A stretch of 64,000 bases of DNA, taken from Bacteroidota bacterium. Its GTDB lineage: Bacteria; Bacteroidota; Bacteroidia; Chitinophagales; LD1. Positions within the stretch are counted from its first letter, which is position 1; each line of letters opens with the position of its first letter. Location: the NCBI GenBank assembly GCA_947479455.1, contig CANJZE010000001.1, positions 45,106 to 109,105 on the forward strand, given 5' to 3'. Below, one piece after another: positions 1 to 64,000 of this stretch. The notes beneath the pieces were generated by a model that had not been told where the DNA came from, ran no database searches, and saw only the letters and a list, made by a program, of their open reading frames with translations. The position numbers and the translations under genes were made by a program.

Positions 1-893
1 ACACCCGCACCTATTTGCCCGTACTGTGGTAATATAATTCCTGACCGCTGTCCTTGTTTCACCGGAAAAATTCCGAAGGGTAAGTACAGTGGAGTAGGAA
101 CTCCGCCCACCCATAAATTAGCCGGACCCGTTACCATTACTTTGCCCGGAACAATTTTCACCCTATTTGCCCTGAAAAAAAAATGCGGTTCGTCTAAATC
201 GCATGTAGTGTATTTTGATCTTTGGCCGTACCATTCATCAAACTCATTTTTCTTAACCACTTCGCTATGGATGTAAGCATCGCCTTCTTTGGTTAATACA
301 TGATACACAATTCCTTTTTTTGTTTTGAAATTATATTTCATGGAATCTGCGCGATACTCCTTCCCATCTTCCGAAAAAATAGGCGTGCCGATTTGGTGAT
401 TTCCATTGCTATCGATTGTTCCTCGTGCGGTTAGGTTCATCGTGTTCCAATCAAAATCTACGCGATTTGCTTTCAAGGCAATTTTCTGATAACTCAAATC
501 ACCTTCGTTGTACAAGTACATTTTTTTAGTTCCTAAATCATACACAATAGAATCTGTGGCTTTGTAGTTGATAATATCCTGCACATCGCTTTGGTTTGCC
601 AGATCCAAAGTATCGTTGTTATTGATGGTATCAGTAACAACTAAACTATCGGCAACGTTAAGCTCCAAAGAATCATAGCTAAGATGAAGACCTCGTACAC
701 CTGAATCTATGCTCATTTGGCTCGCCTGTAAACTATCGGCAGTAAAACCAAAACTTATCGCATTAGGTGATTGTAGGAAAGGAGATTTTGCATGTAGTAT
801 AGTGGACAGTAAGAGCAATACTGTGGCTAAAAACACTACACTTATATGATGGCGGTGCTTGTGGCAAAAGTATATTTGGGAGGAAATGTTCAA
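1..893 (-). CDS. lptD: LptD/OstA-like LPS assembly outer-membrane protein (N-terminal part, runs off left edge)
   Basis: I translated the minus strand here because the ORF track has no entry. It gives an uninterrupted reading frame of about 297 residues that continues past base 1. A hydrophobic export signal (FLATVLLLLSTILHA) is followed by the OstA/LptA-like jellyroll typical of Bacteroidota LptD, with the runs TDSIVYDLGTKKMYLYNEGD and YRADSMKYNFKTKKGIVYH and the late motif PLYLPFGIFPVKQGQRSG. LptD inserts lipopolysaccharide into the outer membrane. No in-frame ATG precedes the signal peptide, so I placed the start at a TTG (893); a GTG at 836 is the alternative but loses the basic n-region. 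It is divergent from the amidase gene, about 88 bp apart. The family call is firm, the start is not. Confidence 0.8.
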   Translation of the reverse strand, partial: MNISSQIYFCHKHRHHISVVFLATVLLLLSTILHAKSPFLQSPNAISFGFTADSLQASQMSIDSGVRGLHLSYDSLELNVADSLVVTDTINNNDTLDLANQSDVQDIINYKATDSIVYDLGTKKMYLYNEGDLSYQKIALKANRVDFDWNTMNLTARGTIDSNGNHQIGTPIFSEDGKEYRADSMKYNFKTKKGIVYHVLTKEGDAYIHSEVVKKNEFDEWYGQRSKYTTCDLDEPHFFFRANRVKIVPGKVMVTGPANLWVGGVPTPLYLPFGIFPVKQGQRSGIILPQYGQIGAG

Positions 894-981
894 TTGGGTA
901 AAGGGGGTTAAATCAATGCTGCCACGGTTTTTGCTTATGGAAATTCACACAACATTGCATCAAAATTAAAAATTCCACAAC

Positions 982-2577
982 GTGAGACTTCAACACATAT
1001 TGTTTATTACTGCGTTTCTTACTTTCAATTTTGTAAATGCTAACAACAACTTTACCATTAAAACGGTGGTGATTGATGCCGGACATGGAGGCAAAGACCC
1101 TGGTGCTTCCGGTTCAGCAAAAACAAACGAAAAAGATATCGCCCTAGTGGTAGCATTAAAACTAGGTGACTACATTCAGAAAAATTTTCAGGATGTAAAT
1201 GTAATTTACACAAGAAAGACCGATGTGTTTTTGGAATTACACGAGCGTGCCGAAATAGCTAACAAAGCCAAAGCAGATTTATTTATTGCAGTGCATTGCA
1301 ACTCTTCTACTAATGGCGAAGCCTACGGAACTAGTTCATATGTTTTAGGATTGCACAGAACGGAAGCCAACCTAGATGTAGCAAAGCGCGAGAACTCGGT
1401 AATTTTATTAGAGGAAAACCGCGACAAGAATTATGAATTTGACCCTAACTCACCCGAAGGGCATATCATTATGAGCATGAAACAAAATGCTTTCTTAGAC
1501 CAAAGCATTGACTTCGCCAGCAAAATTGAAAATCAATTAGAGAATTATTCGAAACGGAAAAGTTTAGGAGTGAAACAAGCCGGGTTCTATGTACTTTACA
1601 AAACCACTATGCCTAGTTTGCTTGCCGAAATTGGTTTTATCTCTAACCCCGAAGAAGAAAAATTTTTGAATAGTGTAAAGGGTCAAGATTTAATTGCTAC
1701 AGGTTTATTCAACGCATTTAAGGATTATAAAAGTGAAATGGAAACCGGTGGTTCTTCCTTATCTGTTGCCACTAGTGTTGAAACCGAAACAAAAGCAGAA
1801 ACTAAAACTTCCATTCCTGTTGCAGAAACGAAAACAGAACCGGTTAAGAAAACAGAAGTTAAACCAGAACCTGCAAAAACAGAAACAAGTACCACTACTA
1901 CTGCTGTTGCAAAAACAAATTCTACTAATGCTACCACTACGCGAACTGAACAAAACTCTGTAGTTATAAAAAGCGGAAAAAACATTCGTAAGCCAATCGA
2001 AAATTCAAATGGCGGAGGTAAAGGAAGACCTGCTAATGCACAAGTAAAAGGCGAAGGTGCTGTTCAACCTATTTATGTAACAGCAAGTAATCTTGACCCT
2101 TTCGATACCATGAGCATGCGCACGCTCAACACGCAAAAAAAAGCTAACACTAAGGCTGATCTATCGACTAACGACACTAAGAACAACTCTACTAAAACTA
2201 CTGAGACCAAAGCAAGCGAGGTAAAAACTACTGAAACAAAAACAGTAAGTGAATCGACAATTAAAACTGAATCTAACAAATCGCCATTGGTGGCATCACA
2301 TAAAACGGAGAATGGAACAGTTTTCAAAATTCAGTTGTTTGCCCTGAAAGGCGAATTGAAAGAGTATGATAAAATTGCAAAACTGTTTGAAGTACTCACA
2401 GCCGAAGAACTACCCAACGGTTTTACGCGCTACTATGGCGGTCACGAAAAATCTTTTGCCGATGCCAAAAAACTTTTAGCAGTAGCCTTAGATAACGGAT
2501 ACAAAGCCGCGTTTATCATTGGTTTTAAAGAAGGTAATCGAATGGGAACGGATGAGATGAAGGCGTTGGAGAAGTAG
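982..2577 (+). CDS. Periplasmic N-acetylmuramoyl-L-alanine amidase (Amidase_3) with SPOR-like tail
   Basis: Predicted zinc amidase that cleaves the amide bond between MurNAc and the stem peptide, for cell separation and wall turnover. A signal peptide (residues 1-20, ending FVNA) is followed by the Amidase_3 domain (about 27-245). Its zinc ligands and catalytic residues are visible: VVIDAGHGGKDPG (His about 35), the Glu in HERAEIA, the His in IAVHCNSS and the Glu in LLAEIGFISN. Residues about 250-440 are a low-complexity Thr/Lys/Glu linker. The last about 85 residues (FKIQLFALKGEL onward) look like a SPOR-type peptidoglycan-binding fold. The start codon is GTG; no ATG in frame would keep the signal peptide. 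It ends 17 bp from the convergent pyrB. Confidence 0.9.
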   Translation: MRLQHILFITAFLTFNFVNANNNFTIKTVVIDAGHGGKDPGASGSAKTNEKDIALVVALKLGDYIQKNFQDVNVIYTRKTDVFLELHERAEIANKAKADLFIAVHCNSSTNGEAYGTSSYVLGLHRTEANLDVAKRENSVILLEENRDKNYEFDPNSPEGHIIMSMKQNAFLDQSIDFASKIENQLENYSKRKSLGVKQAGFYVLYKTTMPSLLAEIGFISNPEEEKFLNSVKGQDLIATGLFNAFKDYKSEMETGGSSLSVATSVETETKAETKTSIPVAETKTEPVKKTEVKPEPAKTETSTTTTAVAKTNSTNATTTRTEQNSVVIKSGKNIRKPIENSNGGGKGRPANAQVKGEGAVQPIYVTASNLDPFDTMSMRTLNTQKKANTKADLSTNDTKNNSTKTTETKASEVKTTETKTVSESTIKTESNKSPLVASHKTENGTVFKIQLFALKGELKEYDKIAKLFEVLTAEELPNGFTRYYGGHEKSFADAKKLLAVALDNGYKAAFIIGFKEGNRMGTDEMKALEK

Positions 2578-2594
2578 AATCGTCCAAGAAAAAC

Positions 2595-3521
2595 TTACTG
2601 CGTTCTTCCCGCCAGCAAATAAAGCGCAGCCATACGTATAGCCACACCGTTTTCTACCTGATGTAAAATGAGCGATTGCTTAGAGTCGGCCACATCGCTG
2701 TTTAATTCCACACCACGGTTAATAGGACCCGGGTGCATGATGGTAATATCTTTCTTAATAGAATCAAGTAGAGATTTGTTCACTCCGTAAAAGAGCGCAT
2801 ACTCGCGCAGTGAAGGAACAAATTTTATATCCATGCGCTCCAATTGAATTCGCAACACATTCGCCACATCGCACCATTCAAGTGCCTTCTTCAAATTGGG
2901 TTCGTAAGTTACTCCCAGTTCTTCAATATGTTTTGGAATCAAAGTAGGTGGTCCTGTTACTTTCACTTTAGCTCCCATCTTTAACATCAATGGAATATCC
3001 GAACCTGCTACTCGCGAATGTTTGATATCCCCTATAATCAAATAGTTTAAACCTTTCAGTTCACCAAATTTTTCACGAACAGAATAACCATCCAACAAAC
3101 CTTGTGTTGGGTGTTCATGTGTTCCATCTCCTGCGTTAATAATGTTAGCCGAAATATGTTGCGAAAGAAATTCTGCCGCACCCGAGCTCGAATGCCGCAT
3201 CACAATCATATCTACCTTCATGGCAAGAATATTTCTTACCGTATCTAAAAGTGTTTCTCCTTTTTTCACCGAAGACCCCGAAGCAGAAAAATTAATCGTG
3301 TCTGCGCTCAGTCTTTTCTCTGCCAGTTCAAATGAAATTCTTGTGCGGGTGCTGTCTTCAAAAAATAAATTGGCAATAGTAATGTCGCGGAGGGAAGGAA
3401 CTTTTTTTATCGGTCGTTGAAGTATCTCTTTAAAATTATCGGCTGTTTGAAAAATTAAATCAATGTCAGATTTCTGAAGACTTTTGAGAGAGATAAGGTG
3501 TTTCTGACTTAGTGCGCTCAT
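2595..3521 (-). CDS. pyrB: Aspartate carbamoyltransferase catalytic subunit
   Basis: Catalyses carbamoyl phosphate plus aspartate to N-carbamoyl-aspartate, the first committed step of de novo pyrimidine synthesis. At 308 residues it is normal for PyrB. The carbamoyl-phosphate loop FEDSTRTRISFE (about 54-65), the HEHPTQGLLD motif near 140 and the C-terminal MHPGPINRGVE are intact. No pyrI-like regulatory subunit is visible nearby. It lies downstream of pyrR on the same strand, with 116 bp between them. That gap holds two period-7 repeat tracts and a short GC hairpin, so the two genes may share a transcript with separate translation control. Confidence 0.97.
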   Translation of the reverse strand: MSALSQKHLISLKSLQKSDIDLIFQTADNFKEILQRPIKKVPSLRDITIANLFFEDSTRTRISFELAEKRLSADTINFSASGSSVKKGETLLDTVRNILAMKVDMIVMRHSSSGAAEFLSQHISANIINAGDGTHEHPTQGLLDGYSVREKFGELKGLNYLIIGDIKHSRVAGSDIPLMLKMGAKVKVTGPPTLIPKHIEELGVTYEPNLKKALEWCDVANVLRIQLERMDIKFVPSLREYALFYGVNKSLLDSIKKDITIMHPGPINRGVELNSDVADSKQSLILHQVENGVAIRMAALYLLAGRTQ

Positions 3522-3527
3522 CTGGTA

Positions 3528-3562
3528 GTGAATGGTGAATGGTGAATAGTAAATAGTAAAAT
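3528..3562. repeat. Heptanucleotide tandem repeat in the pyrB leader
   Basis: Five successive 7-base units on the plus strand: GTGAATG, GTGAATG, GTGAATA, GTAAATA, GTAAAAT. It ends 6 bases before the pyrB start codon (3521, minus strand), so a change in copy number would alter the leader but not the reading frame. Confidence 0.8.
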
Positions 3563-3592
3563 CATTCTCGTATTTCTATTGTCTTGTTTCAT

Positions 3593-3634
3593 CCCGCTTT
3601 CCTTCGCGGGAATTGTCTAATATCTGTTGTCTCT
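3593..3634. repeat. Short GC hairpin followed by a degenerate heptad tract in the pyrR-pyrB gap
   Basis: CCCGC (3593-3597) can pair with GCGGG (3606-3610). It is followed by TGTCTAA, TATCTGT, TGTCTCT (3614-3634), a period-7 series with TCT in register. There is no T-run on the pyrR side, so I do not call a terminator. Confidence 0.45.
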
Positions 3635-3637
3635 CGT

Positions 3638-4186
3638 TTAATGTTTATCATCTTCTATAATCCAAATTTTATCTGCACCGTCTTCCTCCTTCCATTCCAC
3701 TTTTACTTTTTCGGCAGTAATAGAGTCAATCACTTTGCCCACATACTTTGCCTGTATCGGAAGGTGACGATGCAATCTTCTGTCAATAAGAACCAGTAAC
3801 TCTACATCGGCAGGTCTGCCATAATCAAGCAGTGCATCTAACGCTGCGCGAATAGTTCTACCGGTGTAAAGCACATCGTCAATCAATATAATGTTTTTGC
3901 CCTCCAGCGAAAACTCAATATTCGTTTCATCGGCAATCATGGGCTTACTCTTCAATCTAAAATCATCGCGATAGAAAGTGATATCGAGTTTTCCGTACTC
4001 AATATTTTTCTTCTTCAATATCTCCGTAAGTTTTTGATGAATGCGATTGGCTAAAAAAACACCGCGGGGTTGCACACCTATTATGGCCGACTGAGAAAAA
4101 TCTTTATGCTGTTCAATTAATTGATGACAGAGGCGGGTAATAGTGAGATTTAATTTTTTGCTGTCGAGGATAACGCGCGGTTGCAT
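3638..4186 (-). CDS. pyrR: PyrR-type bifunctional pyrimidine regulator / uracil phosphoribosyltransferase
   Basis: A type I phosphoribosyltransferase of 182 residues, the usual PyrR length. The PRPP-binding loop is clear as IILIDDVLYTGRTIRAAL (about 98-115), preceded by the PyrR-typical GVQPRGVFLANRI. PyrR proteins bind PRPP and UMP, have uracil phosphoribosyltransferase activity, and in Firmicutes attenuate pyr transcription through RNA binding. Here it is first in a pyrR-pyrB pair. I did not find an obvious anti-antiterminator leader, so the mode of regulation is open. It starts about 15 bp downstream of a -7-like TATATTCGC. Confidence 0.93.
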   Translation of the reverse strand: MQPRVILDSKKLNLTITRLCHQLIEQHKDFSQSAIIGVQPRGVFLANRIHQKLTEILKKKNIEYGKLDITFYRDDFRLKSKPMIADETNIEFSLEGKNIILIDDVLYTGRTIRAALDALLDYGRPADVELLVLIDRRLHRHLPIQAKYVGKVIDSITAEKVKVEWKEEDGADKIWIIEDDKH

Positions 4187-4200
4187 CGTTGAATTGTTAC

Positions 4201-4209
4201 GCGAATATA
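4201..4209 (-). promoter_or_regulatory. Putative -7 element upstream of pyrR
   Basis: On the minus strand this reads TATATTCGC, a one-base variant of the Bacteroidota TAnnTTTG box, ending 14 bp before the pyrR ATG. The same nonamer occurs upstream of thrS and of the last gene in the window. No TTG is seen at the expected -33 distance. Confidence 0.4.
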
Positions 4210-4540
4210 ATCAGCTAAAGCAAAATAAGAAGTGAAAGAAGTAGCAGGTAGATGAGTGTGTTGTAATCTAAGTAGAAAAACTTTCCGTTTCTATTGAGAA
4301 GATTGGAAGAATGGAATGTTGAATAAAAGGATGGCAATGCCTTCCGCTTTTCTTTCATCATTCCACCAATCTATCATTCCATTTACACGAAACAAAGGGG
4401 GAAAGTATTTTTCGGAATGCAAAAAATGAATACGAAAAAAAATGAGACGATTACATTTTCAGAGGAGAAATAGAGTCACGAACTCCACACAGTGTGCATA
4501 ACATAATGTATGTTTTTTTTTGCTGAGTGGTTTTCGTTCT
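4210..4540. other. Intergenic region upstream of the SWIB gene; no gene seen
   Basis: A gap of about 380 bp between divergent pyrR and the SWIB gene. It is AT-rich with purine-rich stretches. It holds loose, partly inverted copies of AGATTGG and GGAATG around 4295-4385 with a rough period of 7, like the heptad repeats elsewhere. It also has the small palindrome CACACAGTGTG near 4487. I see no conserved RNA and no credible ORF. Confidence 0.4.
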
Positions 4541-4550
4541 TACTTTTCGC
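4541..4550 (+). promoter_or_regulatory. Putative -7 element for the SWIB gene
   Basis: TACTTTTCGC lies 17 bp upstream of the chosen ATG. It resembles the TAnnTT(T/C)G boxes seen before several other genes of the window. Position and match are suggestive only. Confidence 0.35.
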
Positions 4551-4567
4551 TCACTAAAACCAATTAT

Positions 4568-4906
4568 ATGGCAACCAAAAAAGCGAAAGCAAAAAAGCCT
4601 GCTAAAAAAGCAGCACCAAAAAAAGCAGCTAAAAAAGCCGCTCCGAAAGTTAAGCGTAAACCAAACGCAGCGTTTATGAAACCTATGACTCCAAGTTCAG
4701 CACTTGCAGCAGTAGTAGGCGCTAAGGCACTTCCTCGTACAGAAGTGACTAAGAAAATTTGGGAATACATCAAGAAGAACAAACTTCAAGATGCTAAGAA
4801 CAGACGCAACATTAATGCTGACGCTGCTCTTAAGGCCGTATTCAGTGGAAAAGGAACTGTAAGCATGTTCGAGATGGCTAAACACATCAACAAACATTTG
4901 TCTTAA
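4568..4906 (+). CDS. SWIB/MDM2-domain protein with Lys/Ala-rich histone-like N-terminus
   Basis: A 112-residue protein. The ORF track starts earlier at a non-ATG codon; the ATG at 4568 gives the typical beginning MATKKAKAKKPAKKAAP. Residues 1-35 form a Lys/Ala/Pro tail resembling histone H1 C-terminal tails. Residues about 40-112 are a SWIB fold, with the signatures KIWEYIKKNKLQDAKNRRNI and MFEMAKHINKHL. Bacterial SWIB proteins are also found in Chlamydia, where one is fused to topoisomerase I. A role in chromosome compaction or topology is likely from the tail and fold but unproven. It has its own terminator and stands alone, as expected for an abundant nucleoid protein. Confidence 0.88.
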   Translation: MATKKAKAKKPAKKAAPKKAAKKAAPKVKRKPNAAFMKPMTPSSALAAVVGAKALPRTEVTKKIWEYIKKNKLQDAKNRRNINADAALKAVFSGKGTVSMFEMAKHINKHLS

Positions 4907-4930
4907 TTTCTTTTTTTCTGCAATTGAAAA

Positions 4931-4965
4931 AATTGTCCTGGCTTCGGTCAGGACAATTTTTTTTT
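4931..4965 (+). terminator. Intrinsic terminator of the SWIB gene
   Basis: Perfect 10-bp stem AATTGTCCTG / CAGGACAATT around an 8-base loop containing TTCG, followed by a run of nine T. It lies 24 bp after the SWIB stop codon. Confidence 0.92.
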
Positions 4966-5049
4966 GTGAACTAGAGAACAAATTGCTCTACAAACAAAAC
5001 CGCTCTTCTTTTTTAATTTGCGCACGTAGATAAATAGAACAACACCGGC

Positions 5050-5874
5050 ATGGAAAACCTGTTAGAGAAAATAAAGGAGACCAACGAATTTCTGCGGAAG
5101 AAAATTGATGTTGCGTATAATTATGGAATCATTTTGGGTTCAGGTTTAGGAAACCTTACCAATGAAATTTCTGTGCACCATAAAATTCCGTATGCAGAGA
5201 TTCCAAATTTTCCGGTGTCGACCGTGAAAGGACATGGAGGTAGTTTGATTTTTGGTGAACTTGGTGGAAAGAATGTAGTAGCAATGAGTGGTAGGTTTCA
5301 TTTTTACGAAGGATATAGTATGAAAGAAGTTACGTTTCCTATTCGCGTGATGAAAGCTTTAGGAGTAGAGACTCTTTTAATTTCAAACGCCTCGGGCGGA
5401 ATGAATCCTAATTTTGAAGTGGGGGACTTGATGATTATTACTGACCACATGTATCTGCAACCTGAACATCCGTTGCGAGGAAAAAATTATGAAGAGTTAG
5501 GTCCGCGCTTTCCCAATATGAACAATGCTTACAACCCGGCTTTAGTAAAGAAAGCGTTGGGGATAGCGATGGCAAACGATATTCTATGTCATACCGGTGT
5601 ATATGTAGGCGTGCAGGGACCAACTTTTGAAACTCCTGCTGAATATAAGATGTTCAACATTATAGGTGGCGATGCGGTAGGCATGAGTACCACACCCGAA
5701 GTAGTGGTAGCGCGCCACGGAGGAATGGAAGTGTTTGCCATTTCTGTCATCAGCGATATCGGTTTTCCTTTTGATAAAGCCGATAAGGTGACGCACGATT
5801 TTGTTTTGCAAAAAGCTGCTGAAGCAGAACCGAAGATGACGAAGATTATCATTGAGTTGCTGAGAAGCTTGTAA
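5050..5874 (+). CDS. Purine nucleoside phosphorylase (trimeric PNP family)
   Basis: Phosphorolysis of inosine/guanosine-type nucleosides to base plus ribose-1-phosphate, in purine salvage. The 274-residue length and motifs fit the trimeric (mammalian/PunA-like) class: the phosphate loop ILGSGLGNL (about 29-37), STVKGHGGSL, MSGRFHFYEGY (about 82-92), LISNASGGMNP, and the specificity region GPTFETPAEYKMF. The codons around 5743 encode VFAISVISDIGFP; this class usually has a Thr-Asn pair near there, so the purine-selecting residue may deviate and should be modelled. Upstream TAATTTGCGC resembles a -7 box. Confidence 0.93.
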   Translation: MENLLEKIKETNEFLRKKIDVAYNYGIILGSGLGNLTNEISVHHKIPYAEIPNFPVSTVKGHGGSLIFGELGGKNVVAMSGRFHFYEGYSMKEVTFPIRVMKALGVETLLISNASGGMNPNFEVGDLMIITDHMYLQPEHPLRGKNYEELGPRFPNMNNAYNPALVKKALGIAMANDILCHTGVYVGVQGPTFETPAEYKMFNIIGGDAVGMSTTPEVVVARHGGMEVFAISVISDIGFPFDKADKVTHDFVLQKAAEAEPKMTKIIIELLRSL

Positions 5875-5920
5875 ACGAATCCATAATTTTTCTAACAAGC
5901 ATTTTAAAGAACAGGATTTA

Positions 5921-5941
5921 ATATTGAATAATGAAGATTGA
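5921..5941. repeat. Degenerate heptad repeat upstream of the porin gene
   Basis: ATATTGA, ATAATGA, AGATTGA: three imperfect 7-base units ending 19 bp before the porin ATG. A clean heptad tract lies inside the same gene at 6001. Confidence 0.5.
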
Positions 5942-5960
5942 ACAAAGACCATAGCGCATA

Positions 5961-7898
5961 ATGATTCGTCTATCCCGATGGCATCTCTTTCTCCTTCTGC
6001 AATATTCAATATTCAATATTCAATATTCAATTGCTTCTCCTGTAGATTCTATTCAGCCTTTGCTTGGCAAAAAAGGAGAACTGGTTCCTTCTACAAAAAA
6101 CGATACCTGGTACATGAATGCCGACCCTGGAAAGCATTTCATTATAGACTCTTCCATTTTTCACATCGAAGATTTTAATGTAGTACAGCGTAGCAGCGGA
6201 CGCGAATACGCGAACCTTGGCAATAGCGGAACTGCTGCTTATCCATTGGTGTTTGATATCAATCGTTCTACAGGTTTTAATTTAGGATACAATCAGTTTG
6301 ATGTTTATCGCTATCAAAAAGATTCGGTGAAATATTACCAGGTGATTAGGCCTTATGCCGAGTTGAGTATGGTGATTGGTTTAAAAAATGAACAAGTGTT
6401 TCAGGGCAATTTTGCCAATCAACATAAGGGAATTATTTTTTACGGTGTGGAGTTTAGAAGAATTTTTTCGAAAGGAATTTATACCAATCAACGTACTAAC
6501 GATAATGGATTTAATCTCTACGGCATTTTTAATTCGCGCAACAAACGATGGAATATTCAGGCAGATTTAATTTTCAATTCGTTTAAGCCGCAGGAAAATG
6601 GTGGAGTGCAAGCCAATGTTTTTGATTCATCGTTCTTTCAAAAAACATTGGTGCCGGTAAATCTAACAGCTGCTGAAAACAAATACACACAGGTAGATTT
6701 TTATTTAAAGAGTTCTTACAACGTGGGGAAAAAATATTCGATACGCGCCAATGATTCCACTACAAATAAAGTGTTGATGCCTGTGTTTCGCATTTCGCAT
6801 CAACTGAATATTGAGAGCAACAAAAACAAATTTCATGATTTAAGTCCTGATTTAAATCCTGATTACTACGGTTCGTTTTATACTATTCGCGATTCAGTAG
6901 CTAATGATTTGAATTATTTGAAAGTGGGCAACGCCTTGATGCTCGATTACTTTGCGCGTAAACTCACTTCCGATTCTACTTACAGCGAAAAGAATTTTGT
7001 GATTAGTGCCGAAGTAGGTTTCGATTATTTTATTCTTTCTCAAAATGAATTGAAAAGCAACACCACTAACTTTTATGTAAGCGGAAATATTCGTAGCAAT
7101 GGAGCAAGTGCATCGAAATTATTTTACAAAGCTTCGGCAAAATATTTTCCCTTTGGCTGGAATCAAAACGATTTGATTGCAGATGCAGTGGTGGGTTACT
7201 ACCTCGGCAAAGTTGGAATGGTATCGGGTAATTTTACTTATCAATTGAAAGAAGCGCCTTACATGTATGAACGTTACACTTCACATCCGGTGAACTGGAA
7301 TTTCGATTTACCGAAGACAAAAACAATGGCCGCGGGTTTTAAGTATCAGAACGTGCGCTATGGACTCACAGCCGATTTCAATTACTACATCGTTGACCAT
7401 TTACCTGTTTACCCGGGCTTTGCTTCGCCCTATCTAACTACAGGAATTGAAAACGCTTTTGTGGTTCATGCAGGAAACCGAAATTCATTTCACGGTTTGC
7501 ATTTAGATAATGATGTGTGGTTTACTTCAACTGCAAACGATGGACTCATTCGCAAAACGTATCCTATGCTTGTAACCAAGCACAGTATCTATTATGAGAA
7601 CCGTTTGTTCAAAAAAATGTTGTGGTTGGCTGTGGGTTTCGATTTACGTTACCGTTACAAAAACAATGCGCCTTACTACGAACCCATGCTTGGTGCGTTT
7701 TATCCTGTAACTGCTACAAACAAATCGTATCCTATTTTAGATTTCTTTCTCAACTTGAAAATAAAAACGGTTCGTGTGTTTTTAAAAGTGTCGAACATCA
7801 GTTCATCGTTCGGACCAAAAGGATACTACTCGCTTTACGGTTACCCCGCTGCCGATATTTCTTTTCAGTTTGGAATTAAGTGGAGATTTTTTGAGTAG
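5961..7898 (+). CDS. Putative outer-membrane porin (Porin_10-like beta-barrel)
   Basis: A 645-residue exported protein. A hydrophobic signal peptide (residues 1 to about 26) precedes a periplasmic N-terminal segment (DTWYMNADPGKHFIIDSS), then a barrel rich in alternating aromatic/hydrophobic strands such as PYAELSMVIGLKNEQVF and FNLYGIFNSRNKRWNIQAD, ending with the aromatic terminus IKWRFFE typical of outer-membrane barrels. The pattern matches the Bacteroidota putative porin family; the substrate is unknown. The striking feature is in the signal peptide: codons for QYSIFNIQYSI are written by four perfect AATATTC heptamers, so gain or loss of one unit would shift the frame. It is convergent with the aldo/keto reductase, 9 bp away. 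Confidence 0.82.
   Translation: MIRLSRWHLFLLLQYSIFNIQYSIASPVDSIQPLLGKKGELVPSTKNDTWYMNADPGKHFIIDSSIFHIEDFNVVQRSSGREYANLGNSGTAAYPLVFDINRSTGFNLGYNQFDVYRYQKDSVKYYQVIRPYAELSMVIGLKNEQVFQGNFANQHKGIIFYGVEFRRIFSKGIYTNQRTNDNGFNLYGIFNSRNKRWNIQADLIFNSFKPQENGGVQANVFDSSFFQKTLVPVNLTAAENKYTQVDFYLKSSYNVGKKYSIRANDSTTNKVLMPVFRISHQLNIESNKNKFHDLSPDLNPDYYGSFYTIRDSVANDLNYLKVGNALMLDYFARKLTSDSTYSEKNFVISAEVGFDYFILSQNELKSNTTNFYVSGNIRSNGASASKLFYKASAKYFPFGWNQNDLIADAVVGYYLGKVGMVSGNFTYQLKEAPYMYERYTSHPVNWNFDLPKTKTMAAGFKYQNVRYGLTADFNYYIVDHLPVYPGFASPYLTTGIENAFVVHAGNRNSFHGLHLDNDVWFTSTANDGLIRKTYPMLVTKHSIYYENRLFKKMLWLAVGFDLRYRYKNNAPYYEPMLGAFYPVTATNKSYPILDFFLNLKIKTVRVFLKVSNISSSFGPKGYYSLYGYPAADISFQFGIKWRFFE
6001..6032. repeat. AATATTC x4 heptanucleotide repeat within the porin signal peptide
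   Basis: Four exact consecutive copies of AATATTC (6001-6028) plus a partial fifth (AATT), inside codons 14-24 of the porin. The unit length is not a multiple of three. Confidence 0.95.
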
Positions 7899-7907
7899 CA
7901 GAAAAAA

Positions 7908-8897
7908 TCAATACACCACTATCTGCGGTTTGTTTTGCAATATCTCTTCAATCTTCGCCATTACATCATCAGTTAATTTTGGCAATGAATCGGGTGCTTT
8001 TAAATTTTCTTCGAGTTGCGAAAGTTTTGATGCACCAAGAATAACGGTAGAAACATTTTTGTTTTTTAAACACCAACACAAAGCCAGATGAGTAAGCGAC
8101 ATTCCTAATTCTTGTGCAAGCGCATAAAGTTTTTTTACCTTCTCTACTTTTTCTACATCGCCAAGTGCGCGTTCTTTTAACCAAACCATTAAATCCATTC
8201 TTGTTTTTTCGGTTTGGTTGCTGCCATCAAAATATTTATCGGTGAGTAAGCCTGAACCAAGCGGACTCCAAATCGTAGTTCCCATTCCAAAGTTTTCGAA
8301 CAGCGGCAAATAATCGCGCTCCATAAAATTACGATGCAGCATATTGTATTGTGGTTGTTCCATCACCGGTGCAATCAAATTGTGCTTTGCACACCAGTAA
8401 TGCGCCTCGGTAATTTGTTGGCTTGTCCACTCGCTGGTTCCCCAATACAAAATTTTTCCCTGTATAATTAAGTTGTGCATCGTCCACACGGTTTCTTCAA
8501 TAGGCGTGTTGATGTCGGGGCGGTGACAGAAATACAAATCGAGATATTCAACTTGCAAACGCTTGAGTGCAGCATGGCATGCTTCAATCACGTGCTTACG
8601 CATTAAGCCGCGTTGATTTGGTTTTAGCGTTGCGGTTCTTCCCCAAAAAACTTTTGAAGACACGAGCCAGGTATCTCTATCCCAATTCATTTTCTTTAAA
8701 ATGTTTCCCATTACAATTTCGCTTTTGCCGTGTGCATACACTTCGGCATTGTCAAAAAAATTGATGCCGGCTTCGTAAGCTTTTATCATCAATTGCTCCG
8801 CCACATCATCACCTATCTGATGTCCGAATGTTACCCAACTGCCCAATGAAAGTGCGCTTACTTGTAGCCCTGACTTTCCGAGTCTTCTGTATTCCAT
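7908..8897 (-). CDS. Aldo/keto reductase (K+-channel beta-subunit-like subgroup)
   Basis: NADPH-dependent carbonyl reductase with a TIM barrel, 329 residues. It starts MEYRRLGKSGLQVSALSLGSW, carries the AKR catalytic Asp and Tyr in FDNAEVYAHGKSE (Asp about 50, Tyr about 55), the catalytic Lys in WLVSSKVFWG, and the His region LYFCHRPD. The cofactor segment is STVILGASKLSQLEENLKA. This pattern is closest to the AKR6/YghZ-like subgroup that resembles the voltage-gated potassium channel beta subunit. It is the last gene of a run with the isochorismatase-family hydrolase (47 bp gap) and the TPP-dependent lyase, so an aldehyde product of that lyase is a plausible substrate (inference). Confidence 0.92.
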   Translation of the reverse strand: MEYRRLGKSGLQVSALSLGSWVTFGHQIGDDVAEQLMIKAYEAGINFFDNAEVYAHGKSEIVMGNILKKMNWDRDTWLVSSKVFWGRTATLKPNQRGLMRKHVIEACHAALKRLQVEYLDLYFCHRPDINTPIEETVWTMHNLIIQGKILYWGTSEWTSQQITEAHYWCAKHNLIAPVMEQPQYNMLHRNFMERDYLPLFENFGMGTTIWSPLGSGLLTDKYFDGSNQTEKTRMDLMVWLKERALGDVEKVEKVKKLYALAQELGMSLTHLALCWCLKNKNVSTVILGASKLSQLEENLKAPDSLPKLTDDVMAKIEEILQNKPQIVVY

Positions 8898-8944
8898 GTT
8901 TGTTTTTTTGAAAATTTGAAAGGATTAAAAATTTACAACCAAAA

Positions 8945-9493
8945 CTATTTTATCAATTTGCTGATGGCTTTGAATTCATCAGTGCCAGCTTTATCTAAAA
9001 GCATAAACAAAATCATTTCGGTAGAAACAATAAAAGCACCGGCTTGTCTCATTCTTTCTAACGCCAGTTGTTTATTTTCGGGAGTGCGTGATGAAACAGC
9101 ATCAGCAATTACGTGAACTTCGTAACCTGCTTTGAGCGCATCCAAAGTTGTTTTCAAAACACAAATGTGTGATTCTGCTCCGCAAATAATCAACGACTTT
9201 ACATTCGTCAACTTCAATTGCTCACTCACCGGTTCGCTTAGCATACAACTGAAACAAACCTTCTCTATAATGTTTACATTCTCCGGCAACTGCACCTCTT
9301 TGCATGTATTGCCTAATCCCTTAGGATATTGCTCGGTGATAATAGTTTCGAGATTCAGGATTTCCGCTCCGCGCAAAAGTTTATTTACACTAGCAAAAAC
9401 TTTTTCCTGCTCGTGTATCACAGGCATTAATCTTTCCTGCACGTCAATCACTAATAATGCGGTGGTTTCTCTAAGTGGTATTCCTAAATTCAT
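8945..9493 (-). CDS. Isochorismatase-family cysteine hydrolase (YcaC-like)
   Basis: A 182-residue alpha/beta hydrolase. The Asp of TALLVIDVQERLMP, the Lys of NIIEKVCFSCML and the Cys of LIICGAESHICVLKT form the expected Asp-Lys-Cys triad of this superfamily, and the cis-peptide GAESHICV motif is intact. Members hydrolyse amides or isochorismate; the short YcaC-like form has no assigned substrate. It lies 21 bp after the TPP lyase gene and 47 bp before the aldo/keto reductase, all on the minus strand, suggesting one transcript. Confidence 0.88.
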   Translation of the reverse strand: MNLGIPLRETTALLVIDVQERLMPVIHEQEKVFASVNKLLRGAEILNLETIITEQYPKGLGNTCKEVQLPENVNIIEKVCFSCMLSEPVSEQLKLTNVKSLIICGAESHICVLKTTLDALKAGYEVHVIADAVSSRTPENKQLALERMRQAGAFIVSTEMILFMLLDKAGTDEFKAISKLIK

Positions 9494-9514
9494 GTTTGTT
9501 CGTTGAAGTTTGTG

Positions 9515-11281
9515 TTACATTGAAATACTTCCCTTCCTAAAATCTGTCTTCCCAATAATTGCATTGATAATATATGGCGATCCCCTGCGCGAAAGCGTTT
9601 TTGCTTCTACCACAGCAGCATTAAACTGGTCTAGATTTTCAACCCGCACTCCTTCTGCACCAAATGCTTTTCCAATATTTTGATAATCGCTTAGTGCCAG
9701 ATTCATTGCACAATCGCTTTGAAGAAACTCAACTTGGTCGCGGGCTATTTGTGTCCAACAGGCATCGTTACCAATGACAGAAATGACCGGAAGATTATGA
9801 CGAACAAAAGTATCGTACTCCATTAAACTGTAGCCCGCACTTCCGTCACCGTAAATAATCCAAACATCTTTTTCCGGAAAAACCAACTTAGCACCGAGGG
9901 CAAATCCTGCACCTACACCAAGGGTTCCGAACACGCCCGGGTCGAGCCAACTCAACGGCTTGCGTGGACGAAGTGTGTAAGCAGAAGTAGCTACAAAATC
10001 TCCTCCATCGGCAATGAGAATGGTATTCTCATCTAACTGCGGTTCTAAATTTCTAAACAACTTTATCGGATTGATGCCTCGATTAACTTCCGCATTTGCT
10101 TGCTCATTAATATTGGCTTCGCGTTTTGCATCGCGCGCACGGAGAATTTCAATCCATGCACTGTATTTTCCTCCTCCTTCGGAGGAGGTGCCCATAGGGC
10201 GGAGGAGGTTGATTTTTTCAGAAAGAGCAATTATAAAATCTTGCGGGTCGGCATGAATGGCCAGTGTAGGAGTTTTATTTTTTGTCAAATCCTCTTTACT
10301 GCGATTGATGGAAATAAATTTTCTTCCTCCAATATGATTGCCATAATCTAAACGGAAATCGTTCGGAACACCGGCAAGAATAATTAAGTCTGATTCCTTG
10401 ATACAATCTTTGCGATGATGGCGCATTTGCAAATCATTTTCTTTGCCTAGTAATCCTCTTCCCATTCCGCTTAGGTAAACAGGAATACCCAGTTTGCTTA
10501 CTGCATTGGCTAAATCATTTGCCTTTTGCGGATTCATCATTGCTCCGCTGCCAATCAACATTACAGGCTTTGTTGCGGTTTTTATTTTTGAAATAGCTTT
10601 ATCAATTTGCGAAGCAGAATGTTTTGGATAAGAAATATTTTGGAGAGGCGAATTGAAATCTACGCTCTCTTTTCCTGCAAATAAATTCTTTGCGTGGTTG
10701 TTGATATACCATTGCACAATGCGCTCCTGAAAATTTTTTGGAGGCTCTTCTTTACTCTTTGCTCCATACCAACTGCGCACTAATTCTTCTCCAAACAAAG
10801 TATCGATTGGGCACTCTATATACACAGGACCCGGCACACCTTCTTGCGCAATAGCAAATGCTTTTTCAATGGTAGGCACAATCTCTTTCACCTTCGAAAT
10901 AGTAGTGCTGTATTTACACACGGCTTTCATAATGCTGAGCTGGTCAATATCCTGCAAACTTCCTCTACCTTTTAAAATTGTTGCTGCTCCACCACCTAAT
11001 AAAATCAAAGGAGATTGCGCAAGTGCTGCATTTTTTACAGCAGTTACGGTATTGGTTAAACCAGGCCCGGCAGTAACCACGGCTACGCCTGGTATTCCTG
11101 AAAGACGCGATACAGCATCTGCTGCAAAAACCGCGTTGACTTCGTGACGGGTATCAATTACTCTAATTCCAATTTTGTCTGCAGCCACAAAAATAGGCGA
11201 CACATGCCCGCCACAAAGCGTGAATAAAAATTTTACGCCTTGTTTCTGTAATACTTTCGCAATGATTTCGCCTCCGTTCAT
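9515..11281 (-). CDS. Thiamine-diphosphate lyase resembling ILVBL/HACL2 (acetolactate-synthase-like)
   Basis: A 588-residue ThDP enzyme with the three usual domains. The activating Glu sits in IDTRHEVNAVFAADAVSRL, and the ThDP/Mg motif is IIYGDGSAGYS with the downstream Asn in VIGNDACW. Stretches such as FTLCGGHVSPIFVAADK, TAGPGLTNTVTAVKNAALAQ, WLDPGVFGTLGVGAGFALGA and the ending IGKTDFRKGSISM are, as far as I remember the family, nearly those of vertebrate ILVBL/HACL2, a 2-hydroxyacyl-CoA lyase, rather than IlvB. I chose the ATG at 11281 (MNGGEIIAK); the track's start adds 20 residues unlike the family. Codons for LLRPMGTSSEGGGK, in the linker before the C-terminal domain, come from a palindromic element. 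It is first in an operon with a hydrolase and an aldo/keto reductase. Confidence 0.85.
   Translation of the reverse strand: MNGGEIIAKVLQKQGVKFLFTLCGGHVSPIFVAADKIGIRVIDTRHEVNAVFAADAVSRLSGIPGVAVVTAGPGLTNTVTAVKNAALAQSPLILLGGGAATILKGRGSLQDIDQLSIMKAVCKYSTTISKVKEIVPTIEKAFAIAQEGVPGPVYIECPIDTLFGEELVRSWYGAKSKEEPPKNFQERIVQWYINNHAKNLFAGKESVDFNSPLQNISYPKHSASQIDKAISKIKTATKPVMLIGSGAMMNPQKANDLANAVSKLGIPVYLSGMGRGLLGKENDLQMRHHRKDCIKESDLIILAGVPNDFRLDYGNHIGGRKFISINRSKEDLTKNKTPTLAIHADPQDFIIALSEKINLLRPMGTSSEGGGKYSAWIEILRARDAKREANINEQANAEVNRGINPIKLFRNLEPQLDENTILIADGGDFVATSAYTLRPRKPLSWLDPGVFGTLGVGAGFALGAKLVFPEKDVWIIYGDGSAGYSLMEYDTFVRHNLPVISVIGNDACWTQIARDQVEFLQSDCAMNLALSDYQNIGKAFGAEGVRVENLDQFNAAVVEAKTLSRRGSPYIINAIIGKTDFRKGSISM
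10170..10208. repeat. REP-like palindromic element inside the TPP-lyase gene
   Basis: CCTCCTCC (10170-10177), loop TTC, GGAGGAGG (10181-10188), then GCCC-ATA-GGGC (10190-10200) and a second GGAGGAGG (10201-10208). It is far more GC-rich than its surroundings and in frame. It resembles dispersed palindromic repeats of Bacteroidota as I remember them. Confidence 0.75.
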
Positions 11282-11440
11282 GATTTGTGTTTGTAGTGTG
11301 AGAAAGAGGTGGTGAAAATAAGAAGCACAGGTAACTTTCAAAGTTTATAGAAACAGAACGAAAGTTCATTCAATAAAAAATCAAAAAACCTACGGTATAA
11401 AATTCATCCCTTTATCTTCGTCCAAAATTTTATTGAGCAA

Positions 11441-11998
11441 ATGAAAAACACTATTACCATTTTTTTGCTGGCGCTTTTAGTTGCTGTAGTTTCTTTTTTG
11501 GTTTATCAGAATTATAAGTTGACCAAAAAAGTAGAGGAACTTTCTATCACTAAAACTGAAACGAAAACAACTGTTGCAAAAACGAAAACAGAGAATGAAG
11601 AACCAAGCCCTTTTGATAAACCAAATGATGACCCTGCACTATTAAATCAACCAACTGCTCCACCAGCTAATCCTGATGTAACTTCAATTCATTTCGGTAG
11701 GTTGGTTCATGATTTTGGAAAAATAAAACAAGGAGAATATGTGAGCACCAATTTCAAATTTGCGAACACTGGCAAGAAACCACTCTTTGTTATTAAGGCA
11801 GAAGGTTCTTGCGGTTGCACTGTTCCGCGATGGACTCGGGAAGCCGTTTTGCCGGGCAATGAAGGAAATATTTTTGTGCAGTTCGATAGTCACAACAAAA
11901 AAGGAGAAGTAGAAAAAACCGTGACGGTAACTACGAATACTGAACCAAGAAATACCGTGCTTACCATTAAATCAACTGTAGTTCCAGAAGACAAATAA
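11441..11998 (+). CDS. DUF1573-domain periplasmic protein with N-terminal membrane anchor
   Basis: 185 residues: an uncleaved-looking hydrophobic anchor (about 4-23), a Thr/Lys/Glu linker, then DUF1573 (about 80-185), with the family signature VHDFGKIKQGEYVSTNFKF, SCGCTVPRW and IFVQFDSHNKKGEVEKTVTV. DUF1573 adopts an Ig-like (ASH/MSP-like) fold; its function is unknown. It is followed after only 3 bp by ruvX, so the two are probably co-transcribed. A -7-like TATCTTCG occurs at about 11413. Confidence 0.88.
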   Translation: MKNTITIFLLALLVAVVSFLVYQNYKLTKKVEELSITKTETKTTVAKTKTENEEPSPFDKPNDDPALLNQPTAPPANPDVTSIHFGRLVHDFGKIKQGEYVSTNFKFANTGKKPLFVIKAEGSCGCTVPRWTREAVLPGNEGNIFVQFDSHNKKGEVEKTVTVTTNTEPRNTVLTIKSTVVPEDK

Positions 11999-12001
11999 AC
12001 C

Positions 12002-12418
12002 ATGAGCAGAGTTTTAGCTTTTGATTTTGGCTTGAGAAGAGTGGGTGTGGCGGTAACCGACCCTTTACAGCTTATTGCCAACACGCTCGAAACAATTCCT
12101 ACAAACGAAATTTATGCCTTCATAAAAACTTATTTCGCGAAGGAAGATGTTGAAGCTTTTGTAGTGGGTTATCCATTTTCGCATGGGCATTCGGAAAATG
12201 AAATCGTAAAACACATTGACACGTTCATTACAAAGCTCAACGAAATTTATCCCGATAAAAAAGTGCACAAGGTGGACGAAAGCTTTACTTCTAAAATTGC
12301 AAAGCAAACTCTTTTGCTGAGTGGAGTAAATAAAAAAGAGAGAAGAAATAAAGGAAATGTGGATGCTATCAGTGCAAATATTATTCTGCAATCGTATCTC
12401 GAAATGAAAGAGAAGTGA
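12002..12418 (+). CDS. ruvX: RuvX/YqgF-family Holliday junction resolvase-like nuclease
   Basis: 138 residues with an RNase H-like fold: first acidic motif LAFDFGLRRVGVAVTD (Asp about 7), middle motif AFVVGYPFS, and C-terminal acidic residue in RKGNVDAISANIIL-like context (KGNVDAISA). The family acts in processing of the 16S rRNA 5' end (E. coli YqgF) and is proposed as a Holliday junction resolvase. Length and motif order are normal. It starts 3 bp after the DUF1573 gene. Confidence 0.92.
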   Translation: MSRVLAFDFGLRRVGVAVTDPLQLIANTLETIPTNEIYAFIKTYFAKEDVEAFVVGYPFSHGHSENEIVKHIDTFITKLNEIYPDKKVHKVDESFTSKIAKQTLLLSGVNKKERRNKGNVDAISANIILQSYLEMKEK

Positions 12419-12474
12419 ATAGTAAATGCAAAAAGCGATTTGGAATTTCAATTTCGTAATTCGTTATTCACGTT
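12415..12474. repeat. Degenerate heptad repeats between ruvX and def
   Basis: GTGAATA-GTAAATG (12415-12428) repeats two of the units found before pyrB. A second series with TTC at period 7 (TTTCAAT, TTCGTAA, TTCGTTA, TTCACGT) fills about 12446-12473. The tract overlaps the ruvX stop codon. Confidence 0.5.
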
Positions 12475-12489
12475 TCAAAATTTAATTAC

Positions 12490-13047
12490 ATGGTTCTTCC
12501 TATTGTAGCTTATGGCGACCCGGTTTTGCGAAAGGTAGGTGTGGAGATAACGAAAGATTATCCGCATCTTGAAAAACTGCTTGAAGATATGTTTGAGACG
12601 ATGGAGAAAAGCAAAGGTGTTGGTCTCGCAGCTCCACAGGTGAATAAAGCTATACGCTTGTTCGTGATTGATAGTACGCGCATGTATGATGAGGGCGAAA
12701 AAAACGAAGGCGTTCGCGAAGTTTTTATCAACGCAAAAATGCTGGAAGAAACAGGCGATGACTGGCCGTATGAAGAAGGATGTTTGAGTATACCCAATAT
12801 TCGCGAAGAGGTTTATAGAGAAGAAAAAATCCGCGTTCAGTATCTCGATCGCAATTTTAAGAAACACGAAAAAACATTTACCGGTTTAACTGCCCGTGTT
12901 ATTCAACATGAATACGACCATATAGAAGGCAAGCTATTCATTGACCATCTTCAACCCCTCAAAAGAACTTTGCTCAAAGGTCGTCTTGAAAAAATTTCAA
13001 AAGGGAAGGTTGATGTGGAATACAAAATGAAGTTTCCAAAGTTGTAA
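12490..13047 (+). CDS. def: Peptide deformylase
   Basis: Removes the formyl group from nascent N-terminal methionine; a metal enzyme essential in most bacteria. The 185-residue sequence has all three PDF motifs: GVGLAAPQ (43-50), EEGCLSIP (about 95-102, Cys metal ligand) and QHEYDHIEGKLF (about 138-149, two His ligands and catalytic Glu). The insertion between motifs 1 and 2 (MYDEGEKNEGVREV) is common in Bacteroidota. It follows ruvX by 71 bp of repeat-rich DNA. Confidence 0.97.
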   Translation: MVLPIVAYGDPVLRKVGVEITKDYPHLEKLLEDMFETMEKSKGVGLAAPQVNKAIRLFVIDSTRMYDEGEKNEGVREVFINAKMLEETGDDWPYEEGCLSIPNIREEVYREEKIRVQYLDRNFKKHEKTFTGLTARVIQHEYDHIEGKLFIDHLQPLKRTLLKGRLEKISKGKVDVEYKMKFPKL

Positions 13048-13157
13048 ATCTGCCCGATTTGTTTCAATTACAAAGACTAATAGTCAAAGCAATCTCATGT
13101 TATCCCATCTCGCTTAACAATCATTTGCTCAACTAATTTTTTCATATAGGTTTGCCG

Positions 13158-13173
13158 CCCCGATTTATCGGGA
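13158..13173. repeat. Short GC hairpin CCCGAT-TT-ATCGGG upstream of gdh
   Basis: Six-bp perfect stem with a TT loop, 25 bp before the glutamate dehydrogenase ATG. It is not followed by a T-run, so it is not a standard terminator. The same type of small hairpin recurs in intergenic DNA of many Bacteroidota. Confidence 0.5.
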
Positions 13174-13197
13174 CTATTATTTACGAAACAAAAATTT

Positions 13198-14634
13198 ATG
13201 GCTGATAAGAATGGCAAAGTAAATCTCAAGAACTTAAGTTTCTCCGATTCTGTTTCCTACTATTTCGACAAAGCCGCACCATTTACTGGCGCGCCCCAAG
13301 GTCTTCTTGACCAAATTAAAACCTGCAACAGTATTTACAAAATGAATTTCCCCGTTAAATACGGTAATGAGGTTCGTGTAATTGAAGCTTATCGGGTACA
13401 ACACTCGCATCATCGCATGCCCACCAAAGGTGGAATTCGTTATTCACTGCACGTTGACCAAGATGAGGTGATGGCACTTGCGGCCCTCATGACTTATAAA
13501 TGTGCGTTGGTAGATGTTCCTTTTGGCGGAGCAAAAGGTGGAATTAAAATTGCCCCTCGTCAAACCTCACCCGAAATTCTTGAAAATATTACCCGTAGAT
13601 ATACTACCGAGTTAGTAAAGAAAAATTTTATTGGACCCGGAATTGATGTGCCCGCTCCTGATTATGGAACAGGTGAACGCGAGATGGCGTGGATACTTGA
13701 CACCTATGTAACTCTCAACCCGGGAGAGATAAACGGTTACGGTTGTGTTACCGGAAAACCGGTTTCGCAAAACGGTATACACGGCAGAACCGAAGCTACA
13801 GGAAGAGGAGTGGTTTATGCGCTCAACGAAATTTGTTCATATGAAGATGACATGAAAGACATCAAGTTGACAAAAGGATTGGATGGCAAGCGTGTGATTG
13901 TTCAAGGTTTGGGCAACGTAGGTTATCACACGGCAAGAATTATTCGTGAATATGGTGCCAAAGTAATTGCCATTGCTGAAGCGGATGGCGCAGTGTATGA
14001 TGAAAACGGAATTGATGTAGATGATTTGTATAAATATCGTCAGGAAAAAAAATCGGTGAAAGGTTATCCAAAAGGAAAAGTGCTAACAGATTCTGCAGCA
14101 GCACTTGAATTGGATTGCGACATTCTCATTCCAGCCGCACTTGAAAAGCAAATTACGGAAAAGAATGCGCCACGTATTAAAGCAAAAATAATTGCCGAGG
14201 CTGCTAACGGTCCTGTTACTCCAGCCGCTGAACAAATATTGTTGAAGAAAGGCGTAATGATTATTCCCGATATTTATGTGAATGCAGGCGGTGTAACAGT
14301 ATCTTATTTCGAATGGTTAAAAAATCTTTCGCATGTGCGTTTTGGTCGTATGCAAAAACGTTGGGAAGAAAAGCACCAAACTAATTTCATTAAGTTGATT
14401 GAAGACCTTACCGGCAAAACAGTACCCAAGGCGCGTATTGATAGTTTGATTCACGGTGCCGATGAAATTGATTTAGTGAACAGCGGTTTGGAAGATACGA
14501 TGATTGAAGCCTATCAGGATATTCGAGAATTTAAGAAGCGCAGAAAAACAGAAATTGATATTCGCACCGCAGCGTTTGCCGTTTCTATTAACAAAATCAA
14601 GAACAGCTATTACGCTATGGGAATTTTCCCATAA
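13198..14634 (+). CDS. Glutamate dehydrogenase (Glu/Leu/Phe/Val dehydrogenase family)
   Basis: Interconverts glutamate and 2-oxoglutarate plus ammonia. 478 residues. The substrate-binding motif is [10 protein letters not shown] (about 78-87), the catalytic Lys region is [18 protein letters not shown] (about 99-116), with [13 protein letters not shown] Rossmann domain begins at [17 protein letters not shown] (about 236). The C-terminal tail with [17 protein letters not shown] is typical of the long bacterial/eukaryotic hexamer variant. Cofactor preference cannot be read reliably here. A strong terminator follows it. Confidence 0.94.
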
Positions 14635-14670
14635 ACCTCTAAATCCCTCCAAGAAGACTTTGAAATACAA

Positions 14671-14700
14671 AAGCCGCACAATGTTGTTGCGGCTTTTTTT
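14671..14700 (+). terminator. Intrinsic terminator after glutamate dehydrogenase
   Basis: Stem AAGCCGCA (14671-14678) with TGCGGCTT (14688-14695), 9-base loop, then a T-run. It lies 36 bp past the gdh stop. Confidence 0.9.
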
Positions 14701-14770
14701 ATTGCATGAACCACTCGTATTAAAATGTCAATGTCAAAATAACTCTGTCGCTTTTTTATTTTCGCTACAC

Positions 14771-16597
14771 ATGTGCGGCATTGCAGGATTTATTGATCTC
14801 CAACTTTCTATCGATTCAAAACGCGATTTGAATTTTAAAATGCTGAACAAAATTCTGCATCGCGGTCCCGAAGCATCGAATGTTTTTGTGGAAGATATAG
14901 TATCACTTGGCCACAACCGTTTAAAAATTATTGACCTTTCTGACGAAGCCAACCAACCGTTTGAATATGCTGATGTGGTTATTGCTTTCAATGGTGAGAT
15001 TTACAATTACATTGAAATTAGAGCCGAACTAGAAAAGAACGACTTCCGTTTTCGTACTGCGGGCGATACCGAAGTAATTTGCGCGGCTTACAAATTTTGG
15101 GGCGAAGAATGCGTGAACCAGTTTATGGGTATGTGGGCTTTTGCCCTGTGGGATAAAACAAAAAAGAAACTATTCTGTTCGCGCGATCGGTTTGGCATAA
15201 AACCGTTTTACTACATTATTGAAGGACAGAATTTCTATTTCGCTTCAGAGTATAAGGCATTGAAAGAATTAACCGTTTTTAAAAACAATTTGAATATAGA
15301 GCAGGTGAACCGCGGCTTGCAATTAGGCTGGAGCCATTACCGCAACGAAACTTTCTATACTCAATTGCAATCACTTTTACCCGCACACAATATTGTTTGG
15401 CAACAAGGGCAAATTAATCTCTCTCGTTACTGGGATATTGATTTTTCGAAAAACAAATCGGGTTTATCGTGGCAAGAAAAGAAAGAGAAATTCTATTCGC
15501 TGTTCACAGATTCTATTCGAATGCACTCGCGAAGCGATGTGCAGAACGGAACTTGCCTGAGTGGTGGGTTAGATTCAAGTTCTATTGCATCGGTTTACTC
15601 TACTCTCCTACCCAACACGCCTATAAAATCGTTTTCGGTTTTTTATGAAGATGATGTGGATGAGCGCCCGTTTGTATACGAAGTGGTGAAGAAGTATAAG
15701 AACATTGAGCCGTTTTATTTTTCGCCTTCCAATACAGAAATAGCCGACAGCTTTCACAACATTGCTTACCATGCCGATGTGCCGGTGCTGGGCTCTTCGT
15801 ATATCTCACAATATTTTTTGATGCAGTTAGCCAAGAGCAAAGGAGTAACTGTTGCCATTGACGGGCAAGGGAGCGATGAATATTTGGGCGGCTATTTGCA
15901 CTCGTTTTACCGTGTAATGGGTGAAATGATTTCGAAAGGAAAAATTTTTGAGGCCATGGCGCTGCTCAATCAACTAAGTGCGCGCGAGAATTTTAGCGGA
16001 CAGAAGAAAACAAGTTATGCGCTTAAAAGTTTAGCGGCTGCTTTCAGTAATGAAAACCGTCTTTACAATTTTGAACTTTCTACTTTGAACAAATATTTGA
16101 AAGAAGATACTGCTGATATGTTTTATGAAAACAAAACCGGCAACCGCTTCGAAAATTTCCTCTATCATATTTTAATGAATACCACGCTGCCTACGCTGCT
16201 GCATTTTGAAGACCGCAACTCCATGGCGTTTTCGCTGGAGAGCCGCGTGCCTTTTCTCGATCACCGTTTAGTGGAGTTTGCATTTACACTAAACCGCCAG
16301 GACAAAATCAATGATAAGGCTGAAACAAAGTTTATTCTTCGCGAAGCCATGAAAAATGTTTTACCGCAGGCAGTGTATGAACGCAAAGACAAAAAAGGAT
16401 TTGTTACACCCGGTGAGGTAAAATGGCTCAACGGTCCGCTGAAGTTTTTGCTCGATATTGATTACTCACTTTTTTACTGGGTAAAAAAAGAAAAACTTAA
16501 AGCTATTGTGGAAGCACACAAAAACGGTGACACCAGTAAAGCAGCGTTTGTATGGCGCATTGCCGCTACTAATTATTGGTTGAAGAATTTCAAGTAA
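14771..16597 (+). CDS. asnB: Glutamine-hydrolysing asparagine synthetase
   Basis: Converts aspartate, ATP and glutamine to asparagine. The ORF track's start lies inside gdh; the ATG at 14771 gives MCGIAGF, with the N-terminal Cys nucleophile expected for a class II amidotransferase. The glutaminase half (1 to about 200) includes the region ILHRGPEASN and AFNGEIYNY. The synthetase half has the PP-loop CLSGGLDSSSIAS (about 258-270) and the motif DGQGSDEYLGGY. 608 residues, normal for the AsnB family found in Bacteroidota. TATTTTCGC at 14757 resembles a -7 box; so close to the ATG it would give a very short leader. Confidence 0.92.
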   Translation: MCGIAGFIDLQLSIDSKRDLNFKMLNKILHRGPEASNVFVEDIVSLGHNRLKIIDLSDEANQPFEYADVVIAFNGEIYNYIEIRAELEKNDFRFRTAGDTEVICAAYKFWGEECVNQFMGMWAFALWDKTKKKLFCSRDRFGIKPFYYIIEGQNFYFASEYKALKELTVFKNNLNIEQVNRGLQLGWSHYRNETFYTQLQSLLPAHNIVWQQGQINLSRYWDIDFSKNKSGLSWQEKKEKFYSLFTDSIRMHSRSDVQNGTCLSGGLDSSSIASVYSTLLPNTPIKSFSVFYEDDVDERPFVYEVVKKYKNIEPFYFSPSNTEIADSFHNIAYHADVPVLGSSYISQYFLMQLAKSKGVTVAIDGQGSDEYLGGYLHSFYRVMGEMISKGKIFEAMALLNQLSARENFSGQKKTSYALKSLAAAFSNENRLYNFELSTLNKYLKEDTADMFYENKTGNRFENFLYHILMNTTLPTLLHFEDRNSMAFSLESRVPFLDHRLVEFAFTLNRQDKINDKAETKFILREAMKNVLPQAVYERKDKKGFVTPGEVKWLNGPLKFLLDIDYSLFYWVKKEKLKAIVEAHKNGDTSKAAFVWRIAATNYWLKNFK

Positions 16598-16656
16598 TAT
16601 TTCTACAGTCAGTCTTATAGAAGGGCACTCCTAATAATTTCAACTAATTTCATTGT

Positions 16657-17187
16657 ATGAACTTCGAACTGCCGACTACTTCATCGCTCCTGAGTATCTT
16701 ACTCAATTCAATTGCGGTTTATCTGTTTATACTTTTTGCCATTCGGTTATTTGGCAAAAAAGAACTGGCGCAGTTGAGCGTAGTTGACCTTGTTTTTATT
16801 TTGCTTATCAGCAATTCGGTGCAAAACGCTATGGTTGGTAGCGATACTACATTACTTGGCGGCATAGCAGCCGCTACGGGTTTATTTGTAATCAATTACA
16901 TTTTCAAATGGTTGCTAAAAAGGTTCCCTGGATTTAGCAGAGTGGTGCAAGGTGAGGAATTGCTACTTATATATCGGGGCAAAGTGAATCGAAAAAATCT
17001 GGAAACAAGTATGTTGAGTATGGAAGAGCTGGAAGCTGCGGTGCGCGAACATGGGGTAGAGAAAATTAGTGAAGTTGATTTAGCCGTGTTGGAAGTTGAT
17101 GGTAACATTAGCGTAATGACAAAAGATTTTAAGCATAAAACGGTGCGTAAAAGAAAAGGGCATAGAGCCTTACAAAAACAAAATTGA
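16657..17187 (+). CDS. YetF-like DUF421 membrane protein
   Basis: 176 residues. There are two or three N-terminal membrane helices (about 9-27, 37-53, 60-80), with the conserved segment RLFGKKELAQLSVVDLVFILLISNSVQNAM. A cytoplasmic C-terminal domain follows with LLIYRGKVNRKNLETSMLSMEELEAAVREHG and ISEVDLAVLEVDGNISV. This is the DUF421/YetF architecture; in Bacillus spores related proteins join germination complexes, but the role in Gram-negatives is unknown. It is a single gene with 59 bp before and 56 bp after. Confidence 0.88.
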   Translation: MNFELPTTSSLLSILLNSIAVYLFILFAIRLFGKKELAQLSVVDLVFILLISNSVQNAMVGSDTTLLGGIAAATGLFVINYIFKWLLKRFPGFSRVVQGEELLLIYRGKVNRKNLETSMLSMEELEAAVREHGVEKISEVDLAVLEVDGNISVMTKDFKHKTVRKRKGHRALQKQN

Positions 17188-17243
17188 AAACGATTTGTGC
17201 TTCACTAATTTATTTTGAACACGCATATTCCTACTTTTGAACC

Positions 17244-18239
17244 ATGGCCGAAAATCATTTGAAATGGTATAGCAAAACGCTCCACGAGTATTTGAGCAAC
17301 GATGAAATAAAATTGCTGATGCAGAAAAATAATCTGAAAGCATTTTTAGAAATTGCTGATACCTGGTTATGGATTGCCTTCGCTTTTTTTATTGTGGGCA
17401 TGTGGCCCAATCCTTTCACCATCGTTATTGCACTTTTTATTATTGGAGGCAAACAATTGGCCTGTGCCATCATACTACACGATTGCTCACACGATAGCGT
17501 TTTTACCTCGCGCAGCGTAAATCGTTTTGTGGGAAATTGGTTGGGCGCTTATCCTATTTTTCAGGATGTAGACAAGTATAAACCTTACCACACGCAGCAC
17601 CACATTAACACCGGCTTAAAGGAAGATCCGGACGTTCCATTAACAGAAGGATATCCAACTTCGCGTATGAGTATGACGCGTAAATTTTTGCGCGACCTTT
17701 TTGGTTTATCCGGTATAAAATCTTTGCTGGGTGTATTATTTATGCAAATGGGTTTTGTGAAATATGCATTAAACGGAAAGGCAGAACGCCTTTCACTCAA
17801 AGACAAAACAGTAAGTGAAATTACATTGAACGCTATCAAAAACATGGCCGGTCCTTTGCTCGCCAATTTTATTTTATTCGCCATTCTTTATGCATTGGGT
17901 AAACCTTGGCTTTATCTGCTTTGGATTGGTGCCCTGCTTACTACGTACAATTTTTGCATTCGTGTAAGAAGCATGGCCGAGCACAGTATGGTTGATGACT
18001 TACAAAACCCGCACAAAAACACACGAACCACTTACGCAAATTTTATCGAGCGCATTTTGTTTGCTCCGCACCATGTCAACTACCATTCTGAACATCACTT
18101 ATGCATGGGCGTGCCATCGTACAATCTTCCCGGTATGCATCAACTTCTTTTGCAAAGAGGTTACTACAAGAATGGAACTTTAGAAAACAACTATTTGAAT
18201 ATTGTGAAGCGGGCAATTGTTTCGACCGAAACGCCTTAG
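17244..18239 (+). CDS. Membrane fatty-acid desaturase-family enzyme
   Basis: A 331-residue integral membrane di-iron enzyme. The three histidine boxes are present: HDCSHD (about 79-84), HTQHH (about 115-119) and HVNYHSEHH (about 274-283), with four to five hydrophobic helices between them. The family desaturates or hydroxylates acyl chains or lipid head-group-linked chains. The region EDPDVPLTEGYPTSR between boxes 1/2 and the helices resembles bacterial desaturases of unassigned position. A sphingoid-base or acyl-ACP/CoA substrate cannot be told from sequence alone. Upstream TACTTTTG at 17232 matches TAnnTTTG but is too close to the ATG to be trusted. Confidence 0.85.
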   Translation: MAENHLKWYSKTLHEYLSNDEIKLLMQKNNLKAFLEIADTWLWIAFAFFIVGMWPNPFTIVIALFIIGGKQLACAIILHDCSHDSVFTSRSVNRFVGNWLGAYPIFQDVDKYKPYHTQHHINTGLKEDPDVPLTEGYPTSRMSMTRKFLRDLFGLSGIKSLLGVLFMQMGFVKYALNGKAERLSLKDKTVSEITLNAIKNMAGPLLANFILFAILYALGKPWLYLLWIGALLTTYNFCIRVRSMAEHSMVDDLQNPHKNTRTTYANFIERILFAPHHVNYHSEHHLCMGVPSYNLPGMHQLLLQRGYYKNGTLENNYLNIVKRAIVSTETP

Positions 18240-18339
18240 CAGAAGAACAGGTTTTTACCCTTGTTTCAAGCGACCTTCCTACGGCCTTAACATTTCATTT
18301 TAAAATCTACATTTGAAGATTGTTTTATCACACTAGAAA

Positions 18340-19533
18340 ATGAAAAAAAAATACGCTCTTCTCTACCTTTTAGTAATCGGATTCTGTTGGGGGCTACAGG
18401 CTCAAACCACGTTCACCGTGGCATTGAAAGTTTATCCCGATAATCCGGTTTACGGTGGCGATATAGTGGTGGATGGCACAACTTATCCTACTCCAAACTA
18501 CACGATGCTTACGGTGAATGCCGGAAGTATAGTAAACCTGACTGCGGTTGCTGCTCCTGGTTTCCAATTTTTTAATTGGCATGTAGTGCATTCCATCTCT
18601 CTTCCAACAGACACTTCGAACCCTATGAATTGTACCATAGTGGAAACGGATACCATTTACGCTTTCTTTGTTCCACAGGCTGCACCCGATAGTTTTAATG
18701 TAGTTATACAAGCGGTACCTAACATAGCAGGCAATATATCGGTCAATGGAAATCTTTATGCAAGTCCAAATTATCCTTACACCGTTCGTGTAGAAACCGG
18801 AACGGTTTTAAATGCTACTGAAACACCGAACCCAACCTGGCATTTTGTAAACTGGCAATTGCTGCAACACACACCACTACCCGCAGATACTTCGCACCCA
18901 ATGAATTTTGCAGTAACCCAAAACGATACACTATACGCTTACTACATTCAAGATTCAACAACCATACTTGTAAATGTTCATCCAAATATTTTAGCCGGTG
19001 ATGTAAGTGTGGCAGGATTTACGCCCCCTGCTTATCCATGGTTGTTCAAGGTGCCCGAAGGAACCCTACTTGATTTTGAAGCCATCGGAAATCAATTGGC
19101 CGCTACAAGCCACCTTTACAATTATGTTTTTGACCATTACACTTTCAAACATCATCATCCGCTACCTGATAGTTTAACACCAATAGTTTTTATTACGGTG
19201 AAGCAAAACGATACAGTTGATGCGTACTTCATTGATGTGCCGTTGACTATTGATTCATCTTTGTATCTTTTAATTCCATCCGGCTTTTCGCCCGATGCTA
19301 ACGGAGTGAACGATGTGTTTCGTGTTATTGGCGAACAACTGACTAATTACCACATGCAAATTTACAACCGCTGGGGGCAAAGAGTTTTTGAATCGCATAA
19401 CCAAGGATATGGCTGGGATGGTCTTTTCAATAACGATAAATGCGACATTGGAATTTATGCCTACACCATGCAAGCCAAACGCACTACCGGTGAAGAGGTA
19501 GAGAAAAAAGGAACGATTACACTAGTGAGGTAA
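18340..19533 (+). CDS. T9SS-exported protein with InlB-type repeats and CHU_C (type B) sorting domain
   Basis: 397 residues. The signal peptide (1-21) ends GLQA. Three repeats of about 85 residues follow (about 24-110, 117-198, 205-300), each with the pattern GDIVVDG..YPTPNY..VNAGSIVNLTA..GFQFFNWHV...DTIYAFF, which resembles the divergent InlB B-repeat. The last about 90 residues are a gliding-motility-associated CHU_C domain: IPSGFSPDANGVNDVFRV, MQIYNRWGQRVFES and GIYAYTMQAKRTTGEEVEKKGTITLVR. CHU_C is a type B T9SS signal, so the product should be secreted or surface-attached. Function beyond adhesion or matrix display is unknown. Confidence 0.87.
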   Translation: MKKKYALLYLLVIGFCWGLQAQTTFTVALKVYPDNPVYGGDIVVDGTTYPTPNYTMLTVNAGSIVNLTAVAAPGFQFFNWHVVHSISLPTDTSNPMNCTIVETDTIYAFFVPQAAPDSFNVVIQAVPNIAGNISVNGNLYASPNYPYTVRVETGTVLNATETPNPTWHFVNWQLLQHTPLPADTSHPMNFAVTQNDTLYAYYIQDSTTILVNVHPNILAGDVSVAGFTPPAYPWLFKVPEGTLLDFEAIGNQLAATSHLYNYVFDHYTFKHHHPLPDSLTPIVFITVKQNDTVDAYFIDVPLTIDSSLYLLIPSGFSPDANGVNDVFRVIGEQLTNYHMQIYNRWGQRVFESHNQGYGWDGLFNNDKCDIGIYAYTMQAKRTTGEEVEKKGTITLVR

Positions 19534-19560
19534 TTCTGAATACTGTAACTGAACTTTTAT

Positions 19561-19604
19561 AAAACAACAAAGCCATTCCTTAGCGAGTGGCTTTGTTGTT
19601 TTAT
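19561..19604 (+). terminator. Strong intrinsic terminator after the CHU_C protein gene
   Basis: Perfect 15-bp stem AAAACAACAAAGCCA / TGGCTTTGTTGTTTT around a 12-base loop. The A-rich and T-rich flanks allow function in both directions. Confidence 0.9.
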
Positions 19605-19681
19605 AAAACCCTATCTGATTAAATTGAACTCATCATAACTTTAAAGATTGTAGCGTTCGTTACTTTCAATCAAACAAAATT

Positions 19682-20188
19682 ATGCTGAACACCATTTTTT
19701 TATTGTTGCTGCTTGGAGGAGCTAACGCTGAATATGATGCTACTTCACGCTATAACGACAGCCTGCTTATTTACAATACTTATCGCACGCAAATTGAAAC
19801 GCTCAAGAAATTAAAGGAAACCGACTTGCAGAAGTGGTATGATTTGGATGCCGCAAACGACCGAATAGTTGCCTGCGCTAAATTACGATTGAAAAAATAT
19901 AATCGCCAGAACTATGAACCTTCTTTAGTTGTTGAGCGCAAAGGAATAGGAATGGCCTATGCCTATCCAAAACCACATAGCACTATTGAAACTTCGGTGG
20001 AAAATTTTACTAAAACTGTTGCGGCTAAATATCACTTTGCAGTTTATGATAGGCAAACCCGTTTTTGCTGCGATAAAATTGGCGGCTTACATATTCCCTA
20101 CATTTTGAAATATGTTTACGAGGAGGGGCGTTTACTTTTTATGGAAAAACTGAACCCTGTAACCATGGAAAAAATTGTTGGATTGTAA
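19682..20188 (+). CDS. Small exported protein of unknown function
   Basis: 168 residues. The signal peptide MLNTIFLLLLLGGANA is clear. The mature part has a charged helical stretch (YRTQIETLKKLKETDLQKWYDLD, about 33-55), then FCCDKIGGLHIPYILKYVYEEGRLLFMEKLNP near the end. I do not recognise a family. It has its own upstream gap after a terminator and converges with the endonuclease I gene, 9 bp apart. Codon use looks like its neighbours. Probably a periplasmic or surface protein. Confidence 0.7.
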   Translation: MLNTIFLLLLLGGANAEYDATSRYNDSLLIYNTYRTQIETLKKLKETDLQKWYDLDAANDRIVACAKLRLKKYNRQNYEPSLVVERKGIGMAYAYPKPHSTIETSVENFTKTVAAKYHFAVYDRQTRFCCDKIGGLHIPYILKYVYEEGRLLFMEKLNPVTMEKIVGL

Positions 20189-20197
20189 CCAATAGCT

Positions 20198-21619
20198 TTA
20201 TCGAATCACCAACAACTTCCTTACAGCGCTTTGACCATTCAAGGAAATATGAAGCAAATAATTTCCTGCTTCTGCCTTCGATAAATCGAAAGTTGTTTTG
20301 GGTTCTGTAATTTTTGATTGCAGAATTCTTCTTCCATACATATCGAACACGGAAATTTCTACATCACTAAACTCTAATGTTTCAATCTCGAGATTAAAAA
20401 TTTGCGAAGCCGGATTTGGGAATATACGAACCGATGCCTCTGCAAAAATTTGTTCAACACCAGAAGCAGCACCACACAAATTTGTTTTAATCAAGCTATC
20501 GAAGTTGATACAGGTAGCCCAACCCGGATGATCAATAAAAGGATTGCGGTTGTGTTGAACAGAATTAATACAGGCATTTTTTGTGCGTTCGAATTTATCA
20601 GGCGGGTCTTGCTGATTCCACAACTTCAAAATATTTTGGTCTTGCTGATACGCCTGTGATAACAGTTCGTTCAATCCCCAGCCACCGCTCAAACCATCGT
20701 AACAAACCATTTCATACATCATGGCGCGGGCAGCATCTCCTTTGCGGTCAGCTCTAGGTTCAAAAACGTTATTGCCTGTATTATCAGTTCCGTATTTACA
20801 CGAGCCATAAGTCCATGACTGATTGACCACAATACCCAAAGGATTATTCGAACGTTTCACGTTGGGTACACTGCGCGATAGCAAAAGATTATAATAATCG
20901 GCACCTTCAGCATAATTGATCAGGTTATTTGCAACAAAGATTGCGGCCGTTTGCATCCAACTCTTACACAGTACGTGCTCGCGATTATAATCAGTGGCAA
21001 CAAAACCAAATGGCGGGGTATAAACTGTTGTTTCCCCACTGTATTCGCAATTGATTACCTCCTGACCTCCAATTGTGTCGCGCACATAAATACTAGGCAT
21101 CAGCAAATTTGCATAGCCCGGAGTATATGTTTGCATCGTATGGTTATTAATCAGGTAATGCAAATCGGCAATGAAACTTGCTGAAGTGGAATCAATACCT
21201 TGAAAATAATTTCCGGCATCTGCCGCTGGAGTAATAACAGAATCGGTGAGTGGATTTGACAGCAAATAATTGATGCTACCACCACTTCCGTTGTAAGCAA
21301 ATATTTTGAAATAATATTTAGTGCGTTCTACTACTTCGCGAACCTGAAAAGATGTTCCCGCATTGCTGTTCATCACCTTGCAGGTTGTAAGCCCCTGTCC
21401 CTTTTGGTAAGTAGTACCATCAACGGGAATATCAGTAATAGGATGTGTACTTTTCAAAATCAAAAAACCATCGGCAGTTGAAGGAGTAAAAGACAAAATA
21501 AAATTGTAAGGTTTCACACTATTAAAAACCAAGTTAGTTGGCTGCGATGAAGGCTGCTGAGCAATTAATAATTGATAATTGATAATTGATAATTGTAACA
21601 GCAGGAAAAATTTTTTCAT
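20198..21619 (-). CDS. T9SS-exported endonuclease I-family nuclease
   Basis: 473 residues from the ATG at 21619; the track adds 12 unlikely residues. The signal peptide MKKFFLLLQLSIINYQLLIAQ is encoded largely by a heptanucleotide repeat. Then comes an FN3-like domain (about 25-125), and an endonuclease I domain (about 150-370) with the signature DYNREHVLCKSWM, containing the His of the metal-dependent active site, and RNPFIDHPGWA. It ends in a type A T9SS sorting domain (IFPNPASQIFNLEIE ... AEAGNYLLHISLNG). It should be a secreted DNase for nutrient DNA or biofilm remodelling. Expression may be phase-variable. Confidence 0.88.
   Translation of the reverse strand: MKKFFLLLQLSIINYQLLIAQQPSSQPTNLVFNSVKPYNFILSFTPSTADGFLILKSTHPITDIPVDGTTYQKGQGLTTCKVMNSNAGTSFQVREVVERTKYYFKIFAYNGSGGSINYLLSNPLTDSVITPAADAGNYFQGIDSTSASFIADLHYLINNHTMQTYTPGYANLLMPSIYVRDTIGGQEVINCEYSGETTVYTPPFGFVATDYNREHVLCKSWMQTAAIFVANNLINYAEGADYYNLLLSRSVPNVKRSNNPLGIVVNQSWTYGSCKYGTDNTGNNVFEPRADRKGDAARAMMYEMVCYDGLSGGWGLNELLSQAYQQDQNILKLWNQQDPPDKFERTKNACINSVQHNRNPFIDHPGWATCINFDSLIKTNLCGAASGVEQIFAEASVRIFPNPASQIFNLEIETLEFSDVEISVFDMYGRRILQSKITEPKTTFDLSKAEAGNYLLHISLNGQSAVRKLLVIR
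21563..21597. repeat. AATTGAT heptanucleotide repeat within the endonuclease I signal peptide
   Basis: Plus-strand units AATTAAT, AATTGAT x3 exact, AATTGTA: five 7-base units over codons 9-20 of the minus-strand nuclease gene. The unit length is not a multiple of three. Confidence 0.95.
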
Positions 21620-21668
21620 CATAGATTGATTGGTATTCAGAAATTTGAAAAACATGTTGTTCGATATA

Positions 21669-22706
21669 CTATTGAAGTTCTTTCAGAAAAACACAATAGG
21701 TAGGAAAGTGGTCGCTATAGCCACCATTATAAATATTGCCATCGTAAGTTCGCATTGGATACCCTTTATATCGGCCTGTTTTAGTAACCATAAATTGTTT
21801 ATTGAAGATATGCGCACCGTGATAAAAAAATCCTTTTTGCTCCTTTTTTAAAAAACCCGATGACAACATAATTTGGTCAAACAAATTCCACGAATCATTA
21901 TAAGCTAACGTACCAATTCCTTTATTGATAAAATCAACCCATGGGTTATATAGTTCTCCATTCTTCACGCTTTTCAAATCACCCTTTGCACCAAGTACTT
22001 TTGCCACACTAGGGCTAGTAGGGTCATCATTCAAATCGCCCATAACAAAAACTTTTGTTTGTGGGTCAATTTTCATCAATGAATCAATCACTCGTTTGCT
22101 CACACTTGCAGCCGATGCGCGAGCTGCTGCACTTGCTTCTTCACCGCCTCTGCGCGAGGGCCAATGGTTTACAAAAACATGAATCATTTCGCCATCGTAA
22201 AGTCCGCTTACCCAAAGCACATCGCGTGTGTAATGCAACGTGCCGTCACTATTCTCCATACGAACAAAAAGCGGTTCACTATGTTTTACTTTAAAATATT
22301 TCGGGTTGTAAATAAGCGCAGGGTCAATACTTCTATCATCGGGACCATCATAATGAACAATTTTTAAATGACGGTTTGCAAACTCCGGTTGCGCGACTAA
22401 ATCCTCGAGTACTTTATCGTTTTCTATTTCGGCAACACCCAGAAGCGAGAAGCCATCGGGCGAAATATCTGTTCCAATTTGCGAAAGCACTTCGGTGAGT
22501 TTGCGCATTTTATCCTCATAAACCTTTCCCGTATAATGGTATGAACCAGCGGGCAAAAAATCTTCGTCATTTTTTACAGGGTCATTGATGGTATCAAACA
22601 GGTTTTCGAGATTGTAGAAAGCCACGATACCAACTTTATATTTTTTTTCCTGCGAAAACAAGGAAAGGCTAAACAGCAGGAGTAAAACAAGAGAAATTTG
22701 CTTCAT
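21669..22706 (-). CDS. Exported endonuclease/exonuclease/phosphatase-family hydrolase
   Basis: 345 residues from the ATG at 22706 (MKQISLVLLLLFSLSLFSQ is a signal peptide; the track's upstream extension is not family-like). EEP-fold catalytic motifs are complete: YNLENLFD (Asn/metal Glu), GVAEIEND, VNHWPSRRGG (His), GDLNDDPTSP (Asp/Asn) and YSDHFPTY (Asp-His). The TRDVLWVSGLYDGE region fits the Bacteroidota exported EEP group often labelled endonuclease. The substrate (DNA, RNA or phospholipid) is not predictable. It lies 49 bp upstream of the endonuclease I start on the same strand, so the two could form a secreted nuclease operon. Confidence 0.87.
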   Translation of the reverse strand: MKQISLVLLLLFSLSLFSQEKKYKVGIVAFYNLENLFDTINDPVKNDEDFLPAGSYHYTGKVYEDKMRKLTEVLSQIGTDISPDGFSLLGVAEIENDKVLEDLVAQPEFANRHLKIVHYDGPDDRSIDPALIYNPKYFKVKHSEPLFVRMENSDGTLHYTRDVLWVSGLYDGEMIHVFVNHWPSRRGGEEASAAARASAASVSKRVIDSLMKIDPQTKVFVMGDLNDDPTSPSVAKVLGAKGDLKSVKNGELYNPWVDFINKGIGTLAYNDSWNLFDQIMLSSGFLKKEQKGFFYHGAHIFNKQFMVTKTGRYKGYPMRTYDGNIYNGGYSDHFPTYCVFLKELQ

Positions 22707-22724
22707 TTTGTTTATTTGAACACA

Positions 22725-22732
22725 CAAACTTA
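22725..22732 (-). promoter_or_regulatory. -7 element (TAAGTTTG) of the EEP hydrolase gene
   Basis: Perfect TAnnTTTG match on the minus strand, 18 bp before the ATG. No TTG at the canonical -33 spacing. Confidence 0.45.
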
Positions 22733-22828
22733 GCAGGATAGTGCAGAAAATTTTTCTGCCAAAAACCGTAAGGTAAATTGCTTTCAAATTATGTGGATAG
22801 ACTGTGGATACCTGTTGGCTACTTTGGG

Positions 22829-22859
22829 TTTTGCGGGTGGTGTGTTTTTCTATTTTCGC
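22829..22859 (+). promoter_or_regulatory. Putative smc promoter (TTTTG-N17-TATTTTCG)
   Basis: TTTTG at 22829-22833 and TATTTTCGC at 22851-22859. Spacing of 17 is slightly short for Bacteroidota promoters. It would give a leader of about 85 nt. Confidence 0.4.
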
Positions 22860-22947
22860 TACCCCTCTAAAATGAGGAATTAAACGGGGAGAAAAGGTAA
22901 GGACATACCTTCTCAGTTTACCTAGCTGGCTTTCAAAATGTGAACCT

Positions 22948-25900
22948 ATGCAACTAACTACATTAGAGATTAAGGGATTTAAAAGTTTTGCTGAAAAAAC
23001 TACGATTCACTTCAACAATAAAATTACAGGAGTAGTAGGACCAAACGGTTGCGGAAAAAGCAACGTGGTTGACTCCATTCGTTGGGTTTTAGGAGAGCAA
23101 AAAACTTCTCATCTGCGTTTGGAAAAAATGGAGAACCTCATTTTCAACGGAACCAAAAATCGCAAAGCTGCAAGCATGGCTGAGGTTTCACTTACGTTTG
23201 AAAATACCAAGAATTTAGTTTCATCCGATTATAAAACGATCACCATTACCCGCAGGTTGTTTCGCGATGGTGAAAGCGAATACCGATTAAATGATGTGCC
23301 TTGCAGGTTAAAAGATATTACCTCCCTGTTTATGGATACTGGTGTAAGTGCAGATAGCTACGCCATTATTGAGCTAGGTATGATGGATGAAATTTTGAAC
23401 GACCGTGATAACAGTCGAAGAAAATTGTTTGAACAGGCAGCAGGAGTTTCGAAATATAAAAAACGCAAGAAAGAAACCATTGACAAACTAAAAGGAACCG
23501 ATGGCGATTTAGAGCGGGTAAAAGATTTGCTTTTTGAAATTGAAGGCAACTTAAAAACCCTGGAAGCACAGGCAAAAAAGACTAAACGCTATTACGAACT
23601 GAAAGCAGAATATAAAGATTTGAGTTTGCTTTTAGCCAAGTATAATTTGCAATCGTATAAGGAGACATTCAAAAATTTAGAGGAGCAAAAGAAAAAAGAA
23701 GAAGACAACAAACTCGAGTTAGAAACTTCAGTTGCTCAAGTAGATGCTTTGCTCGAAAAAGAAAAACTGAACAACGTTGACAAAGAAAAAATGCTTTTCG
23801 AAGTTCAGAAAAAACTGAACACACTTGTAGCTGGTGTGGGTGAAAAAGAAAACGAACGCAATCTTCTGAACTCACAAATAAAATATGCGCTCGATAAAAA
23901 GGAAACTGCCGAAAAACAAATTGTAGAAGCAAACGATCAAGTAGAGAAGTTGAAACTTTCCATTGATAAACTTTCTATTGACCAGGAAAGCGAAAGAAGA
24001 ATTTTAGAAACTAAGAAGAACGAACTTTCGGTTCTTGAAACGGAGTTGAATGAAGTTCGCAATCAGCACACAGGGTTAAAAGATACACTCACCAGCGAGC
24101 AAAAACTTTTTACCGAAAAGGAGCGCCAAATTTTCGAACTTGAAAAAAAATTAGCGGTTAATCGCAGCAGTAACGAAAGTTTGCAGCGCGATTTGCTGAA
24201 CAGCGATGAAGATGTTCAACGTAAGCGTCAGGAGTTGGAGCAACTGCAAAAAGATTTTGAACAATTAAAAACAGAGAAAGAGACAACTGAAACGAAACTA
24301 CAATCATTACTAACCGAAGAAGAAAACCGCAAGAATGAAATTGCAGAGTTAGAAACAGGGATTGAAAAAACACGTCTTGCGCTTACTGCTGAAACCAGAA
24401 CACTCGACTCAAAGAAAAATGAATTTGACTTGACCAAAAGTTTGGTTGAAAACTTAGAAGGCTTTCCGGAGTCAATAAAATTTTTGAAGAAGAATGCGAA
24501 GTGGAGTAAAGAAGCTCCTCTCCTTTCCGATATTATTTATTGTGCCGAAGAGTATCGCGTAGCTGTTGAAAATTATCTGGAACCGTATTTGAATTACTAT
24601 GTGGTGCAGAACCTGCAGGAAGCTATCATGGCGGTAAACATGCTCAACGATTCTTCAATGGGGCGCGCCAATTTTTTCATTCTCAATGAATTTGAAAAAT
24701 ATGAAAGCAGTGCTCCTGCTACTATTGAAGGCACGTTGAAGGTGGGTGATTTAGTGGAGTTGGATTCCGCATATAAAAAACTGGGTTCGTATTTGCTCGA
24801 CAAAGTTTATCTCGTTGATGATTCATCGGGCTTTGATGCAACTAAACTGAATTCATACGGAAAGCAGATTGTAGTTCTATCTAAAAGCGGAAGATACATT
24901 CGCAAAGATTTTTCGTTGAGTGGCGGTGCGGTAGGTTTGTTTGAAGGAAAGAAAATTGGTCGTGCAAAAAATTTGGAGAAACTTCAGGAGGAAATCAAGA
25001 ACCTTGAACTAAGCACTTACAAACTCCACCAGCAAGTTTCGAACGCGCAAGTAAAAATAAATCAACTCAAAGCATCGAGCGTAGCTCGTGAAATTGAGTC
25101 GCAAAGAAATTTGGTAAATCAACTTTCTTCCAAAGGTTCTGCTTCGCAAGCAAGCATCAATAGCTTGGTGAAATTTTTGGAAAGTGCCGATGAGAAAAGC
25201 AAAACAATTACACAACGTTTAGATGCGTTGGATGCCGAAGTAACTGCTATCAATACTGAGCTTACATCGCTTCGCGATACGCAAGGTTCGGCTAAAGCAA
25301 TTTTGGAAAAAACCGATAAAGATTTTGTTGAACTTACGAATAAGCTGAGCGAAATCTCTTCGCGTTACAATCAAAAAAATATTGAATTTCATCAACAACA
25401 GAATCGTGTAAACTCCATCAATCAGGAGCTGGGGTTCAAGAAAAGTCAAATTGAAACGTTGATGAATCAACTTACACGCAACAACGAAGTGATTCAAGAA
25501 AGCAAAATGCAAGTAGAAGAGAGTCAGCGCAAATCGAAAGAGATTGAAACCGCTTTGCTCTCAGGCTATGCCGATAAAGAAAGCTATGCTGCTGAAGTAG
25601 AAGACGCTGAAAAAAGATATTACGATTCACGTACAGGCATCAATGAATTGGATTCGCGCTCACGCGAATTGGTGCGCACGCGCGACAATGCCATTAACCA
25701 ACTCAACAGCATTAATGAGAAATTCAACGAGTTGAAACTTTCGCTTACTTCTATGAAAGAAAGATTGAGTGTGGAATTTAATATTGACATCAATGAAATC
25801 CTGAATCAGGAGTTTGAAATGGTTCAACCATTGGAAGAAGTTCAAGCAGAAGTAGAGAAGGTGAAAAAGCGGATTGAAAATTTCGGAGAAATAAACCCTA

Positions 25901-26487
25901 TGGCATTGGAAGCTTTTGAAGAAATGAAAAAGCGTTACGATTTCATTATTGCTCAGAAAAAAGATTTGGAAGATGCCAGGACTTCTTTAATGGATACCAT
26001 TAAAGAAATTGAAGACACGGCAAAAATTCAATTTCTCGAAGCATTTACCAAAGTTCGGGAAAGTTTTATTCGTGTGTTTCATACGCTCTTTAGTGAAGAT
26101 GATCAATGCGATTTATTCTTAGTAAATCCCGATGACCCTCTCGAATCAAAAATTGAAATCATAGCGAAACCAAAAGGCAAACGACCAACCGTAATAGACC
26201 AGCTTTCGGGAGGAGAAAAAACATTGACGGCAACAGCACTGCTGTTCTCACTCTATCTTTTGAAGCCAGCACCGTTCTGTATTTTCGATGAAGTAGATGC
26301 ACCGTTAGATGATGCAAACATTGGCAAGTTCAACAAAATCATCAGCGAGTTCTCAAAAGATTCGCAATTCATTATTGTAACACACAACAAAATGACGATG
26401 ACTGCCGTGGAAGCAATTTATGGAGTTACCATGGCTGAGCAAGGAGTGAGTAGGGTGGTACCCGTTGATTTCAGAAGTTTGAATTAA
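22948..26487 (+). CDS. smc: Chromosome segregation SMC ATPase
   Basis: 1179 residues, full length for bacterial Smc. N-terminal ATPase half with Walker A VVGPNGCGKSNVVDSIRW (about 29-46), a first coiled coil (about 165-500), the hinge (about 505-640: ESIKFLKKNAKWSKEAPLL through GRYIRKDFSLSGGAVGLF), a second coiled coil (about 680-1000), then the signature QLSGGEKTLTATALLFSLY (about 1084) and Walker B FCIFDEVDAPLDDAN (about 1112). Smc entraps DNA and, loaded by ParB at parS, organises the chromosome arms; parAB lies 18 kb away. No scpA/scpB is in the window. Confidence 0.98.
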   Translation: MQLTTLEIKGFKSFAEKTTIHFNNKITGVVGPNGCGKSNVVDSIRWVLGEQKTSHLRLEKMENLIFNGTKNRKAASMAEVSLTFENTKNLVSSDYKTITITRRLFRDGESEYRLNDVPCRLKDITSLFMDTGVSADSYAIIELGMMDEILNDRDNSRRKLFEQAAGVSKYKKRKKETIDKLKGTDGDLERVKDLLFEIEGNLKTLEAQAKKTKRYYELKAEYKDLSLLLAKYNLQSYKETFKNLEEQKKKEEDNKLELETSVAQVDALLEKEKLNNVDKEKMLFEVQKKLNTLVAGVGEKENERNLLNSQIKYALDKKETAEKQIVEANDQVEKLKLSIDKLSIDQESERRILETKKNELSVLETELNEVRNQHTGLKDTLTSEQKLFTEKERQIFELEKKLAVNRSSNESLQRDLLNSDEDVQRKRQELEQLQKDFEQLKTEKETTETKLQSLLTEEENRKNEIAELETGIEKTRLALTAETRTLDSKKNEFDLTKSLVENLEGFPESIKFLKKNAKWSKEAPLLSDIIYCAEEYRVAVENYLEPYLNYYVVQNLQEAIMAVNMLNDSSMGRANFFILNEFEKYESSAPATIEGTLKVGDLVELDSAYKKLGSYLLDKVYLVDDSSGFDATKLNSYGKQIVVLSKSGRYIRKDFSLSGGAVGLFEGKKIGRAKNLEKLQEEIKNLELSTYKLHQQVSNAQVKINQLKASSVAREIESQRNLVNQLSSKGSASQASINSLVKFLESADEKSKTITQRLDALDAEVTAINTELTSLRDTQGSAKAILEKTDKDFVELTNKLSEISSRYNQKNIEFHQQQNRVNSINQELGFKKSQIETLMNQLTRNNEVIQESKMQVEESQRKSKEIETALLSGYADKESYAAEVEDAEKRYYDSRTGINELDSRSRELVRTRDNAINQLNSINEKFNELKLSLTSMKERLSVEFNIDINEILNQEFEMVQPLEEVQAEVEKVKKRIENFGEINPMALEAFEEMKKRYDFIIAQKKDLEDARTSLMDTIKEIEDTAKIQFLEAFTKVRESFIRVFHTLFSEDDQCDLFLVNPDDPLESKIEIIAKPKGKRPTVIDQLSGGEKTLTATALLFSLYLLKPAPFCIFDEVDAPLDDANIGKFNKIISEFSKDSQFIIVTHNKMTMTAVEAIYGVTMAEQGVSRVVPVDFRSLN

Positions 26488-26506
26488 ACTTGCCAAAATT
26501 CTATTT

Positions 26507-27223
26507 CTGAAAACAGAAGTTCACTTATCTGTCGTAATTCCCTGCTACAATCCGCAAAAAGGCTGGGTAGAAAAAATCAATTCGAGCCTGTTGCAAATTC
26601 AAAACGAAATTAATTCCGTTGAATTGATCATGGTGAATGACGGAAGTAATGAGCAAATGTTGTTTGACGAACTTAAAAATCTAAACAGTAAAATTGCTTT
26701 CACTCCTTTAGCAAACAACGAAAACAAAGGCAAAGGATTCGCACTAAGACACGGTGTAAACGCTGCCAAAGGCGAATTCATCATATATACCGATGTTGAC
26801 TTTCCCTATACACATAAAAGCTTTCTGAAAATTTATGCTGCATTAAAAAACGAAATTGTTGATGTAGCAATTGGTGTTAGAGACGAAAAATACTATAAAC
26901 ACCTTTCGAAAACACGAATGAGAATTTCAAAAATACTTCGCTGGTTCGTAAAAACTTTTCTTCGAATACCTACCAACGATACCCAATGCGGATTGAAAGG
27001 ATTCAACAAAAAAGGAAAAGAAGTTTTTTTAGAAACAACCATCAATCGTTATCTCTTCGATTTGGAATTTATTTTCGGTGCAGCTAAAAACAAGTTGAAT
27101 ATAAAAACTGTAGCAGTAGAACTACGTGCCGATGTTCAACTCTCAACCATGAGCAACAAAATTCTTTTACAGGAATTTGGAAACTTTTTGAAGATATTCG
27201 TCAAGTCAATAATCAACAATTAA
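26507..27223 (+). CDS. Family 2 glycosyltransferase (polyprenyl-phosphate sugar synthase-like)
   Basis: The track starts at an internal TTG (26591), but the conserved GT2 N-terminus LSVVIPCYN is encoded in frame upstream (26525 on), so the real protein begins earlier. The frame is open back to the TGA at 26480, and holds no ATG: CTG at 26507 (giving LKTEVHLSVVIPCYN) is the family-like position; an ATT overlapping the smc stop is the other option. Motifs: MVNDGSNE, the DxD-like YTDVDFP, and TNDTQCGLKGF, typical of dolichyl/polyprenyl-phosphate glucosyl- or mannosyltransferases. About 238 residues. It is 19 bp after smc and 11 bp before the SDR gene. Confidence 0.75.
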   Translation: MKTEVHLSVVIPCYNPQKGWVEKINSSLLQIQNEINSVELIMVNDGSNEQMLFDELKNLNSKIAFTPLANNENKGKGFALRHGVNAAKGEFIIYTDVDFPYTHKSFLKIYAALKNEIVDVAIGVRDEKYYKHLSKTRMRISKILRWFVKTFLRIPTNDTQCGLKGFNKKGKEVFLETTINRYLFDLEFIFGAAKNKLNIKTVAVELRADVQLSTMSNKILLQEFGNFLKIFVKSIINN

Positions 27224-27234
27224 AATCAACCCAA

Positions 27235-28083
27235 ATGGCATACAAACTTTCAGAAAAACATTCAAGCAAAAGAGCCTTCATAACCGGAGCAGGTGGCGGG
27301 TTAGGAAGAGGATTAAGTTTAGCATTAGCAAAAGATGGCTGGACAATCGGCATAACCGATTTGAAAGAAGAAGCATTAGCAGAATCAAAAAAACTGATTG
27401 AAGAAGCAGGGGGCAAAGCACATACCTATCAGTTCGATGTTTCGAAAAGAGAAGATTACAAAAAAGCATTTGACGATTATGTTTCGAAAGTTGGTGGTTT
27501 GGATTTGCTCATTAATAACGCGGGCGTTGGCGATGGTGGTTTGTTTGGCGATTACGCTTTAGAAAACTGGGAATGGATTACGGGCATCAATCAAATGGCG
27601 GCTATTTACGGTTCGCACTTTGCTGTACCAGTAATGAAAAATCAAAAGAGCGGCCATATCATTTCTATTGCCAGTGCGGCAGGACTTGCGAACATGCCTA
27701 ATATGAGTATGTATAATGTAACCAAGGCGGCTGTAATTTCATTGATGGAAACTTTGTATGCCGAGTTGTGGGGATTTGGAATAGACACGAGTGTGGTTTG
27801 TCCAACTTTTTTCCGCAGCAATATTATGCAACATCACCGTGGCGATAAGGATGCAAAAAAGATAGGCGAGATAATTATTCAGCGTGCTAAATATTCAGCC
27901 GATGAAATTGCTGATTACATTTTAACGCAAGCGGGAAATAAAAAATTCTATATCCTGCACCCATGGCAGGCAAAAATGGTTTTTCAATTGCGCAGAATTA
28001 TCCCCATGCTTTTTTTAAAGTATAAAGCAAAACAGTTTGCCAATAAAGATTGGGTAAAGCAGGCGCAGAAAATGAAATTCTAA
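27235..28083 (+). CDS. Short-chain dehydrogenase/reductase
   Basis: 282 residues, classical SDR. Cofactor motif FITGAGGGLGRGLSLAL (about 14-30), acidic residue in ITDLKEEAL suggesting NAD(H) preference, NNAGVGDGG (about 90), catalytic Ser in IISIASAAGL (about 142), and Tyr/Lys in MYNVTKAAV (about 156-164). A C-terminal extension (WQAKMVFQLRRIIPMLFLKYKAK) is basic and hydrophobic, suggesting membrane association, as in SDRs acting on lipids or sterols. The substrate is unknown. It sits 11 bp after the GT2 gene and its 3' end overlaps lplA by 4 bp (convergent). Confidence 0.88.
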   Translation: MAYKLSEKHSSKRAFITGAGGGLGRGLSLALAKDGWTIGITDLKEEALAESKKLIEEAGGKAHTYQFDVSKREDYKKAFDDYVSKVGGLDLLINNAGVGDGGLFGDYALENWEWITGINQMAAIYGSHFAVPVMKNQKSGHIISIASAAGLANMPNMSMYNVTKAAVISLMETLYAELWGFGIDTSVVCPTFFRSNIMQHHRGDKDAKKIGEIIIQRAKYSADEIADYILTQAGNKKFYILHPWQAKMVFQLRRIIPMLFLKYKAKQFANKDWVKQAQKMKF

Positions 28084-28997
28084 AAAATCATTTGGAACAA
28101 CTCGCCATGATCTAAATAATGTGCTACTGATTTTTTAATTTCTGTAGCGCAGTATTTTACTCCTATCAATTCCCTTTCCAGTTGTTCGAAATTGCTGTTT
28201 CCAAATTTCAATGCGGTAACTATTCCATCTTCTACTACAATTTCAAATTCCGTTTTCTTAATTTTTGTTTGCGGACTTCGTCCGTAAACCCATTCGTAGG
28301 ATTCAAATTTTTCGATAGCAGAATTCTTTATTTCCTCCCATTGTTTTTCCGTAAACTGAAATACACTTTCGGGTTTTGAGAAAGTTGTAATAAAATCTTT
28401 GAGCTCTTCAGCAGTTGAAACTCTGTTTACATAAGGTTGAATATTTGTTACGCTACTTTGAACAGATTGTGGTGCTTTCGTAAAAACCTGAAACTCATTT
28501 TCTTCCAGCGAGTTTCGCAGTAACGATAAGTCAGCATCAAAAAGCAAAGTGCCGTGACTTATTAAATTTTTACGGTCGGTGAATTGCGCGTTGCCCGAAA
28601 TTTTTTTCTCCTCGTAAAGAATATTGTTGCGTGCATCCATGGTGGCGTGTAATCCCACTTCCATTAACGCATCTATAATCAGTTGATTAAAAAATTTGTA
28701 GTTGTTTACTTTCTCATTGGCAAACGCGGCAATAAAAGCAAAATTCAAATTTCCTTTATCCTGATAAACCGTTCCGCCTCCCGAAATTCTTCTGCAAAGT
28801 TTCAGTTGATTGCTTCTCAAAAAATTAAAATTCACTTCCCGATAAATACTTTGGTTTTTGCCGAGAACAATGCATGGTGCATTAATGTAGAGAAACAAAT
28901 AATCTTTGCCGTTACAATCCGCATGACGAACGAGATATTCTTCAATAGCAAGATTGATGGATGGATCGGTAACGTTTCGATTATCAACGAGAATCAT
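28080..28997 (-). CDS. lplA: Lipoate-protein ligase A
   Basis: Attaches lipoate, via lipoyl-AMP, to E2/H-protein lipoyl domains. 305 residues. The lipoate/ATP-binding motif is LCRRISGGGTVYQDKGNLNFAF (about 69-90), with the Lys of KKISGNAQFTDRKNLISHGTLLFD (about 132-155). A C-terminal accessory domain is present (residues about 240-305). A lipoyl-dependent 2-oxoacid dehydrogenase E1 begins at the right end of this window. It is 21 bp downstream of the ceramidase-family gene on the same strand. Confidence 0.94.
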   Translation of the reverse strand: MILVDNRNVTDPSINLAIEEYLVRHADCNGKDYLFLYINAPCIVLGKNQSIYREVNFNFLRSNQLKLCRRISGGGTVYQDKGNLNFAFIAAFANEKVNNYKFFNQLIIDALMEVGLHATMDARNNILYEEKKISGNAQFTDRKNLISHGTLLFDADLSLLRNSLEENEFQVFTKAPQSVQSSVTNIQPYVNRVSTAEELKDFITTFSKPESVFQFTEKQWEEIKNSAIEKFESYEWVYGRSPQTKIKKTEFEIVVEDGIVTALKFGNSNFEQLERELIGVKYCATEIKKSVAHYLDHGELFQMIF

Positions 28998-29018
28998 GAA
29001 CGTGAAGATGAAAGAATT

Positions 29019-29966
29019 TTACAGTTCGCCTCTGCGTAACGCTCTGCGTTCCTTCTTGGCTTCAATCAATCTTTCTAAGGGAACAGTACCTGAACGATAG
29101 TAAAGATAGATGAACAGAATGCTGAATGAATTGAACAAATGCCAAAGCGCATGTCCTTGAAAAATACTTTCGGGGCTGCAAACAGTGTTTGTGCGGTCAA
29201 GAATCCAAATGGTACTTGAAACTAGTAAAATGGCAAATGCTGCCCACATGTAATTAGTGAAGTAATGTTCTTTACTTACGAAAAGGAGGTAGTAACAACT
29301 CGTAACAAAAACTATAACCAATAGCAGCGGAAAGAGAAGATTAATATTGATTACATAAAGCGTAGAATAGATAAAGTAATTAATGCCAACAGCGATAGCC
29401 ACCATCAATGCGTGTGAACTTCTGTATTTACCACCGAGTCGAACGAGTGGAAAAATTTTATAGAGATTGAAAGTAAGCATCATAACCACAACAGCGCACA
29501 TACTGGTTTGGTCAAGTTTTTGAAAAAACATAGTAAGTGATGCGTGATACATAAAACTGCCTACGAACAAATAAATTGCGGAAAGACCAAAGAGAATGGA
29601 AAACACCGGATAACGAACTAAAAAGTTATCACTTTGTTTGCGTTCGGAATATTTTAAATCCTGAATACCGAGTGTAAGGGTGAACAACCCCACTAACAAA
29701 AAACCAAGATTGCTCCACGTGTTAGCCGGCTGACGAATAATTTGGTCTATGTGGTCACGCTCACAAAAATGAAAGGTGTTACCAATAGCCGGTCTCCAGT
29801 TTTCCCATGTATCGGTAAATTGAAACAGGTTGTAATACAATAGCAGAGCAGACGTTGTAAGAAGAAAAAGTGATAATGGGAAAATAAAATTCCTTAACTC
29901 CAGTCTTTCTAAGTAAAGACGAGTGCGAAGGATTTGCCACTTAAAATGTATCCGAAATTTATTCAT
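29019..29966 (-). CDS. Ceramidase-family (CREST superfamily) integral membrane protein
   Basis: 315 residues with about seven membrane helices. Alkaline-ceramidase-like metal-site motifs appear in the family order: CERDHIDQIIRQPANTWSNLGFLLVG (Cys-Glu then the N-T-x-S-N box), SFMYHASLTMFFQKLDQTSM (Ser/His followed by the LDQxxM Asp), and QGHALWHLFNS (two His). Eukaryotic members hydrolyse ceramide to sphingosine and fatty acid using zinc. In a lineage that makes sphingolipids (serine palmitoyltransferase at 42371), a ceramide or related lipid hydrolase is a reasonable but untested role. It is first in a pair with lplA. The first about 45 residues are basic plus one helix. Confidence 0.78.
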   Translation of the reverse strand: MNKFRIHFKWQILRTRLYLERLELRNFIFPLSLFLLTTSALLLYYNLFQFTDTWENWRPAIGNTFHFCERDHIDQIIRQPANTWSNLGFLLVGLFTLTLGIQDLKYSERKQSDNFLVRYPVFSILFGLSAIYLFVGSFMYHASLTMFFQKLDQTSMCAVVVMMLTFNLYKIFPLVRLGGKYRSSHALMVAIAVGINYFIYSTLYVININLLFPLLLVIVFVTSCYYLLFVSKEHYFTNYMWAAFAILLVSSTIWILDRTNTVCSPESIFQGHALWHLFNSFSILFIYLYYRSGTVPLERLIEAKKERRALRRGEL

Positions 29967-30122
29967 GCTAGTTACAATTGTTTTACATGGTTGCTTAGAA
30001 ATAGTTGACCCTATTGGGACGAATTAAACAAAGAAAATATTGTATTAAACGGGCTAGAAATTCTGGTTTGGTAAAAATTCAATTGCATTTTGACTTTACT
30101 AGGAAACAATTAGGTTTGAAAC

Positions 30123-30989
30123 GTGAACAACAGCCACGTAAATATTATTGAATGTCCGCGCGATGCCATGCAAGGCATTCAACAGTTTATTCACACTTCC
30201 GATAAAATTTCATACCTCAACAAACTGCTTCGCGTAGGCTATCATGCTATTGATTTTGGAAGTTTTGTTTCGCACGAGTTGATTCCACAAATGGCCGATA
30301 CCGCCAAGGTTGTAAATGCGTTAGATTTAGCAAGTACCACTACTAAACTAATTGCCATTGTGGCCAATGAGCGCGGAGCCAAAGAAGCTTGTACTTTTGA
30401 AACTATTGATTGTTTAGGTTTTCCGTTTTCAGTTTCAGAAACTTTTCAATTGCGTAATGCAAATTCTACTATTGAAGCTTCGCTGGAACGGTTGAAACAT
30501 ATTCGTCAACTAACTGCTAATCATAACAAGGAGTTAATCATTTACATCAGCATGGGTTTTGGAAATCCTTATGGCGATGCTTACAATCCAGAAATTGTGG
30601 AGCAATGGATGGAAAAACTTGTTCAGCTTAATGTAAAAACTTTTATGCTGAGCGACACCGTTGGAGTGGCCGAGCCCAAAATTATAGAACATCTTTTTTC
30701 ATCGCTTATTCGTGCTTTTCCAAAATTGGAAATTGGTGCACACTTGCATACTGCGCCACATAACTGGAAAATAAAAGTGGAAGCAGCTTACAAAAACGGT
30801 TGTAGAAGATTTGATTCGGCTATTAAAGGTTATGGTGGCTGTCCTATGGCGAAGGATGATTTAATTGGCAATATGCCCACCGAAAACTTGTTGAATTATT
30901 TCTCGCCCGAGCAATTAGGTAAAGATTTTAAGCTGGATGCGTTTGAAGATGCACTGCGCGAAGCGGTACGAATTTTTCCGGCTCATTAA
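30123..30989 (+). CDS. Hydroxymethylglutaryl-CoA lyase-like aldolase
   Basis: 288 residues, a DRE-TIM metallolyase barrel. The first-strand motif IIECPRDAMQG (about 8-18) carries the Arg-Asp pair; the family more often reads EVGPRDGLQ. Metal His residues lie in IGAHLHTAPHNWK, and the signature loop is GYGGCPMAKDDLIGNMPTENLL (about 240-262), containing the catalytic Cys. HMG-CoA lyase ends leucine degradation, giving acetoacetate and acetyl-CoA. The start is GTG; an ATG further in would delete the RD motif. Divergent from the ceramidase gene. Confidence 0.87.
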   Translation: MNNSHVNIIECPRDAMQGIQQFIHTSDKISYLNKLLRVGYHAIDFGSFVSHELIPQMADTAKVVNALDLASTTTKLIAIVANERGAKEACTFETIDCLGFPFSVSETFQLRNANSTIEASLERLKHIRQLTANHNKELIIYISMGFGNPYGDAYNPEIVEQWMEKLVQLNVKTFMLSDTVGVAEPKIIEHLFSSLIRAFPKLEIGAHLHTAPHNWKIKVEAAYKNGCRRFDSAIKGYGGCPMAKDDLIGNMPTENLLNYFSPEQLGKDFKLDAFEDALREAVRIFPAH

Positions 30990-30993
30990 ACAC

Positions 30994-32592
30994 TTACTCC
31001 TTCTGCACCCGTAACGATTTACGATTTCGATTCACCGTTACTACACAGTTGTAAACTCCTTTAGAAAGCGCCTGCAAGTTCAAAACAAGTTTTTGTTTTC
31101 CTACATCAAATGTTTTCTCGCAAACAGTTTGCACCAAACTTCCTTTCATATCCAGCAACTCAATTTTTACAATTTCGCTTCGCTTCAACTCAAACTCGAT
31201 TAGTGTTTTTTCATTGGCCGGATTCGGATAGCAGAAAAAATTCAACACATCACTATTTACCTCAGCCAGAGTAGTTGTGGTATCTTCAATGGTATCCAAA
31301 TAAACTTCAAACACTCGCGGACTTGCAAAACTTTGCGCATTGGGGTTGTTATCGGCAATGTTTAAATCCATGCTTTCAATACCACCGACAATGTAGCCCA
31401 CTCGTTGATGGTTTGCCAATGCGTTCAGGTCTATAAAATGCTTTTTATACAGCGGAACGTTGAGGTCGTAGAAAAAATAGGCATTAGTTCCAAGCAAGGC
31501 AGGCATGCGAATTCCTAAATTGACTTCGTGATACGTTATGTCAAAATCCCGTACCACATCGCTCACTGTGCGCACAAATGGCACTAACGAATCATACACC
31601 GTTTGTAGCGTGAGTGTATCTAAATAATACATGCTTAATCCTCCAAAAAAAATATGATGTTGTAATAGCCCGCTGGAATCGTACATAGCACAAACCGCAC
31701 TGTGATATTGACTTAAGTTCTGATTAAAATCATTTCGAACGATTACCGTATCCTTAAAAATTTCAACCGCGTTTAAGTAAGGCAAATTAGCATGTGCTTG
31801 AAACACTCCGCTATACGCTAGCAAACTTTCGCCCCGAAAAATATCATACATCGGTAGTAGGTTAAAATCTCTTCGTCTAAAATTTGCTGTATCACGTATT
31901 GCCGCATTATTAAAAATGGCAAGATTCAATCCATTATCAGCTATCTGAAATTTTCGAATTTCATTGCTATAAGTTTGCCTTGCAATGGCAAGCACCGTAT
32001 CGGTTCTATCGTAATGTCCATCGTACCGGTGACCAAAAACAAGATAGTATGTAGAGTCCATTTTTTGCAAATGCCCACCGCAAATTGCCAATGAAGAATC
32101 GGTTATTTGTCGAAAAAAGTTTTCAATGGGTTGTTCATTTACCATCGCGCTCATGAGCCCTTTCATATTAATTGCGGTTAGCGTATGGAAAGTGATAAAG
32201 TCGCCTACGTTTTCATTCCAGCCATAACCGCCAACCATATACAATATAGAATCGTTCAAATGAAATTCCATGTTTGAAGAAGTAATGGCCTCACGAATAC
32301 TATCGGGCAAAACGTGTGTTGATACGGCCCATTGTTGGTTCACGACAGGGTCAACAATAAAAATACTGTCGTTAATTCCAGCTTCCGGAAAACCAGATGG
32401 CGGCAAAAAACCATGCAGTCCATTTTTCCTTCCACCAATAAAAAACCATTTGCTGTTGTATTCGCCAAACGCACCAGAGTGAACTGTTGGAGTAGCAGAA
32501 ATTGCAGAAGGGACTAACCGCAACGTGAAATTTTGATAAGCAAAAAGGTTTATGCTTATCATTAAAATTGCAATGACAGGTAATTTTTTCAT
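30994..32592 (-). CDS. T9SS-exported protein of unknown function (kelch-like repeats)
   Basis: 532 residues. The signal peptide MKKLPVIAILMISINLFA is followed by a long mature domain with recurring segments such as WFFIGGRKNGLHGF, LYMVGGYGWNENVG, HHIFFGGLSMYYLDT and VGYIVGGIESMDLN, each hinting at a blade of a kelch-like beta-propeller. It ends in a type A T9SS domain (FFCYPNPANEKTLIEFEL ... LSKGVYNCVVTVN). Secreted or surface-anchored. It is last in a minus-strand set with a thioesterase (18 bp) and the M16-like gene. No enzyme motif is visible. Confidence 0.75.
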   Translation of the reverse strand: MKKLPVIAILMISINLFAYQNFTLRLVPSAISATPTVHSGAFGEYNSKWFFIGGRKNGLHGFLPPSGFPEAGINDSIFIVDPVVNQQWAVSTHVLPDSIREAITSSNMEFHLNDSILYMVGGYGWNENVGDFITFHTLTAINMKGLMSAMVNEQPIENFFRQITDSSLAICGGHLQKMDSTYYLVFGHRYDGHYDRTDTVLAIARQTYSNEIRKFQIADNGLNLAIFNNAAIRDTANFRRRDFNLLPMYDIFRGESLLAYSGVFQAHANLPYLNAVEIFKDTVIVRNDFNQNLSQYHSAVCAMYDSSGLLQHHIFFGGLSMYYLDTLTLQTVYDSLVPFVRTVSDVVRDFDITYHEVNLGIRMPALLGTNAYFFYDLNVPLYKKHFIDLNALANHQRVGYIVGGIESMDLNIADNNPNAQSFASPRVFEVYLDTIEDTTTTLAEVNSDVLNFFCYPNPANEKTLIEFELKRSEIVKIELLDMKGSLVQTVCEKTFDVGKQKLVLNLQALSKGVYNCVVTVNRNRKSLRVQKE

Positions 32593-32610
32593 ACTACAAC
32601 AATTGGTCTT

Positions 32611-33126
32611 TTAACTGGTTTCAAAAAGTTTTTTGAACTCTTTGGTTTCGTGTGTCTTCATTCTTCCACCGAGCACCAAACGTAGTTCTCTACGGGCTAA
32701 AGCAGAATCAAACATTTTCATTTCTGCATCTGATTCAGGAACGAGCGTGTGGCTCTTTTTAGGTTTGCCGTTACTGTCAAGCGCTACAAAAGTGTAGTAG
32801 GCTTCATTGCATTTATAGCGCGTTTGCGAAGGAAGATTTTCGGCCCATACCTCAATGTGTGTTTCCATGGAAGTATTAAAAACGCGTGTAACCTTGGCGG
32901 TTATGGTCACCACATCGCCTAGTTTAATTGGATTTTCGAACGATACATTATCAACCGAAGCAGTTACAACCACTGCATTAGAATGTTTACCCGCAGCAAT
33001 TGCTGAAGCAATATCCATCCAGTGCAAAATTTTTCCTCCGCGTAAATTGCCTAATGCATTGGTATCGTTCGGCAAAACAATTTCAGTCATGATAACTGTT
33101 GAATCCTTTGGTGTTTTTTCTGCCAT
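32611..33126 (-). CDS. Acyl-CoA thioesterase (hotdog fold, YciA/BFIT-like)
   Basis: 171 residues. Hotdog motifs: LPNDTNALGNLRGGKILHWMDIASAIAA (catalytic Asn/Asp region, about 17-44) and VSFENPIKLGDVVTITAKVTRV. Hydrolyses acyl-CoA to free acid and CoA; chain preference is unknown. It starts 3 bp after the M16-like gene stops on the same strand, so the two are almost certainly co-transcribed. Confidence 0.9.
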   Translation of the reverse strand: MAEKTPKDSTVIMTEIVLPNDTNALGNLRGGKILHWMDIASAIAAGKHSNAVVVTASVDNVSFENPIKLGDVVTITAKVTRVFNTSMETHIEVWAENLPSQTRYKCNEAYYTFVALDSNGKPKKSHTLVPESDAEMKMFDSALARRELRLVLGGRMKTHETKEFKKLFETS

Positions 33127-33129
33127 AGT

Positions 33130-34950
33130 TTATTCTTTCTTCTTTCCGTAATGAAATTCGTATAGCGAAATTTGCTTGCGCAACTTTTCTAAGGTCACCG
33201 TGCATTTCAAATTACCAATAGCTTCTTCCCTACTGGCTGAAGTAAACTTCATGCTCGTGCCCGATAATCTTTCGGGTGCAATGCCCTGGTCATAAAAATA
33301 TTTGATGAGTTTCATAGCGCGCATCATCTCAGGACGTAGGTATCCCTTTCTAATAAATTCAGGCATTGCACGACTGAAAGTAGGAATAGAATCAATGAAA
33401 GCCTTAATCGAATCGTCAAACACCTTATTGAATTCTCCTTCATCAGCAAATCCGTTGACCTGTAAATTTACGTCATCATTAATGCGCAACCATTGCAACA
33501 AATTTCGAAGTTTGGTAGAGTCTTCTTTCGATTCTATATCCGTGACATTTTGACGATAAGTAAACACATATAGGTTTACGCTGTCGTTTAAATTAGTAAA
33601 CAGCGAATCAACTTTTAACTCCTCTCTATCTTGCGGGCTTACAAGCAAACCGGTAACGTGCGGGTTTTGATTCATATAAAAGACAACGAAATTTTTCAGT
33701 TGCTTTTCGCTAATGACCAGCAAACTATCGAGCAGTGATGGAAAATAAGTTTCGTCATTTCCTGCCCAATGTTTTACAACCCATTGTGGGTACTCATTTG
33801 ATTTTTCAAGACTCTGATACTCTTTTTTAAACTGCACTTTGCCCGCAGTAATCATCGATTCATTAACAATCGTTTTTTCTAATCGTTGTAACTCTGTAAC
33901 CACCATAGAATACGCACTAAACCAATTGGCGCGGTCGGTTTGCAGTACTATATGTAACACACCACTATAGTTATTCACTTCATATTGTGCCAGCAGTTTT
34001 TTGCAATGAAGTTTTGCGGCTTTTACTTGAATAAAATTGTTTTTGTCGTTCAGCATGGCACTCAACAAATAACCACACCGGCTCGCCTGCTCATTTGCTG
34101 CAGTACCCGTAAACTGCCAGCAAATATGAAACTCGGGCGATGCAGTTGTATCCTCCACAATAAACTGAGTGGTATACACCATGGGTTTAAAGTCCACCAC
34201 TTTTGTTACTGTTTCTGGATCGAACTCACTTTTTACGATTGACTTAAAAGCCGATTCTAAATGCACTTGAAGCGTTTCAAGTGCAAAATTTCCGGTGGCA
34301 GCAATCAGTGTATTATTAGGAACGTAATATTTTTTATAAAAAAATCGAACAATGGGCAATGAAATATTATCAAACTCATTGATGTTGCCTGTTACACTTA
34401 GCTTTTCAAATTCACTTCGATAAATATGTTGAGTTAATCGGCTCTCCATATTTTTTCGCGGGTCTTTTGTAGCCAGCTCCACATCGTTAACAATATTTTG
34501 TTTCACATTATTTAGTTCAGCAGAAGTAATGGAAGCAGTAAGAACCGAATCGCGGAATAGATTAAAACAACTAATCAAATTAGATGGAGTTACTGTAAAC
34601 TTATAGACGCATCGTTCTGTGGTTGTGTACGCATTGAACGTGGTATTTTGAAACGAGATTGCACCTTTATTGCTTCGTAAAAACCTAGCCACCTTATCGG
34701 CTAAAATATTTTGAACAATGTTTGAGATACCGCTCAACGAATCTATTTCATATATACTTCCGTTTTTTATAAAAAAACTCACCTCCACTTGTTTAGCGCT
34801 AGCATCAGCCATCAATACGGTGTTCATGCCGTTTCCCAGTTTTATGTAAAACAAATCGCCAGCCTTGGTGGTTTCTGATTGTGCATTTACCTGTCCTGTG
34901 GTTGCATAGTAAAAAACGAACAAAAGAAAAATGGATTGAAATATTTTCAT
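33130..34950 (-). CDS. M16-like pseudopeptidase fused to an OmpA-like C-terminal domain
   Basis: 606 residues with a signal peptide (1-23). Residues about 30-430 follow the M16 (insulinase/pitrilysin) fold: LGNGMNTVLMADASAKQVEVSFFIKNGS, a tract at the catalytic helix, and YYVPNNTLIAATGNF. The HxxEH zinc motif is replaced by NIVQN within GISNIVQNIL, so it cannot bind zinc in the usual way. Residues about 455-606 resemble an OmpA-type peptidoglycan-binding domain: LLQWLRINDDVNLQVNGFADEGEFN, then MMRAMKLIKYFYDQGIAPERL. A periplasmic scaffold tethered to the wall is an attractive inference. It has a good promoter and is followed by the thioesterase after 3 bp. Confidence 0.7.
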   Translation of the reverse strand: MKIFQSIFLLFVFYYATTGQVNAQSETTKAGDLFYIKLGNGMNTVLMADASAKQVEVSFFIKNGSIYEIDSLSGISNIVQNILADKVARFLRSNKGAISFQNTTFNAYTTTERCVYKFTVTPSNLISCFNLFRDSVLTASITSAELNNVKQNIVNDVELATKDPRKNMESRLTQHIYRSEFEKLSVTGNINEFDNISLPIVRFFYKKYYVPNNTLIAATGNFALETLQVHLESAFKSIVKSEFDPETVTKVVDFKPMVYTTQFIVEDTTASPEFHICWQFTGTAANEQASRCGYLLSAMLNDKNNFIQVKAAKLHCKKLLAQYEVNNYSGVLHIVLQTDRANWFSAYSMVVTELQRLEKTIVNESMITAGKVQFKKEYQSLEKSNEYPQWVVKHWAGNDETYFPSLLDSLLVISEKQLKNFVVFYMNQNPHVTGLLVSPQDREELKVDSLFTNLNDSVNLYVFTYRQNVTDIESKEDSTKLRNLLQWLRINDDVNLQVNGFADEGEFNKVFDDSIKAFIDSIPTFSRAMPEFIRKGYLRPEMMRAMKLIKYFYDQGIAPERLSGTSMKFTSASREEAIGNLKCTVTLEKLRKQISLYEFHYGKKKE

Positions 34951-34953
34951 GGT

Positions 34954-34986
34954 GCGAAAGTTGGAAATACAATTGTCTCTTTCAAA
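34954..34986 (-). promoter_or_regulatory. Putative promoter of the M16-like gene (TTTG-N20-AACTTTCG)
   Basis: On the minus strand, TTTG (34983-34986) and AACTTTCG (34955-34962) are separated by 20 bp, the spacing expected for the Bacteroidota primary sigma factor. It would give a very short leader, since the ATG is at 34950. Confidence 0.45.
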
Positions 34987-35003
34987 TTTGTTTTAGCGCT
35001 GTT

Positions 35004-36233
35004 TTAATTTTGCATTGCTCTCATTCGCTGCAAAAATGTAGGATGCGAATAGTTCACAAAAACATAGGCGCTATCGGGTTGTAAATTACCCAAATGTTTT
35101 ACGGTTAACTTTCGTAAAGCAGAAATGAGCGGAACTGCACTATACGTTTCTTTAGCATAAGCATCAGCTTCATATTCATTTTTTCGGCTGAATAAATTCA
35201 TAAGCAAGCCGGTGATTAATGAAACCGGTGAATACAACAATGAAAAACTTATCAGCGAAAGATGAAATGAATTTTGCTTTGCTCCCAACACTTCTGCCAT
35301 TACAGAACTATTAGCCACTAAGCCAAAAACAAAAAAAAGTATGGCTATCTGAATAATTGAAACGGTGGCAATTTGTAAAACATGCTTATGCTTATAATGG
35401 CCCACTTCATGTGCCAACACAGCGGTAATTTCTTCTACGGTCATATCCTGAATGAGAGTATCATAAAGTACAATATTTTTTTTGTGACCTAGTCCGCTAA
35501 AAAAAGCATTTGATTTTGATGAGCGCTTTGAACCATCCATCACTAAAATATTTGTCAATGGAAAGTTTACTTGTGCGGCATATTTCTCAATTGATGAACG
35601 CAACTCTCCTTCTTCTAACGGAAGCAGTTTATTGAAAAGCGGAAGTAAAACGTTTACTGAAAACATAGCCGCCAAAATCATGATTATAGAAACCAAAGCC
35701 CAACCAGCCAGCCAGAATTTACTACCGAGCAAACCAAAAAGAAATGTGAGCAGTGCTAGAATTCCTCCGCCTACAACAGTACCAAGCGCAAGCATTTTTA
35801 ATTTATCGGTTACAAAAAGCAACGGAGTAGTTTTATTAAAACCGAATTTTTCTTCAACCACAAACGTACTATACAACTCAAAAGGCATGGAGATAACCGA
35901 AGAAGCCAATGAAAGAATACCAAAGAAAAGCAGACACTGTATAATAGGCGAATCGAAATACGAGCGAACTAAGTCATCTACCCATGCAAAACCTTTGAGG
36001 TATAAAAATGCAAGAGTGATAATCAATGAAAGCGTAGCGGAGATAGTTCCAATTTTATTATTGATTACGGCATAGTCACGCGCCTTTTTGTATTCGGTGG
36101 GGTCATACAAGTCTTTCACTTCGTTAGGTAGAGGCTTATCCCACGTTTGCATATTCAACCAAGACAAAGTTTTGGAAAGAACAAATTCGAATAGTATGAA
36201 AAATATGACGAGATAAAGTAGCGTAGCCGCCAT
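35004..36233 (-). CDS. M48-family CAAX prenyl protease 1-like (Ste24) metalloprotease
   Basis: 409 residues with about seven membrane helices. The zinc motif is VLAHEVGHYKHKHVLQ (HExxH, about 275), with the third ligand Glu in KNEYEADAYAKE. The N-terminal membrane part and the sequence VEEKFGFNKTTPLLFVTDKLK are typical of Ste24-type enzymes. In bacteria this class degrades misfolded or translocon-stalled membrane proteins, since prenylated CAAX substrates are lacking. A minus-strand TACATTCGC box lies 13 bp before the ATG. Confidence 0.94.
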   Translation of the reverse strand: MAATLLYLVIFFILFEFVLSKTLSWLNMQTWDKPLPNEVKDLYDPTEYKKARDYAVINNKIGTISATLSLIITLAFLYLKGFAWVDDLVRSYFDSPIIQCLLFFGILSLASSVISMPFELYSTFVVEEKFGFNKTTPLLFVTDKLKMLALGTVVGGGILALLTFLFGLLGSKFWLAGWALVSIIMILAAMFSVNVLLPLFNKLLPLEEGELRSSIEKYAAQVNFPLTNILVMDGSKRSSKSNAFFSGLGHKKNIVLYDTLIQDMTVEEITAVLAHEVGHYKHKHVLQIATVSIIQIAILFFVFGLVANSSVMAEVLGAKQNSFHLSLISFSLLYSPVSLITGLLMNLFSRKNEYEADAYAKETYSAVPLISALRKLTVKHLGNLQPDSAYVFVNYSHPTFLQRMRAMQN

Positions 36234-36246
36234 GCAAAAAAATTTA

Positions 36247-36255
36247 GCGAATGTA
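36247..36255 (-). promoter_or_regulatory. Putative -7 element of the M48 protease gene
   Basis: Minus-strand TACATTCGC, a variant of TAnnTTTG, 13 bp upstream of the ATG. Confidence 0.35.
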
Positions 36256-36328
36256 ATATGTAGAGAGCGTAGTAATTATCTGGTGATTACCGCGAAAAAA
36301 AAGCCTTGAACAAAACTAGACCTATCAG

Positions 36329-37615
36329 TTAGCTAACTGCCTCCATCGCTCTTTTGAATACCAACCGATCTCTTTCAGGACCTGTAGAAATCATGGAAAT
36401 TTCGGTTCCCAAATATTCCTCTACAAAAGAAAGATAACCTAGAAAAGTTTCAGGCAAATCGTCATAGCTATTGACCTTGCGCAAATCGGTTTTCCAGCCA
36501 CATAATTTGTGGTAAATCGGTTCTATAACAGTGTTTGCCATATCGTAAGGAACTTCCCGACTTGTTTTGCCTTCTACATTATAATCGGTGCAGGCTTCAA
36601 TGACTTCAAAATCATTAAGAATATCGGCTTTAGTCATAGCAATTTGAGTTACGCCATTAATCATAATTGCGTACTTCAATTGAGGCAAATCAATCCATCC
36701 GCATCTGCGCGGGCGGCCGGTGGTAGCACCAAACTCGCTTCCTGTTTTGCGAATCAGTTCTCCTGTTTCGTTCAATAGCTCAGTAGGAAAAGGACCACCG
36801 CCTACACGCGTGCAATAAGCTTTTGCAATACCAATTACTTCTTTGATTTTTGTTGGCGGAATTCCCAATCCATTGCAAGCACCCGAAGTAATGGTGTTGG
36901 AAGAAGTTACGTAAGGATACGTTCCAAAATCAATGTCGAGCATAGTGCCTTGTGCACCTTCTGCTAAAATTGATTTGCCACTTGCCAAAGCGTTGTTCAA
37001 ATAATATTCTGAATCAATTAGGTTCAACGACTTAATAAAGTCAATGGCTTCGAACCATGTTTTTTCACTTTCCTCCAGCGAAAATTCGAAATCGTAAATC
37101 TTCAGCAGATTCAAATGCTTTTCCTTAATACGATTGTAAATAGTTTTAAAAGCAGGTGAAATAATATCGCCAATGCGTAAACCATTGCGACCTGTTTTAT
37201 CCATATACGTAGGAGAAATTCCGCGCAGTGTAGAACCTATTTTTTCTACGCCTTTGGCTGCTTCACTTGCTGCATCTAAAATTTTATGTGTTGGCAAAAT
37301 CAAGTGCGCTTTCTTAGAAATAAAAAGGCGTTTGTTTACGTCTACTCCTTTTGAATTAAGGTTTTCTATTTCTTTTCGAAGCGTAACGGGGTCAATTACC
37401 ACACCGTTGCCTATAACATTCATTGGTCTATCCTGCAAAATTCCGGAGGGCACGGTATGCAGCACAGTTTTTTCGCCATTGATAACTAGTGTGTGCCCTG
37501 CGTTAGGACCACCTTGAAAGCGGGCTATGATGTCATACTTAGGAGCGAGGTAGTCAATGATTTTTCCTTTGCCTTCGTCTCCCCATTGAAGACCTAAAAG
37601 TATATCTACATGCAT
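36329..37615 (-). CDS. purA: Adenylosuccinate synthetase
   Basis: GTP-dependent IMP plus aspartate to adenylosuccinate, first step of AMP synthesis. 428 residues. The N-terminal loop QWGDEGKGKIIDYLA (about 10-24, catalytic Asp), GGPNAGHTLV (catalytic His), EGAQGTMLDIDFGTYPYVTSS, the GTP region and the C-terminal STGPERD (about 414) are all present. It lies 36 bp downstream of the STAS gene and may be last in a ribH-MBL-fur-STAS-purA run. Confidence 0.98.
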   Translation of the reverse strand: MHVDILLGLQWGDEGKGKIIDYLAPKYDIIARFQGGPNAGHTLVINGEKTVLHTVPSGILQDRPMNVIGNGVVIDPVTLRKEIENLNSKGVDVNKRLFISKKAHLILPTHKILDAASEAAKGVEKIGSTLRGISPTYMDKTGRNGLRIGDIISPAFKTIYNRIKEKHLNLLKIYDFEFSLEESEKTWFEAIDFIKSLNLIDSEYYLNNALASGKSILAEGAQGTMLDIDFGTYPYVTSSNTITSGACNGLGIPPTKIKEVIGIAKAYCTRVGGGPFPTELLNETGELIRKTGSEFGATTGRPRRCGWIDLPQLKYAIMINGVTQIAMTKADILNDFEVIEACTDYNVEGKTSREVPYDMANTVIEPIYHKLCGWKTDLRKVNSYDDLPETFLGYLSFVEEYLGTEISMISTGPERDRLVFKRAMEAVS

Positions 37616-37651
37616 GTGTAAAAAATAAAAAGGTGAATAGAAACGAAAGCC

Positions 37652-37990
37652 TTATTTGCTTTTCAGAAAAGTAGTGGCACTTGCTTCGTCAGCATGAATA
37701 ATAAAAACGCTTTCGAGTTTGGTCATTTGCAAAAGCTTTTTCATTTGCTCGGGCAAACTGCACATGACCATTTCGCCACCAGCATTGCGCACTTTAGAAA
37801 CTGCCGTAAGCAACATCCCTAAACCAGTACTATTGATAAACGTCATGGTCGAAAGATTGAAGATTACTTTCTTGTTTCCGGCTTCAATGTTTTGCTTAAT
37901 CAATTCCATTACCGGTGCGTTAGTATTTTCGCCAAGAAGGTTTCCGTCAATAGAAATTACCAGCACTCCGTCTTTTAATTCGTGTTTCAT
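37652..37990 (-). CDS. STAS-domain anti-sigma-factor antagonist
   Basis: 112 residues, a single STAS domain. The phosphorylatable Ser lies in MTFINSTGLGMLLT (about 50-62). Such proteins bind anti-sigma kinases when dephosphorylated. No RsbW-like kinase or PP2C phosphatase is in the window. The start codon overlaps the end of fur by 4 bp (ATGA), showing translational coupling with an iron/metal regulator, which is unusual. Confidence 0.9.
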   Translation of the reverse strand: MKHELKDGVLVISIDGNLLGENTNAPVMELIKQNIEAGNKKVIFNLSTMTFINSTGLGMLLTAVSKVRNAGGEMVMCSLPEQMKKLLQMTKLESVFIIHADEASATTFLKSK

Positions 37991-38499
37991 ACGAGTTGAT
38001 TTTTGGGTTTTGTTTTTAATTTATTATTCAATACTTCTAATTCACGTTTCTTAGAACAGTTTCCGCAAACACCATACATGTTAAGCGAGTGATGTGTAAT
38101 TTTAAAATTAAGCAAATCGCCCATCATACTTTTTATTTGTTGGATCCTTGGGTCGCAAAATTCAACTACTTTTTTACAATCAACACAAATGATATGGTCA
38201 TGTTGTTTATAACCGTAGCTTTTTTCGTACTGCGCTAAGTTTTTACCAAACTGATGCTTTTTCACCAAATCGCAACTCACTAAAAGTTCTAGGGTGTTAT
38301 ACACCGTAGCTCGACTAACATTATGCTTCTGTTTTAGAATATCGGCAAAGAGCGATTCGGCTTCAAAGTGGTCGTGGCGTGAATAAATTTCTTCGAGAAT
38401 TACGTAACGCTCGTTGGTTTTGCGCAGGTTCTTCCGCTCTAAATAAGCAGAGAAAATATTTTTTACCTCTTCAAAATTGTCAGCCAGGTTTTTGTTCAC
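37987..38499 (-). CDS. Fur-family metal-dependent transcriptional repressor
   Basis: 170 residues. A winged helix (about 20-95: LRKTNERYVILEEIYSRHDHFEAESLF, RATVYNTLELLV) is followed by the metal/dimerisation domain with KQHDHIICVDCKKVVEFCDPR and CGNCSKKRE, which supply His/Cys ligands, including two CxxC pairs for structural zinc. Fur, Zur and PerR are hard to separate; HDHIICVDCKK fits Fur or PerR. Its neighbours (ribH upstream, STAS and purA downstream) suggest links with flavin or redox balance. No Fur box was recognised here. Confidence 0.9.
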   Translation of the reverse strand: MNKNLADNFEEVKNIFSAYLERKNLRKTNERYVILEEIYSRHDHFEAESLFADILKQKHNVSRATVYNTLELLVSCDLVKKHQFGKNLAQYEKSYGYKQHDHIICVDCKKVVEFCDPRIQQIKSMMGDLLNFKITHHSLNMYGVCGNCSKKRELEVLNNKLKTKPKNQLV

Positions 38500-38553
38500 G
38501 CCCGAAAATAAATTGAATTGTGAAATGAAGAAGAAAGCAATGTGGATAATGAT

Positions 38554-39393
38554 CTAGAAAACCTCACTCAGCTTAAACACCTCCTTTTCGCGCATACCTC
38601 TTTCAGTTTGTTGAAGCGAGCAACATTCATTTACACGGTCATGTTCAAAAAACAAGTAGTAATTATTGGCAGCGGCTTCAGCTAAAAACTTTTTCTTTTC
38701 ATCGAGGGTAAGCAATGGGCGCGTGTCATAAGCCATTATGTAAGGTAAAGGAATATGGGCCATGCTAGGAAACAAATCGGCACAATAAACAAGGGTTTTA
38801 TCGCCAACTTTAATATGCGGAATAAACATAGCTTCTGTATGCCCCGAAACAGTCTTCATCGTTATGTCACGATGAATCAAATTGCTTCCGCCTTCTGCAA
38901 ATTTCAACTGTCCGCTTTGCTGAATTGGAAGAATATTTTCTTTGAGGAAAGAAGCTTTCTCTCTGTCGTTGGGTTTAGTTGCCCAGTCCCAATGTTTTTC
39001 ATTGCTCCAGTAAACTGCATTCTTAAAGGCAGGAACCAATTTTTCTCCTTCGCGTTTTATAGCACCGCCACAATGGTCAAAATGTAAATGCGAAAGCAAC
39101 ACATCGGTAACATCATCAAAACTATAACCTAATTCGTGAATAGATTTTTCGAGAGAAGAATCTCCGTGCGGTTCGTAATGGCTGAAGAATTTTTCATCTT
39201 GCTTGTTGCCTAAACCGCAATCAATGAGAATAAGTTGCTTACCATCTTCAATCAACAAACAACGCATTTGCCAGGTGCAAAGATTCCGTTCATCGGGCGG
39301 GTTAAGCTTTTGCCAAATTGTTTTAGGAACGACACCAAACATAGCACCACCATCTAACTTAAAGTAACCCGTTTCAATTGTATGAAGTTTCAT
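38554..39393 (-). CDS. Metallo-beta-lactamase-fold hydrolase
   Basis: 279 residues. Motif LLSHLHFDHCGGA (HxHxDH, about 103-115), a His in MKTVSGHTEAMFIPH, Asp in YCADLFPSMAHIPL, and a late His in FEHDR. The arrangement matches MBL-fold enzymes of the lactonase/arylsulfatase-like type; the substrate is unknown. Its start overlaps the end of ribH by 4 bp (ATGA), so it is translationally coupled to riboflavin synthesis. Confidence 0.88.
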   Translation of the reverse strand: MKLHTIETGYFKLDGGAMFGVVPKTIWQKLNPPDERNLCTWQMRCLLIEDGKQLILIDCGLGNKQDEKFFSHYEPHGDSSLEKSIHELGYSFDDVTDVLLSHLHFDHCGGAIKREGEKLVPAFKNAVYWSNEKHWDWATKPNDREKASFLKENILPIQQSGQLKFAEGGSNLIHRDITMKTVSGHTEAMFIPHIKVGDKTLVYCADLFPSMAHIPLPYIMAYDTRPLLTLDEKKKFLAEAAANNYYLFFEHDRVNECCSLQQTERGMREKEVFKLSEVF

Positions 39394-39887
39394 TTGATTT
39401 TATTTTTCAGCGCTAACATTTTCAAAGCTGCGACTGCGCATTCTAACCCTTTGTTACCGTGTTTGCCACCTGCACGGTCTTTTGCCTGCTGCATATTGTT
39501 TGGCGTAATTACTCCAAACAGAAAAGGCGCTTTGGTTTGTAAACTCAAATTCATAAGCGCGTGTGAAACAGCACTGTTGATGTAGATGTCGTGGTCGGTA
39601 TCACCTTTAATTACACAACCAAGTGCAAGAACAGCATCAGCCTTTTTCTTTTCATATAACCACTTTGCCGCCAGCGGAAGTTCATACGCACCGGGAACTA
39701 ATTCAACAAAAATATTTTTCTCTTTCACACCGTATTGCTTCAACGTTTCCAAAGCACCATCGCGCAGTGCAAAGGTTATAGCTTCGTTATATTCAGAAAC
39801 CACAATGCCTATTTTCCATTTGCCCGCAGCAGCATTTTTAATTGCCGGCACTTGATGTTCTGAAAGGTTTTTATTTTTTGAAGACAT
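39390..39887 (-). CDS. ribH: 6,7-dimethyl-8-ribityllumazine synthase
   Basis: Condenses 5-amino-6-ribitylaminouracil with dihydroxybutanone phosphate, the penultimate step of riboflavin synthesis. 165 residues. Motifs: VSEYNEAIT, VELVPGAYELPLAAKWL and ALGCVIKGDTDHDIYIN (catalytic His about 100). The first gene of a compact minus-strand set. No FMN riboswitch is visible upstream. TAAGTTTCGG on the minus strand near 39905 could be its -7 box. Confidence 0.96.
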   Translation of the reverse strand: MSSKNKNLSEHQVPAIKNAAAGKWKIGIVVSEYNEAITFALRDGALETLKQYGVKEKNIFVELVPGAYELPLAAKWLYEKKKADAVLALGCVIKGDTDHDIYINSAVSHALMNLSLQTKAPFLFGVITPNNMQQAKDRAGGKHGNKGLECAVAALKMLALKNKIK

Positions 39888-39944
39888 GCTGTTTTATTTT
39901 TCCGAAACTTAGTTTTTGTTTTTGAAACAGGGCAAATAGAAATA

Positions 39945-39981
39945 AAAACAGCCGCATCTTTTACAAGCATGCGGCTGTTTT
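39945..39981 (-). terminator. Intrinsic terminator of the lipoprotein gene
   Basis: Stem AAAACAGCCGCAT (39945-39957) / ATGCGGCTGTTTT (39969-39981), loop of 11. On the minus strand the stem is followed by a T-rich run. It separates the lipoprotein gene from ribH. Confidence 0.88.
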
Positions 39982-39997
39982 GTTTAAACGATGTAAT

Positions 39998-40942
39998 TTA
40001 GAAATAAGGAATAACCACAGTTCCAGTAGCAGTTCCGCTATTATAATTCCATTCAAGTTTATAGCCATAACCACCGCAAGCAGTAGTAACTACATTTCCT
40101 TCCTGATCAACACTGGCAGTTGCTGTAATAGAAAAATTATCGGTTGTACTGGTGTATTTTCCTTGTGTGGGTTTCCACCAACCGCATTGGGTTCCCGATT
40201 TCCATGCAGTAATCATTTCGGTGGTGAAGTTTGTTCCGAAACGAGTTTTACCCCACGAATCAATTTTTCTTGTTCCGCTAATTGAATCTGCCTCTACAAC
40301 AGCATAAATCTGACCACCACTCAATCCCCATGTAGAAAGACGTGCTGTATTCCATGAAGCCACATCTCCATTTTCAAAAGTAACAGTCATATTATCACTA
40401 CGCTCTCTTATTGTTATCACATCAGTTCCAAACCAAACATTAATCCAGTTGAATCCGTTCACATCGGTCAGATATTTCACTCCATTGAAAATGAGGTAAT
40501 GGTTATTGAGGTTTTGATAAGTCACTTTATAATCTGTATGCGTAACGCGTAGTTTTGCACCTGCATCGCTCCATTTCGCCCCCTGAATTAATTCCACCTT
40601 TACTACTCCGCTTCTCTTTCTTGCCGGACTTCCACAATAGGTAGTGCCATCAAAGGTAAAAGTAACGGTTGGATAAGGAGAACTGGTAGTATCAACACTA
40701 CTCACTCCGCATATATCATATGCTTCTGTAGCTTCTGTTTTCCCAAATGCAGGTATTTGTTTCAATACATTGTTGATGTCGGTATTCACATTATCCGATT
40801 CTGATTTTGTGTTTGACACATCTTCATTGTGCTGCTTTGCATTAGGGTCGGCAGTGGTTTCTTTCTTTTTGCACGAGGTAAACACTACCACACATGCAAG
40901 CACCATGAAAAACATGGCCGTTAATTGATTTTTACTTTTCAT
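39998..40942 (-). CDS. Lipoprotein of unknown function
   Basis: 314 residues. A lipoprotein signal with lipobox FTSC (Cys about 24) is followed by Lys residues. The mature part has a polar linker, then a beta-rich domain: CGVSSVDTTSSPYPTVTFTFDGTTYCG, RKRSGVVKVELIQGAKW, LIFNGVKYLTD, and paired Cys near the end (CGWWKP, CGGYGYKLEWNYNSG). The repeated pattern of short strands with VxVTFxNGxxxSWN resembles Bacteroidota lipoproteins of unknown role. Outer-membrane location is likely. It is single with its own terminator. Confidence 0.78.
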   Translation of the reverse strand: MKSKNQLTAMFFMVLACVVVFTSCKKKETTADPNAKQHNEDVSNTKSESDNVNTDINNVLKQIPAFGKTEATEAYDICGVSSVDTTSSPYPTVTFTFDGTTYCGSPARKRSGVVKVELIQGAKWSDAGAKLRVTHTDYKVTYQNLNNHYLIFNGVKYLTDVNGFNWINVWFGTDVITIRERSDNMTVTFENGDVASWNTARLSTWGLSGGQIYAVVEADSISGTRKIDSWGKTRFGTNFTTEMITAWKSGTQCGWWKPTQGKYTSTTDNFSITATASVDQEGNVVTTACGGYGYKLEWNYNSGTATGTVVIPYF

Positions 40943-41035
40943 AAAATGGATTTTTAAAGGGGTTAAAAATTAAAGTTCTGCTTTTACAACGAGCCAAGCT
41001 TTGTTTTTAGTATGTGCAAATCTTAAAAAAAAATA

Positions 41036-42337
41036 TTAAAGCATAGGTGTATCAATGAAAATACGAATGTTGCCGTGTTCATCTTTGCTCCTCTCTTTCA
41101 TGCGCTCAAACATTTCGGGGCGGTCGTATATGGCGAAATAAACAAAGGGGTCGTAAATTAAGCTCTTCTTCACTCCAAAGTGTGGGTCACCTTCGTTAGC
41201 ATTGAGTACTGTAACTAAATTGCCGTGCTCTTTTCTAAAGCGAAAAGCTCCTCCTTTTGTCAATTCACGAGTGCTTTTTTCATTACCAACTAAAAGAGTG
41301 ATATAAAGTATACGATCAATAATTTGTAGGTTGTCAATCATCTTGAAAAATCCTTTCGGGTTTTGAAGTTTCAAATGCAGGTAATCTGCCCAATTAATAA
41401 AGAATCCCGCAGCAGCCATATTTCCGTTGGCATCAGGAAGCATATAAATTTTGCTAGTTGGGGAAGAGCCAAGAATACGCTTCACCATATTGAAGAAATT
41501 TTCTTCACTGTGCATTTGATTGAAAACATAATTCTGACGTGATGCTGCAATCTTTTGGTAAAACTCCTTCAATCGCTTTTCATCTTTCGAAATATCAATC
41601 AGTTTTTTAGAAGCACTCCGACTATCAAAAAGCAAATTGATATGAGTGTTGTTGCGCATTGGGAATGTTTCATACAATTTTCCCGTACGCTCGCTGTTCA
41701 TTTTCAGTGCATCTAAAATCCCCTGGTTCTCGCGACCCATGTTGGCATAGACAAAGTGATAATCGTTCACCGTCACTAAATCAAGCAGCACACTGAACAT
41801 GGTTGTAAAAATTCTCTTCCTGCGATAAATGGCTTCTCCTCCCACCGTAGCTTCGCTCATGCGAAGAACATTGTAGTAATAGCCATGTCTTATTTCGCCA
41901 TCGGCATCTTTAAAATTGATGATGTTGGCGTGTATGTAACCAATCATATTATAGTCCTGTAAACCCTGTTCGTTTATTTTTCCAAGCGGGTGCAGTATCA
42001 CCACTACAATGGCATCGTCAAAAAAGTTAGTAACTGAATCGGGAAATTTATGGAAGTAACTCATGAAGGTGAGTTTGCCTTCGCCTTTTTCGTTCACATG
42101 TTTTTCGGGAACGCTCACCACTTCTTTGCACTCACTATAAAAATAGGCAGCATCATCGCGCAGTTTGAAATTTTTCAGCACCGGATTAATGTCTTCCAGC
42201 ATTTTAATTGGGAAAGCTAGCAGCACCAGTTCCTGGTCAAATTTATCGTCACACTCCAGCGGGCGTTGCATGTACTCGATTGCACCTGTGGTTTGGTTCT
42301 TTCCTGTGATGTAGTAGTAATGTCTTTGCTTGCTCAT
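41036..42337 (-). CDS. Unknown protein with GNAT-like segments, adjacent to serine palmitoyltransferase
   Basis: 433 residues, soluble, no signal peptide. I do not recognise a named family. Residues about 165-215 (GEAIYRRKRIFTTMFSVLLDLV ... HFVYANMGRENQGILDALK) have the order of a GNAT acyl-CoA/acyl-ACP binding core: a basic R/K-rich turn before a helix, then a strand and an N-x-G/A helix. A second half (about 285-420) begins KIYMLPDANGNMAAAGFFINW and might be a second such domain. It starts 33 bp after the serine palmitoyltransferase gene stops, same strand. Bacterial ceramide synthases are GNAT-superfamily N-acyltransferases, so dihydroceramide synthase is a reasoned guess, not an assignment. 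Confidence 0.6.
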   Translation of the reverse strand: MSKQRHYYYITGKNQTTGAIEYMQRPLECDDKFDQELVLLAFPIKMLEDINPVLKNFKLRDDAAYFYSECKEVVSVPEKHVNEKGEGKLTFMSYFHKFPDSVTNFFDDAIVVVILHPLGKINEQGLQDYNMIGYIHANIINFKDADGEIRHGYYYNVLRMSEATVGGEAIYRRKRIFTTMFSVLLDLVTVNDYHFVYANMGRENQGILDALKMNSERTGKLYETFPMRNNTHINLLFDSRSASKKLIDISKDEKRLKEFYQKIAASRQNYVFNQMHSEENFFNMVKRILGSSPTSKIYMLPDANGNMAAAGFFINWADYLHLKLQNPKGFFKMIDNLQIIDRILYITLLVGNEKSTRELTKGGAFRFRKEHGNLVTVLNANEGDPHFGVKKSLIYDPFVYFAIYDRPEMFERMKERSKDEHGNIRIFIDTPML

Positions 42338-42370
42338 GTATTCGATTTTTGAAAACCTGTGGGTTAAATA

Positions 42371-43582
42371 TTAATGAGTAACAACTTCTTTGTTCAACAA
42401 ACCCAATTGCTTGCCGACCTTTACAAATTTATCTATAATAAAATCTAGGTGCTTGTCTTCGTGGCTCGCCATATAGCTAGTGCGCAACATTTGCATGCCC
42501 GGTGGAGTTGCCGGAGAAATAAATGCATTTACAAAAACTCCTTCATCGTAAAGCATTTTCCAAATGGTAAATGTTTTTTCATCGTCACCAATAATAACCG
42601 GAACAATTGCTGCTTCGCCATCGATTACATAATAGCCTGCTTCGCGCAAACCTTTGCGAACACGGTCGGCATTTTTGCGAACGCGTGTTGCCAATTCGGG
42701 TTGTTCAATTAAAATATCTAAAGCAGCACTTGCAGCTGCTACACTTGCCGGAGTTGGCGAAGCTGAGAAAATAAGAGCCGGTGATTTGTGTTTAAGATAA
42801 TTGATTACGCGCTCATCGCCTACTACAAATCCGCCAATAGAAGCAAGCGTTTTACTGAACGTACAAACAATCAAGTCCACATCGTTCTCGGCACCGAAAT
42901 GATGAACTGTTCCTTTTCCATTTGGGCCAAGTACACCAAAACCATGCGCATCATCTACTAAGGTTTGCGCATTGTATTTTTTCGCCAATTCAACAATACC
43001 TTTCATATCTACCACCAAACCGTGCGCACTGAAAACCCCATCGGTCACAATCAATTTGTTGGCTCCATCAGGAATTTTTTGAAGACGGTTCTCCAGATCT
43101 TTCATGTCGTTGTGCTTATAGCGCACGATATGAGCACCTACAGCAGTACTCATCAAATTCCCTGCAACAATACTTGCGTGATTGTCCTTGTCGCTCAAAA
43201 TGTAATCGCCTTTACTGATGAGCGGAAAAATAACGCCCTGCCCTGCCTGATAGCCAGTACTGAAAAGCAAAGCGGCTTCTTTGCCTAAAAATTTTGCAAT
43301 TTTATTTTCCATTTCAATATGTAAATCGATAGTACCAGTAAGGAAACGTGAGCCCGAGCAACTGCTGCCATATTTTTCAAGAGCAGCAATAGCTGCTTCT
43401 TTTACTCGAGGATGTGAAGTGAGACCAAGATAATTATTGCTGCCCGCCATTACCACTTTGCGACCTTCCATGCGCACCACCGGACCTTCGCTTTCCTGAA
43501 TGGGACGGAAGTAGGGATATATTCCTTTCCCTTTTGCAATATCAGCCGAGTTGTAATCGTAACATTTGTCAAAAAGCCCCAT
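42371..43582 (-). CDS. spt: Serine palmitoyltransferase (PLP-dependent, Bacteroidota type)
   Basis: Condenses serine with an acyl-CoA to 3-ketosphinganine, the first step of sphingolipid synthesis. 403 residues in the alpha-oxoamine synthase family. Key features: YPYFRPIQESEGP near residue 25, NNYLGLTSHPRV, GSRFLTGTIDLHIEME, the PLP-stacking His in DKDNHASIVAG, the Asp of LVDDAHGFGVLG, and the PLP Lys in CTFSKTLASIGGF (about 240). The YFRPIQ motif and GTHxHF-like segment favour SPT over KBL or BioF; the related KBL enzyme lacks that N-terminus. The downstream unknown gene is likely in the same operon. Confidence 0.85.
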   Translation of the reverse strand: MGLFDKCYDYNSADIAKGKGIYPYFRPIQESEGPVVRMEGRKVVMAGSNNYLGLTSHPRVKEAAIAALEKYGSSCSGSRFLTGTIDLHIEMENKIAKFLGKEAALLFSTGYQAGQGVIFPLISKGDYILSDKDNHASIVAGNLMSTAVGAHIVRYKHNDMKDLENRLQKIPDGANKLIVTDGVFSAHGLVVDMKGIVELAKKYNAQTLVDDAHGFGVLGPNGKGTVHHFGAENDVDLIVCTFSKTLASIGGFVVGDERVINYLKHKSPALIFSASPTPASVAAASAALDILIEQPELATRVRKNADRVRKGLREAGYYVIDGEAAIVPVIIGDDEKTFTIWKMLYDEGVFVNAFISPATPPGMQMLRTSYMASHEDKHLDFIIDKFVKVGKQLGLLNKEVVTH

Positions 43583-43737
43583 AGAGATTTTTTCGTGAAG
43601 AAATCACTTACCGAACTTATTGTTGCTTCAATTTTTAGGATTGAAGTAAACTAGTTTCAGATGTGTCGGGGTCAAAAATGAAAAAATTAGAGAACTTTTC
43701 GCTACAATCGAAAGCGTAGCGGAGTTTTGTTGATAAA

Positions 43738-44559
43738 TTAAAAACTCAACCCAATTCTCGCTCCAAGCGCAGCGTGAGAATAGTTTGTTTGAGGAGAAAC
43801 AACTGAAGGCTGCCAACTTAAATGAATATCATCCTTCATGTTCCACTCAAACAAATGAGCATCAACAGCAGCATCTATAATGTTGAGCGCATACCACACA
43901 CCAGTAAAAATGCAAACCAAGTCCATATTTCTTTTATAGTAATCGCGATAAGTTTTTAGTGTAGTCTCATTATCAACTCCCTTATAACTTCCATAAGTAT
44001 TCGGGTCATCATCTACTTGCAAACGGTAAGCATTTCTATAGCCGGTAAAATCTTTAGATAGAGCATAAATGCCGTAACTAAATCCTCCCAAGCCCGCATA
44101 CACAATAGGTATCTTCCAATACTTGCGATTATATGCCTGCCCTAAACCGGGTAATGCCATGGAGAACAAAGCCGCATACAGCGGTTTATGCCTTCGAAGT
44201 TTTCTATCTCCACTTATAGTTGAATCACTTAACGCCTTCGCGCTGTTCCAATAAAATTTCTTAGGGGCTTGTATCACAGGTTTTGCCTGCGTTTGCGTTG
44301 TATCATATGCCTGTACAATCGACCCTCCTTCTGTAAACCTCAATTTTTTCCTTGACATATTCAATGAACTATCACCACTTGGTTTTGTAGTCACTGAAAC
44401 GCTTTTTGAAGTATCCACTTGAACCGAATCAATAACCGATTGTGAATAAATGCTTGCAGTGAAGAAAACTGAAAAGAAAAAACATAGAAGAAATTTTTGC
44501 CGTTGTAAAAACCGACAAACATGGAACAATCTATCGTAAACGGTTTTACAATTGGTCAT
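43738..44559 (-). CDS. DUF5683-domain exported protein of the parAB cluster
   Basis: 273 residues. A signal sequence (about 22-40, FLLCFFFSVFFTASIYS) is followed by a polar linker and DUF5683 (about 115-265), with PLYAALFSMALPGLGQAYNRKYWKIPIVYAGLG, two or three hydrophobic helices and VWYALNIIDAAVDAHLFEW. This family is commonly found after parA and parB in Bacteroidota; its function is unknown. It begins 11 bp after parB stops. It may connect the chromosome partition operon with the envelope, but that is speculation from context. Confidence 0.85.
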   Translation of the reverse strand: MTNCKTVYDRLFHVCRFLQRQKFLLCFFFSVFFTASIYSQSVIDSVQVDTSKSVSVTTKPSGDSSLNMSRKKLRFTEGGSIVQAYDTTQTQAKPVIQAPKKFYWNSAKALSDSTISGDRKLRRHKPLYAALFSMALPGLGQAYNRKYWKIPIVYAGLGGFSYGIYALSKDFTGYRNAYRLQVDDDPNTYGSYKGVDNETTLKTYRDYYKRNMDLVCIFTGVWYALNIIDAAVDAHLFEWNMKDDIHLSWQPSVVSPQTNYSHAALGARIGLSF

Positions 44560-44570
44560 TGAAGCGGTAA

Positions 44571-45476
44571 CTATTTCTGAATGGTCTCTACCAATCTTTC
44601 CAAATCATCGTTGTTATAAAAGCGAATAATGATTTCTCCCTTGCCGTCTTCATGACGGTTGATGATAACCTTAGTTCCAAGTGAAGTAACCAATTGATCT
44701 TGCATCTTCTTAACGGTAATTGGTAGCGTTGGAATCTTTGAAGCTATCGAAGTATTGCGCTTAGGTTTTTCGGTATAACCTTTTACGAGTTCTTCTACCT
44801 GACGAACGCTCATACCTTTGCTCACCACTTCCTTATAAGCGCTCAGTAGCAAAAGTGGATTGTCAATTGCCATCAGTGCTTTTGCATGACCCATCGCAAT
44901 TTTGTTATCACGCAAAGCCGCCTGAATATCGGGTGGCAATTTCAACAAGCGAAGAAAATTAGTAACGGTACTTCTGTTTTTTCCGAGGCGCTCTGCTAAT
45001 TGTTCTTGCGTTAAATCGCACTCCTCCTGCAATCGTTTGTAGTTGATGGAGATTTCAAGCGGATTTAAATCTTCACGCTGAATATTTTCTATCAAGGCAA
45101 TTTCAATACTTTCCTGGTCACTGGCATTGCGCACATAAGCAGGAATTTCTTTTTTACCAGCAAGCTTAGAAGCGCGCAATCTTCTTTCACCGGCTATTAA
45201 CTGAAATTTATTGTTCTCTGCCTTGCGAACCGTAATCGGCTGAATAACTCCGTGAATTTTTATGGAGTCAGAAAGTTCATTCAAACTCTCGGGTTCAAAA
45301 GTTGTGCGCGGTTGAAACGGATTAACCTCAATATTCTCCAACGGAATATTCATTACCACAGCAGCTTGGGTCGACATGCCATTCCCGAATTTATCTTTGC
45401 CTCTATCCGTGGTGTCGTTGGCATCAAGCAGTGCGCTCAATCCGCGCCCCAGTACACTTTTCTTTTTATCGCTCAT
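44571..45476 (-). CDS. parB: Chromosome-partitioning protein ParB (CTPase, parS-binding)
   Basis: 301 residues. ParB/Srx N-terminal domain: IPLENIEVNPFQPRTTFE, box II LIAGERRLRASKLAG (about 102-116) and ENIQREDLNPLEIS (about 138-151). An HTH follows with LTQEQLAERLGKNRSTVTNFLRLLKLP. A C-terminal dimerisation domain (about 250-301) ends the protein. It binds parS, spreads using CTP and loads Smc. It lies between parA (80 bp) and the DUF5683 gene. I found no complete parS in the window. Confidence 0.97.
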   Translation of the reverse strand: MSDKKKSVLGRGLSALLDANDTTDRGKDKFGNGMSTQAAVVMNIPLENIEVNPFQPRTTFEPESLNELSDSIKIHGVIQPITVRKAENNKFQLIAGERRLRASKLAGKKEIPAYVRNASDQESIEIALIENIQREDLNPLEISINYKRLQEECDLTQEQLAERLGKNRSTVTNFLRLLKLPPDIQAALRDNKIAMGHAKALMAIDNPLLLLSAYKEVVSKGMSVRQVEELVKGYTEKPKRNTSIASKIPTLPITVKKMQDQLVTSLGTKVIINRHEDGKGEIIIRFYNNDDLERLVETIQK

Positions 45477-45556
45477 AATATTTTTTAGATGAAGAAACCG
45501 AATGGGTATTCAACACATTCGGTCTTCAGTTTTATTCAGTTGCTAAAATTTTATTC

Positions 45557-46429
45557 TTAATTCAACGTAGCCGGGTCCTCGGTTTCGGGCACTAAATTAA
45601 ATTCTTTAGCCGCTTCGGGAATATTGGTGGCATTATTTCGCTGCAACATTTCACGCACCAAACTCATATAGTTAATACTGCCTTTGCTTTCGGCATCATA
45701 CATAATTGCAGGTTTGCCAAAACTTGGTGCTTCGCCCAATCGGGTATTGCGGTGAATGATAGTTTCATAAACTATGGTTTCAAAATGTCTACGAATTTCT
45801 TCCACCACTTGGTTCGACAAACGCAAACGCGGGTCATACATCGTCAATAAAATTCCTTCAATTTCCAAATTCGGGTTCAAACGGCTTTGAACAATCTTAA
45901 TAGTGTTCAACAATTTTCCTAAACCTTCCAACGCAAAATATTCGCACTGCACAGGAATCAAAACCGAACTTGCTGCTGTAAGCGCATTCACGGTAATTAA
46001 ACCGAGCGATGGCGAACAATCAATAATGATGAAATCATAATCCTTACGAATTTCTTCGAGCACCCGTTTCATTATCTGATCACGATTCGGCTGATTGATC
46101 AGCTCAATCTCAGCACCCACTAAATCCAAATGTGCCGGCAACAAAAACAAATTAGGCGTTTCTGTTTCCAGAATAATATCACGCGCTTTTACCTCGTTTA
46201 CCATGCATTCATAAATGCTTGTTTTAATTGCTTTTGGGTCAAAACCAACACCAGAAGTTGCATTTGCCTGCGGGTCTGCGTCAACTAACAAGGTTTTATA
46301 TTCAAACACCGCAAGTGATGCCGCGATGTTGATGGCAGACGTTGTTTTTCCCACACCACCTTTTTGATTGGCAAGCGTAATAATTTTGCCTAGGCGTTCT
46401 TTTTTTTCAGTTTTCTTTTTTGCGGTCAT
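45557..46429 (-). CDS. parA: Chromosome-partitioning ATPase ParA/Soj
   Basis: 290 residues. The deviant Walker A is LANQKGGVGKTTSAINIAAS (about 20-39), Walker A' VDADPQANATSG, Walker B DFIIIDCSPSLGLITVNAL (about 125-143). The usual short Soj N-terminus begins after a basic leader KKKTEKKERLG. Positions ParB-bound origins. A weak heptad repeat precedes the start codon. Confidence 0.97.
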   Translation of the reverse strand: MTAKKKTEKKERLGKIITLANQKGGVGKTTSAINIAASLAVFEYKTLLVDADPQANATSGVGFDPKAIKTSIYECMVNEVKARDIILETETPNLFLLPAHLDLVGAEIELINQPNRDQIMKRVLEEIRKDYDFIIIDCSPSLGLITVNALTAASSVLIPVQCEYFALEGLGKLLNTIKIVQSRLNPNLEIEGILLTMYDPRLRLSNQVVEEIRRHFETIVYETIIHRNTRLGEAPSFGKPAIMYDAESKGSINYMSLVREMLQRNNATNIPEAAKEFNLVPETEDPATLN

Positions 46430-46441
46430 GGTATTATTTAA

Positions 46442-46462
46442 TGAATGATGATTTATGATTAG
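46442..46462. repeat. Weak heptad repeat upstream of parA
   Basis: TGAATGA, TGATTTA, TGATTAG: three imperfect 7-base units starting 12 bp upstream of the parA start codon. Confidence 0.4.
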
Positions 46463-46469
46463 AACGTTT

Positions 46470-47156
46470 TTAACTCAATTCGATTGTTTCGCCAATATTT
46501 AAAAGCAACAATTCTTTTCCCTTCGTAGCAAATTTTTGCTTCGCTTCCTCATGGTTTATTTTTATGAAACCAAAAGTATCGTAGTGCAATCCGATGATTT
46601 TATTGCACTTCACAAAATCACTCGCAATAATCGCATCATCAATTCCCATCGTAAAATTATCTCCGACAGGTAGCAAAGCTATATCCAATTTTGCGGATGT
46701 AAGCGGAATCAATTGCATATCCATTGTCAAAGCAGTATCGCCACTGTAGTAAATATTTCCCTCTTCGGTTTCTACAACAAAACCTCCAGGGTTTCCTCCG
46801 TAAGTTCCATCAGGCATTGAACTGGTATGCACAGCCGAAACATATTTTACAGTGCCGAACTTAAATTTCCATTTGCCGCCATGATTCATAGGATGGTATC
46901 TTTCAATTCCTTTTTTGTTGAACCAAACCGCTATTTCATAGTTAGAAACGATTACCGCATTTGTGCGTTTTGCAATTTCGAAAGCATCAGCCACATGGTC
47001 TTCGTGCCCATGCGATAGAAAAATATAATCAGCGGGAATTGAATTCACGTCAATGTGCTTTGCCAACTCATTGTGCGTTATATACGGGTCGAAGAGCAGA
47101 TTTTTCCCTGCCACATTCAAACCAAAACAAGCATGTCCGTAATACGTAATTTTCAT
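46470..47156 (-). CDS. UPF0173-type metal-dependent hydrolase
   Basis: 228 residues, MBL fold. ITYYGHACFGLNVAGKNLLFDPY at the N-terminus, IFLSHGHEDHVADAF (HxHxDH, about 45-59), VVETEEGNIYYSGDTAL (Asp about 142) and the closing His in GLHYDTFGFI are the UPF0173/UlaG-like pattern. Substrate unknown. It is the first gene before the parA cluster on the same strand with a 40 bp gap. TACTTTTG on the minus strand (47183-47190) may be its -7 box. Confidence 0.9.
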   Translation of the reverse strand: MKITYYGHACFGLNVAGKNLLFDPYITHNELAKHIDVNSIPADYIFLSHGHEDHVADAFEIAKRTNAVIVSNYEIAVWFNKKGIERYHPMNHGGKWKFKFGTVKYVSAVHTSSMPDGTYGGNPGGFVVETEEGNIYYSGDTALTMDMQLIPLTSAKLDIALLPVGDNFTMGIDDAIIASDFVKCNKIIGLHYDTFGFIKINHEEAKQKFATKGKELLLLNIGETIELS

Positions 47157-47327
47157 TTATTCCACTTCTGTATTGATGCGCTCAAAAGTAGAACATACGT
47201 GGAACAAAAAACCGCTGTATTCTCAACGAATACACAGGGTGCCTGTTTAAATGTCTGTTGACAAGTGGCGTTTTTGTGTGGAGATGTGCCTGTTTGGTGT
47301 TAGCGAAGTGTGGACACACGAAATTCA
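47157..47327. other. Intergenic region with a direct repeat and a half parS-like site
   Basis: Contains ACGTGGAACA (47197-47206), equal to the right half of parS consensus TGTTCCACGTGGAACA, with a non-matching left half. Also the direct repeat GTGCCTGTTT at 47239 and 47286. No gene is seen. Confidence 0.35.
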
Positions 47328-47753
47328 CTACAACTTACCTTTTATCAGTCTTTCGATAAAGGTTTGAGAATAGAGAACTGTAATTTCAGAAAAGTGGTAA
47401 TCAGAAATATCTTCGGTGATGATGTATTTGCACTTATTCTTCAACGCAGAATAGTATTCAAGCCCATCTTCAAAGTCGCGGACTTTTTTGTTTGTAACTG
47501 CCTTTACTACCTCATCATTTCCAACATCAGTAATGCCAAGTTTCTGCGATAGGATTCCAATTTTTCTTTTGGCTTCGGTAGTGCCACTTTTCTTTTCTGC
47601 AAAATAAAATGCAATGGCAAGGCAAAGCGCAGACGTATAAACTTCAAAGTTTTTATCGTCTGCCAAACTCAATATGCGCGATGAAAAACTATACACCGGA
47701 TACTCTTTATTAAGCACCGAAATAATAATGTTGGCATCTAAGAAAATTTTCAT
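47328..47753 (-). CDS. PIN-domain toxin-like ribonuclease (VapC-type)
   Basis: 141 residues. The PIN acidic residues are visible: Asp in KIFLDANIIISVLN (about 5), Glu in the KKSGTTEAKRK helix, and the Asp of KYIITEDISDYHF (about 112-124), with the EDGLEYYSALK helix between. VapC toxins cleave tRNA or rRNA. Its start overlaps the end of the antitoxin gene by 4 bp (ATGA), the usual antitoxin-first arrangement. Confidence 0.85.
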   Translation of the reverse strand: MKIFLDANIIISVLNKEYPVYSFSSRILSLADDKNFEVYTSALCLAIAFYFAEKKSGTTEAKRKIGILSQKLGITDVGNDEVVKAVTNKKVRDFEDGLEYYSALKNKCKYIITEDISDYHFSEITVLYSQTFIERLIKGKL

Positions 47754-48013
47754 TTCCTCTTTTTACTTGCATAAAACTCTTCTTTCATCTTTTTCTTGGA
47801 AGGCTTACTTGTTTTATATTCAACCGTACCTTCACTAACCATATTGACCCAATCGGAAACGGGCAGGTCTTCTAAATCTGTATGATAACCCGAAGTAATT
47901 TTGCGCAGCAAATGTTCGGTGAGGCGTGACAAACTGATATTCTTTCTCTCAGCAAATTCCTTTGCTTTAAGAATTACCTGTTCATCGAAACTGAGTGTGA
48001 TTTTAGCATCCAT
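47750..48013 (-). CDS. Ribbon-helix-helix antitoxin of the PIN toxin (DUF6364-like)
   Basis: 87 residues from the ATG at 48013. The track's longer start adds 18 residues that run through the promoter region. MDAKITLSFDEQVILKAKEFAERKNISLSRLTEHLLRKIT is the N-terminal RHH DNA-binding domain: the strand KITLSFD then two helices. The C-terminal part (SDWVNMVSEGTVEYKTSKPSKKKMKEEF) should bind and inhibit the toxin. Autoregulation is likely because a 12-bp palindrome lies in its promoter. Confidence 0.82.
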   Translation of the reverse strand: MDAKITLSFDEQVILKAKEFAERKNISLSRLTEHLLRKITSGYHTDLEDLPVSDWVNMVSEGTVEYKTSKPSKKKMKEEFYASKKRK

Positions 48014-48027
48014 AATTTTATCCTTTT

Positions 48028-48067
48028 TATACGACACAAAAATAATAGTTATACGTATAAAATGCAA
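48028..48067 (-). promoter_or_regulatory. Promoter and putative operator of the toxin-antitoxin pair
   Basis: On the minus strand, TTG (48065-48067), 20 bp spacer, TATTTTTG (48037-48044). In the spacer lies the perfect palindrome TTATACGTATAA (48049-48060); a further TTATACG half-site is at 48028-48034. A palindrome between -33 and -7 is where an RHH antitoxin would repress. Confidence 0.7.
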
Positions 48068-48142
48068 GAAGTGTTTGAAAAATATTTACCGGCACAAGAA
48101 GCTTTGCTAAGGCTTTGATTTATTCTTGCGGGAGGTGGAGAA

Positions 48143-48475
48143 TTACTCATTGTCCGCAGAAAAATAGTAGCAATCACATTGATATGTTGTGTCCCTTTTA
48201 ACTAAGCACCGATTTGAACCTGATTGTTTAATTATTGTGTCACCTTTGTCAGCATGGTGGTAAAGAGAATCACTTGCTATAGCTATTTGAAACTTTTCCT
48301 TGCTGTCCGTAAGAATTATAATTCCATAACCTCTATGGCTGTTTTTTTCTAAAACGACTCCACTAAAAGCTAATTGAATTTGACTTTCCTTTGTTTGCCT
48401 TTCAACCCTTTTTATTTGGTAGTTAAATAAGACTCCGACTAAAACTATAATTACCACTACAAGAAAATTACGCAT
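48143..48475 (-). CDS. Small membrane-anchored protein of unknown function
   Basis: 110 residues from the ATG at 48475 (MRNFLVVVIIVLVGVLF); the track's start adds 13 residues and runs through a hairpin. One N-terminal helix (about 2-17) is followed by a basic stretch and a small beta-rich domain with FSGVVLEKNSHRGYGIIILTD and a C-terminal CDCYYF. I recognise no family. It lies 43 bp downstream of thrS on the same strand. Confidence 0.65.
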   Translation of the reverse strand: MRNFLVVVIIVLVGVLFNYQIKRVERQTKESQIQLAFSGVVLEKNSHRGYGIIILTDSKEKFQIAIASDSLYHHADKGDTIIKQSGSNRCLVKRDTTYQCDCYYFSADNE

Positions 48476-48491
48476 AAAGATTTTTTTTGCC

Positions 48492-48515
48492 GTTGTTGGC
48501 ATCCCCGCCAACAAC
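48492..48515. repeat. 9-bp inverted repeat between thrS and the small membrane protein gene
   Basis: GTTGTTGGC (48492-48500) and GCCAACAAC (48507-48515) with a 6-base loop. On the thrS strand it is followed by A-rich rather than T-rich sequence, so it is not a typical terminator. Confidence 0.6.
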
Positions 48516-48518
48516 TAC

Positions 48519-50447
48519 CTACTTATACTCCGCTATCTCCTCATTAATCTGCGCAACAAAATCAGCGAGTGATTTTACTCCTTGGTCGCCATGCCCTTGC
48601 TTACGAACGGCTACGGCATTGTCTGCTGCTTCCTTCTCTCCCACTACCAGCATGTAAGGCACTCTGCGCAATTCTGTATCGCGTATCTTCTTGCCAATCT
48701 TCTCGGCACGCTCGTCAATGGTTACTTCAATATTGTGCTTCTTTAATTCCGCACGAACCTGCTTAGCGTAATCCAGATACTTATCGCTGATAGGAAGAAT
48801 AGCCACCTGTTCAGGAGCCAACCATACAGGGAACTTACCGGCATAATGCTCTAACAAGAAACCAATCATACGCTCGTGTGTGCTGAGCGGTGCGCGGTGA
48901 ATAATGATAGGGCGTTCTTTTTCGTTGTTCTCGTTTACAAAACTCAAATCGAAACGCTCTGCCTGCGCAAAGTCAACCTGATTAGTAGCGATGGTGAATT
49001 CTTTACCAATAGCACTCCAAATCTGTATATCAATCTTCGGCCCGTAGAAAGCTGCTTCATCAGCCACTTCAATAAAAGGCAAACCTGATTTTACCAGTAC
49101 TCTTCGCACCATGTCTTCGGTTTCAATCCAAAGAGGTCCGTTGTCAATATATTTCTGTCCGAGTTTTTCCGGTGCGTGTTTACTAAAGCGCATCTGGTAT
49201 TTCTCAATGCCGAATATTTTGAAATACTTCACGTAAAGCTCGTTCACCTTCATGAACTCTTCTTCAAACTGGTCTTTAGTGCAGTAGATGTGCGCATCGT
49301 TCATTTGCATACTGCGCACGCGCATTAGTCCCATCAACTCACCGCTTTGCTCGTAGCGGTAACAGGTTCCATACTCTGCAAAACGCAAAGGCATATCGCG
49401 GTAACTCTTTGGCGTTGCACTAAATATTTTGTGATGATGCGGACAGTTCATCGCCTTCAAATAATATTTCGTTCCGTCCAGTTCCATTGGCGGAAACATC
49501 GAATCGGCATAATAAGGTAAGTGACCGCTGCGCAGATACAAAGCCTCTTTAGCAATGTGCGGAGATTTTACACGCACATAGCCTTGCTCGTTTTCATTCT
49601 TCTTAGCGAGTGCTTCGAGTTTCTCAATTAAAGCCGCGCCCTTTGGCAACCATAAAGGAAGACCAGGACCAACCTCATCATCAAAAGCAAAAATTTCAAG
49701 TTCCTTCCCAATCAACCGATGGTCGCGCTTCTTGGCTTCTTCAAGCATTGCCAAGTGAGCATCCAATTGCGCTTGCTTAGGAAAAGTGATTCCATAAATA
49801 CGGGTAAGCTGTTTGTTGTTCGAATCGCCTTTCCAATATGCACCGGCAATGTTTAACAGCTTGATTGCTTTAATGTAACCGGTAGATGGAATATGCGGTC
49901 CGCGACATAAGTCGGTAAAGTTTCCCTGTTTGTAGAAAGTAATCTCACCATCAGCTAAACCCGAAAGCAAATCGAGTTTATATTCATCGCCTTTCTCGGT
50001 AAAATATTTTACTGCTTCTGCTTTAGGCTTTTCGCTGCGCTCAAACTTATTATCCTGCTTCGCCAGTTCAAGCATCAACTTTTCAATGCGCTCTAAGTCT
50101 GCTTCGCTAAGAGTTTGACCGCCCATATCAATGTCGTAGTAGTAACCGTTATCTAACGGTGGACCTACCCAAAACTTCACACCGGGAAAAAGTGTTTCAA
50201 CCGCCTCTGCCATTAAGTGAGCAGATGAATGCCAGAAAGCTTTCTTGCCGCCTTCATCTTCAAACTTCAACAACTTAAGCGAAGCATCGCTGTTGATTGG
50301 TCGCGTTAAATCCCACACTTCATTATTCACTTCTGCAGCCACAACCGCCTTAGCCAAGCCTTGACTAATGCTTGCGGCTACATCATATGCACTTATTCCT
50401 TCGTTGTATTCCCGAACGCTTCCATCGGGCAGAGTAATCTTTATCAT
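48519..50447 (-). CDS. thrS: Threonyl-tRNA synthetase
   Basis: 642 residues from the ATG at 50447 (MIKITLPDGSVREYNEG); the track's 38-residue extension is upstream leader. TGS domain (1-62), editing domain with HSSAHLMAEAVE (His-rich), then the class II core: motif 1 region, LKAMNCPHHHKIF, motif 2 RFAEYGTCYRYEQSGELMGLMRVRSMQMNDAHIYC, zinc ligands Cys/His, motif 3 IHRAPLSTHERMIGFLLEHY and an anticodon-binding domain (about 540-642). Complete. A TATATTCGC box lies 27 bp before the ATG. Confidence 0.97.
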   Translation of the reverse strand: MIKITLPDGSVREYNEGISAYDVAASISQGLAKAVVAAEVNNEVWDLTRPINSDASLKLLKFEDEGGKKAFWHSSAHLMAEAVETLFPGVKFWVGPPLDNGYYYDIDMGGQTLSEADLERIEKLMLELAKQDNKFERSEKPKAEAVKYFTEKGDEYKLDLLSGLADGEITFYKQGNFTDLCRGPHIPSTGYIKAIKLLNIAGAYWKGDSNNKQLTRIYGITFPKQAQLDAHLAMLEEAKKRDHRLIGKELEIFAFDDEVGPGLPLWLPKGAALIEKLEALAKKNENEQGYVRVKSPHIAKEALYLRSGHLPYYADSMFPPMELDGTKYYLKAMNCPHHHKIFSATPKSYRDMPLRFAEYGTCYRYEQSGELMGLMRVRSMQMNDAHIYCTKDQFEEEFMKVNELYVKYFKIFGIEKYQMRFSKHAPEKLGQKYIDNGPLWIETEDMVRRVLVKSGLPFIEVADEAAFYGPKIDIQIWSAIGKEFTIATNQVDFAQAERFDLSFVNENNEKERPIIIHRAPLSTHERMIGFLLEHYAGKFPVWLAPEQVAILPISDKYLDYAKQVRAELKKHNIEVTIDERAEKIGKKIRDTELRRVPYMLVVGEKEAADNAVAVRKQGHGDQGVKSLADFVAQINEEIAEYK

Positions 50448-50474
50448 ACTATTCGAATTTAAATTGAATGAGGG

Positions 50475-50483
50475 GCGAATATA
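50475..50483 (-). promoter_or_regulatory. Putative -7 element of thrS
   Basis: Minus-strand TATATTCGC, identical to the box before pyrR. No TTG at the usual distance upstream. Confidence 0.4.
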
Positions 50484-50564
50484 AAAATGCGAGCGTTTTG
50501 TTTGGAGGATTGATGTAAAAACAAAAACGAGTGCTAACATTGTCAGCCACCTAAATCTCAAACT

Positions 50565-52847
50565 ATGCTATCCATCCGAATCTGTTTGACACTTGCATTA
50601 GCTATCCTAATTTCTACTCTAGTATCGCAACCATACAATCCTTTAGCAAATCCAAAAGCAGTTGTTGTATCGGGCGGTGCACGTTTCACTATCCTTACCA
50701 ACCATGTCATTCGTTTAGAGTTTTCAAACGATAGCAACTTTACCAACGAAGCATCGCTCACTTTTATCAATAGAAATTTGCCTGTTCCTGAATTTACTTC
50801 CACGGTAAACAACGGCTGGCTCTTGATTAAAACCAAATATTGCACGCTTCATTATTTGCAAAACAGTGGGGCGTTTTACGCGCACAATTTGTTTATTGAA
50901 TATAACGACACCCAACATTCCTTTACTTGGAAACCTGGAACAAAAGACCACAAAAATTTGAAAGGCACTACTCGAACTTTAGATGGCTGCTCGGGCAAAT
51001 TCAGTTTCTATGGTCTTAAGAAAATTCAGTTGGAAGATGGAATTCTATCGCGCAACGGATGGACTTTGATTGATGATTCCGGTCGACCATTGTTTGATAA
51101 TTCCGATTGGCCATGGGTACAAAACCGCACAGGCGATTTGCAGGATTTTTATTTTTTCGGCTATGGCAATAACTACAAAGCCGCTCTCTACGATTTTTCT
51201 TTGGTAGCCGGAAAAATTTCTCTGCCGCCTAAATTTGCTTTCGGCATTTGGTATTCGCGCTATTGGAACTACACCGAAAACGAGTTGAAAGAAATTGCGA
51301 ATGAATATGAGCGCAATCAAATTCCGCTCGATGTGCTGGTGGTAGATATGGATTGGCATTTGACCGAACAATCGAGCCCCGAAATTTTTAATCGTTATAC
51401 ACCCAAGCCAAATGGCTGGACGGGTTTTACCTGGGAGAAAAAATATTTTCCGGACTACAAAGAATTTCTTTCATGGACAAACGAAAAGAATTTGCAAACC
51501 TGTTTGAATCTTCATCCCGCAGCAGGAGTGCAACAACACGAAGCCGCGTATCCTGCGTTTGCAAACGCAATGAACTTTGACACTACCAATCATGCCGCCA
51601 TTCCTTTCGACATCACGAACAAAAAGTTTGCGCAAAATTATTTCGATGTGTTGCTGCATCCTTACGAAAAAGACGGCATTGATTTTTGGTGGCTCGACTG
51701 GCAGCAATGGGGGCACACGAATATTAAAGGCGTGAATCCTACTTTCTATTTAAACTATGTGCACTTCAGCGACATGCAGCGTGAAGGAAAACGTCCGCTT
51801 ATTTTTCATCGTTGGGGCGGGCTCGGAAATCACCGTTATCAAATTGGTTTTTCGGGCGACTACTTTATCAATTGGAAATCGCTTGCGTATCAACCCGAGT
51901 TTACTGCTAATGCCGCTAACGTGGGCTTTGGATTTTGGAGTCACGATATTGGCGGGCACATGGCGGGTGGAATTAAAAATGAACACGACCCGGAATTATT
52001 TACGCGATGGGTTCAATGGGGCGCATTCAGTCCCATCTTTCGCACGCATGCAACTAAGAACGGTGAAATTGAAAGACGCATTTATAAATATCCAGAAGCA
52101 AATTTTAATGCGATGCGCAAAGTTTTGCAACAACGTTATGCTTTGCTGCCTTACATTTATACCATGGCGCGCTTCGCTTACGACTCTGCTGTCTCGCTCA
52201 TTCGCCCGATGTATTACGAGTTCCCCGACATGGAAAAGGCCTATCACTTAGAGCATCAGTATTTTTTCGGCAACAATATGATAGTGGCACCGGTTACAGT
52301 ATCTATGAAAGGAAAAGAAACTGTTTCACAAACTGTTTGGTTGCCCGAAGGCGATTGGTTCGATTACCGAAACAATAATTTACTCGAGGGCGGAAAAGAA
52401 ATTACAGCGAATTACGCTTTAGATGAAATTCCTGTATTTGTAAAAGCCGGAAGTATAATTCCTACACAAACACCAAAACTTCGTGTGGAAGGAACGGTGA
52501 TGGATACTTTGATACTGACTGTTTATCCTGCAACTACGTCATCATTTAATTTGTATGAAGACGAAGGCGGCAATGAAGATTATCGAAAAGACATTTGTTC
52601 GTTCACAAAATTTACTTGGCAAAAAAATGGTGGCTCTTCAGTTTTGAAAATAGAACCGGATGGGAAAAAATTTCCGCAGCAGGTAACTGAACGCAGTTAC
52701 GAAATCAGAATTCTGACAAGTGAAAAACCAACTTCAATAAAACAGGATGGAAAAACAATCGGTTGGATTTATGAGAAAAAAAATAAAGTGTTGACGATAA
52801 AAACTTTAAAAGAACCTATTGCCAATTCCGAAATTGAAATTCGTTGA
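50565..52847 (+). CDS. Glycoside hydrolase family 31 alpha-glucosidase-like enzyme
   Basis: 760 residues with an export signal (1-21, ending LVSQ). N-terminal beta-sandwich (about 22-215), TIM barrel (about 220-590) and C-terminal beta domains. The nucleophile Asp is in DGIDFWWLDWQQWGH (about 375) and the acid/base Asp in FWSHDIGGHMAGG (about 460). WWLDWQQW differs from the common WIDMNE of alpha-glucosidases, so specificity may differ. The leader to the divergent thrS is 117 bp. It is not next to susC/susD genes. Confidence 0.9.
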   Translation: MLSIRICLTLALAILISTLVSQPYNPLANPKAVVVSGGARFTILTNHVIRLEFSNDSNFTNEASLTFINRNLPVPEFTSTVNNGWLLIKTKYCTLHYLQNSGAFYAHNLFIEYNDTQHSFTWKPGTKDHKNLKGTTRTLDGCSGKFSFYGLKKIQLEDGILSRNGWTLIDDSGRPLFDNSDWPWVQNRTGDLQDFYFFGYGNNYKAALYDFSLVAGKISLPPKFAFGIWYSRYWNYTENELKEIANEYERNQIPLDVLVVDMDWHLTEQSSPEIFNRYTPKPNGWTGFTWEKKYFPDYKEFLSWTNEKNLQTCLNLHPAAGVQQHEAAYPAFANAMNFDTTNHAAIPFDITNKKFAQNYFDVLLHPYEKDGIDFWWLDWQQWGHTNIKGVNPTFYLNYVHFSDMQREGKRPLIFHRWGGLGNHRYQIGFSGDYFINWKSLAYQPEFTANAANVGFGFWSHDIGGHMAGGIKNEHDPELFTRWVQWGAFSPIFRTHATKNGEIERRIYKYPEANFNAMRKVLQQRYALLPYIYTMARFAYDSAVSLIRPMYYEFPDMEKAYHLEHQYFFGNNMIVAPVTVSMKGKETVSQTVWLPEGDWFDYRNNNLLEGGKEITANYALDEIPVFVKAGSIIPTQTPKLRVEGTVMDTLILTVYPATTSSFNLYEDEGGNEDYRKDICSFTKFTWQKNGGSSVLKIEPDGKKFPQQVTERSYEIRILTSEKPTSIKQDGKTIGWIYEKKNKVLTIKTLKEPIANSEIEIR

Positions 52848-52910
52848 AAATACTTGGTTGAAAAAAAATGCAGAGTATTATCAAAACATAGAAGGAGCCT
52901 ATCGTAAAAT

Positions 52911-53702
52911 CTACAAGCAAGATTTCACTCCGTCATACACTTCTTCATTGAGCACCTCCTGTATATTGCGGTTAACTTTTGTTTGACCAATCATTTTTCC
53001 AATGGTATGCGCTTTCATAAGTCTTGAAGGATAAGGCTGCATTAACTCGTTGATTTCATTTTCATCCAAATCATTTCTCAACCAAAGGGCTTCATCTTCT
53101 CTTCGCAAAATCAGCGGCATTCGCTTTTTTAGATTGTGGATGTAAGCCATCATGTCGTTGGCGGGTGTGGTAATAATTGAAAAGGTATTCGTGACTTCAC
53201 CGGTTTGCTTGTCCACCCAAGCAGCATAAATACCACCAAAACAAAAATCACGAATGACTTCCGATTGTTCATCATCAACAACCATAATTTGATAAGGGAA
53301 TTTTTTCGTGTCTGCATCGTGCCATTCATAAAAACCGGTTGCGGGAACAAGGCATCGTCTTATCATAATGCTGTCTTTGAAACTTGGTAAGTCAAAAATT
53401 GTTTCGCTTTTCGCATTCAGGTTGCTCTTTCTTCTTAGCAGTGCATCTTCTTTTGTTTTTACCCAATTAGGAATCAGCCCCCAATGGAAAAACTGAATTT
53501 CATCGGGTTTTTCCATCGTAATAATGGGAAGTGCTTTATGCTCAAATCCGGAGGTGTAATAGAAACTGAATCGCTCTTTGAAATTTTCCCAATCGCTTTG
53601 TGCTTGCAAAAGATTCCTGCGTTCGCCAAGCCGAAGTTTATACTTATTGACCAGTTGCTCACCGCTTTTATTTTTAATGAAGTTATTGTAGTTGTAGCAC
53701 AT
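52911..53702 (-). CDS. SOS-response-associated peptidase (SRAP/YedK/HMCES)
   Basis: 263 residues. Cys2 (MCYNY) is the catalytic residue that crosslinks abasic sites in ssDNA. The family motifs LNAKSETIFDLPSF, RRCLVPATGFYEWHD (Glu) and YIHNLKKRMPLIL (His) are present. SRAP shields abasic sites from polymerases and nucleases. It is 35 bp downstream of the S24 repressor gene, same strand, and near dinB and dnaE: a DNA-damage cluster. Confidence 0.95.
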   Translation of the reverse strand: MCYNYNNFIKNKSGEQLVNKYKLRLGERRNLLQAQSDWENFKERFSFYYTSGFEHKALPIITMEKPDEIQFFHWGLIPNWVKTKEDALLRRKSNLNAKSETIFDLPSFKDSIMIRRCLVPATGFYEWHDADTKKFPYQIMVVDDEQSEVIRDFCFGGIYAAWVDKQTGEVTNTFSIITTPANDMMAYIHNLKKRMPLILRREDEALWLRNDLDENEINELMQPYPSRLMKAHTIGKMIGQTKVNRNIQEVLNEEVYDGVKSCL

Positions 53703-53737
53703 GATTCTAAAGCAATTGAAAATATTTTCCTGAATAA

Positions 53738-54469
53738 TTACGCAAGCTCTTCCACCATTTGATCACTGAATTTGAGTGCAAATTTCCAGACTTCCAATAC
53801 ATCCTTAATTTGAATTTCATAAGGCTGATAAAGCGGGTTCAGCGAAACAAGTAACAGTGTTCCGTTTTGTTTGATACGATTGTAAGCGCGCTTAAAAACA
53901 ATTCCATCGTCCTTTGTTACAATCACATACCCTTGTCCGTTTTTAATGTCGTTCCAGTCATCAATGTAATGACAGGCAATCCATGAACGCTCACGTATGG
54001 GCAACATGGAATCTCCGCTTATCTGAAATGCCCGGTGCTTTTTGTCCTTCGGTAAAAACGGAAACTGATATGAAGGGAGCTTGCTGATAAACTCCGGATC
54101 GCCATAGCCTGCGGTGTAACCGGCCTTAGCTTTCACAGAAACCAATTCCACGTTGTCTTCATTTTTCTCATTTACCGTAGTAGCCAACACGCGCAGCTTA
54201 CTTCCTTTTATATATACATCTAAACCGCGCTCCAGTTCATGCAGTTGTGCGCCTGAAAGTTTTCTAAAATCAACGGTAAGAAGGGTATTGATGTTGACAT
54301 GAAAATATTCTGACACCAGTAGCAGGTTTTCGATAGAAGGATTCGAAATACCATGCTCATAATTATTGAGGATGCTGCGTTTCATGCCTATGAAGTCAGC
54401 CATATCTTGTTGCGAACGTTTTTTGCGTTCGCGAAGCACTTTAAGGTTGGTGCCGAAAAAATTTTTCAT
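53738..54469 (-). CDS. HTH-S24 transcriptional repressor (LexA/CI-like, self-cleaving)
   Basis: 243 residues from the ATG at 54469. XRE HTH (about 7-60: LKVLRERKKRSQQDMADFIG, MKRSILNNYEHGISNPS) is followed by a linker and an S24 peptidase domain: cleavage-site candidate AKAGYTAGYGDPEF (Ala-Gly), Ser nucleophile in FQISGDSMLPIRE, Lys of the dyad in GIVFKRAYNR. This is the LexA/UmuD-type architecture, so DNA-damage-stimulated self-cleavage is expected. It is divergent from dinB. The promoter region contains a 19-bp palindrome overlapping its own -33 box. Confidence 0.9.
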   Translation of the reverse strand: MKNFFGTNLKVLRERKKRSQQDMADFIGMKRSILNNYEHGISNPSIENLLLVSEYFHVNINTLLTVDFRKLSGAQLHELERGLDVYIKGSKLRVLATTVNEKNEDNVELVSVKAKAGYTAGYGDPEFISKLPSYQFPFLPKDKKHRAFQISGDSMLPIRERSWIACHYIDDWNDIKNGQGYVIVTKDDGIVFKRAYNRIKQNGTLLLVSLNPLYQPYEIQIKDVLEVWKFALKFSDQMVEELA

Positions 54470-54487
54470 GCGCATTGTTTGTAAAAT

Positions 54488-54517
54488 CAAAAATAATGTT
54501 GTTTAAATCATAAACAA
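54488..54517 (-). promoter_or_regulatory. Repressor promoter and putative operator between repressor and dinB
   Basis: On the minus strand, TTG (54515-54517), 19 bp, TATTTTTG (54488-54495): a good Bacteroidota promoter. The palindrome TTGTTTA-N5-TAAACAA (54499-54517) begins at the -33 TTG and fills most of the spacer. A repressor bound there would block its own gene and lie upstream of dinB. Confidence 0.72.
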
Positions 54518-54555
54518 GTAAATGACACAATCACTGTCAATTAAAATTTAACACT

Positions 54556-55788
54556 ATGCTCTCTACCATTTCAAAAGACCGAAGTATTGTTCACCTGGAT
54601 CTCGATACTTTTTTTGTATCGGTAGAAAGATTATTGAACAACAAACTCAATAACAAACCGGTTTTAGTAGGTGGTGTGAGTGACCGCGGTGTTGTTGCCT
54701 CATGCAGTTATGAAGCGAGAAGTTTCGGAATCTATTCCGGTCTCTCTATGAAAATTGCACGAAGACTTTGTCCCGAGGCAATAGTGGTTAAAGGCGATTC
54801 AGGAAAATACTCTAAGTATTCGCACATCATTACAGAAATCATTAAAGAGAAAATGCCGGTGGTAGAAAAAGCATCGGTTGATGAATTCTATCTTGACATG
54901 AGCGGAATGGATAAGATATTCGGCATCGTCAAATACTCCAACGAATTGCGCGACCGGATTATTAAAGAAACTGGATTGCCGATTTCGATGGGCATCTCAC
55001 AAAACAAAACAGTTTCAAAAGTTGCCACCGGTGAATCGAAACCCAATGGCAGAATGAAAGTGGATTGGGGAAGAGAAAAAGATTTTCTCGCTCCGCTTTC
55101 CGTGAAAAAAATTCCGAGTGTAGGAAATGAAACGTATCAGGTGCTAAGTGAACTCGGAATAAAAACCATCCACACTTTACAACAGATGCCTGAGCAGGCA
55201 ATGGAGAAAGTGCTTGGTAAAAACGGACAAACTATTTGGTTACGCGCACAGGGCATTGACAATACACCGGTGAAGCAATACTATGAACAGGAATCACTTT
55301 CAACAGAACGAACTTTTGATAAGGACACAATTGATGTAGCCAAGCTACGCACCATTCTCACCGCGATGGCAGAAGGGCTGGCCTATCAACTTCGCATGGG
55401 AAATAAACTCACCGCCTGCATTACCATAAAAGTCCGTTACTCGGATATGCAGACCTATTCGAAACAGGTGCGAATACCTTATTCCAGTTGCGACCATATC
55501 ATCATCAGCAAAGCATTGGAGATTTTTGTAGAACTGTTTTCGAGAAGGCAGTTGGTTCGGCTGATTGGTATGAAGTGCAGTCACCTCGTATCCGGTGGAC
55601 ACCAAATCAATTTACTGGAAGATTCGGTTGAACTTATTCAACTCTATCAGCAGATGGATTACCTGCGAAAAAAATATAAAGACAGCCGTGTGGTAACACG
55701 CGCACAAATCATGGATGTGAAAAATATGGGTGTATGGAATCCGTGGACTGGTGAACGACCCACACCACCGGCACACCGACACGCGTAA
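54556..55788 (+). CDS. dinB: Y-family translesion DNA polymerase (DinB/Pol IV-like)
   Basis: 410 residues. Catalytic acidic residues are kept: IVHLDLDTFFVSVERLLN (about 11-28) and VEKASVDEFYLDMSGMD (about 100-116), with ASCSYEARSFGI between; this argues for an active polymerase rather than an inactive ImuB. Little-finger domain about 240-350. The C-terminal tail is MGVWNPWTGERPTPPAHRHA. It is followed by a DnaE-like polymerase after 76 bp, in the same direction, and faces an S24 repressor. Confidence 0.95.
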   Translation: MLSTISKDRSIVHLDLDTFFVSVERLLNNKLNNKPVLVGGVSDRGVVASCSYEARSFGIYSGLSMKIARRLCPEAIVVKGDSGKYSKYSHIITEIIKEKMPVVEKASVDEFYLDMSGMDKIFGIVKYSNELRDRIIKETGLPISMGISQNKTVSKVATGESKPNGRMKVDWGREKDFLAPLSVKKIPSVGNETYQVLSELGIKTIHTLQQMPEQAMEKVLGKNGQTIWLRAQGIDNTPVKQYYEQESLSTERTFDKDTIDVAKLRTILTAMAEGLAYQLRMGNKLTACITIKVRYSDMQTYSKQVRIPYSSCDHIIISKALEIFVELFSRRQLVRLIGMKCSHLVSGGHQINLLEDSVELIQLYQQMDYLRKKYKDSRVVTRAQIMDVKNMGVWNPWTGERPTPPAHRHA

Positions 55789-55864
55789 TTATAGAATGAA
55801 AAATAAAGAGATGAAATGCGCAGCATTCTATCTGTCCTTTAAAAAAAACGAATACAGATAAATT

Positions 55865-58795
55865 ATGTTTTTGAATTGCCACAGTTTTTTCAGTTTGAAC
55901 TATGGCGTGTTGTCAGTAGAAGAACTTTTACAATACGCGAAAGACAACGGAGTAACCCATCTTGCCTTAACGGACATCAACAACACATCCGGTTGTTTGG
56001 ATTTCATGCGTCATGCACCGAAGTATAATATTCATGCGAGTATCGGAATTGATTTCAGAAGAAGCACGGAGCAGTTGTATATCGGCATTGCAAATAATTT
56101 GGAAGGGGTCAGAGAATTGAACGAGTTCCTTTCCATTTATTCAATGAAGCATGAACCGGTTCCGCTTCAACCACCACAACTTCCGAATTGCACCGTCATC
56201 TATCCGTGGAAGAGAGAAATGAAATTTGAATTACGGTCGAATGAATGGATTGGTTTACGAGCGGGAGATATTGTTGCGTTCAGGCTGTATGGAAAAAAGA
56301 TAGACAGAAATAAACTGGTGATGTTGCCGACAGCATCTTTCAGAAACAAGAAAGATTTTAATACGCACCGTTTACTACGCGCCATCTTTCACAATGAGTT
56401 GCTGAGCAAACTTCCGAAAACAGAACAAGGAAGAGAGGAAGATAAATTCATTTCCTTAGATGAGCTAGCGAAAATCTATGAGGAGTATCCCGAAGCTATT
56501 CGGAACACAAAACAAATTCTCGAACAACCTGATATTGATTTTGAATTCGGTCAAGGCAAAAACAAAAAGTGTTTCACCGGTAATCACGAAGAAGATGTGA
56601 AGATGCTTCGCAGGTTGGCAGATGAAGGGCTGCGTTACCGTTATCCAAATCCAACGCCTCTGATTTTAGAACGACTCGAAACTGAACTTGCCACAATTGA
56701 ACAACTAAACTTCACTCCGTATTTTCTTATCAATTGGGACATCGTTCGCTTTGCATCTGAACAGGGATTCTTTCACATCGGCAGAGGAAGCGGAGCAAAT
56801 AGTTTAGTCGCTTATTGTTTACGCATCACTGATGTTGACCCGATAGAACTTGATTTATATTTCGAGCGTTTCATCAATCCATCAAGAAGAAATCCGCCCG
56901 ACTTCGATATTGATTTTTCGCATACCGACCGTGATATTGTTCGTGAATACATTTTCGAAAAGTATAAAGGTCATGTGGCGTTGGTTGGAAGTTACAGCAC
57001 GTTTGAACGAAAGTCCTGCATTCGTGAAATCGGAAAGGTCTTCGGATTACCCGATGATGAAATTGACAATCTGCAATCTGACCGGCTGAATAAAAAGAGT
57101 CTCGATAATTATGGACAGTTAGTGTTGCAATACGCGTCACACATTCATGGCTTACCGAATCAGCTGAGTGTTCATGCCTGTGGAATTTTGATTTCAGAAA
57201 AACCAATCACTTGCTACACACCGCTTGAATTATTTCCGGTTGGTTTTCCTTCTACACAATTCTCGATGCTCGAAGCAGAAGACGTTGGTTTGTACAAGTA
57301 TGACATTCTATCTCAACGTGGTCTCGGTCATATCAAAGATGCCGTTGAGTTGGTGAAGCAAAACAAAGGAGAAGAAATAGACATCCATAGGATACAGGAT
57401 TTTAAAAAAGATGAGCGCATCCGTCAGATGCTCAAAAACGGAAATACAGTCGGTTGCTTTTACGTGGAGTCACCGGCTATGCGTCAACTGCTTCGCAAAT
57501 TACAAGTGGAAGATTATCTCGGCCTGGTGGCAGCAAGCTCAGTAATCCGTCCTGGTGTTTCGAGTTCCGGTATGATGCGCGAATACATTCTGCGTTACCG
57601 GTATCCTGAAAAAAGAAAAGAAGCACACCCTAAGTTATTAGAGATAATGCCGGAAACTTATGGAGTGATGGTGTATCAGGAAGATGTGATTCGTGTAGCT
57701 CACATTTACGCTGGACTTACTTTGGAAGAAGCCGATGTGATGCGAAGAGGTATGAGCGGCAAGTTTCGTTCACGCGCAGAGTTCCAACATGTGAAAGAGA
57801 AATTTTTCTCTAACTGTAAAGACAAAGGTTATCCCGATGCAGAAGCCGCAGAGATATGGAGACAGATAGAAAGTTTTGCCGGTTACTCGTTTGCCAAGGG
57901 ACATTCCGCTTCTTATGCCGTAGAGAGTTATCAGAGTTTGTATCTCCGTGCTTACTATCCGGTGGAATTCATGACCGGTGTGCTGAATAATTTCGGAGGT
58001 TTTTATACCACTGAATTTTATCTGCATGAAGCAAGAATGCTCGGAGCGCAGATTGAATTGCCCTGTGTAAATAAGAGCGATAATCTGGCTGCACTTTTCG
58101 GAACAACTATTTACATGGGTTTCTGTTTGATAAAAGATTTAGAACAGAACACAATCAAAAATTTGCTTCATGCCAGAGTAACAGAAGGAACTTTTAAAAG
58201 CCTGAATGATTTTGTGAAGCGTGTATCTGTATCATTAGAGCAACTGAGAATTCTGATTCGCATTAAAGCTTTTCGTTTCACCGGTAACACCAGTAAAGAA
58301 CTTTTGTGGGATGCGCATCTGCTTTTAGGAAAAGTAAAAAAGACAATGCCGAAAAAAGAATTGTTTGAGGTAGCATCAACTTCTACTGAATTGCCAGCGC
58401 TCGAATATGATATTTACGAAGAAGCGTTGGACGAAATGAAAATTCTTTCCTTTCCGCATACTTCACCCTTTGCTCTTCTCAAAAAGCAATACAGTGGAAT
58501 GGTGTATGCGGAGGAACTTCTAAATCATCTCGGTAACGTAGTTTACATGGTCGGCTATTATGCGAACATCCGAAGAGTGATTACGATTCATGGAGACACG
58601 ATGTATTTCGGATGCTTCACCGACAGTAAAGGAACCTTGTTTGACACAGTGCATTTTCCGCAGTCAATCGAAAAACATCCGTTCACCGGTAAGGGCTGTT
58701 ACTTGCTGAAAGGAACTGTTCTTGAAGATTTTGGAGTTCCGAGTTTGGATGTGAGCAATATGCAGAGAATTGAGTGGGCGTTTAATGAAAGTTAA
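55865..58795 (+). CDS. Short DnaE-like replicative/error-prone DNA polymerase III alpha
   Basis: 976 residues, shorter than DnaE1 (about 1160). PHP domain (1 to about 95) looks degenerate: CHSFFSLNYG and LALTDINNTSG lack His residues that bind metals in active PHP domains. The polymerase core has FFHIGRGSGANSLVAYCL and the catalytic Asp motif PDFDIDFSH (about 340). An HhH region and an OB-like fold end it (MVGYYANIRRVITIHGDTM, about 895-935), with no tau-binding extension. In context (dinB, S24 repressor, SRAP) I read it as a DnaE2-type damage-induced polymerase. No ImuA is present. Confidence 0.88.
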   Translation: MFLNCHSFFSLNYGVLSVEELLQYAKDNGVTHLALTDINNTSGCLDFMRHAPKYNIHASIGIDFRRSTEQLYIGIANNLEGVRELNEFLSIYSMKHEPVPLQPPQLPNCTVIYPWKREMKFELRSNEWIGLRAGDIVAFRLYGKKIDRNKLVMLPTASFRNKKDFNTHRLLRAIFHNELLSKLPKTEQGREEDKFISLDELAKIYEEYPEAIRNTKQILEQPDIDFEFGQGKNKKCFTGNHEEDVKMLRRLADEGLRYRYPNPTPLILERLETELATIEQLNFTPYFLINWDIVRFASEQGFFHIGRGSGANSLVAYCLRITDVDPIELDLYFERFINPSRRNPPDFDIDFSHTDRDIVREYIFEKYKGHVALVGSYSTFERKSCIREIGKVFGLPDDEIDNLQSDRLNKKSLDNYGQLVLQYASHIHGLPNQLSVHACGILISEKPITCYTPLELFPVGFPSTQFSMLEAEDVGLYKYDILSQRGLGHIKDAVELVKQNKGEEIDIHRIQDFKKDERIRQMLKNGNTVGCFYVESPAMRQLLRKLQVEDYLGLVAASSVIRPGVSSSGMMREYILRYRYPEKRKEAHPKLLEIMPETYGVMVYQEDVIRVAHIYAGLTLEEADVMRRGMSGKFRSRAEFQHVKEKFFSNCKDKGYPDAEAAEIWRQIESFAGYSFAKGHSASYAVESYQSLYLRAYYPVEFMTGVLNNFGGFYTTEFYLHEARMLGAQIELPCVNKSDNLAALFGTTIYMGFCLIKDLEQNTIKNLLHARVTEGTFKSLNDFVKRVSVSLEQLRILIRIKAFRFTGNTSKELLWDAHLLLGKVKKTMPKKELFEVASTSTELPALEYDIYEEALDEMKILSFPHTSPFALLKKQYSGMVYAEELLNHLGNVVYMVGYYANIRRVITIHGDTMYFGCFTDSKGTLFDTVHFPQSIEKHPFTGKGCYLLKGTVLEDFGVPSLDVSNMQRIEWAFNES

Positions 58796-58815
58796 ATCAA
58801 AATAGTGAGTCAAAT

Positions 58816-58852
58816 AAAAAACCCTTATGCTTTTTGAGCCACAAGGGTTTTT
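58816..58852. terminator. Bidirectional terminator between dnaE and tRNA-Cys
   Basis: Stem AAAAACCCTT / AAGGGTTTTT (58817-58826 and 58843-58852) around a 16-base loop. A-run and T-run flank it on both sides, so it can end dnaE on the plus strand and tRNA-Cys on the minus strand. Confidence 0.85.
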
Positions 58853-58857
58853 GTTAG

Positions 58858-58928
58858 AGGTCGGGAGCGGATTCGAACCGCTGTAGCAGCTTTTGCAGAG
58901 CTGAGCCTAGCCACTCGGCCACCCGACC
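58858..58928 (-). tRNA. tRNA-Cys (anticodon GCA)
   Basis: On the minus strand the cloverleaf folds fully: acceptor GGTCGGG/CCCGACC, D-stem GCC/GGC, anticodon stem CAGCT/AGCTG with loop CTGCAAA (anticodon GCA), four-base variable loop, T-stem AGCGG/CCGCT with TTCGAAT, and discriminator T (U73), normal for Cys. CCA is not encoded. Confidence 0.97.
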
Positions 58929-58946
58929 ATTTTTTTAATGGGAGTG

Positions 58947-58954
58947 CAAATCTA
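58947..58954 (-). promoter_or_regulatory. -7 element (TAGATTTG) of tRNA-Cys
   Basis: Perfect TAnnTTTG on the minus strand 18 bp upstream of the tRNA 5' end. No TTG at the canonical -33 position. Confidence 0.55.
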
Positions 58955-59019
58955 TTTAAGTTTCGAAATTCTAAAAATGGAATTTGTTTTCTAATACCTT
59001 TCGCTGCGCGATGATTACT

Positions 59020-59142
59020 CAGATAACAGCCAACGATTAGAGGATAATGCAAACCGCACAAAACGCCTTTATGTATTATCTGTGAAATCACTAATGTTAT
59101 CCTCTCCATCATTGCCGCAGGCATAATCATTGGCTGTTAATT
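59020..59142. repeat. Long structured inverted repeat upstream of tRNA-Cys; non-coding
   Basis: AACAGCCAACGATTA (59025-59039) pairs with TAATCATTGGCTGTT (59124-59138) at 14 of 15 positions. Directly inside it AGAGGATAA (59039-59047) pairs with TTATCCTCT (59097-59105). The 18-base gap on the right arm holds its own small hairpin TGCC-GCA-GGCA. Together it is a branched stem of about 23 bp with a 49-base inner loop. No ORF and no T-run follow. The about 300 bp from 58929 to 59231 holds otherwise only the tRNA promoter and the next gene's leader. Confidence 0.65.
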
Positions 59143-59231
59143 GTGCAATCACCTTCGCTTTCACAATGGTTGTTGAAATCGTTCACGCAAAATCATTTTT
59201 TTACTTCAACTTCGCACTTGCAAAAAACAAC

Positions 59232-60491
59232 ATGCGCCATAAACTAATTTCTCTCCTTCTATTCTGTTCGATTTCGTTCTCCTCCGTTGCATCGCAGTTA
59301 CTTATACCTATGGACGAAGGGCAAACCAATCACCTCAAAGCATACGGTCTTGCCTACTATGCTTTAAAACAAGGAGCCACGCTCGACTGGTTATTGAACT
59401 ATCGTGGCGGAAGTTTTGCCGTGCCTAACGTAACGGCTCTAGAAAATGAATGCAAAATTCGCGGAGTGAGTTACGAAGTAATTACTGCCGGACAATACAA
59501 CGCCATACTCACCCAAATTGCCAACCCCGAAACAAATATGGATGTAATGAAGTTGGAGAAAGCGCCCAAGATTGCGGTGTATTCTCCCAAAAGCAAATTG
59601 CCGTGGGACGATGCCGTAACTCTTGTTTTAAAGTATGCCGAGATTCCTTACGATGTAATTTATGACGATGAAGTACTCGATGGAAAATTGATTCTTTACG
59701 ATTGGCTGCATTTGCATCACGAAGATTTTACGGGTCAATACGGCAAGTTCTACGCTTCGTATAATGGCGCACAATGGTATCAGGATGATGTAGCTAATCA
59801 AGAAGCCTGCGCCAAGCGCAGAGGATTCAGTAAGGTTTCGCAAATGAAACTAGCGGTGGCGCATAACATTCGCGATTTTGTTTTTGGTGGCGGCTTTATG
59901 TTTGCCATGTGCAGCGCTACCGACTCTTACGATATTGCCCTGGCAGCCGAAGGCACCGATGTTTGCGATGTGATGTTCGACCACGATGCACAAGACCCCG
60001 ATGCACAATCGAAACTCGATTACACCAAATGCCTTGCTTTCGAAAACTGGCATTTGCGCACCAATCCTTATGAATATGAATACAGTGATATAGATGCTAC
60101 CCTCGGCCGAACCGTTCAAAAAGATTTAGATTATTTCTCGCTCTTCGACTTCAGCGCAAAATGGGACCCTGTGCCTACGATGCTTTGTCAAGACCACACC
60201 CGCACAATCAAAGGTTTTCTAGGCCAAACCACCGCTTTCAAAAAACAGTTTATCAAGTCGAGTGTTTTAGTAATGGGGCAAAATAAATCGGCAGGCGAAG
60301 CGCGTTACATTCATGGCGAATACGGCAAAGGGCTTTGGACCTGGTATGGCGGCCACGACCCCGAAGACTACCAGCACATGGTAGGCGACCCGCCCACCAA
60401 TCTCGATTTACATCCCAACTCTCCGGGCTATCGTTTGATTCTAAACAACGTTTTGTTTCCTGCGGCACGCAAGAAAAAACAGAAGACGTAA
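59232..60491 (+). CDS. Exported protein of the Bacteroidota group labelled asparagine synthetase B
   Basis: 419 residues from the ATG at 59232 (MRHKLISLLLFCSISFSSVAS is a signal peptide; the track's earlier start adds 34 residues). The mature sequence starts QLLIPMDEGQTNHLKAYGLAYYALKQG and includes DWLHLHHEDFTGQYGKFY, VFGGGFMFAMCSATDSYDIALAAEGTDVCD and GEARYIHGEYGKGLWTWYGGHDPEDYQH. Homologues are often labelled asparagine synthetase B, yet I see none of the AsnB motifs (no N-terminal Cys, no SGGLDSS). The MCSAT Cys and nearby motifs hint at a DJ-1/amidotransferase-like fold. Function unknown. Confidence 0.75.
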   Translation: MRHKLISLLLFCSISFSSVASQLLIPMDEGQTNHLKAYGLAYYALKQGATLDWLLNYRGGSFAVPNVTALENECKIRGVSYEVITAGQYNAILTQIANPETNMDVMKLEKAPKIAVYSPKSKLPWDDAVTLVLKYAEIPYDVIYDDEVLDGKLILYDWLHLHHEDFTGQYGKFYASYNGAQWYQDDVANQEACAKRRGFSKVSQMKLAVAHNIRDFVFGGGFMFAMCSATDSYDIALAAEGTDVCDVMFDHDAQDPDAQSKLDYTKCLAFENWHLRTNPYEYEYSDIDATLGRTVQKDLDYFSLFDFSAKWDPVPTMLCQDHTRTIKGFLGQTTAFKKQFIKSSVLVMGQNKSAGEARYIHGEYGKGLWTWYGGHDPEDYQHMVGDPPTNLDLHPNSPGYRLILNNVLFPAARKKKQKT

Positions 60492-60501
60492 GGACTGTAT
60501 G

Positions 60502-60536
60502 GTCTAGTGTCTAACGTCTAACATCTTGCGTCTTCC
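60502..60536. repeat. Heptanucleotide repeat after the secreted protein gene
   Basis: Five 7-base units: GTCTAGT, GTCTAAC, GTCTAAC, ATCTTGC, GTCTTCC. It starts 11 bp after the stop codon. Confidence 0.75.
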
Positions 60537-60645
60537 CTCCTCACCTTATTTTAAGATCACCACTCGGTACAGAAAAACTCTTGCTGCAATTCAATAAAAA
60601 AGTAGTTTTGGATCCGAAATTATTAAACCCCAAAAACCCTTTTCA

Positions 60646-63600
60646 ATGAAAAAGTTATTTACTCCGGTTTTCTTTTTCTGTTCTTTATTCCTTACTGCTC
60701 AAAACCCCTTTTCCTTTACCAACTCAAATGCAAAATTCGTAAACGCTGCTTTTCATAGTGGAAACTGCGTAAGCGTGGTAGATATGAATAGTGATGGAAT
60801 GGACGACCTTGCCCGACTTAGTCAGGGTGATGACGTTTATTATACCATTCAACGCACCAACCAAACCTTTAATAATATTCATGCAGTTGCTACCGGTCTA
60901 GGTGGCGCATGGGGTATGGTTGTAGCAGATGTAGATAACAATGGAGTTCGCGATGTAGCCATTGGTTCAGGTAGCCAAGCACGTGTAGTTACCGCAAACA
61001 CTGCGCTAACTACTTTTTCTATTACAGCAAATTTACCAAGGCCTTCTACTTTCTTTCCTCAAAACATGAACTTTGCCGATATAGATAATGACGGCATGGT
61101 TGATTTATTTGTTTGCAATGACGATGCTGCAGGAGTTATGTGGAAGAATGTTGCAGGGTCTTATCCCGCTACTACAAACTTTTTCAGTGTAAACAATCCC
61201 GGCACCGATAACAGTGGAAACTACGGAAGTATTTGGACTGATATTGATAATGACGGAGATATTGATTTTTACATTGCGCACTGTCGTCAGGGAACACCTT
61301 CAGGCGATGCCCGTAGATTAGATCAACTTTTTATTAATGATGGCGCAGGCAATTACACTTTGGATGCTGCCAACGCACGCGGCTTACGAAACACCGCCAT
61401 GACATGGACAGCAAGTTTTGATGATATTGATAACGATGGTGACTTGGATTGTGTTTTAACTGAAACGGATAAATCGAGCGAGTTATTTGTGAACGATGGC
61501 AATGGTTATTTCACCGACATTACAGCCGGAAGCGGTTTTGTTTTAGATATTACCCCTTACCAATCTAAAATGGAAGACTTAGACAATGATGGTTTTGTTG
61601 ACATTATTATTTCGGGCGATGATTCGCGAATATTTCATAACAACCACGACCACACCTTTACTCTTGTTAGCGGATTGTTCGACAACAACGCCATGCTTTC
61701 ATTTGCTACGGGCGATTTAAATCACGATGGCAAAATCGACCTGTATTCCACTTACGGTACGGTGTATAACAACCCTACAAATACCGATGATGTTCTTTGG
61801 CTCAACAGCACAAACAACGGCAACCACTTTGTAACTTTCAATTTGCAAGGAACAGTGAGCAATCGCGATGCACTGGGTGCTCGTGTTGAAATTTATGGTG
61901 CTTGGGGAAAACAAATTCGTGAAGTGCGAGCTGGCGAAAGTTACGGAACTACCAATTCATTTCAATGCCATTTCGGTTTAGGTACAGCTACTACTATTGA
62001 TTCTGTAATTGTTCGTTGGCCAAAAGGTTTGGTTACTCATATAGCCAATCCTGCTGCCGACCAATTCATTACCGTAATTGAAGGTCAATGTTACTCTGCC
62101 GATAACGTAATAGGTTATAGCGGTCCATCGGCACTTTGCGCGGGACAATCTGTAACCTTAACTGCACCAGCTGGTCATCAGTATCTTTGGAGCACAGGTG
62201 ATACTACACAAACGTTGACTGTTTCTACCACAGGTGAATTCAACGTTAAATTGATTGACGGAAGCGGTTGTTCAAACATTTCAAAAACAGTAACTATTCT
62301 ATCTCAACCCGATGAAACACCTACTATTTCAGCCGCAGCAGCTACTGTATTTTGCGAAGGCGATAGCGTGTTGTTGCAAGGTTCTACCGCTGCAAGTTAT
62401 TTATGGAGTAACGGAGCAACCACGCAAAATATTTATGCGAAAGATGCAGGAACGTATACCCTAACCATTCAGGGAACATGTGCGCCCTTCACATCTTCAG
62501 GAATTACACTTGCACCTATTGCATCGCACGTGGCAAGTATTGTTGAAGCAAGCACCTGCGAAGGAAGCGGAGCAACAATAAACCTAAGCGCAACCACCAC
62601 TGGAACTTCTTACTGGTATGATTCAGCAACGAACGGAACGATTGTAAACACAGGAACCACATACGCTACTTCTCCAATTGCAACAACAACTTATTATGTT
62701 GAATCACACGATAGCTTGTTTGGCTTTTCGGGTCATGTTGGCCCGGCAGATAATGCGATAGGCACGGGAAGCTATTTTACAGGAGACCAGTATCAAATTT
62801 TTGATGTGGTAAAGGCATGTGTTCTGCGTTCGGTATTAGTGTTTTCCGATTCAGCTAAAACACGGATAATTGAATTACGCGATAACGCGGGTACAATTCT
62901 TCAAGCCGATACAGTAGATATTGCGGTGGGCACTTTTACAATTCCCTTAAACTTTAACTTAACTCCCGGAAACAATTATCATTTAGGTTGGGCTTCGGGT
63001 ACACGACCTCATTTGTTTAGAAACGATGGCGGTGTTTCTTATCCTTATAATATCAACAACTTAATTTCGGTAACCGCCAGTTCGGCCGGCACAAGTCGTT
63101 GGTATGCCTACTACAACTGGTTTGTAGAAGAAGATCCTATTACATGTTCTTCTACTCGCACTCCCGTTACTGCTACAGTTAATCCAAACCCTGCCGTTAG
63201 TTTAAGCGGCTTGAATGCTACATACCTTAACACCGATGCAACTGTTACTGTTAGCGGAACTCCTTCAGGCGGAACCTTTACGGGAACAGGTGTTACCGGA
63301 ACAACATTTGACCCTGCGACTGCGGGCGTTGGCGGACCTTATACGGTTTCTTACTCTTACACCGATGGCAATGGATGCAGCGCAACTACTTCATTTGATG
63401 TTACTGTTGCACAGGATACTACTTCAGTAGGTTTTGTAAAACTAGAAGGTATTTCAGGAGTAAATGTTTATCCGAATCCGAATAGCGGTTCATTTGCAGT
63501 TACTTTCAAAACTGTTGGCGATGTAAAAGTTGACATCAGTTTGACAAATGAAATCGGTCAGAAAATTTTCGAAGAGAAAAATGTACTGGTTTCTAATTCA

Positions 63601-63702
63601 TTTGTTAAACCATTACATATGGAGCAAGTGGCTAAGGGAATCTACCAACTCAACATTACTTCAGGCAAACAGAAGAATACTTACAAAGTAATTATTCAAT
63701 AA
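60646..63702 (+). CDS. Large T9SS-exported FG-GAP/ASPIC-UnbV repeat protein
   Basis: 1018 residues. Signal peptide (1-18), then about six FG-GAP/VCBS-type repeats (about 35-400) each with Dx(D/N)xDGxxD calcium motifs such as DMNSDGMDDLA, DIDNDGDIDFYI, DLDNDGFVDIIIS and DLNHDGKIDLYS. An ASPIC/UnbV domain follows (about 405-480; RDALGARVEIYGAWGKQIREVRAGESYG). Ig-like or PKD-like repeats fill about 500-930, and the end is a type A T9SS sorting domain (VYPNPNSGSFAVTFKTVG ... VAKGIYQLNITSG). Surface or secreted, likely an adhesin or a CRTAC1-like binding protein. Its own terminator follows. Confidence 0.88.
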   Translation: MKKLFTPVFFFCSLFLTAQNPFSFTNSNAKFVNAAFHSGNCVSVVDMNSDGMDDLARLSQGDDVYYTIQRTNQTFNNIHAVATGLGGAWGMVVADVDNNGVRDVAIGSGSQARVVTANTALTTFSITANLPRPSTFFPQNMNFADIDNDGMVDLFVCNDDAAGVMWKNVAGSYPATTNFFSVNNPGTDNSGNYGSIWTDIDNDGDIDFYIAHCRQGTPSGDARRLDQLFINDGAGNYTLDAANARGLRNTAMTWTASFDDIDNDGDLDCVLTETDKSSELFVNDGNGYFTDITAGSGFVLDITPYQSKMEDLDNDGFVDIIISGDDSRIFHNNHDHTFTLVSGLFDNNAMLSFATGDLNHDGKIDLYSTYGTVYNNPTNTDDVLWLNSTNNGNHFVTFNLQGTVSNRDALGARVEIYGAWGKQIREVRAGESYGTTNSFQCHFGLGTATTIDSVIVRWPKGLVTHIANPAADQFITVIEGQCYSADNVIGYSGPSALCAGQSVTLTAPAGHQYLWSTGDTTQTLTVSTTGEFNVKLIDGSGCSNISKTVTILSQPDETPTISAAAATVFCEGDSVLLQGSTAASYLWSNGATTQNIYAKDAGTYTLTIQGTCAPFTSSGITLAPIASHVASIVEASTCEGSGATINLSATTTGTSYWYDSATNGTIVNTGTTYATSPIATTTYYVESHDSLFGFSGHVGPADNAIGTGSYFTGDQYQIFDVVKACVLRSVLVFSDSAKTRIIELRDNAGTILQADTVDIAVGTFTIPLNFNLTPGNNYHLGWASGTRPHLFRNDGGVSYPYNINNLISVTASSAGTSRWYAYYNWFVEEDPITCSSTRTPVTATVNPNPAVSLSGLNATYLNTDATVTVSGTPSGGTFTGTGVTGTTFDPATAGVGGPYTVSYSYTDGNGCSATTSFDVTVAQDTTSVGFVKLEGISGVNVYPNPNSGSFAVTFKTVGDVKVDISLTNEIGQKIFEEKNVLVSNSFVKPLHMEQVAKGIYQLNITSGKQKNTYKVIIQ

Positions 63703-63720
63703 GCCAATCGCATTCATTTC

Positions 63721-63753
63721 AAAAAGGCAGAAGGGTTTTCTTCTGCCTTTTTT
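63721..63753 (+). terminator. Intrinsic terminator of the FG-GAP protein gene
   Basis: Stem AAAAAGGCAGAAG (63721-63733) / CTTCTGCCTTTTT (63740-63752), 6-base loop, continuing T-run. It can work in both directions. Confidence 0.92.
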
Positions 63754-63851
63754 ATTTCCAAAAATCCAATGTCATCCTGAGCATGCAGAAGGATGCAGAA
63801 CAAAAGGCTTCTCTTCGTCCCTCGCCTCTTAATTTTATATTCGCACCTGTT

Positions 63852-64000
63852 ATGTCAGATACAAAAACTGCACACAGCAGAAACACCAAACTAAGTTTCG
63901 AAGATTTTAAAAACGAAGTGCTAAACGATTTTCGCGTAGTGGTTACCTCGCGCGAAACAAGTTTGCTTGGGCGTAAAGAAGTGTTGACCGGCAAAGCCAA
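63852..64000 (+). CDS. 2-oxoacid dehydrogenase E1 (N-terminal fragment, runs off right edge)
   Basis: The frame from ATG 63852 is open to the window end, 49 residues: MSDTKTAHSRNTKL, then LSFEDFKNEVLNDFRVVVTSRE and SLLGRKEVLTGKAK. As I remember the family, this resembles the N-terminus of fused alpha/beta E1 subunits of branched-chain (2-oxoisovalerate) dehydrogenase in Bacteroidota. The call is tentative because only 49 residues are visible. A TATATTCGC box sits 8 bp upstream. A lipoyl-dependent complex would need lipoate, and lplA is at 28080. Confidence 0.55.
   Translation, partial: MSDTKTAHSRNTKLSFEDFKNEVLNDFRVVVTSRETSLLGRKEVLTGKA

Follow-up and report, generated by a model that had tools for sequence, protein, structure and literature searches.

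The window, a 64,000-nt stretch of DNA, comes from a 3.76-Mb assembly in 70 contigs of an uncultured bacterium, here called G000. On its plus strand lies a gene for a Porin_10 outer-membrane barrel of 645 aa (positions 5961 to 7898; PF14121, E 1.4e-81), for which orthologs were found in relatives. It is preceded on the same strand by a purine nucleoside phosphorylase-type gene (PNP_UDP_1; 5050 to 5874), a conserved neighbor that keeps its place beside the porin in close relatives. The porins of the nearest named relatives are 94 and 93% identical to that of G000; both relatives are Bacteroidetes metagenome-assembled genomes, and one apparently came from Lake Pavin, judged by its isolate name. 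A more distant relative, with a porin 56% identical, is labelled Chitinophagales.

The porin gene carries a heptanucleotide array that begins 39 nt into its open reading frame (ORF). Tandem Repeats Finder reported (CAATATT)x4.6 on the plus strand, with an exact period-7 stretch at 6000 to 6031 (100% match, score 64), and an earlier, sequence-only reading had described four perfect AATATTC units, which are indeed present at 6001 to 6028 when the sequence is read directly. That reading also placed the array in the hydrophobic core of the signal peptide, and positions 6000 to 6031 do encode this core (...QYSIFNIQYSI...); by inspection, the predicted signal peptide spans approximately residues 1 to 26, MIRLSRWHLFLLLQYSIFNIQYSIAS. 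When the 267-kb contig was simulated three times with a Markov-3 model, no period-7 array as good as this one arose. Rfam covariance models matched nothing at the porin locus and, across the window, nothing but a tRNA, which speaks against a known conserved RNA family at the array.

As in contingency loci, the tandem repeat lies in the 5' coding region and its unit is not a multiple of three, and the product is probably surface exposed, as the Porin_10 family suggests. Frame arithmetic from ATG 5961 bore out the claim that gain or loss of one unit would break the frame: the ORF stops after 25 aa with one unit fewer and 74 aa with one more, after 67 aa with two fewer and 32 aa with two more, and is still open when three units are lost or gained. 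The same arithmetic agreed with a further claim, that an alternative ATG (5978 to 5980, plus strand) reaches the barrel frame when one unit is lost, with a product of 637 aa.

Two more heptamer arrays, both overlooked by the sequence-only reading, lie in the window. The first, (CAATTAT)x4.7 on the minus strand (21563 to 21595), is also located in a signal peptide, MMKKFFLLLQLSIINYQLLIAQQ, that of a secreted Endonuclease_1/Por_Secre_tail protein (ORF 20198 to 21655). The other is intergenic (TAGTGAA-like; 3526 to 3560) and directly upstream of an aspartate carbamoyltransferase-like (pyrB-like) gene on the minus strand (2595 to 3521; identity from the translation); this pyrB array is retained in the congener G015 and missing in the congener G004. 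A small dispersed palindromic element, TTTCATCCCGC...GCGGGA, was observed at 3587 to 3620 of the window, and also at C1:7353, C1:205438, and on contigs C2, C9, C16, and C19 of G000, in some cases adjoining heptamer arrays. Its frequency was about 14 copies in 1.06 Mb of G000, 5 in 0.4 Mb of the congener G017, and 0 in 0.4 Mb of the sister genus G018.

A genome-wide class of 7- and 8-nt arrays

The 1.06 Mb sampled from G000 contained 45 period-7 and 22 period-8 arrays, from which approximately 160 period-7 arrays are estimated for the entire genome by extrapolation. The strong excess was confined to these two periods; periods 4, 5, 10, 11, and 13 each gave only 0 or 1 array, and the remaining hits of the period scan were mostly multiples of 3 or harmonics. 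The overall autocorrelation of non-coding DNA carried a weak period-7 signal, and the excess emerged only by segment scan. Unit numbers peaked at about 4.5 to 4.6 (42 of 114 arrays at 4.5), with three units or fewer in 12 arrays.

Most loci had a motif of their own, with 29 different canonical units across the 45 period-7 arrays. The porin motif, as AATATTCx3, occurred at a single locus in G000 and was absent from its congeners; together with the diversity of units, this ruled out a binding site of one shared motif. Class- and phylum-wide motif searches recovered AATATTCx3 in 4 of 395 genomes and AAGTCCGx3 in 2 of 396; an exact motif is therefore uncommon and unevenly distributed. The only other carrier of AAGTCCGx3 among the 396 genomes sampled was G620, from another family of the same phylum, with 22 overlapping matches on contigs C13, C31, and C44; genomes rich in the AAGTCCG repeat are thus patchily distributed within the phylum.

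Under crude ORF calling, 31 of 72 arrays (43%) were intergenic, compared with 92% of the sequence being coding. About half of the coding arrays (21 of 41) were no more than 150 nt from an ORF start, and many of these lay in signal peptides or next to them; the rest fell in linkers or loops, for instance of a MazG-like protein, a leucyl-tRNA-synthetase-like enzyme, and secretion-tail domains (host identities read from sequence alone). Across the 72 arrays we saw no concentration in surface or adaptation genes such as contingency loci display, and because members of the class also lie in intergenic and housekeeping DNA, the arrays do not mark surface genes.

Several individual loci were also recorded. 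Some signal peptides are made of two heptamer arrays, one forming the basic n-region and the other the hydrophobic core (e.g., MNNKSPKSEVRSPNANIRVVAAVVYCLLSNIYSLTAQ), as observed at C2:166776-166852 of G000 (L118) and near 44751 on C2 of G017 (L148). A perfect AATTCCA array in G017 (L145; C1:313381-313412) is in frame and sits within a stretch that resembles leucyl-tRNA synthetase (GASVQFQIPNSKFQIEVFTTRPDTIFGAT). Period-8 arrays at C1:200716-200802, C1:236673-236743, and C1:9858-9930 of G000, in or beside intergenic DNA, are inverted pairs with a short spacer and resemble long hairpins.

The array class is common in the host genus and enriched there. The congener G017 had 24 period-7 arrays in 0.40 Mb, and they were also present in smaller samples of G015, G004, G010, and G009. 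No period-7 array was found in 0.40 Mb of the sister genus G018, and small samples of four other genera yielded 0, 1, 1, and 2.

Concerted change and in-frame conservation

In G000, G004, G015, G010, and G017, the porin array has exactly four units, is in frame, and keeps both its codon positions and its register. The motif reads AATATTC in G000, TATNGTC in G004 and G015 (with one deviating unit, TATAATC), [AT]AT[GT]GTC in G010, and AATTTTC in G017. In congeners further removed (G007, G009, G014, and others), the array at the porin site is partial or missing. Between G000 and G017 an identical base change is found in each of the four units; measured against randomly placed substitutions, the concerted change has P 1.4e-4 for this pair and 3e-5 for G000 and G004, and it was also detected at C1:7290 (1e-5) and at the intergenic C8:12077 (5e-6). 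The porin motif changes in every unit at once from one species to another, a case of concerted evolution.

The residues that the porin array encodes are poorly conserved between species and the DNA period is retained, which indicates that the array as such is retained or remade. Signal peptides do tolerate many hydrophobic codons, and the array could in principle be chance low-complexity coding in an AT-rich signal peptide that calls for no special process. We find this barely credible, however, since simulations yielded no such arrays, the excess is found at periods 7 and 8 only, and the keeping of the period while residues change, together with the concerted change itself, contradicts it.

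One intergenic array, C7:13244, differs by exactly one unit (-7) between G000 and G015, and the unit number is unchanged between species at the intergenic C8:12077 and, where present, at the pyrB array. Intergenic arrays too were constant in several of the comparisons, so a constant porin count alone is no proof of selection on the frame.

The sequence-only reading had taken the locus for the layout of a phase-variable surface gene and had proposed a comparison of unit counts. At the species level, this comparison gave the outcome that the reading had itself named as contrary to its proposal, with the same four units, in frame, in all five congeneric species with the array, although the named relatives are metagenome-assembled genomes whose consensus sequences may hide minority unit-count alleles. 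The 1.46 Mb sampled from G000 and G017 contained 16 genes with a heptamer array in the signal-peptide region (17 arrays), and each of them stays in frame across its array. Counts that drifted freely would put two-thirds of them out of frame, which points to slow slippage or to selection against out-of-frame alleles. A search for out-of-frame cases (a leader that runs into an array and a stop, with another frame open behind) returned two weak candidates, neither convincing: one is an array already counted in frame, and the other lies inside an apparent glycosyltransferase. The part of the proposal that stands, then, is the capacity of the array to switch frame; its use as a switch is unsupported.

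If the porin were nonetheless a contingency locus, slipped-strand gain or loss of units would toggle it in the manner of neisserial opa, with ATG 5978 as a leader-poor point of re-entry. The position of a frame-breaking 7-nt unit in the core of a surface protein's signal peptide fits this model, as do the unit turnover implied by concerted motif change, the one-unit difference at C7:13244, and the precedent of the opa leader CTCTT repeats (PMC3960869). The constancy of four units in five of five species and the 16 of 16 genes in frame do not, and arrays of the class also lie in intergenic and housekeeping DNA; at 4.6 units, moreover, the array is probably short for fast slippage. We therefore regard a contingency locus as unlikely, while the porin may still switch on rare occasions. 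The array looks like a member of a peculiar, fast-homogenizing repeat class and not like a dedicated on/off switch. A frame-shifting repeat in the signal peptide of a surface gene is insufficient to call phase variation, and the genomic repeat background needs to be checked first.

Inverted arms near arrays

Upstream of the porin, at 5916 to 5942 on the plus strand, lies a degenerate period-7 arm that matches the reverse complement of the array at 24 of 27 positions (p 0.0005; p 0.003). The upstream inverted arm was significant in three of the five species (G000, p 0.0005; G010, p 0.0005; G017, p 0.0035), and the G010 sequence is predicted to fold into a stem of approximately 20 bp (-39 kcal/mol, z -3.6). 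G004 and G015 had no significant upstream arm, and their folds (z -0.5 and -0.7) were no better than those of shuffled sequences. At p<=0.01, 14 of 78 arrays were accompanied by an inverted partner no more than 110 nt away (0.8 expected) and 2 by a direct one. Pairing between array and arm is real for a subset of arrays.

One interpretation is a translational control hairpin, in which the upstream arm and the array would base-pair in the mRNA and place the start codon within or close to the loop, putatively modulating porin translation. The significant arms in G000, G010, and G017, the stability of the G010 stem, and the preponderance of inverted over direct partners (14 versus 2) are in line with such a hairpin, which appears improbable to us nonetheless: two of the five species lack a significant arm and fold like shuffles, the majority of arrays have no partner, and the upstream arms match the arrays of other species nearly as well as their own. 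For this last reason, compensatory change between arm and array was dropped as a candidate, and a universal start-codon hairpin was ruled out as a general feature by its significance in three of five species only. Such a hairpin could be compatible with an explanation of the arrays as repeats homogenized by slippage.

Probable origin and comparison with known repeats

The observed class, with its enrichment in the genus, its unit-number peak, its concerted change, and its in-frame conservation, leads us to read the porin array, with a probability of roughly three in four, as a slippage-homogenized member of a genus-enriched 7/8-nt class, one that is tolerable as a hydrophobic core and whose reading frame selection preserves. 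The units would be homogenized as the DNA is replicated, through recurrent slippage or short-lived misalignment. A one-unit misalignment could copy a base from the adjacent unit with the length unchanged, or rounds of gain and loss could do likewise; homogenization of this kind would carry a base change to every unit and leave the length of the array almost unaltered. Where a locus has two arms, template switching from one inverted arm to the other perhaps contributes, for which there are precedents (PMC7202029, PMC8604942).

Many heptamers encode hydrophobic or flexible peptides, so that arrays are tolerated in signal peptides and linkers as well as in intergenic DNA. Coding arrays would persist where the heptamer peptide is acceptable and the frame is kept, and at the porin selection would hold the array at four units (1 modulo 3), which leaves the barrel in frame. 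We infer both slippage as the homogenizing process and selection as the cause of the constant count. Against the slippage account, array numbers would be expected to fall with length rather than to peak at 4.6 units.

Each locus is free in its motif but conserved in period, unit number, site, and reading frame. This combination argues against a sequence-specific binding protein and toward a mutational mechanism. More speculatively, and with considerable doubt, an unrecognized process in some lineages of Bacteroidota might make and maintain motif-indifferent 7/8-nt arrays of about 4.6 units, whose whole-array motif drifts in concert while period and unit number are conserved. Signal peptides, linkers, and hairpins in intergenic DNA would be rewritten continually by such a process, and genes might be silenced transiently along the way.

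Heptamers are over-represented among the longer simple repeats of many bacteria, with no accepted origin or function (PMC4692102, PMC4679880). In the literature searched, which left most subscription journals outside its scope, we found no description of motif-free, gene-embedded arrays of this kind, nor any of the class in Bacteroidota. The arrays share with previously described dispersed heptamer arrays a genome-wide period-7 excess and a typical unit number of about four, and depart from them in having no shared genome-wide motif and no near-exclusive intergenic location. The GGGAATC repeats of Xanthomonas (PMC4692102) similarly form genome-wide heptamer arrays, mostly of four units; many of them lie close together in inverted pairs, as a subset of the present arrays does, and some positions of the unit accept point changes. 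They consist, however, of one G-rich genome-wide motif with quadruplex potential and are 89 to 93% intergenic, whereas the arrays described here mostly carry a motif private to the locus, and more than half of them overlap coding DNA, especially that of signal peptides. The TAACTGA repeats of marine Beggiatoaceae and some cyanobacteria and Bacteroidetes (PMC4679880) are likewise short arrays, often near start codons, with a patchy spread. Their single fixed motif has stop codons in the forward frames, and they hence lie mostly outside genes; they were proposed to be binding sites, whereas the arrays described here offer no shared motif to bind.

Among switching repeats, the promoter heptamer repeat of Haemophilus hmw1A switches a surface gene and has 11 to 24 units (PMC8262952). 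The CTCTT repeat of Neisseria opa (PMC3960869) resembles the porin array: it is a tandem repeat whose unit is not divisible by three, and it occupies codons for the leader peptide of an outer-membrane protein. It is truly phase variable, with a switching rate near 1e-3 per cell per generation, whereas the porin count is constant in five species, and the repeat class described here, unlike opa, is not limited to surface genes. Quasipalindrome-associated template-switch mutation (e.g., PMC7202029, PMC8604942) could homogenize both inverted arms at a single locus, but most arrays here have no inverted partner. Motif freedom, coding location, and concerted drift are what set these arrays apart from known heptamer arrays.

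Follow-up and report, generated by a model that had tools for sequence, protein, structure and literature searches.

An M16 pseudopeptidase with an OmpA-like tail in one family of Chitinophagales, probably a wall-bound scaffold

Introduction

The question raised by the locus described here is what an M16 peptidase fold that has lost its zinc site can be doing in a protein that ends in an OmpA-like domain. In M16B pairs, the inactive subunit supplies an Arg/Tyr pair. Most M16 pseudopeptidases on record assist an active subunit or belong to respiratory complexes. The gene lies in a window (the whole stretch of DNA that was analysed, 64,000 nucleotides in length) for which a first-pass annotation had claimed that the catalytic HxxEH is replaced by NIVQN, that an OmpA-like tail follows, and that no active partner is adjacent. 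It had hinted at an M16 pair in which this protein would be the inactive member, suggested a wall-anchored chaperone or scaffold, and proposed that the structure be predicted and that the substitution and the fusion be sought across Bacteroidota.

Results and discussion

A probably exported protein with a complete M16 fold

The gene and the parts that precede its tail are as follows.

33130..34950, reverse strand: whole gene, an M16 pseudopeptidase with an OmpA-like tail, 606 amino acids with an ATG start (open reading frame, Pfam, model, Foldseek)
34879..34950, reverse strand: probable signal peptide, residues 1-24 (...QVNA/QS), without a lipobox cysteine (by eye from the sequence; helix at residues 2-21 in the AlphaFold model)
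33616..34878, reverse strand: M16 region, residues 25-445, comprising the M16 N- and C-domains (Pfam, Foldseek)

The protein belongs to the M16 family by fold, since both M16 domains are recognized by Pfam (PF00675 over residues 45-184 at 2e-13, and PF05193 over residues 200-360 at 3.7e-9) and by Foldseek, which matches the predicted structure to 3ami, 3eoq, 4nnz, MPP-beta and the bc1 core proteins with E-values of about 1e-23 to 1e-25. This AlphaFold model, for which 26 aligned sequences served as input, has a mean pLDDT of 89 and a pTM of 0.83 over the whole protein, and it gives the full M16 fold together with a tail of OmpA fold. Residues 1-24 are the fastest-diverging part of the protein (pN 0.28 vs 0.08), and the protein is probably exported and periplasmic. 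Neither PF18962 nor TIGR04183, which mark the C-terminal sorting domain of type IX secretion system (T9SS) cargo, matches the 606-residue protein. A scan for promoters and terminators gave no signal above that of shuffled sequences.

The zinc site is lost throughout the family

34708..34722, reverse strand: zinc site in degenerate form, residues 77-81, where NIVQN stands for HxxEH (alignment with active relatives)

The replacement of HxxEH by NIVQN is confirmed by alignment, in which GISNIVQNILA of the query stands against GLSHLYEHMFF of active relatives, and it extends to the third zinc ligand, which is Glu in the active relatives and Asp156 in the query; the protein thus lacks both the HxxEH motif and the downstream Glu ligand of a catalytic M16 peptidase. 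The loss is also family-wide: in the query's taxonomic family (f1), the zinc site is gone in all 22 of the sequences that cover it, with ten different residues at position 77 and never a Glu at position 80. A zinc motif placed elsewhere in the protein, the other possibility that had been raised, was sought as HxxEH or HxxEN and was found in none of the f1 proteins scanned. Because the residues of the site vary freely within the family, the site is, on the evidence of the alignment, released from constraint, and the Asn/Gln/Asn set of amides in the query is no conserved device.

These observations bear directly on the idea that proteolysis persists through an unusual metal site, or else that the gene is decaying. 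The changes of His to Asn, Glu to Gln and His to Asn do look conservative, but only in the query sequence; the free variation among relatives and the lack of any other HxxEH speak against a protease, and a dN/dS of 0.08 and the intact reading frames of the complete orthologues count against decay, so that we regard this explanation in either form as highly improbable. The ratio is 0.077 in the M16 part for the closest pair of sequences, an approximate value given that synonymous sites are near saturation, and the tail of the same pair has even fewer replacements. All f1 genomes of 90% completeness or more contain the gene, though one has just a fragment of it at the edge of a contig. By these comparisons it is under purifying selection, with the tail as its most constrained part. 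In one metagenome-assembled genome the orthologue occupies two frames (L010 and L038) that are split at unresolved bases, which is probably an assembly gap.

A probable degenerate catalytic subunit without an adjacent partner

33973..34020, reverse strand: residues 311-326 (AAKLHCKKLLAQYEVN), counterpart of the stretch that holds the M16 Arg/Tyr pair; the pair is absent (alignment with partners that bear the pair)

The inactive member of an M16B pair is recognized here by an Arg/Tyr pair in its C-terminal domain. This pair completes the M16 active site (PMC12731061). In the present alignment it is carried by inactive partners (ELRTKRSLSY, NIREEKGYTY), and partner genes of the order show it plainly (ELRTKRSLSYAP, NIREEKGYTYGI); it is missing in the query and in the rest of f1, as it likewise is in catalytic subunits. 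A tree of 44 M16 regions, whose branches are long and in which the order of splits within the HLYEH clade is uncertain, places f1 inside the clade of HLYEH catalytic subunits (96/95) and away from the partners that carry the pair. The hint of an inactive partner thus finds no support, since the Arg/Tyr pair is absent and the tree groups the query with catalytic subunits. We read the protein, from these alignments and this tree, as a degenerate catalytic subunit and not as the usual inactive partner.

No M16 gene adjoins the query in the window or adjoins its counterparts in f1 relatives, and a search of 30 f1 genomes turned up no dedicated Arg/Tyr partner encoded by a gene of its own. The window's genome does encode a generic M16 pair on another contig (C22, locus L142), in which an HLFEH protein of 435 amino acids and a partner of 427 amino acids (NIREEKGYTY) are adjacent, as well as one M16 protein of 1047 amino acids.

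It could be supposed that the query nevertheless contributes the inactive half to a working M16B heterodimer and tethers the 435-residue HLFEH protein to the wall much as MPP-alpha serves MPP-beta. M16B proteins usually dimerise (PMC12731061), the HLFEH subunit is encoded in the same genome, and the absence of the Arg/Tyr pair does not by itself exclude a partnership, since it is missing from MPP-alpha and the bc1 core proteins too. The HLFEH subunit, however, already has its own adjacent partner with the pair, the query has no such pair and groups with catalytic subunits instead of partners, and the M16 half falls to about 20% identity within f1, a greater divergence than we would expect for a subunit of an obligate heterodimer. 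A tethering role of this kind is accordingly unlikely.

The tail has an OmpA fold and its Asp/Arg pair

33166..33585, reverse strand: OmpA-like domain, residues about 456-595 (Pfam in relatives, tail profile, model, Foldseek)
33442..33444, reverse strand: Asp503, equivalent of PorE Asp576 and A. baumannii OmpA Asp271 (profile alignment)
33319..33321, reverse strand: Arg544, equivalent of PorE Arg591 and A. baumannii OmpA Arg286 (profile alignment)

The assignment of the tail to the OmpA-like domains, which the first-pass annotation had made from the sequence pattern, is upheld by several lines of evidence. With the query alone PF00691 did not reach E<1 in Pfam, and it matches 13 of the 26 aligned relatives with a best value of 1.7e-5; a profile of the tail retrieves MotB and the OmpA domain of PorE with E-values of 0.002-0.003. 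A separate AlphaFold model of residues 441-606 (pLDDT 82) has the expected strands and helices, and Foldseek matches it to Pal, PorE and MotB with E-values of 1e-6 and a TM-score to the target of up to 0.77. The region is thus predicted to have the OmpA fold.

The two residues with which domains of this fold hold diaminopimelate are also present, as Asp503 and Arg544 are invariant in all 26 sequences. Their equivalence to Asp271 and Arg286 of A. baumannii OmpA we take from the motif, and their PorE counterparts were assigned as Asp576 and Arg591 from the spacing of those residues. The spacing in the query is 41 instead of 15, and between the two residues there is an insertion of about 26 residues (FIDSIPTFRKAMPDxxKKGYLRPEM) which is well conserved in f1. 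In the crystal structure of PorE, Asp576 and Arg591 hold diaminopimelate (PMC7192894), and Asp271 and Arg286 are the peptidoglycan-binding residues of A. baumannii OmpA (PMC7573547).

In the remoter genera of f1 the tail is 38-54% identical, as compared with 19-23% for the M16 part. This much slower evolution of the tail, together with the conservation of the insertion, is what would be expected if the tail were the functional part, with the insertion as a docking place for some other protein of the envelope, and with the M16 half serving mostly as a passive spacer. We consider that arrangement improbable, because the M16 half is also under purifying selection (the dN/dS of 0.077 given above) and has kept the full M16 fold.

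The neighbouring genes do not point to a pathway

32611..33126, reverse strand: acyl-CoA thioesterase (YciA-like, 4HBT), beginning 3 bp past the M16-OmpA stop codon, downstream and on the same strand
35004..36233, reverse strand: M48 CAAX-type metallopeptidase, 53 bp upstream

In 15 f1 relatives the thioesterase gene is a co-oriented neighbour, and in other families it also lies beside the M16-OmpA gene, but in the opposite orientation. As a functional partner it was rejected: it is a conserved neighbour in f1, but of cytosolic type and without a mechanistic link. The M48 protease was rejected as well, since its conservation does not extend past the two closest relatives, and it is probably outside the system. 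Neither gene points to a pathway.

Several further observations concern the window and loci in other families. Two genes downstream from the query, at 30994-32592 on the reverse strand, the window encodes a 532-residue protein with a type IX C-terminal sorting domain, which is conserved at that place only in the two nearest relatives, and at 60646-63702 on the forward strand it encodes a 1018-residue protein with FG-GAP repeats, an ASPIC/UnbV domain, an Ig-like domain and a type IX sorting tail. In families f20, f22 and f7 (loci L081, L082 and L084-L091), a Methyltransf_24 or O-methyltransferase-like gene stands beside the M16-OmpA gene on the same strand, with one small gene between the two in L091; it is absent from that place in f1. 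In L090 (family f6) the methyltransferase precedes a 430-residue frame at the contig end which has only a weak match and no Pfam match.

Another proposal is that the protein acts as a holder or chaperone on the wall, with a half-shell that would bind unfolded or transiting substrates of the outer membrane or of the type IX system. A probable periplasmic location, a wall anchor and a fold built for extended peptides would all suit this role, but a lone half-shell without a dimer partner encloses no chamber, and no gene for a chaperone or T9SS component is linked to the M16-OmpA gene; we think it quite unlikely. The scaffold, one of the two roles first suggested for a wall-anchored protein, fits the invariant Asp/Arg pair.

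Distribution and origin of the fusion

Relatives detected by the tail profile occur in 40 of 299 genomes searched in the order Chitinophagales, in 11 of the 140 genera among them, and belong to families f1, f7, f15, f20 and f22, with a weak partial match in f6. Fusions with an intact HLYEH are found in f7 (L091) and f15 (L092), and in the former the Arg/Tyr partner gene comes directly after the fusion. In f22, a tail-less pair of HLYEH subunit and partner coexists with a zinc-less M16-OmpA gene. The two are neighbours in convergent orientation at L086 (2100-6624) and L087 (1700-6224), where the pair, with HLYEH and Arg/Tyr, is an active one and the zinc-less gene has lost the OmpA Asp too. Since this Asp is replaced in f22 (TAHKSEL, KAYKSEL), wall binding as judged from the residue does not extend to every M16-OmpA protein.

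In a tree with five ordinary OmpA domains of the window's genome, the M16-linked tails form one clade (100/99). This single clade fits one fusion event, after which catalysis would have been lost. Among 396 genomes of the class and 393 of the phylum, which were surveyed by the tail profile only, so that remote fusions could be missed, there were just two weak matches, with E-values of about 1e-8.

The most probable role of the protein

The anatomy of the protein is well supported, while we infer its function. The explanation that we prefer, with moderate confidence, is that the protein is a secreted periplasmic pseudopeptidase, which is to say a catalytic-type M16B subunit without its zinc ligands, its catalytic Glu or its partner, held on peptidoglycan by an OmpA-like domain as a wall-bound scaffold or adaptor. 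The protein would be exported to the periplasm, where the OmpA domain, judging from its fold and its Asp/Arg pair, would grip diaminopimelate in the wall, and the M16 half, still folded though no longer catalytic, may bind a peptide or protein without cutting it, which would make the whole a scaffold or adaptor bound to the wall. In broader terms it probably cuts nothing and serves as a scaffold or as a binder of peptides.

Each of the two modules is familiar by itself. For their fusion, which the first-pass annotation did not recognize, a search of open-access full text gave no description, and it gave none of a catalytic-side M16 pseudopeptidase with a wall anchor. The dead copy considered here is, on our reading, of catalytic-side origin and is fixed throughout a bacterial family along with a tail predicted to bind the wall, and it must therefore have a selected function other than cutting. 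A more tentative proposal, which may or may not prove correct, is that these proteins form a new class, in which an M16-OmpA enzyme of one lineage abandoned both proteolysis and its partner and took on the role of a receptor or scaffold bound to peptidoglycan, where the OmpA insertion would serve for docking. The presence of active and inactive fusions in one order allows direct comparison and makes the change testable.

Comparison with known systems

With the prokaryotic M16B peptidases (Sphingomonas SPH2681/2682, Thermus TTHA1264/1265 and BHP of Bacillus halodurans), the query has its Pfam domains in common and the same fold over about 420 residues (Foldseek E-values of 1e-22 to 1e-24); unlike them, it has no HxxEH, third ligand, Arg/Tyr pair or adjacent partner, and it has an additional OmpA-like domain. 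MPP-alpha and the bc1 core proteins resemble it in having an M16 fold with neither a zinc motif nor an Arg/Tyr pair (PMC11266112, PMC12731061). They are found in mitochondrial complexes with an M16 partner, whereas the query is bacterial and probably secreted, ends in a tail predicted to bind the wall, and falls among catalytic subunits in the tree.

The nearest M16 relatives by the tree are the HLYEH pairs L086, L087 and L136-L141 and the active fusions L091 and L092 of the order. They differ from the query in keeping HLYEH, and a partner gene of the Arg/Tyr type adjoins all of them except L092; the OmpA tail is common to the query and the two active fusions. The tail, finally, has the fold of the OmpA_C-like domain of the T9SS protein PorE (PDB 6top) and of Pal and OmpA, together with the Asp/Arg pair by which such domains hold diaminopimelate, and it differs from them in being fused to an M16 region, in the roughly 26 residues that are inserted between its Asp and its Arg, and in belonging to a protein without a lipobox.
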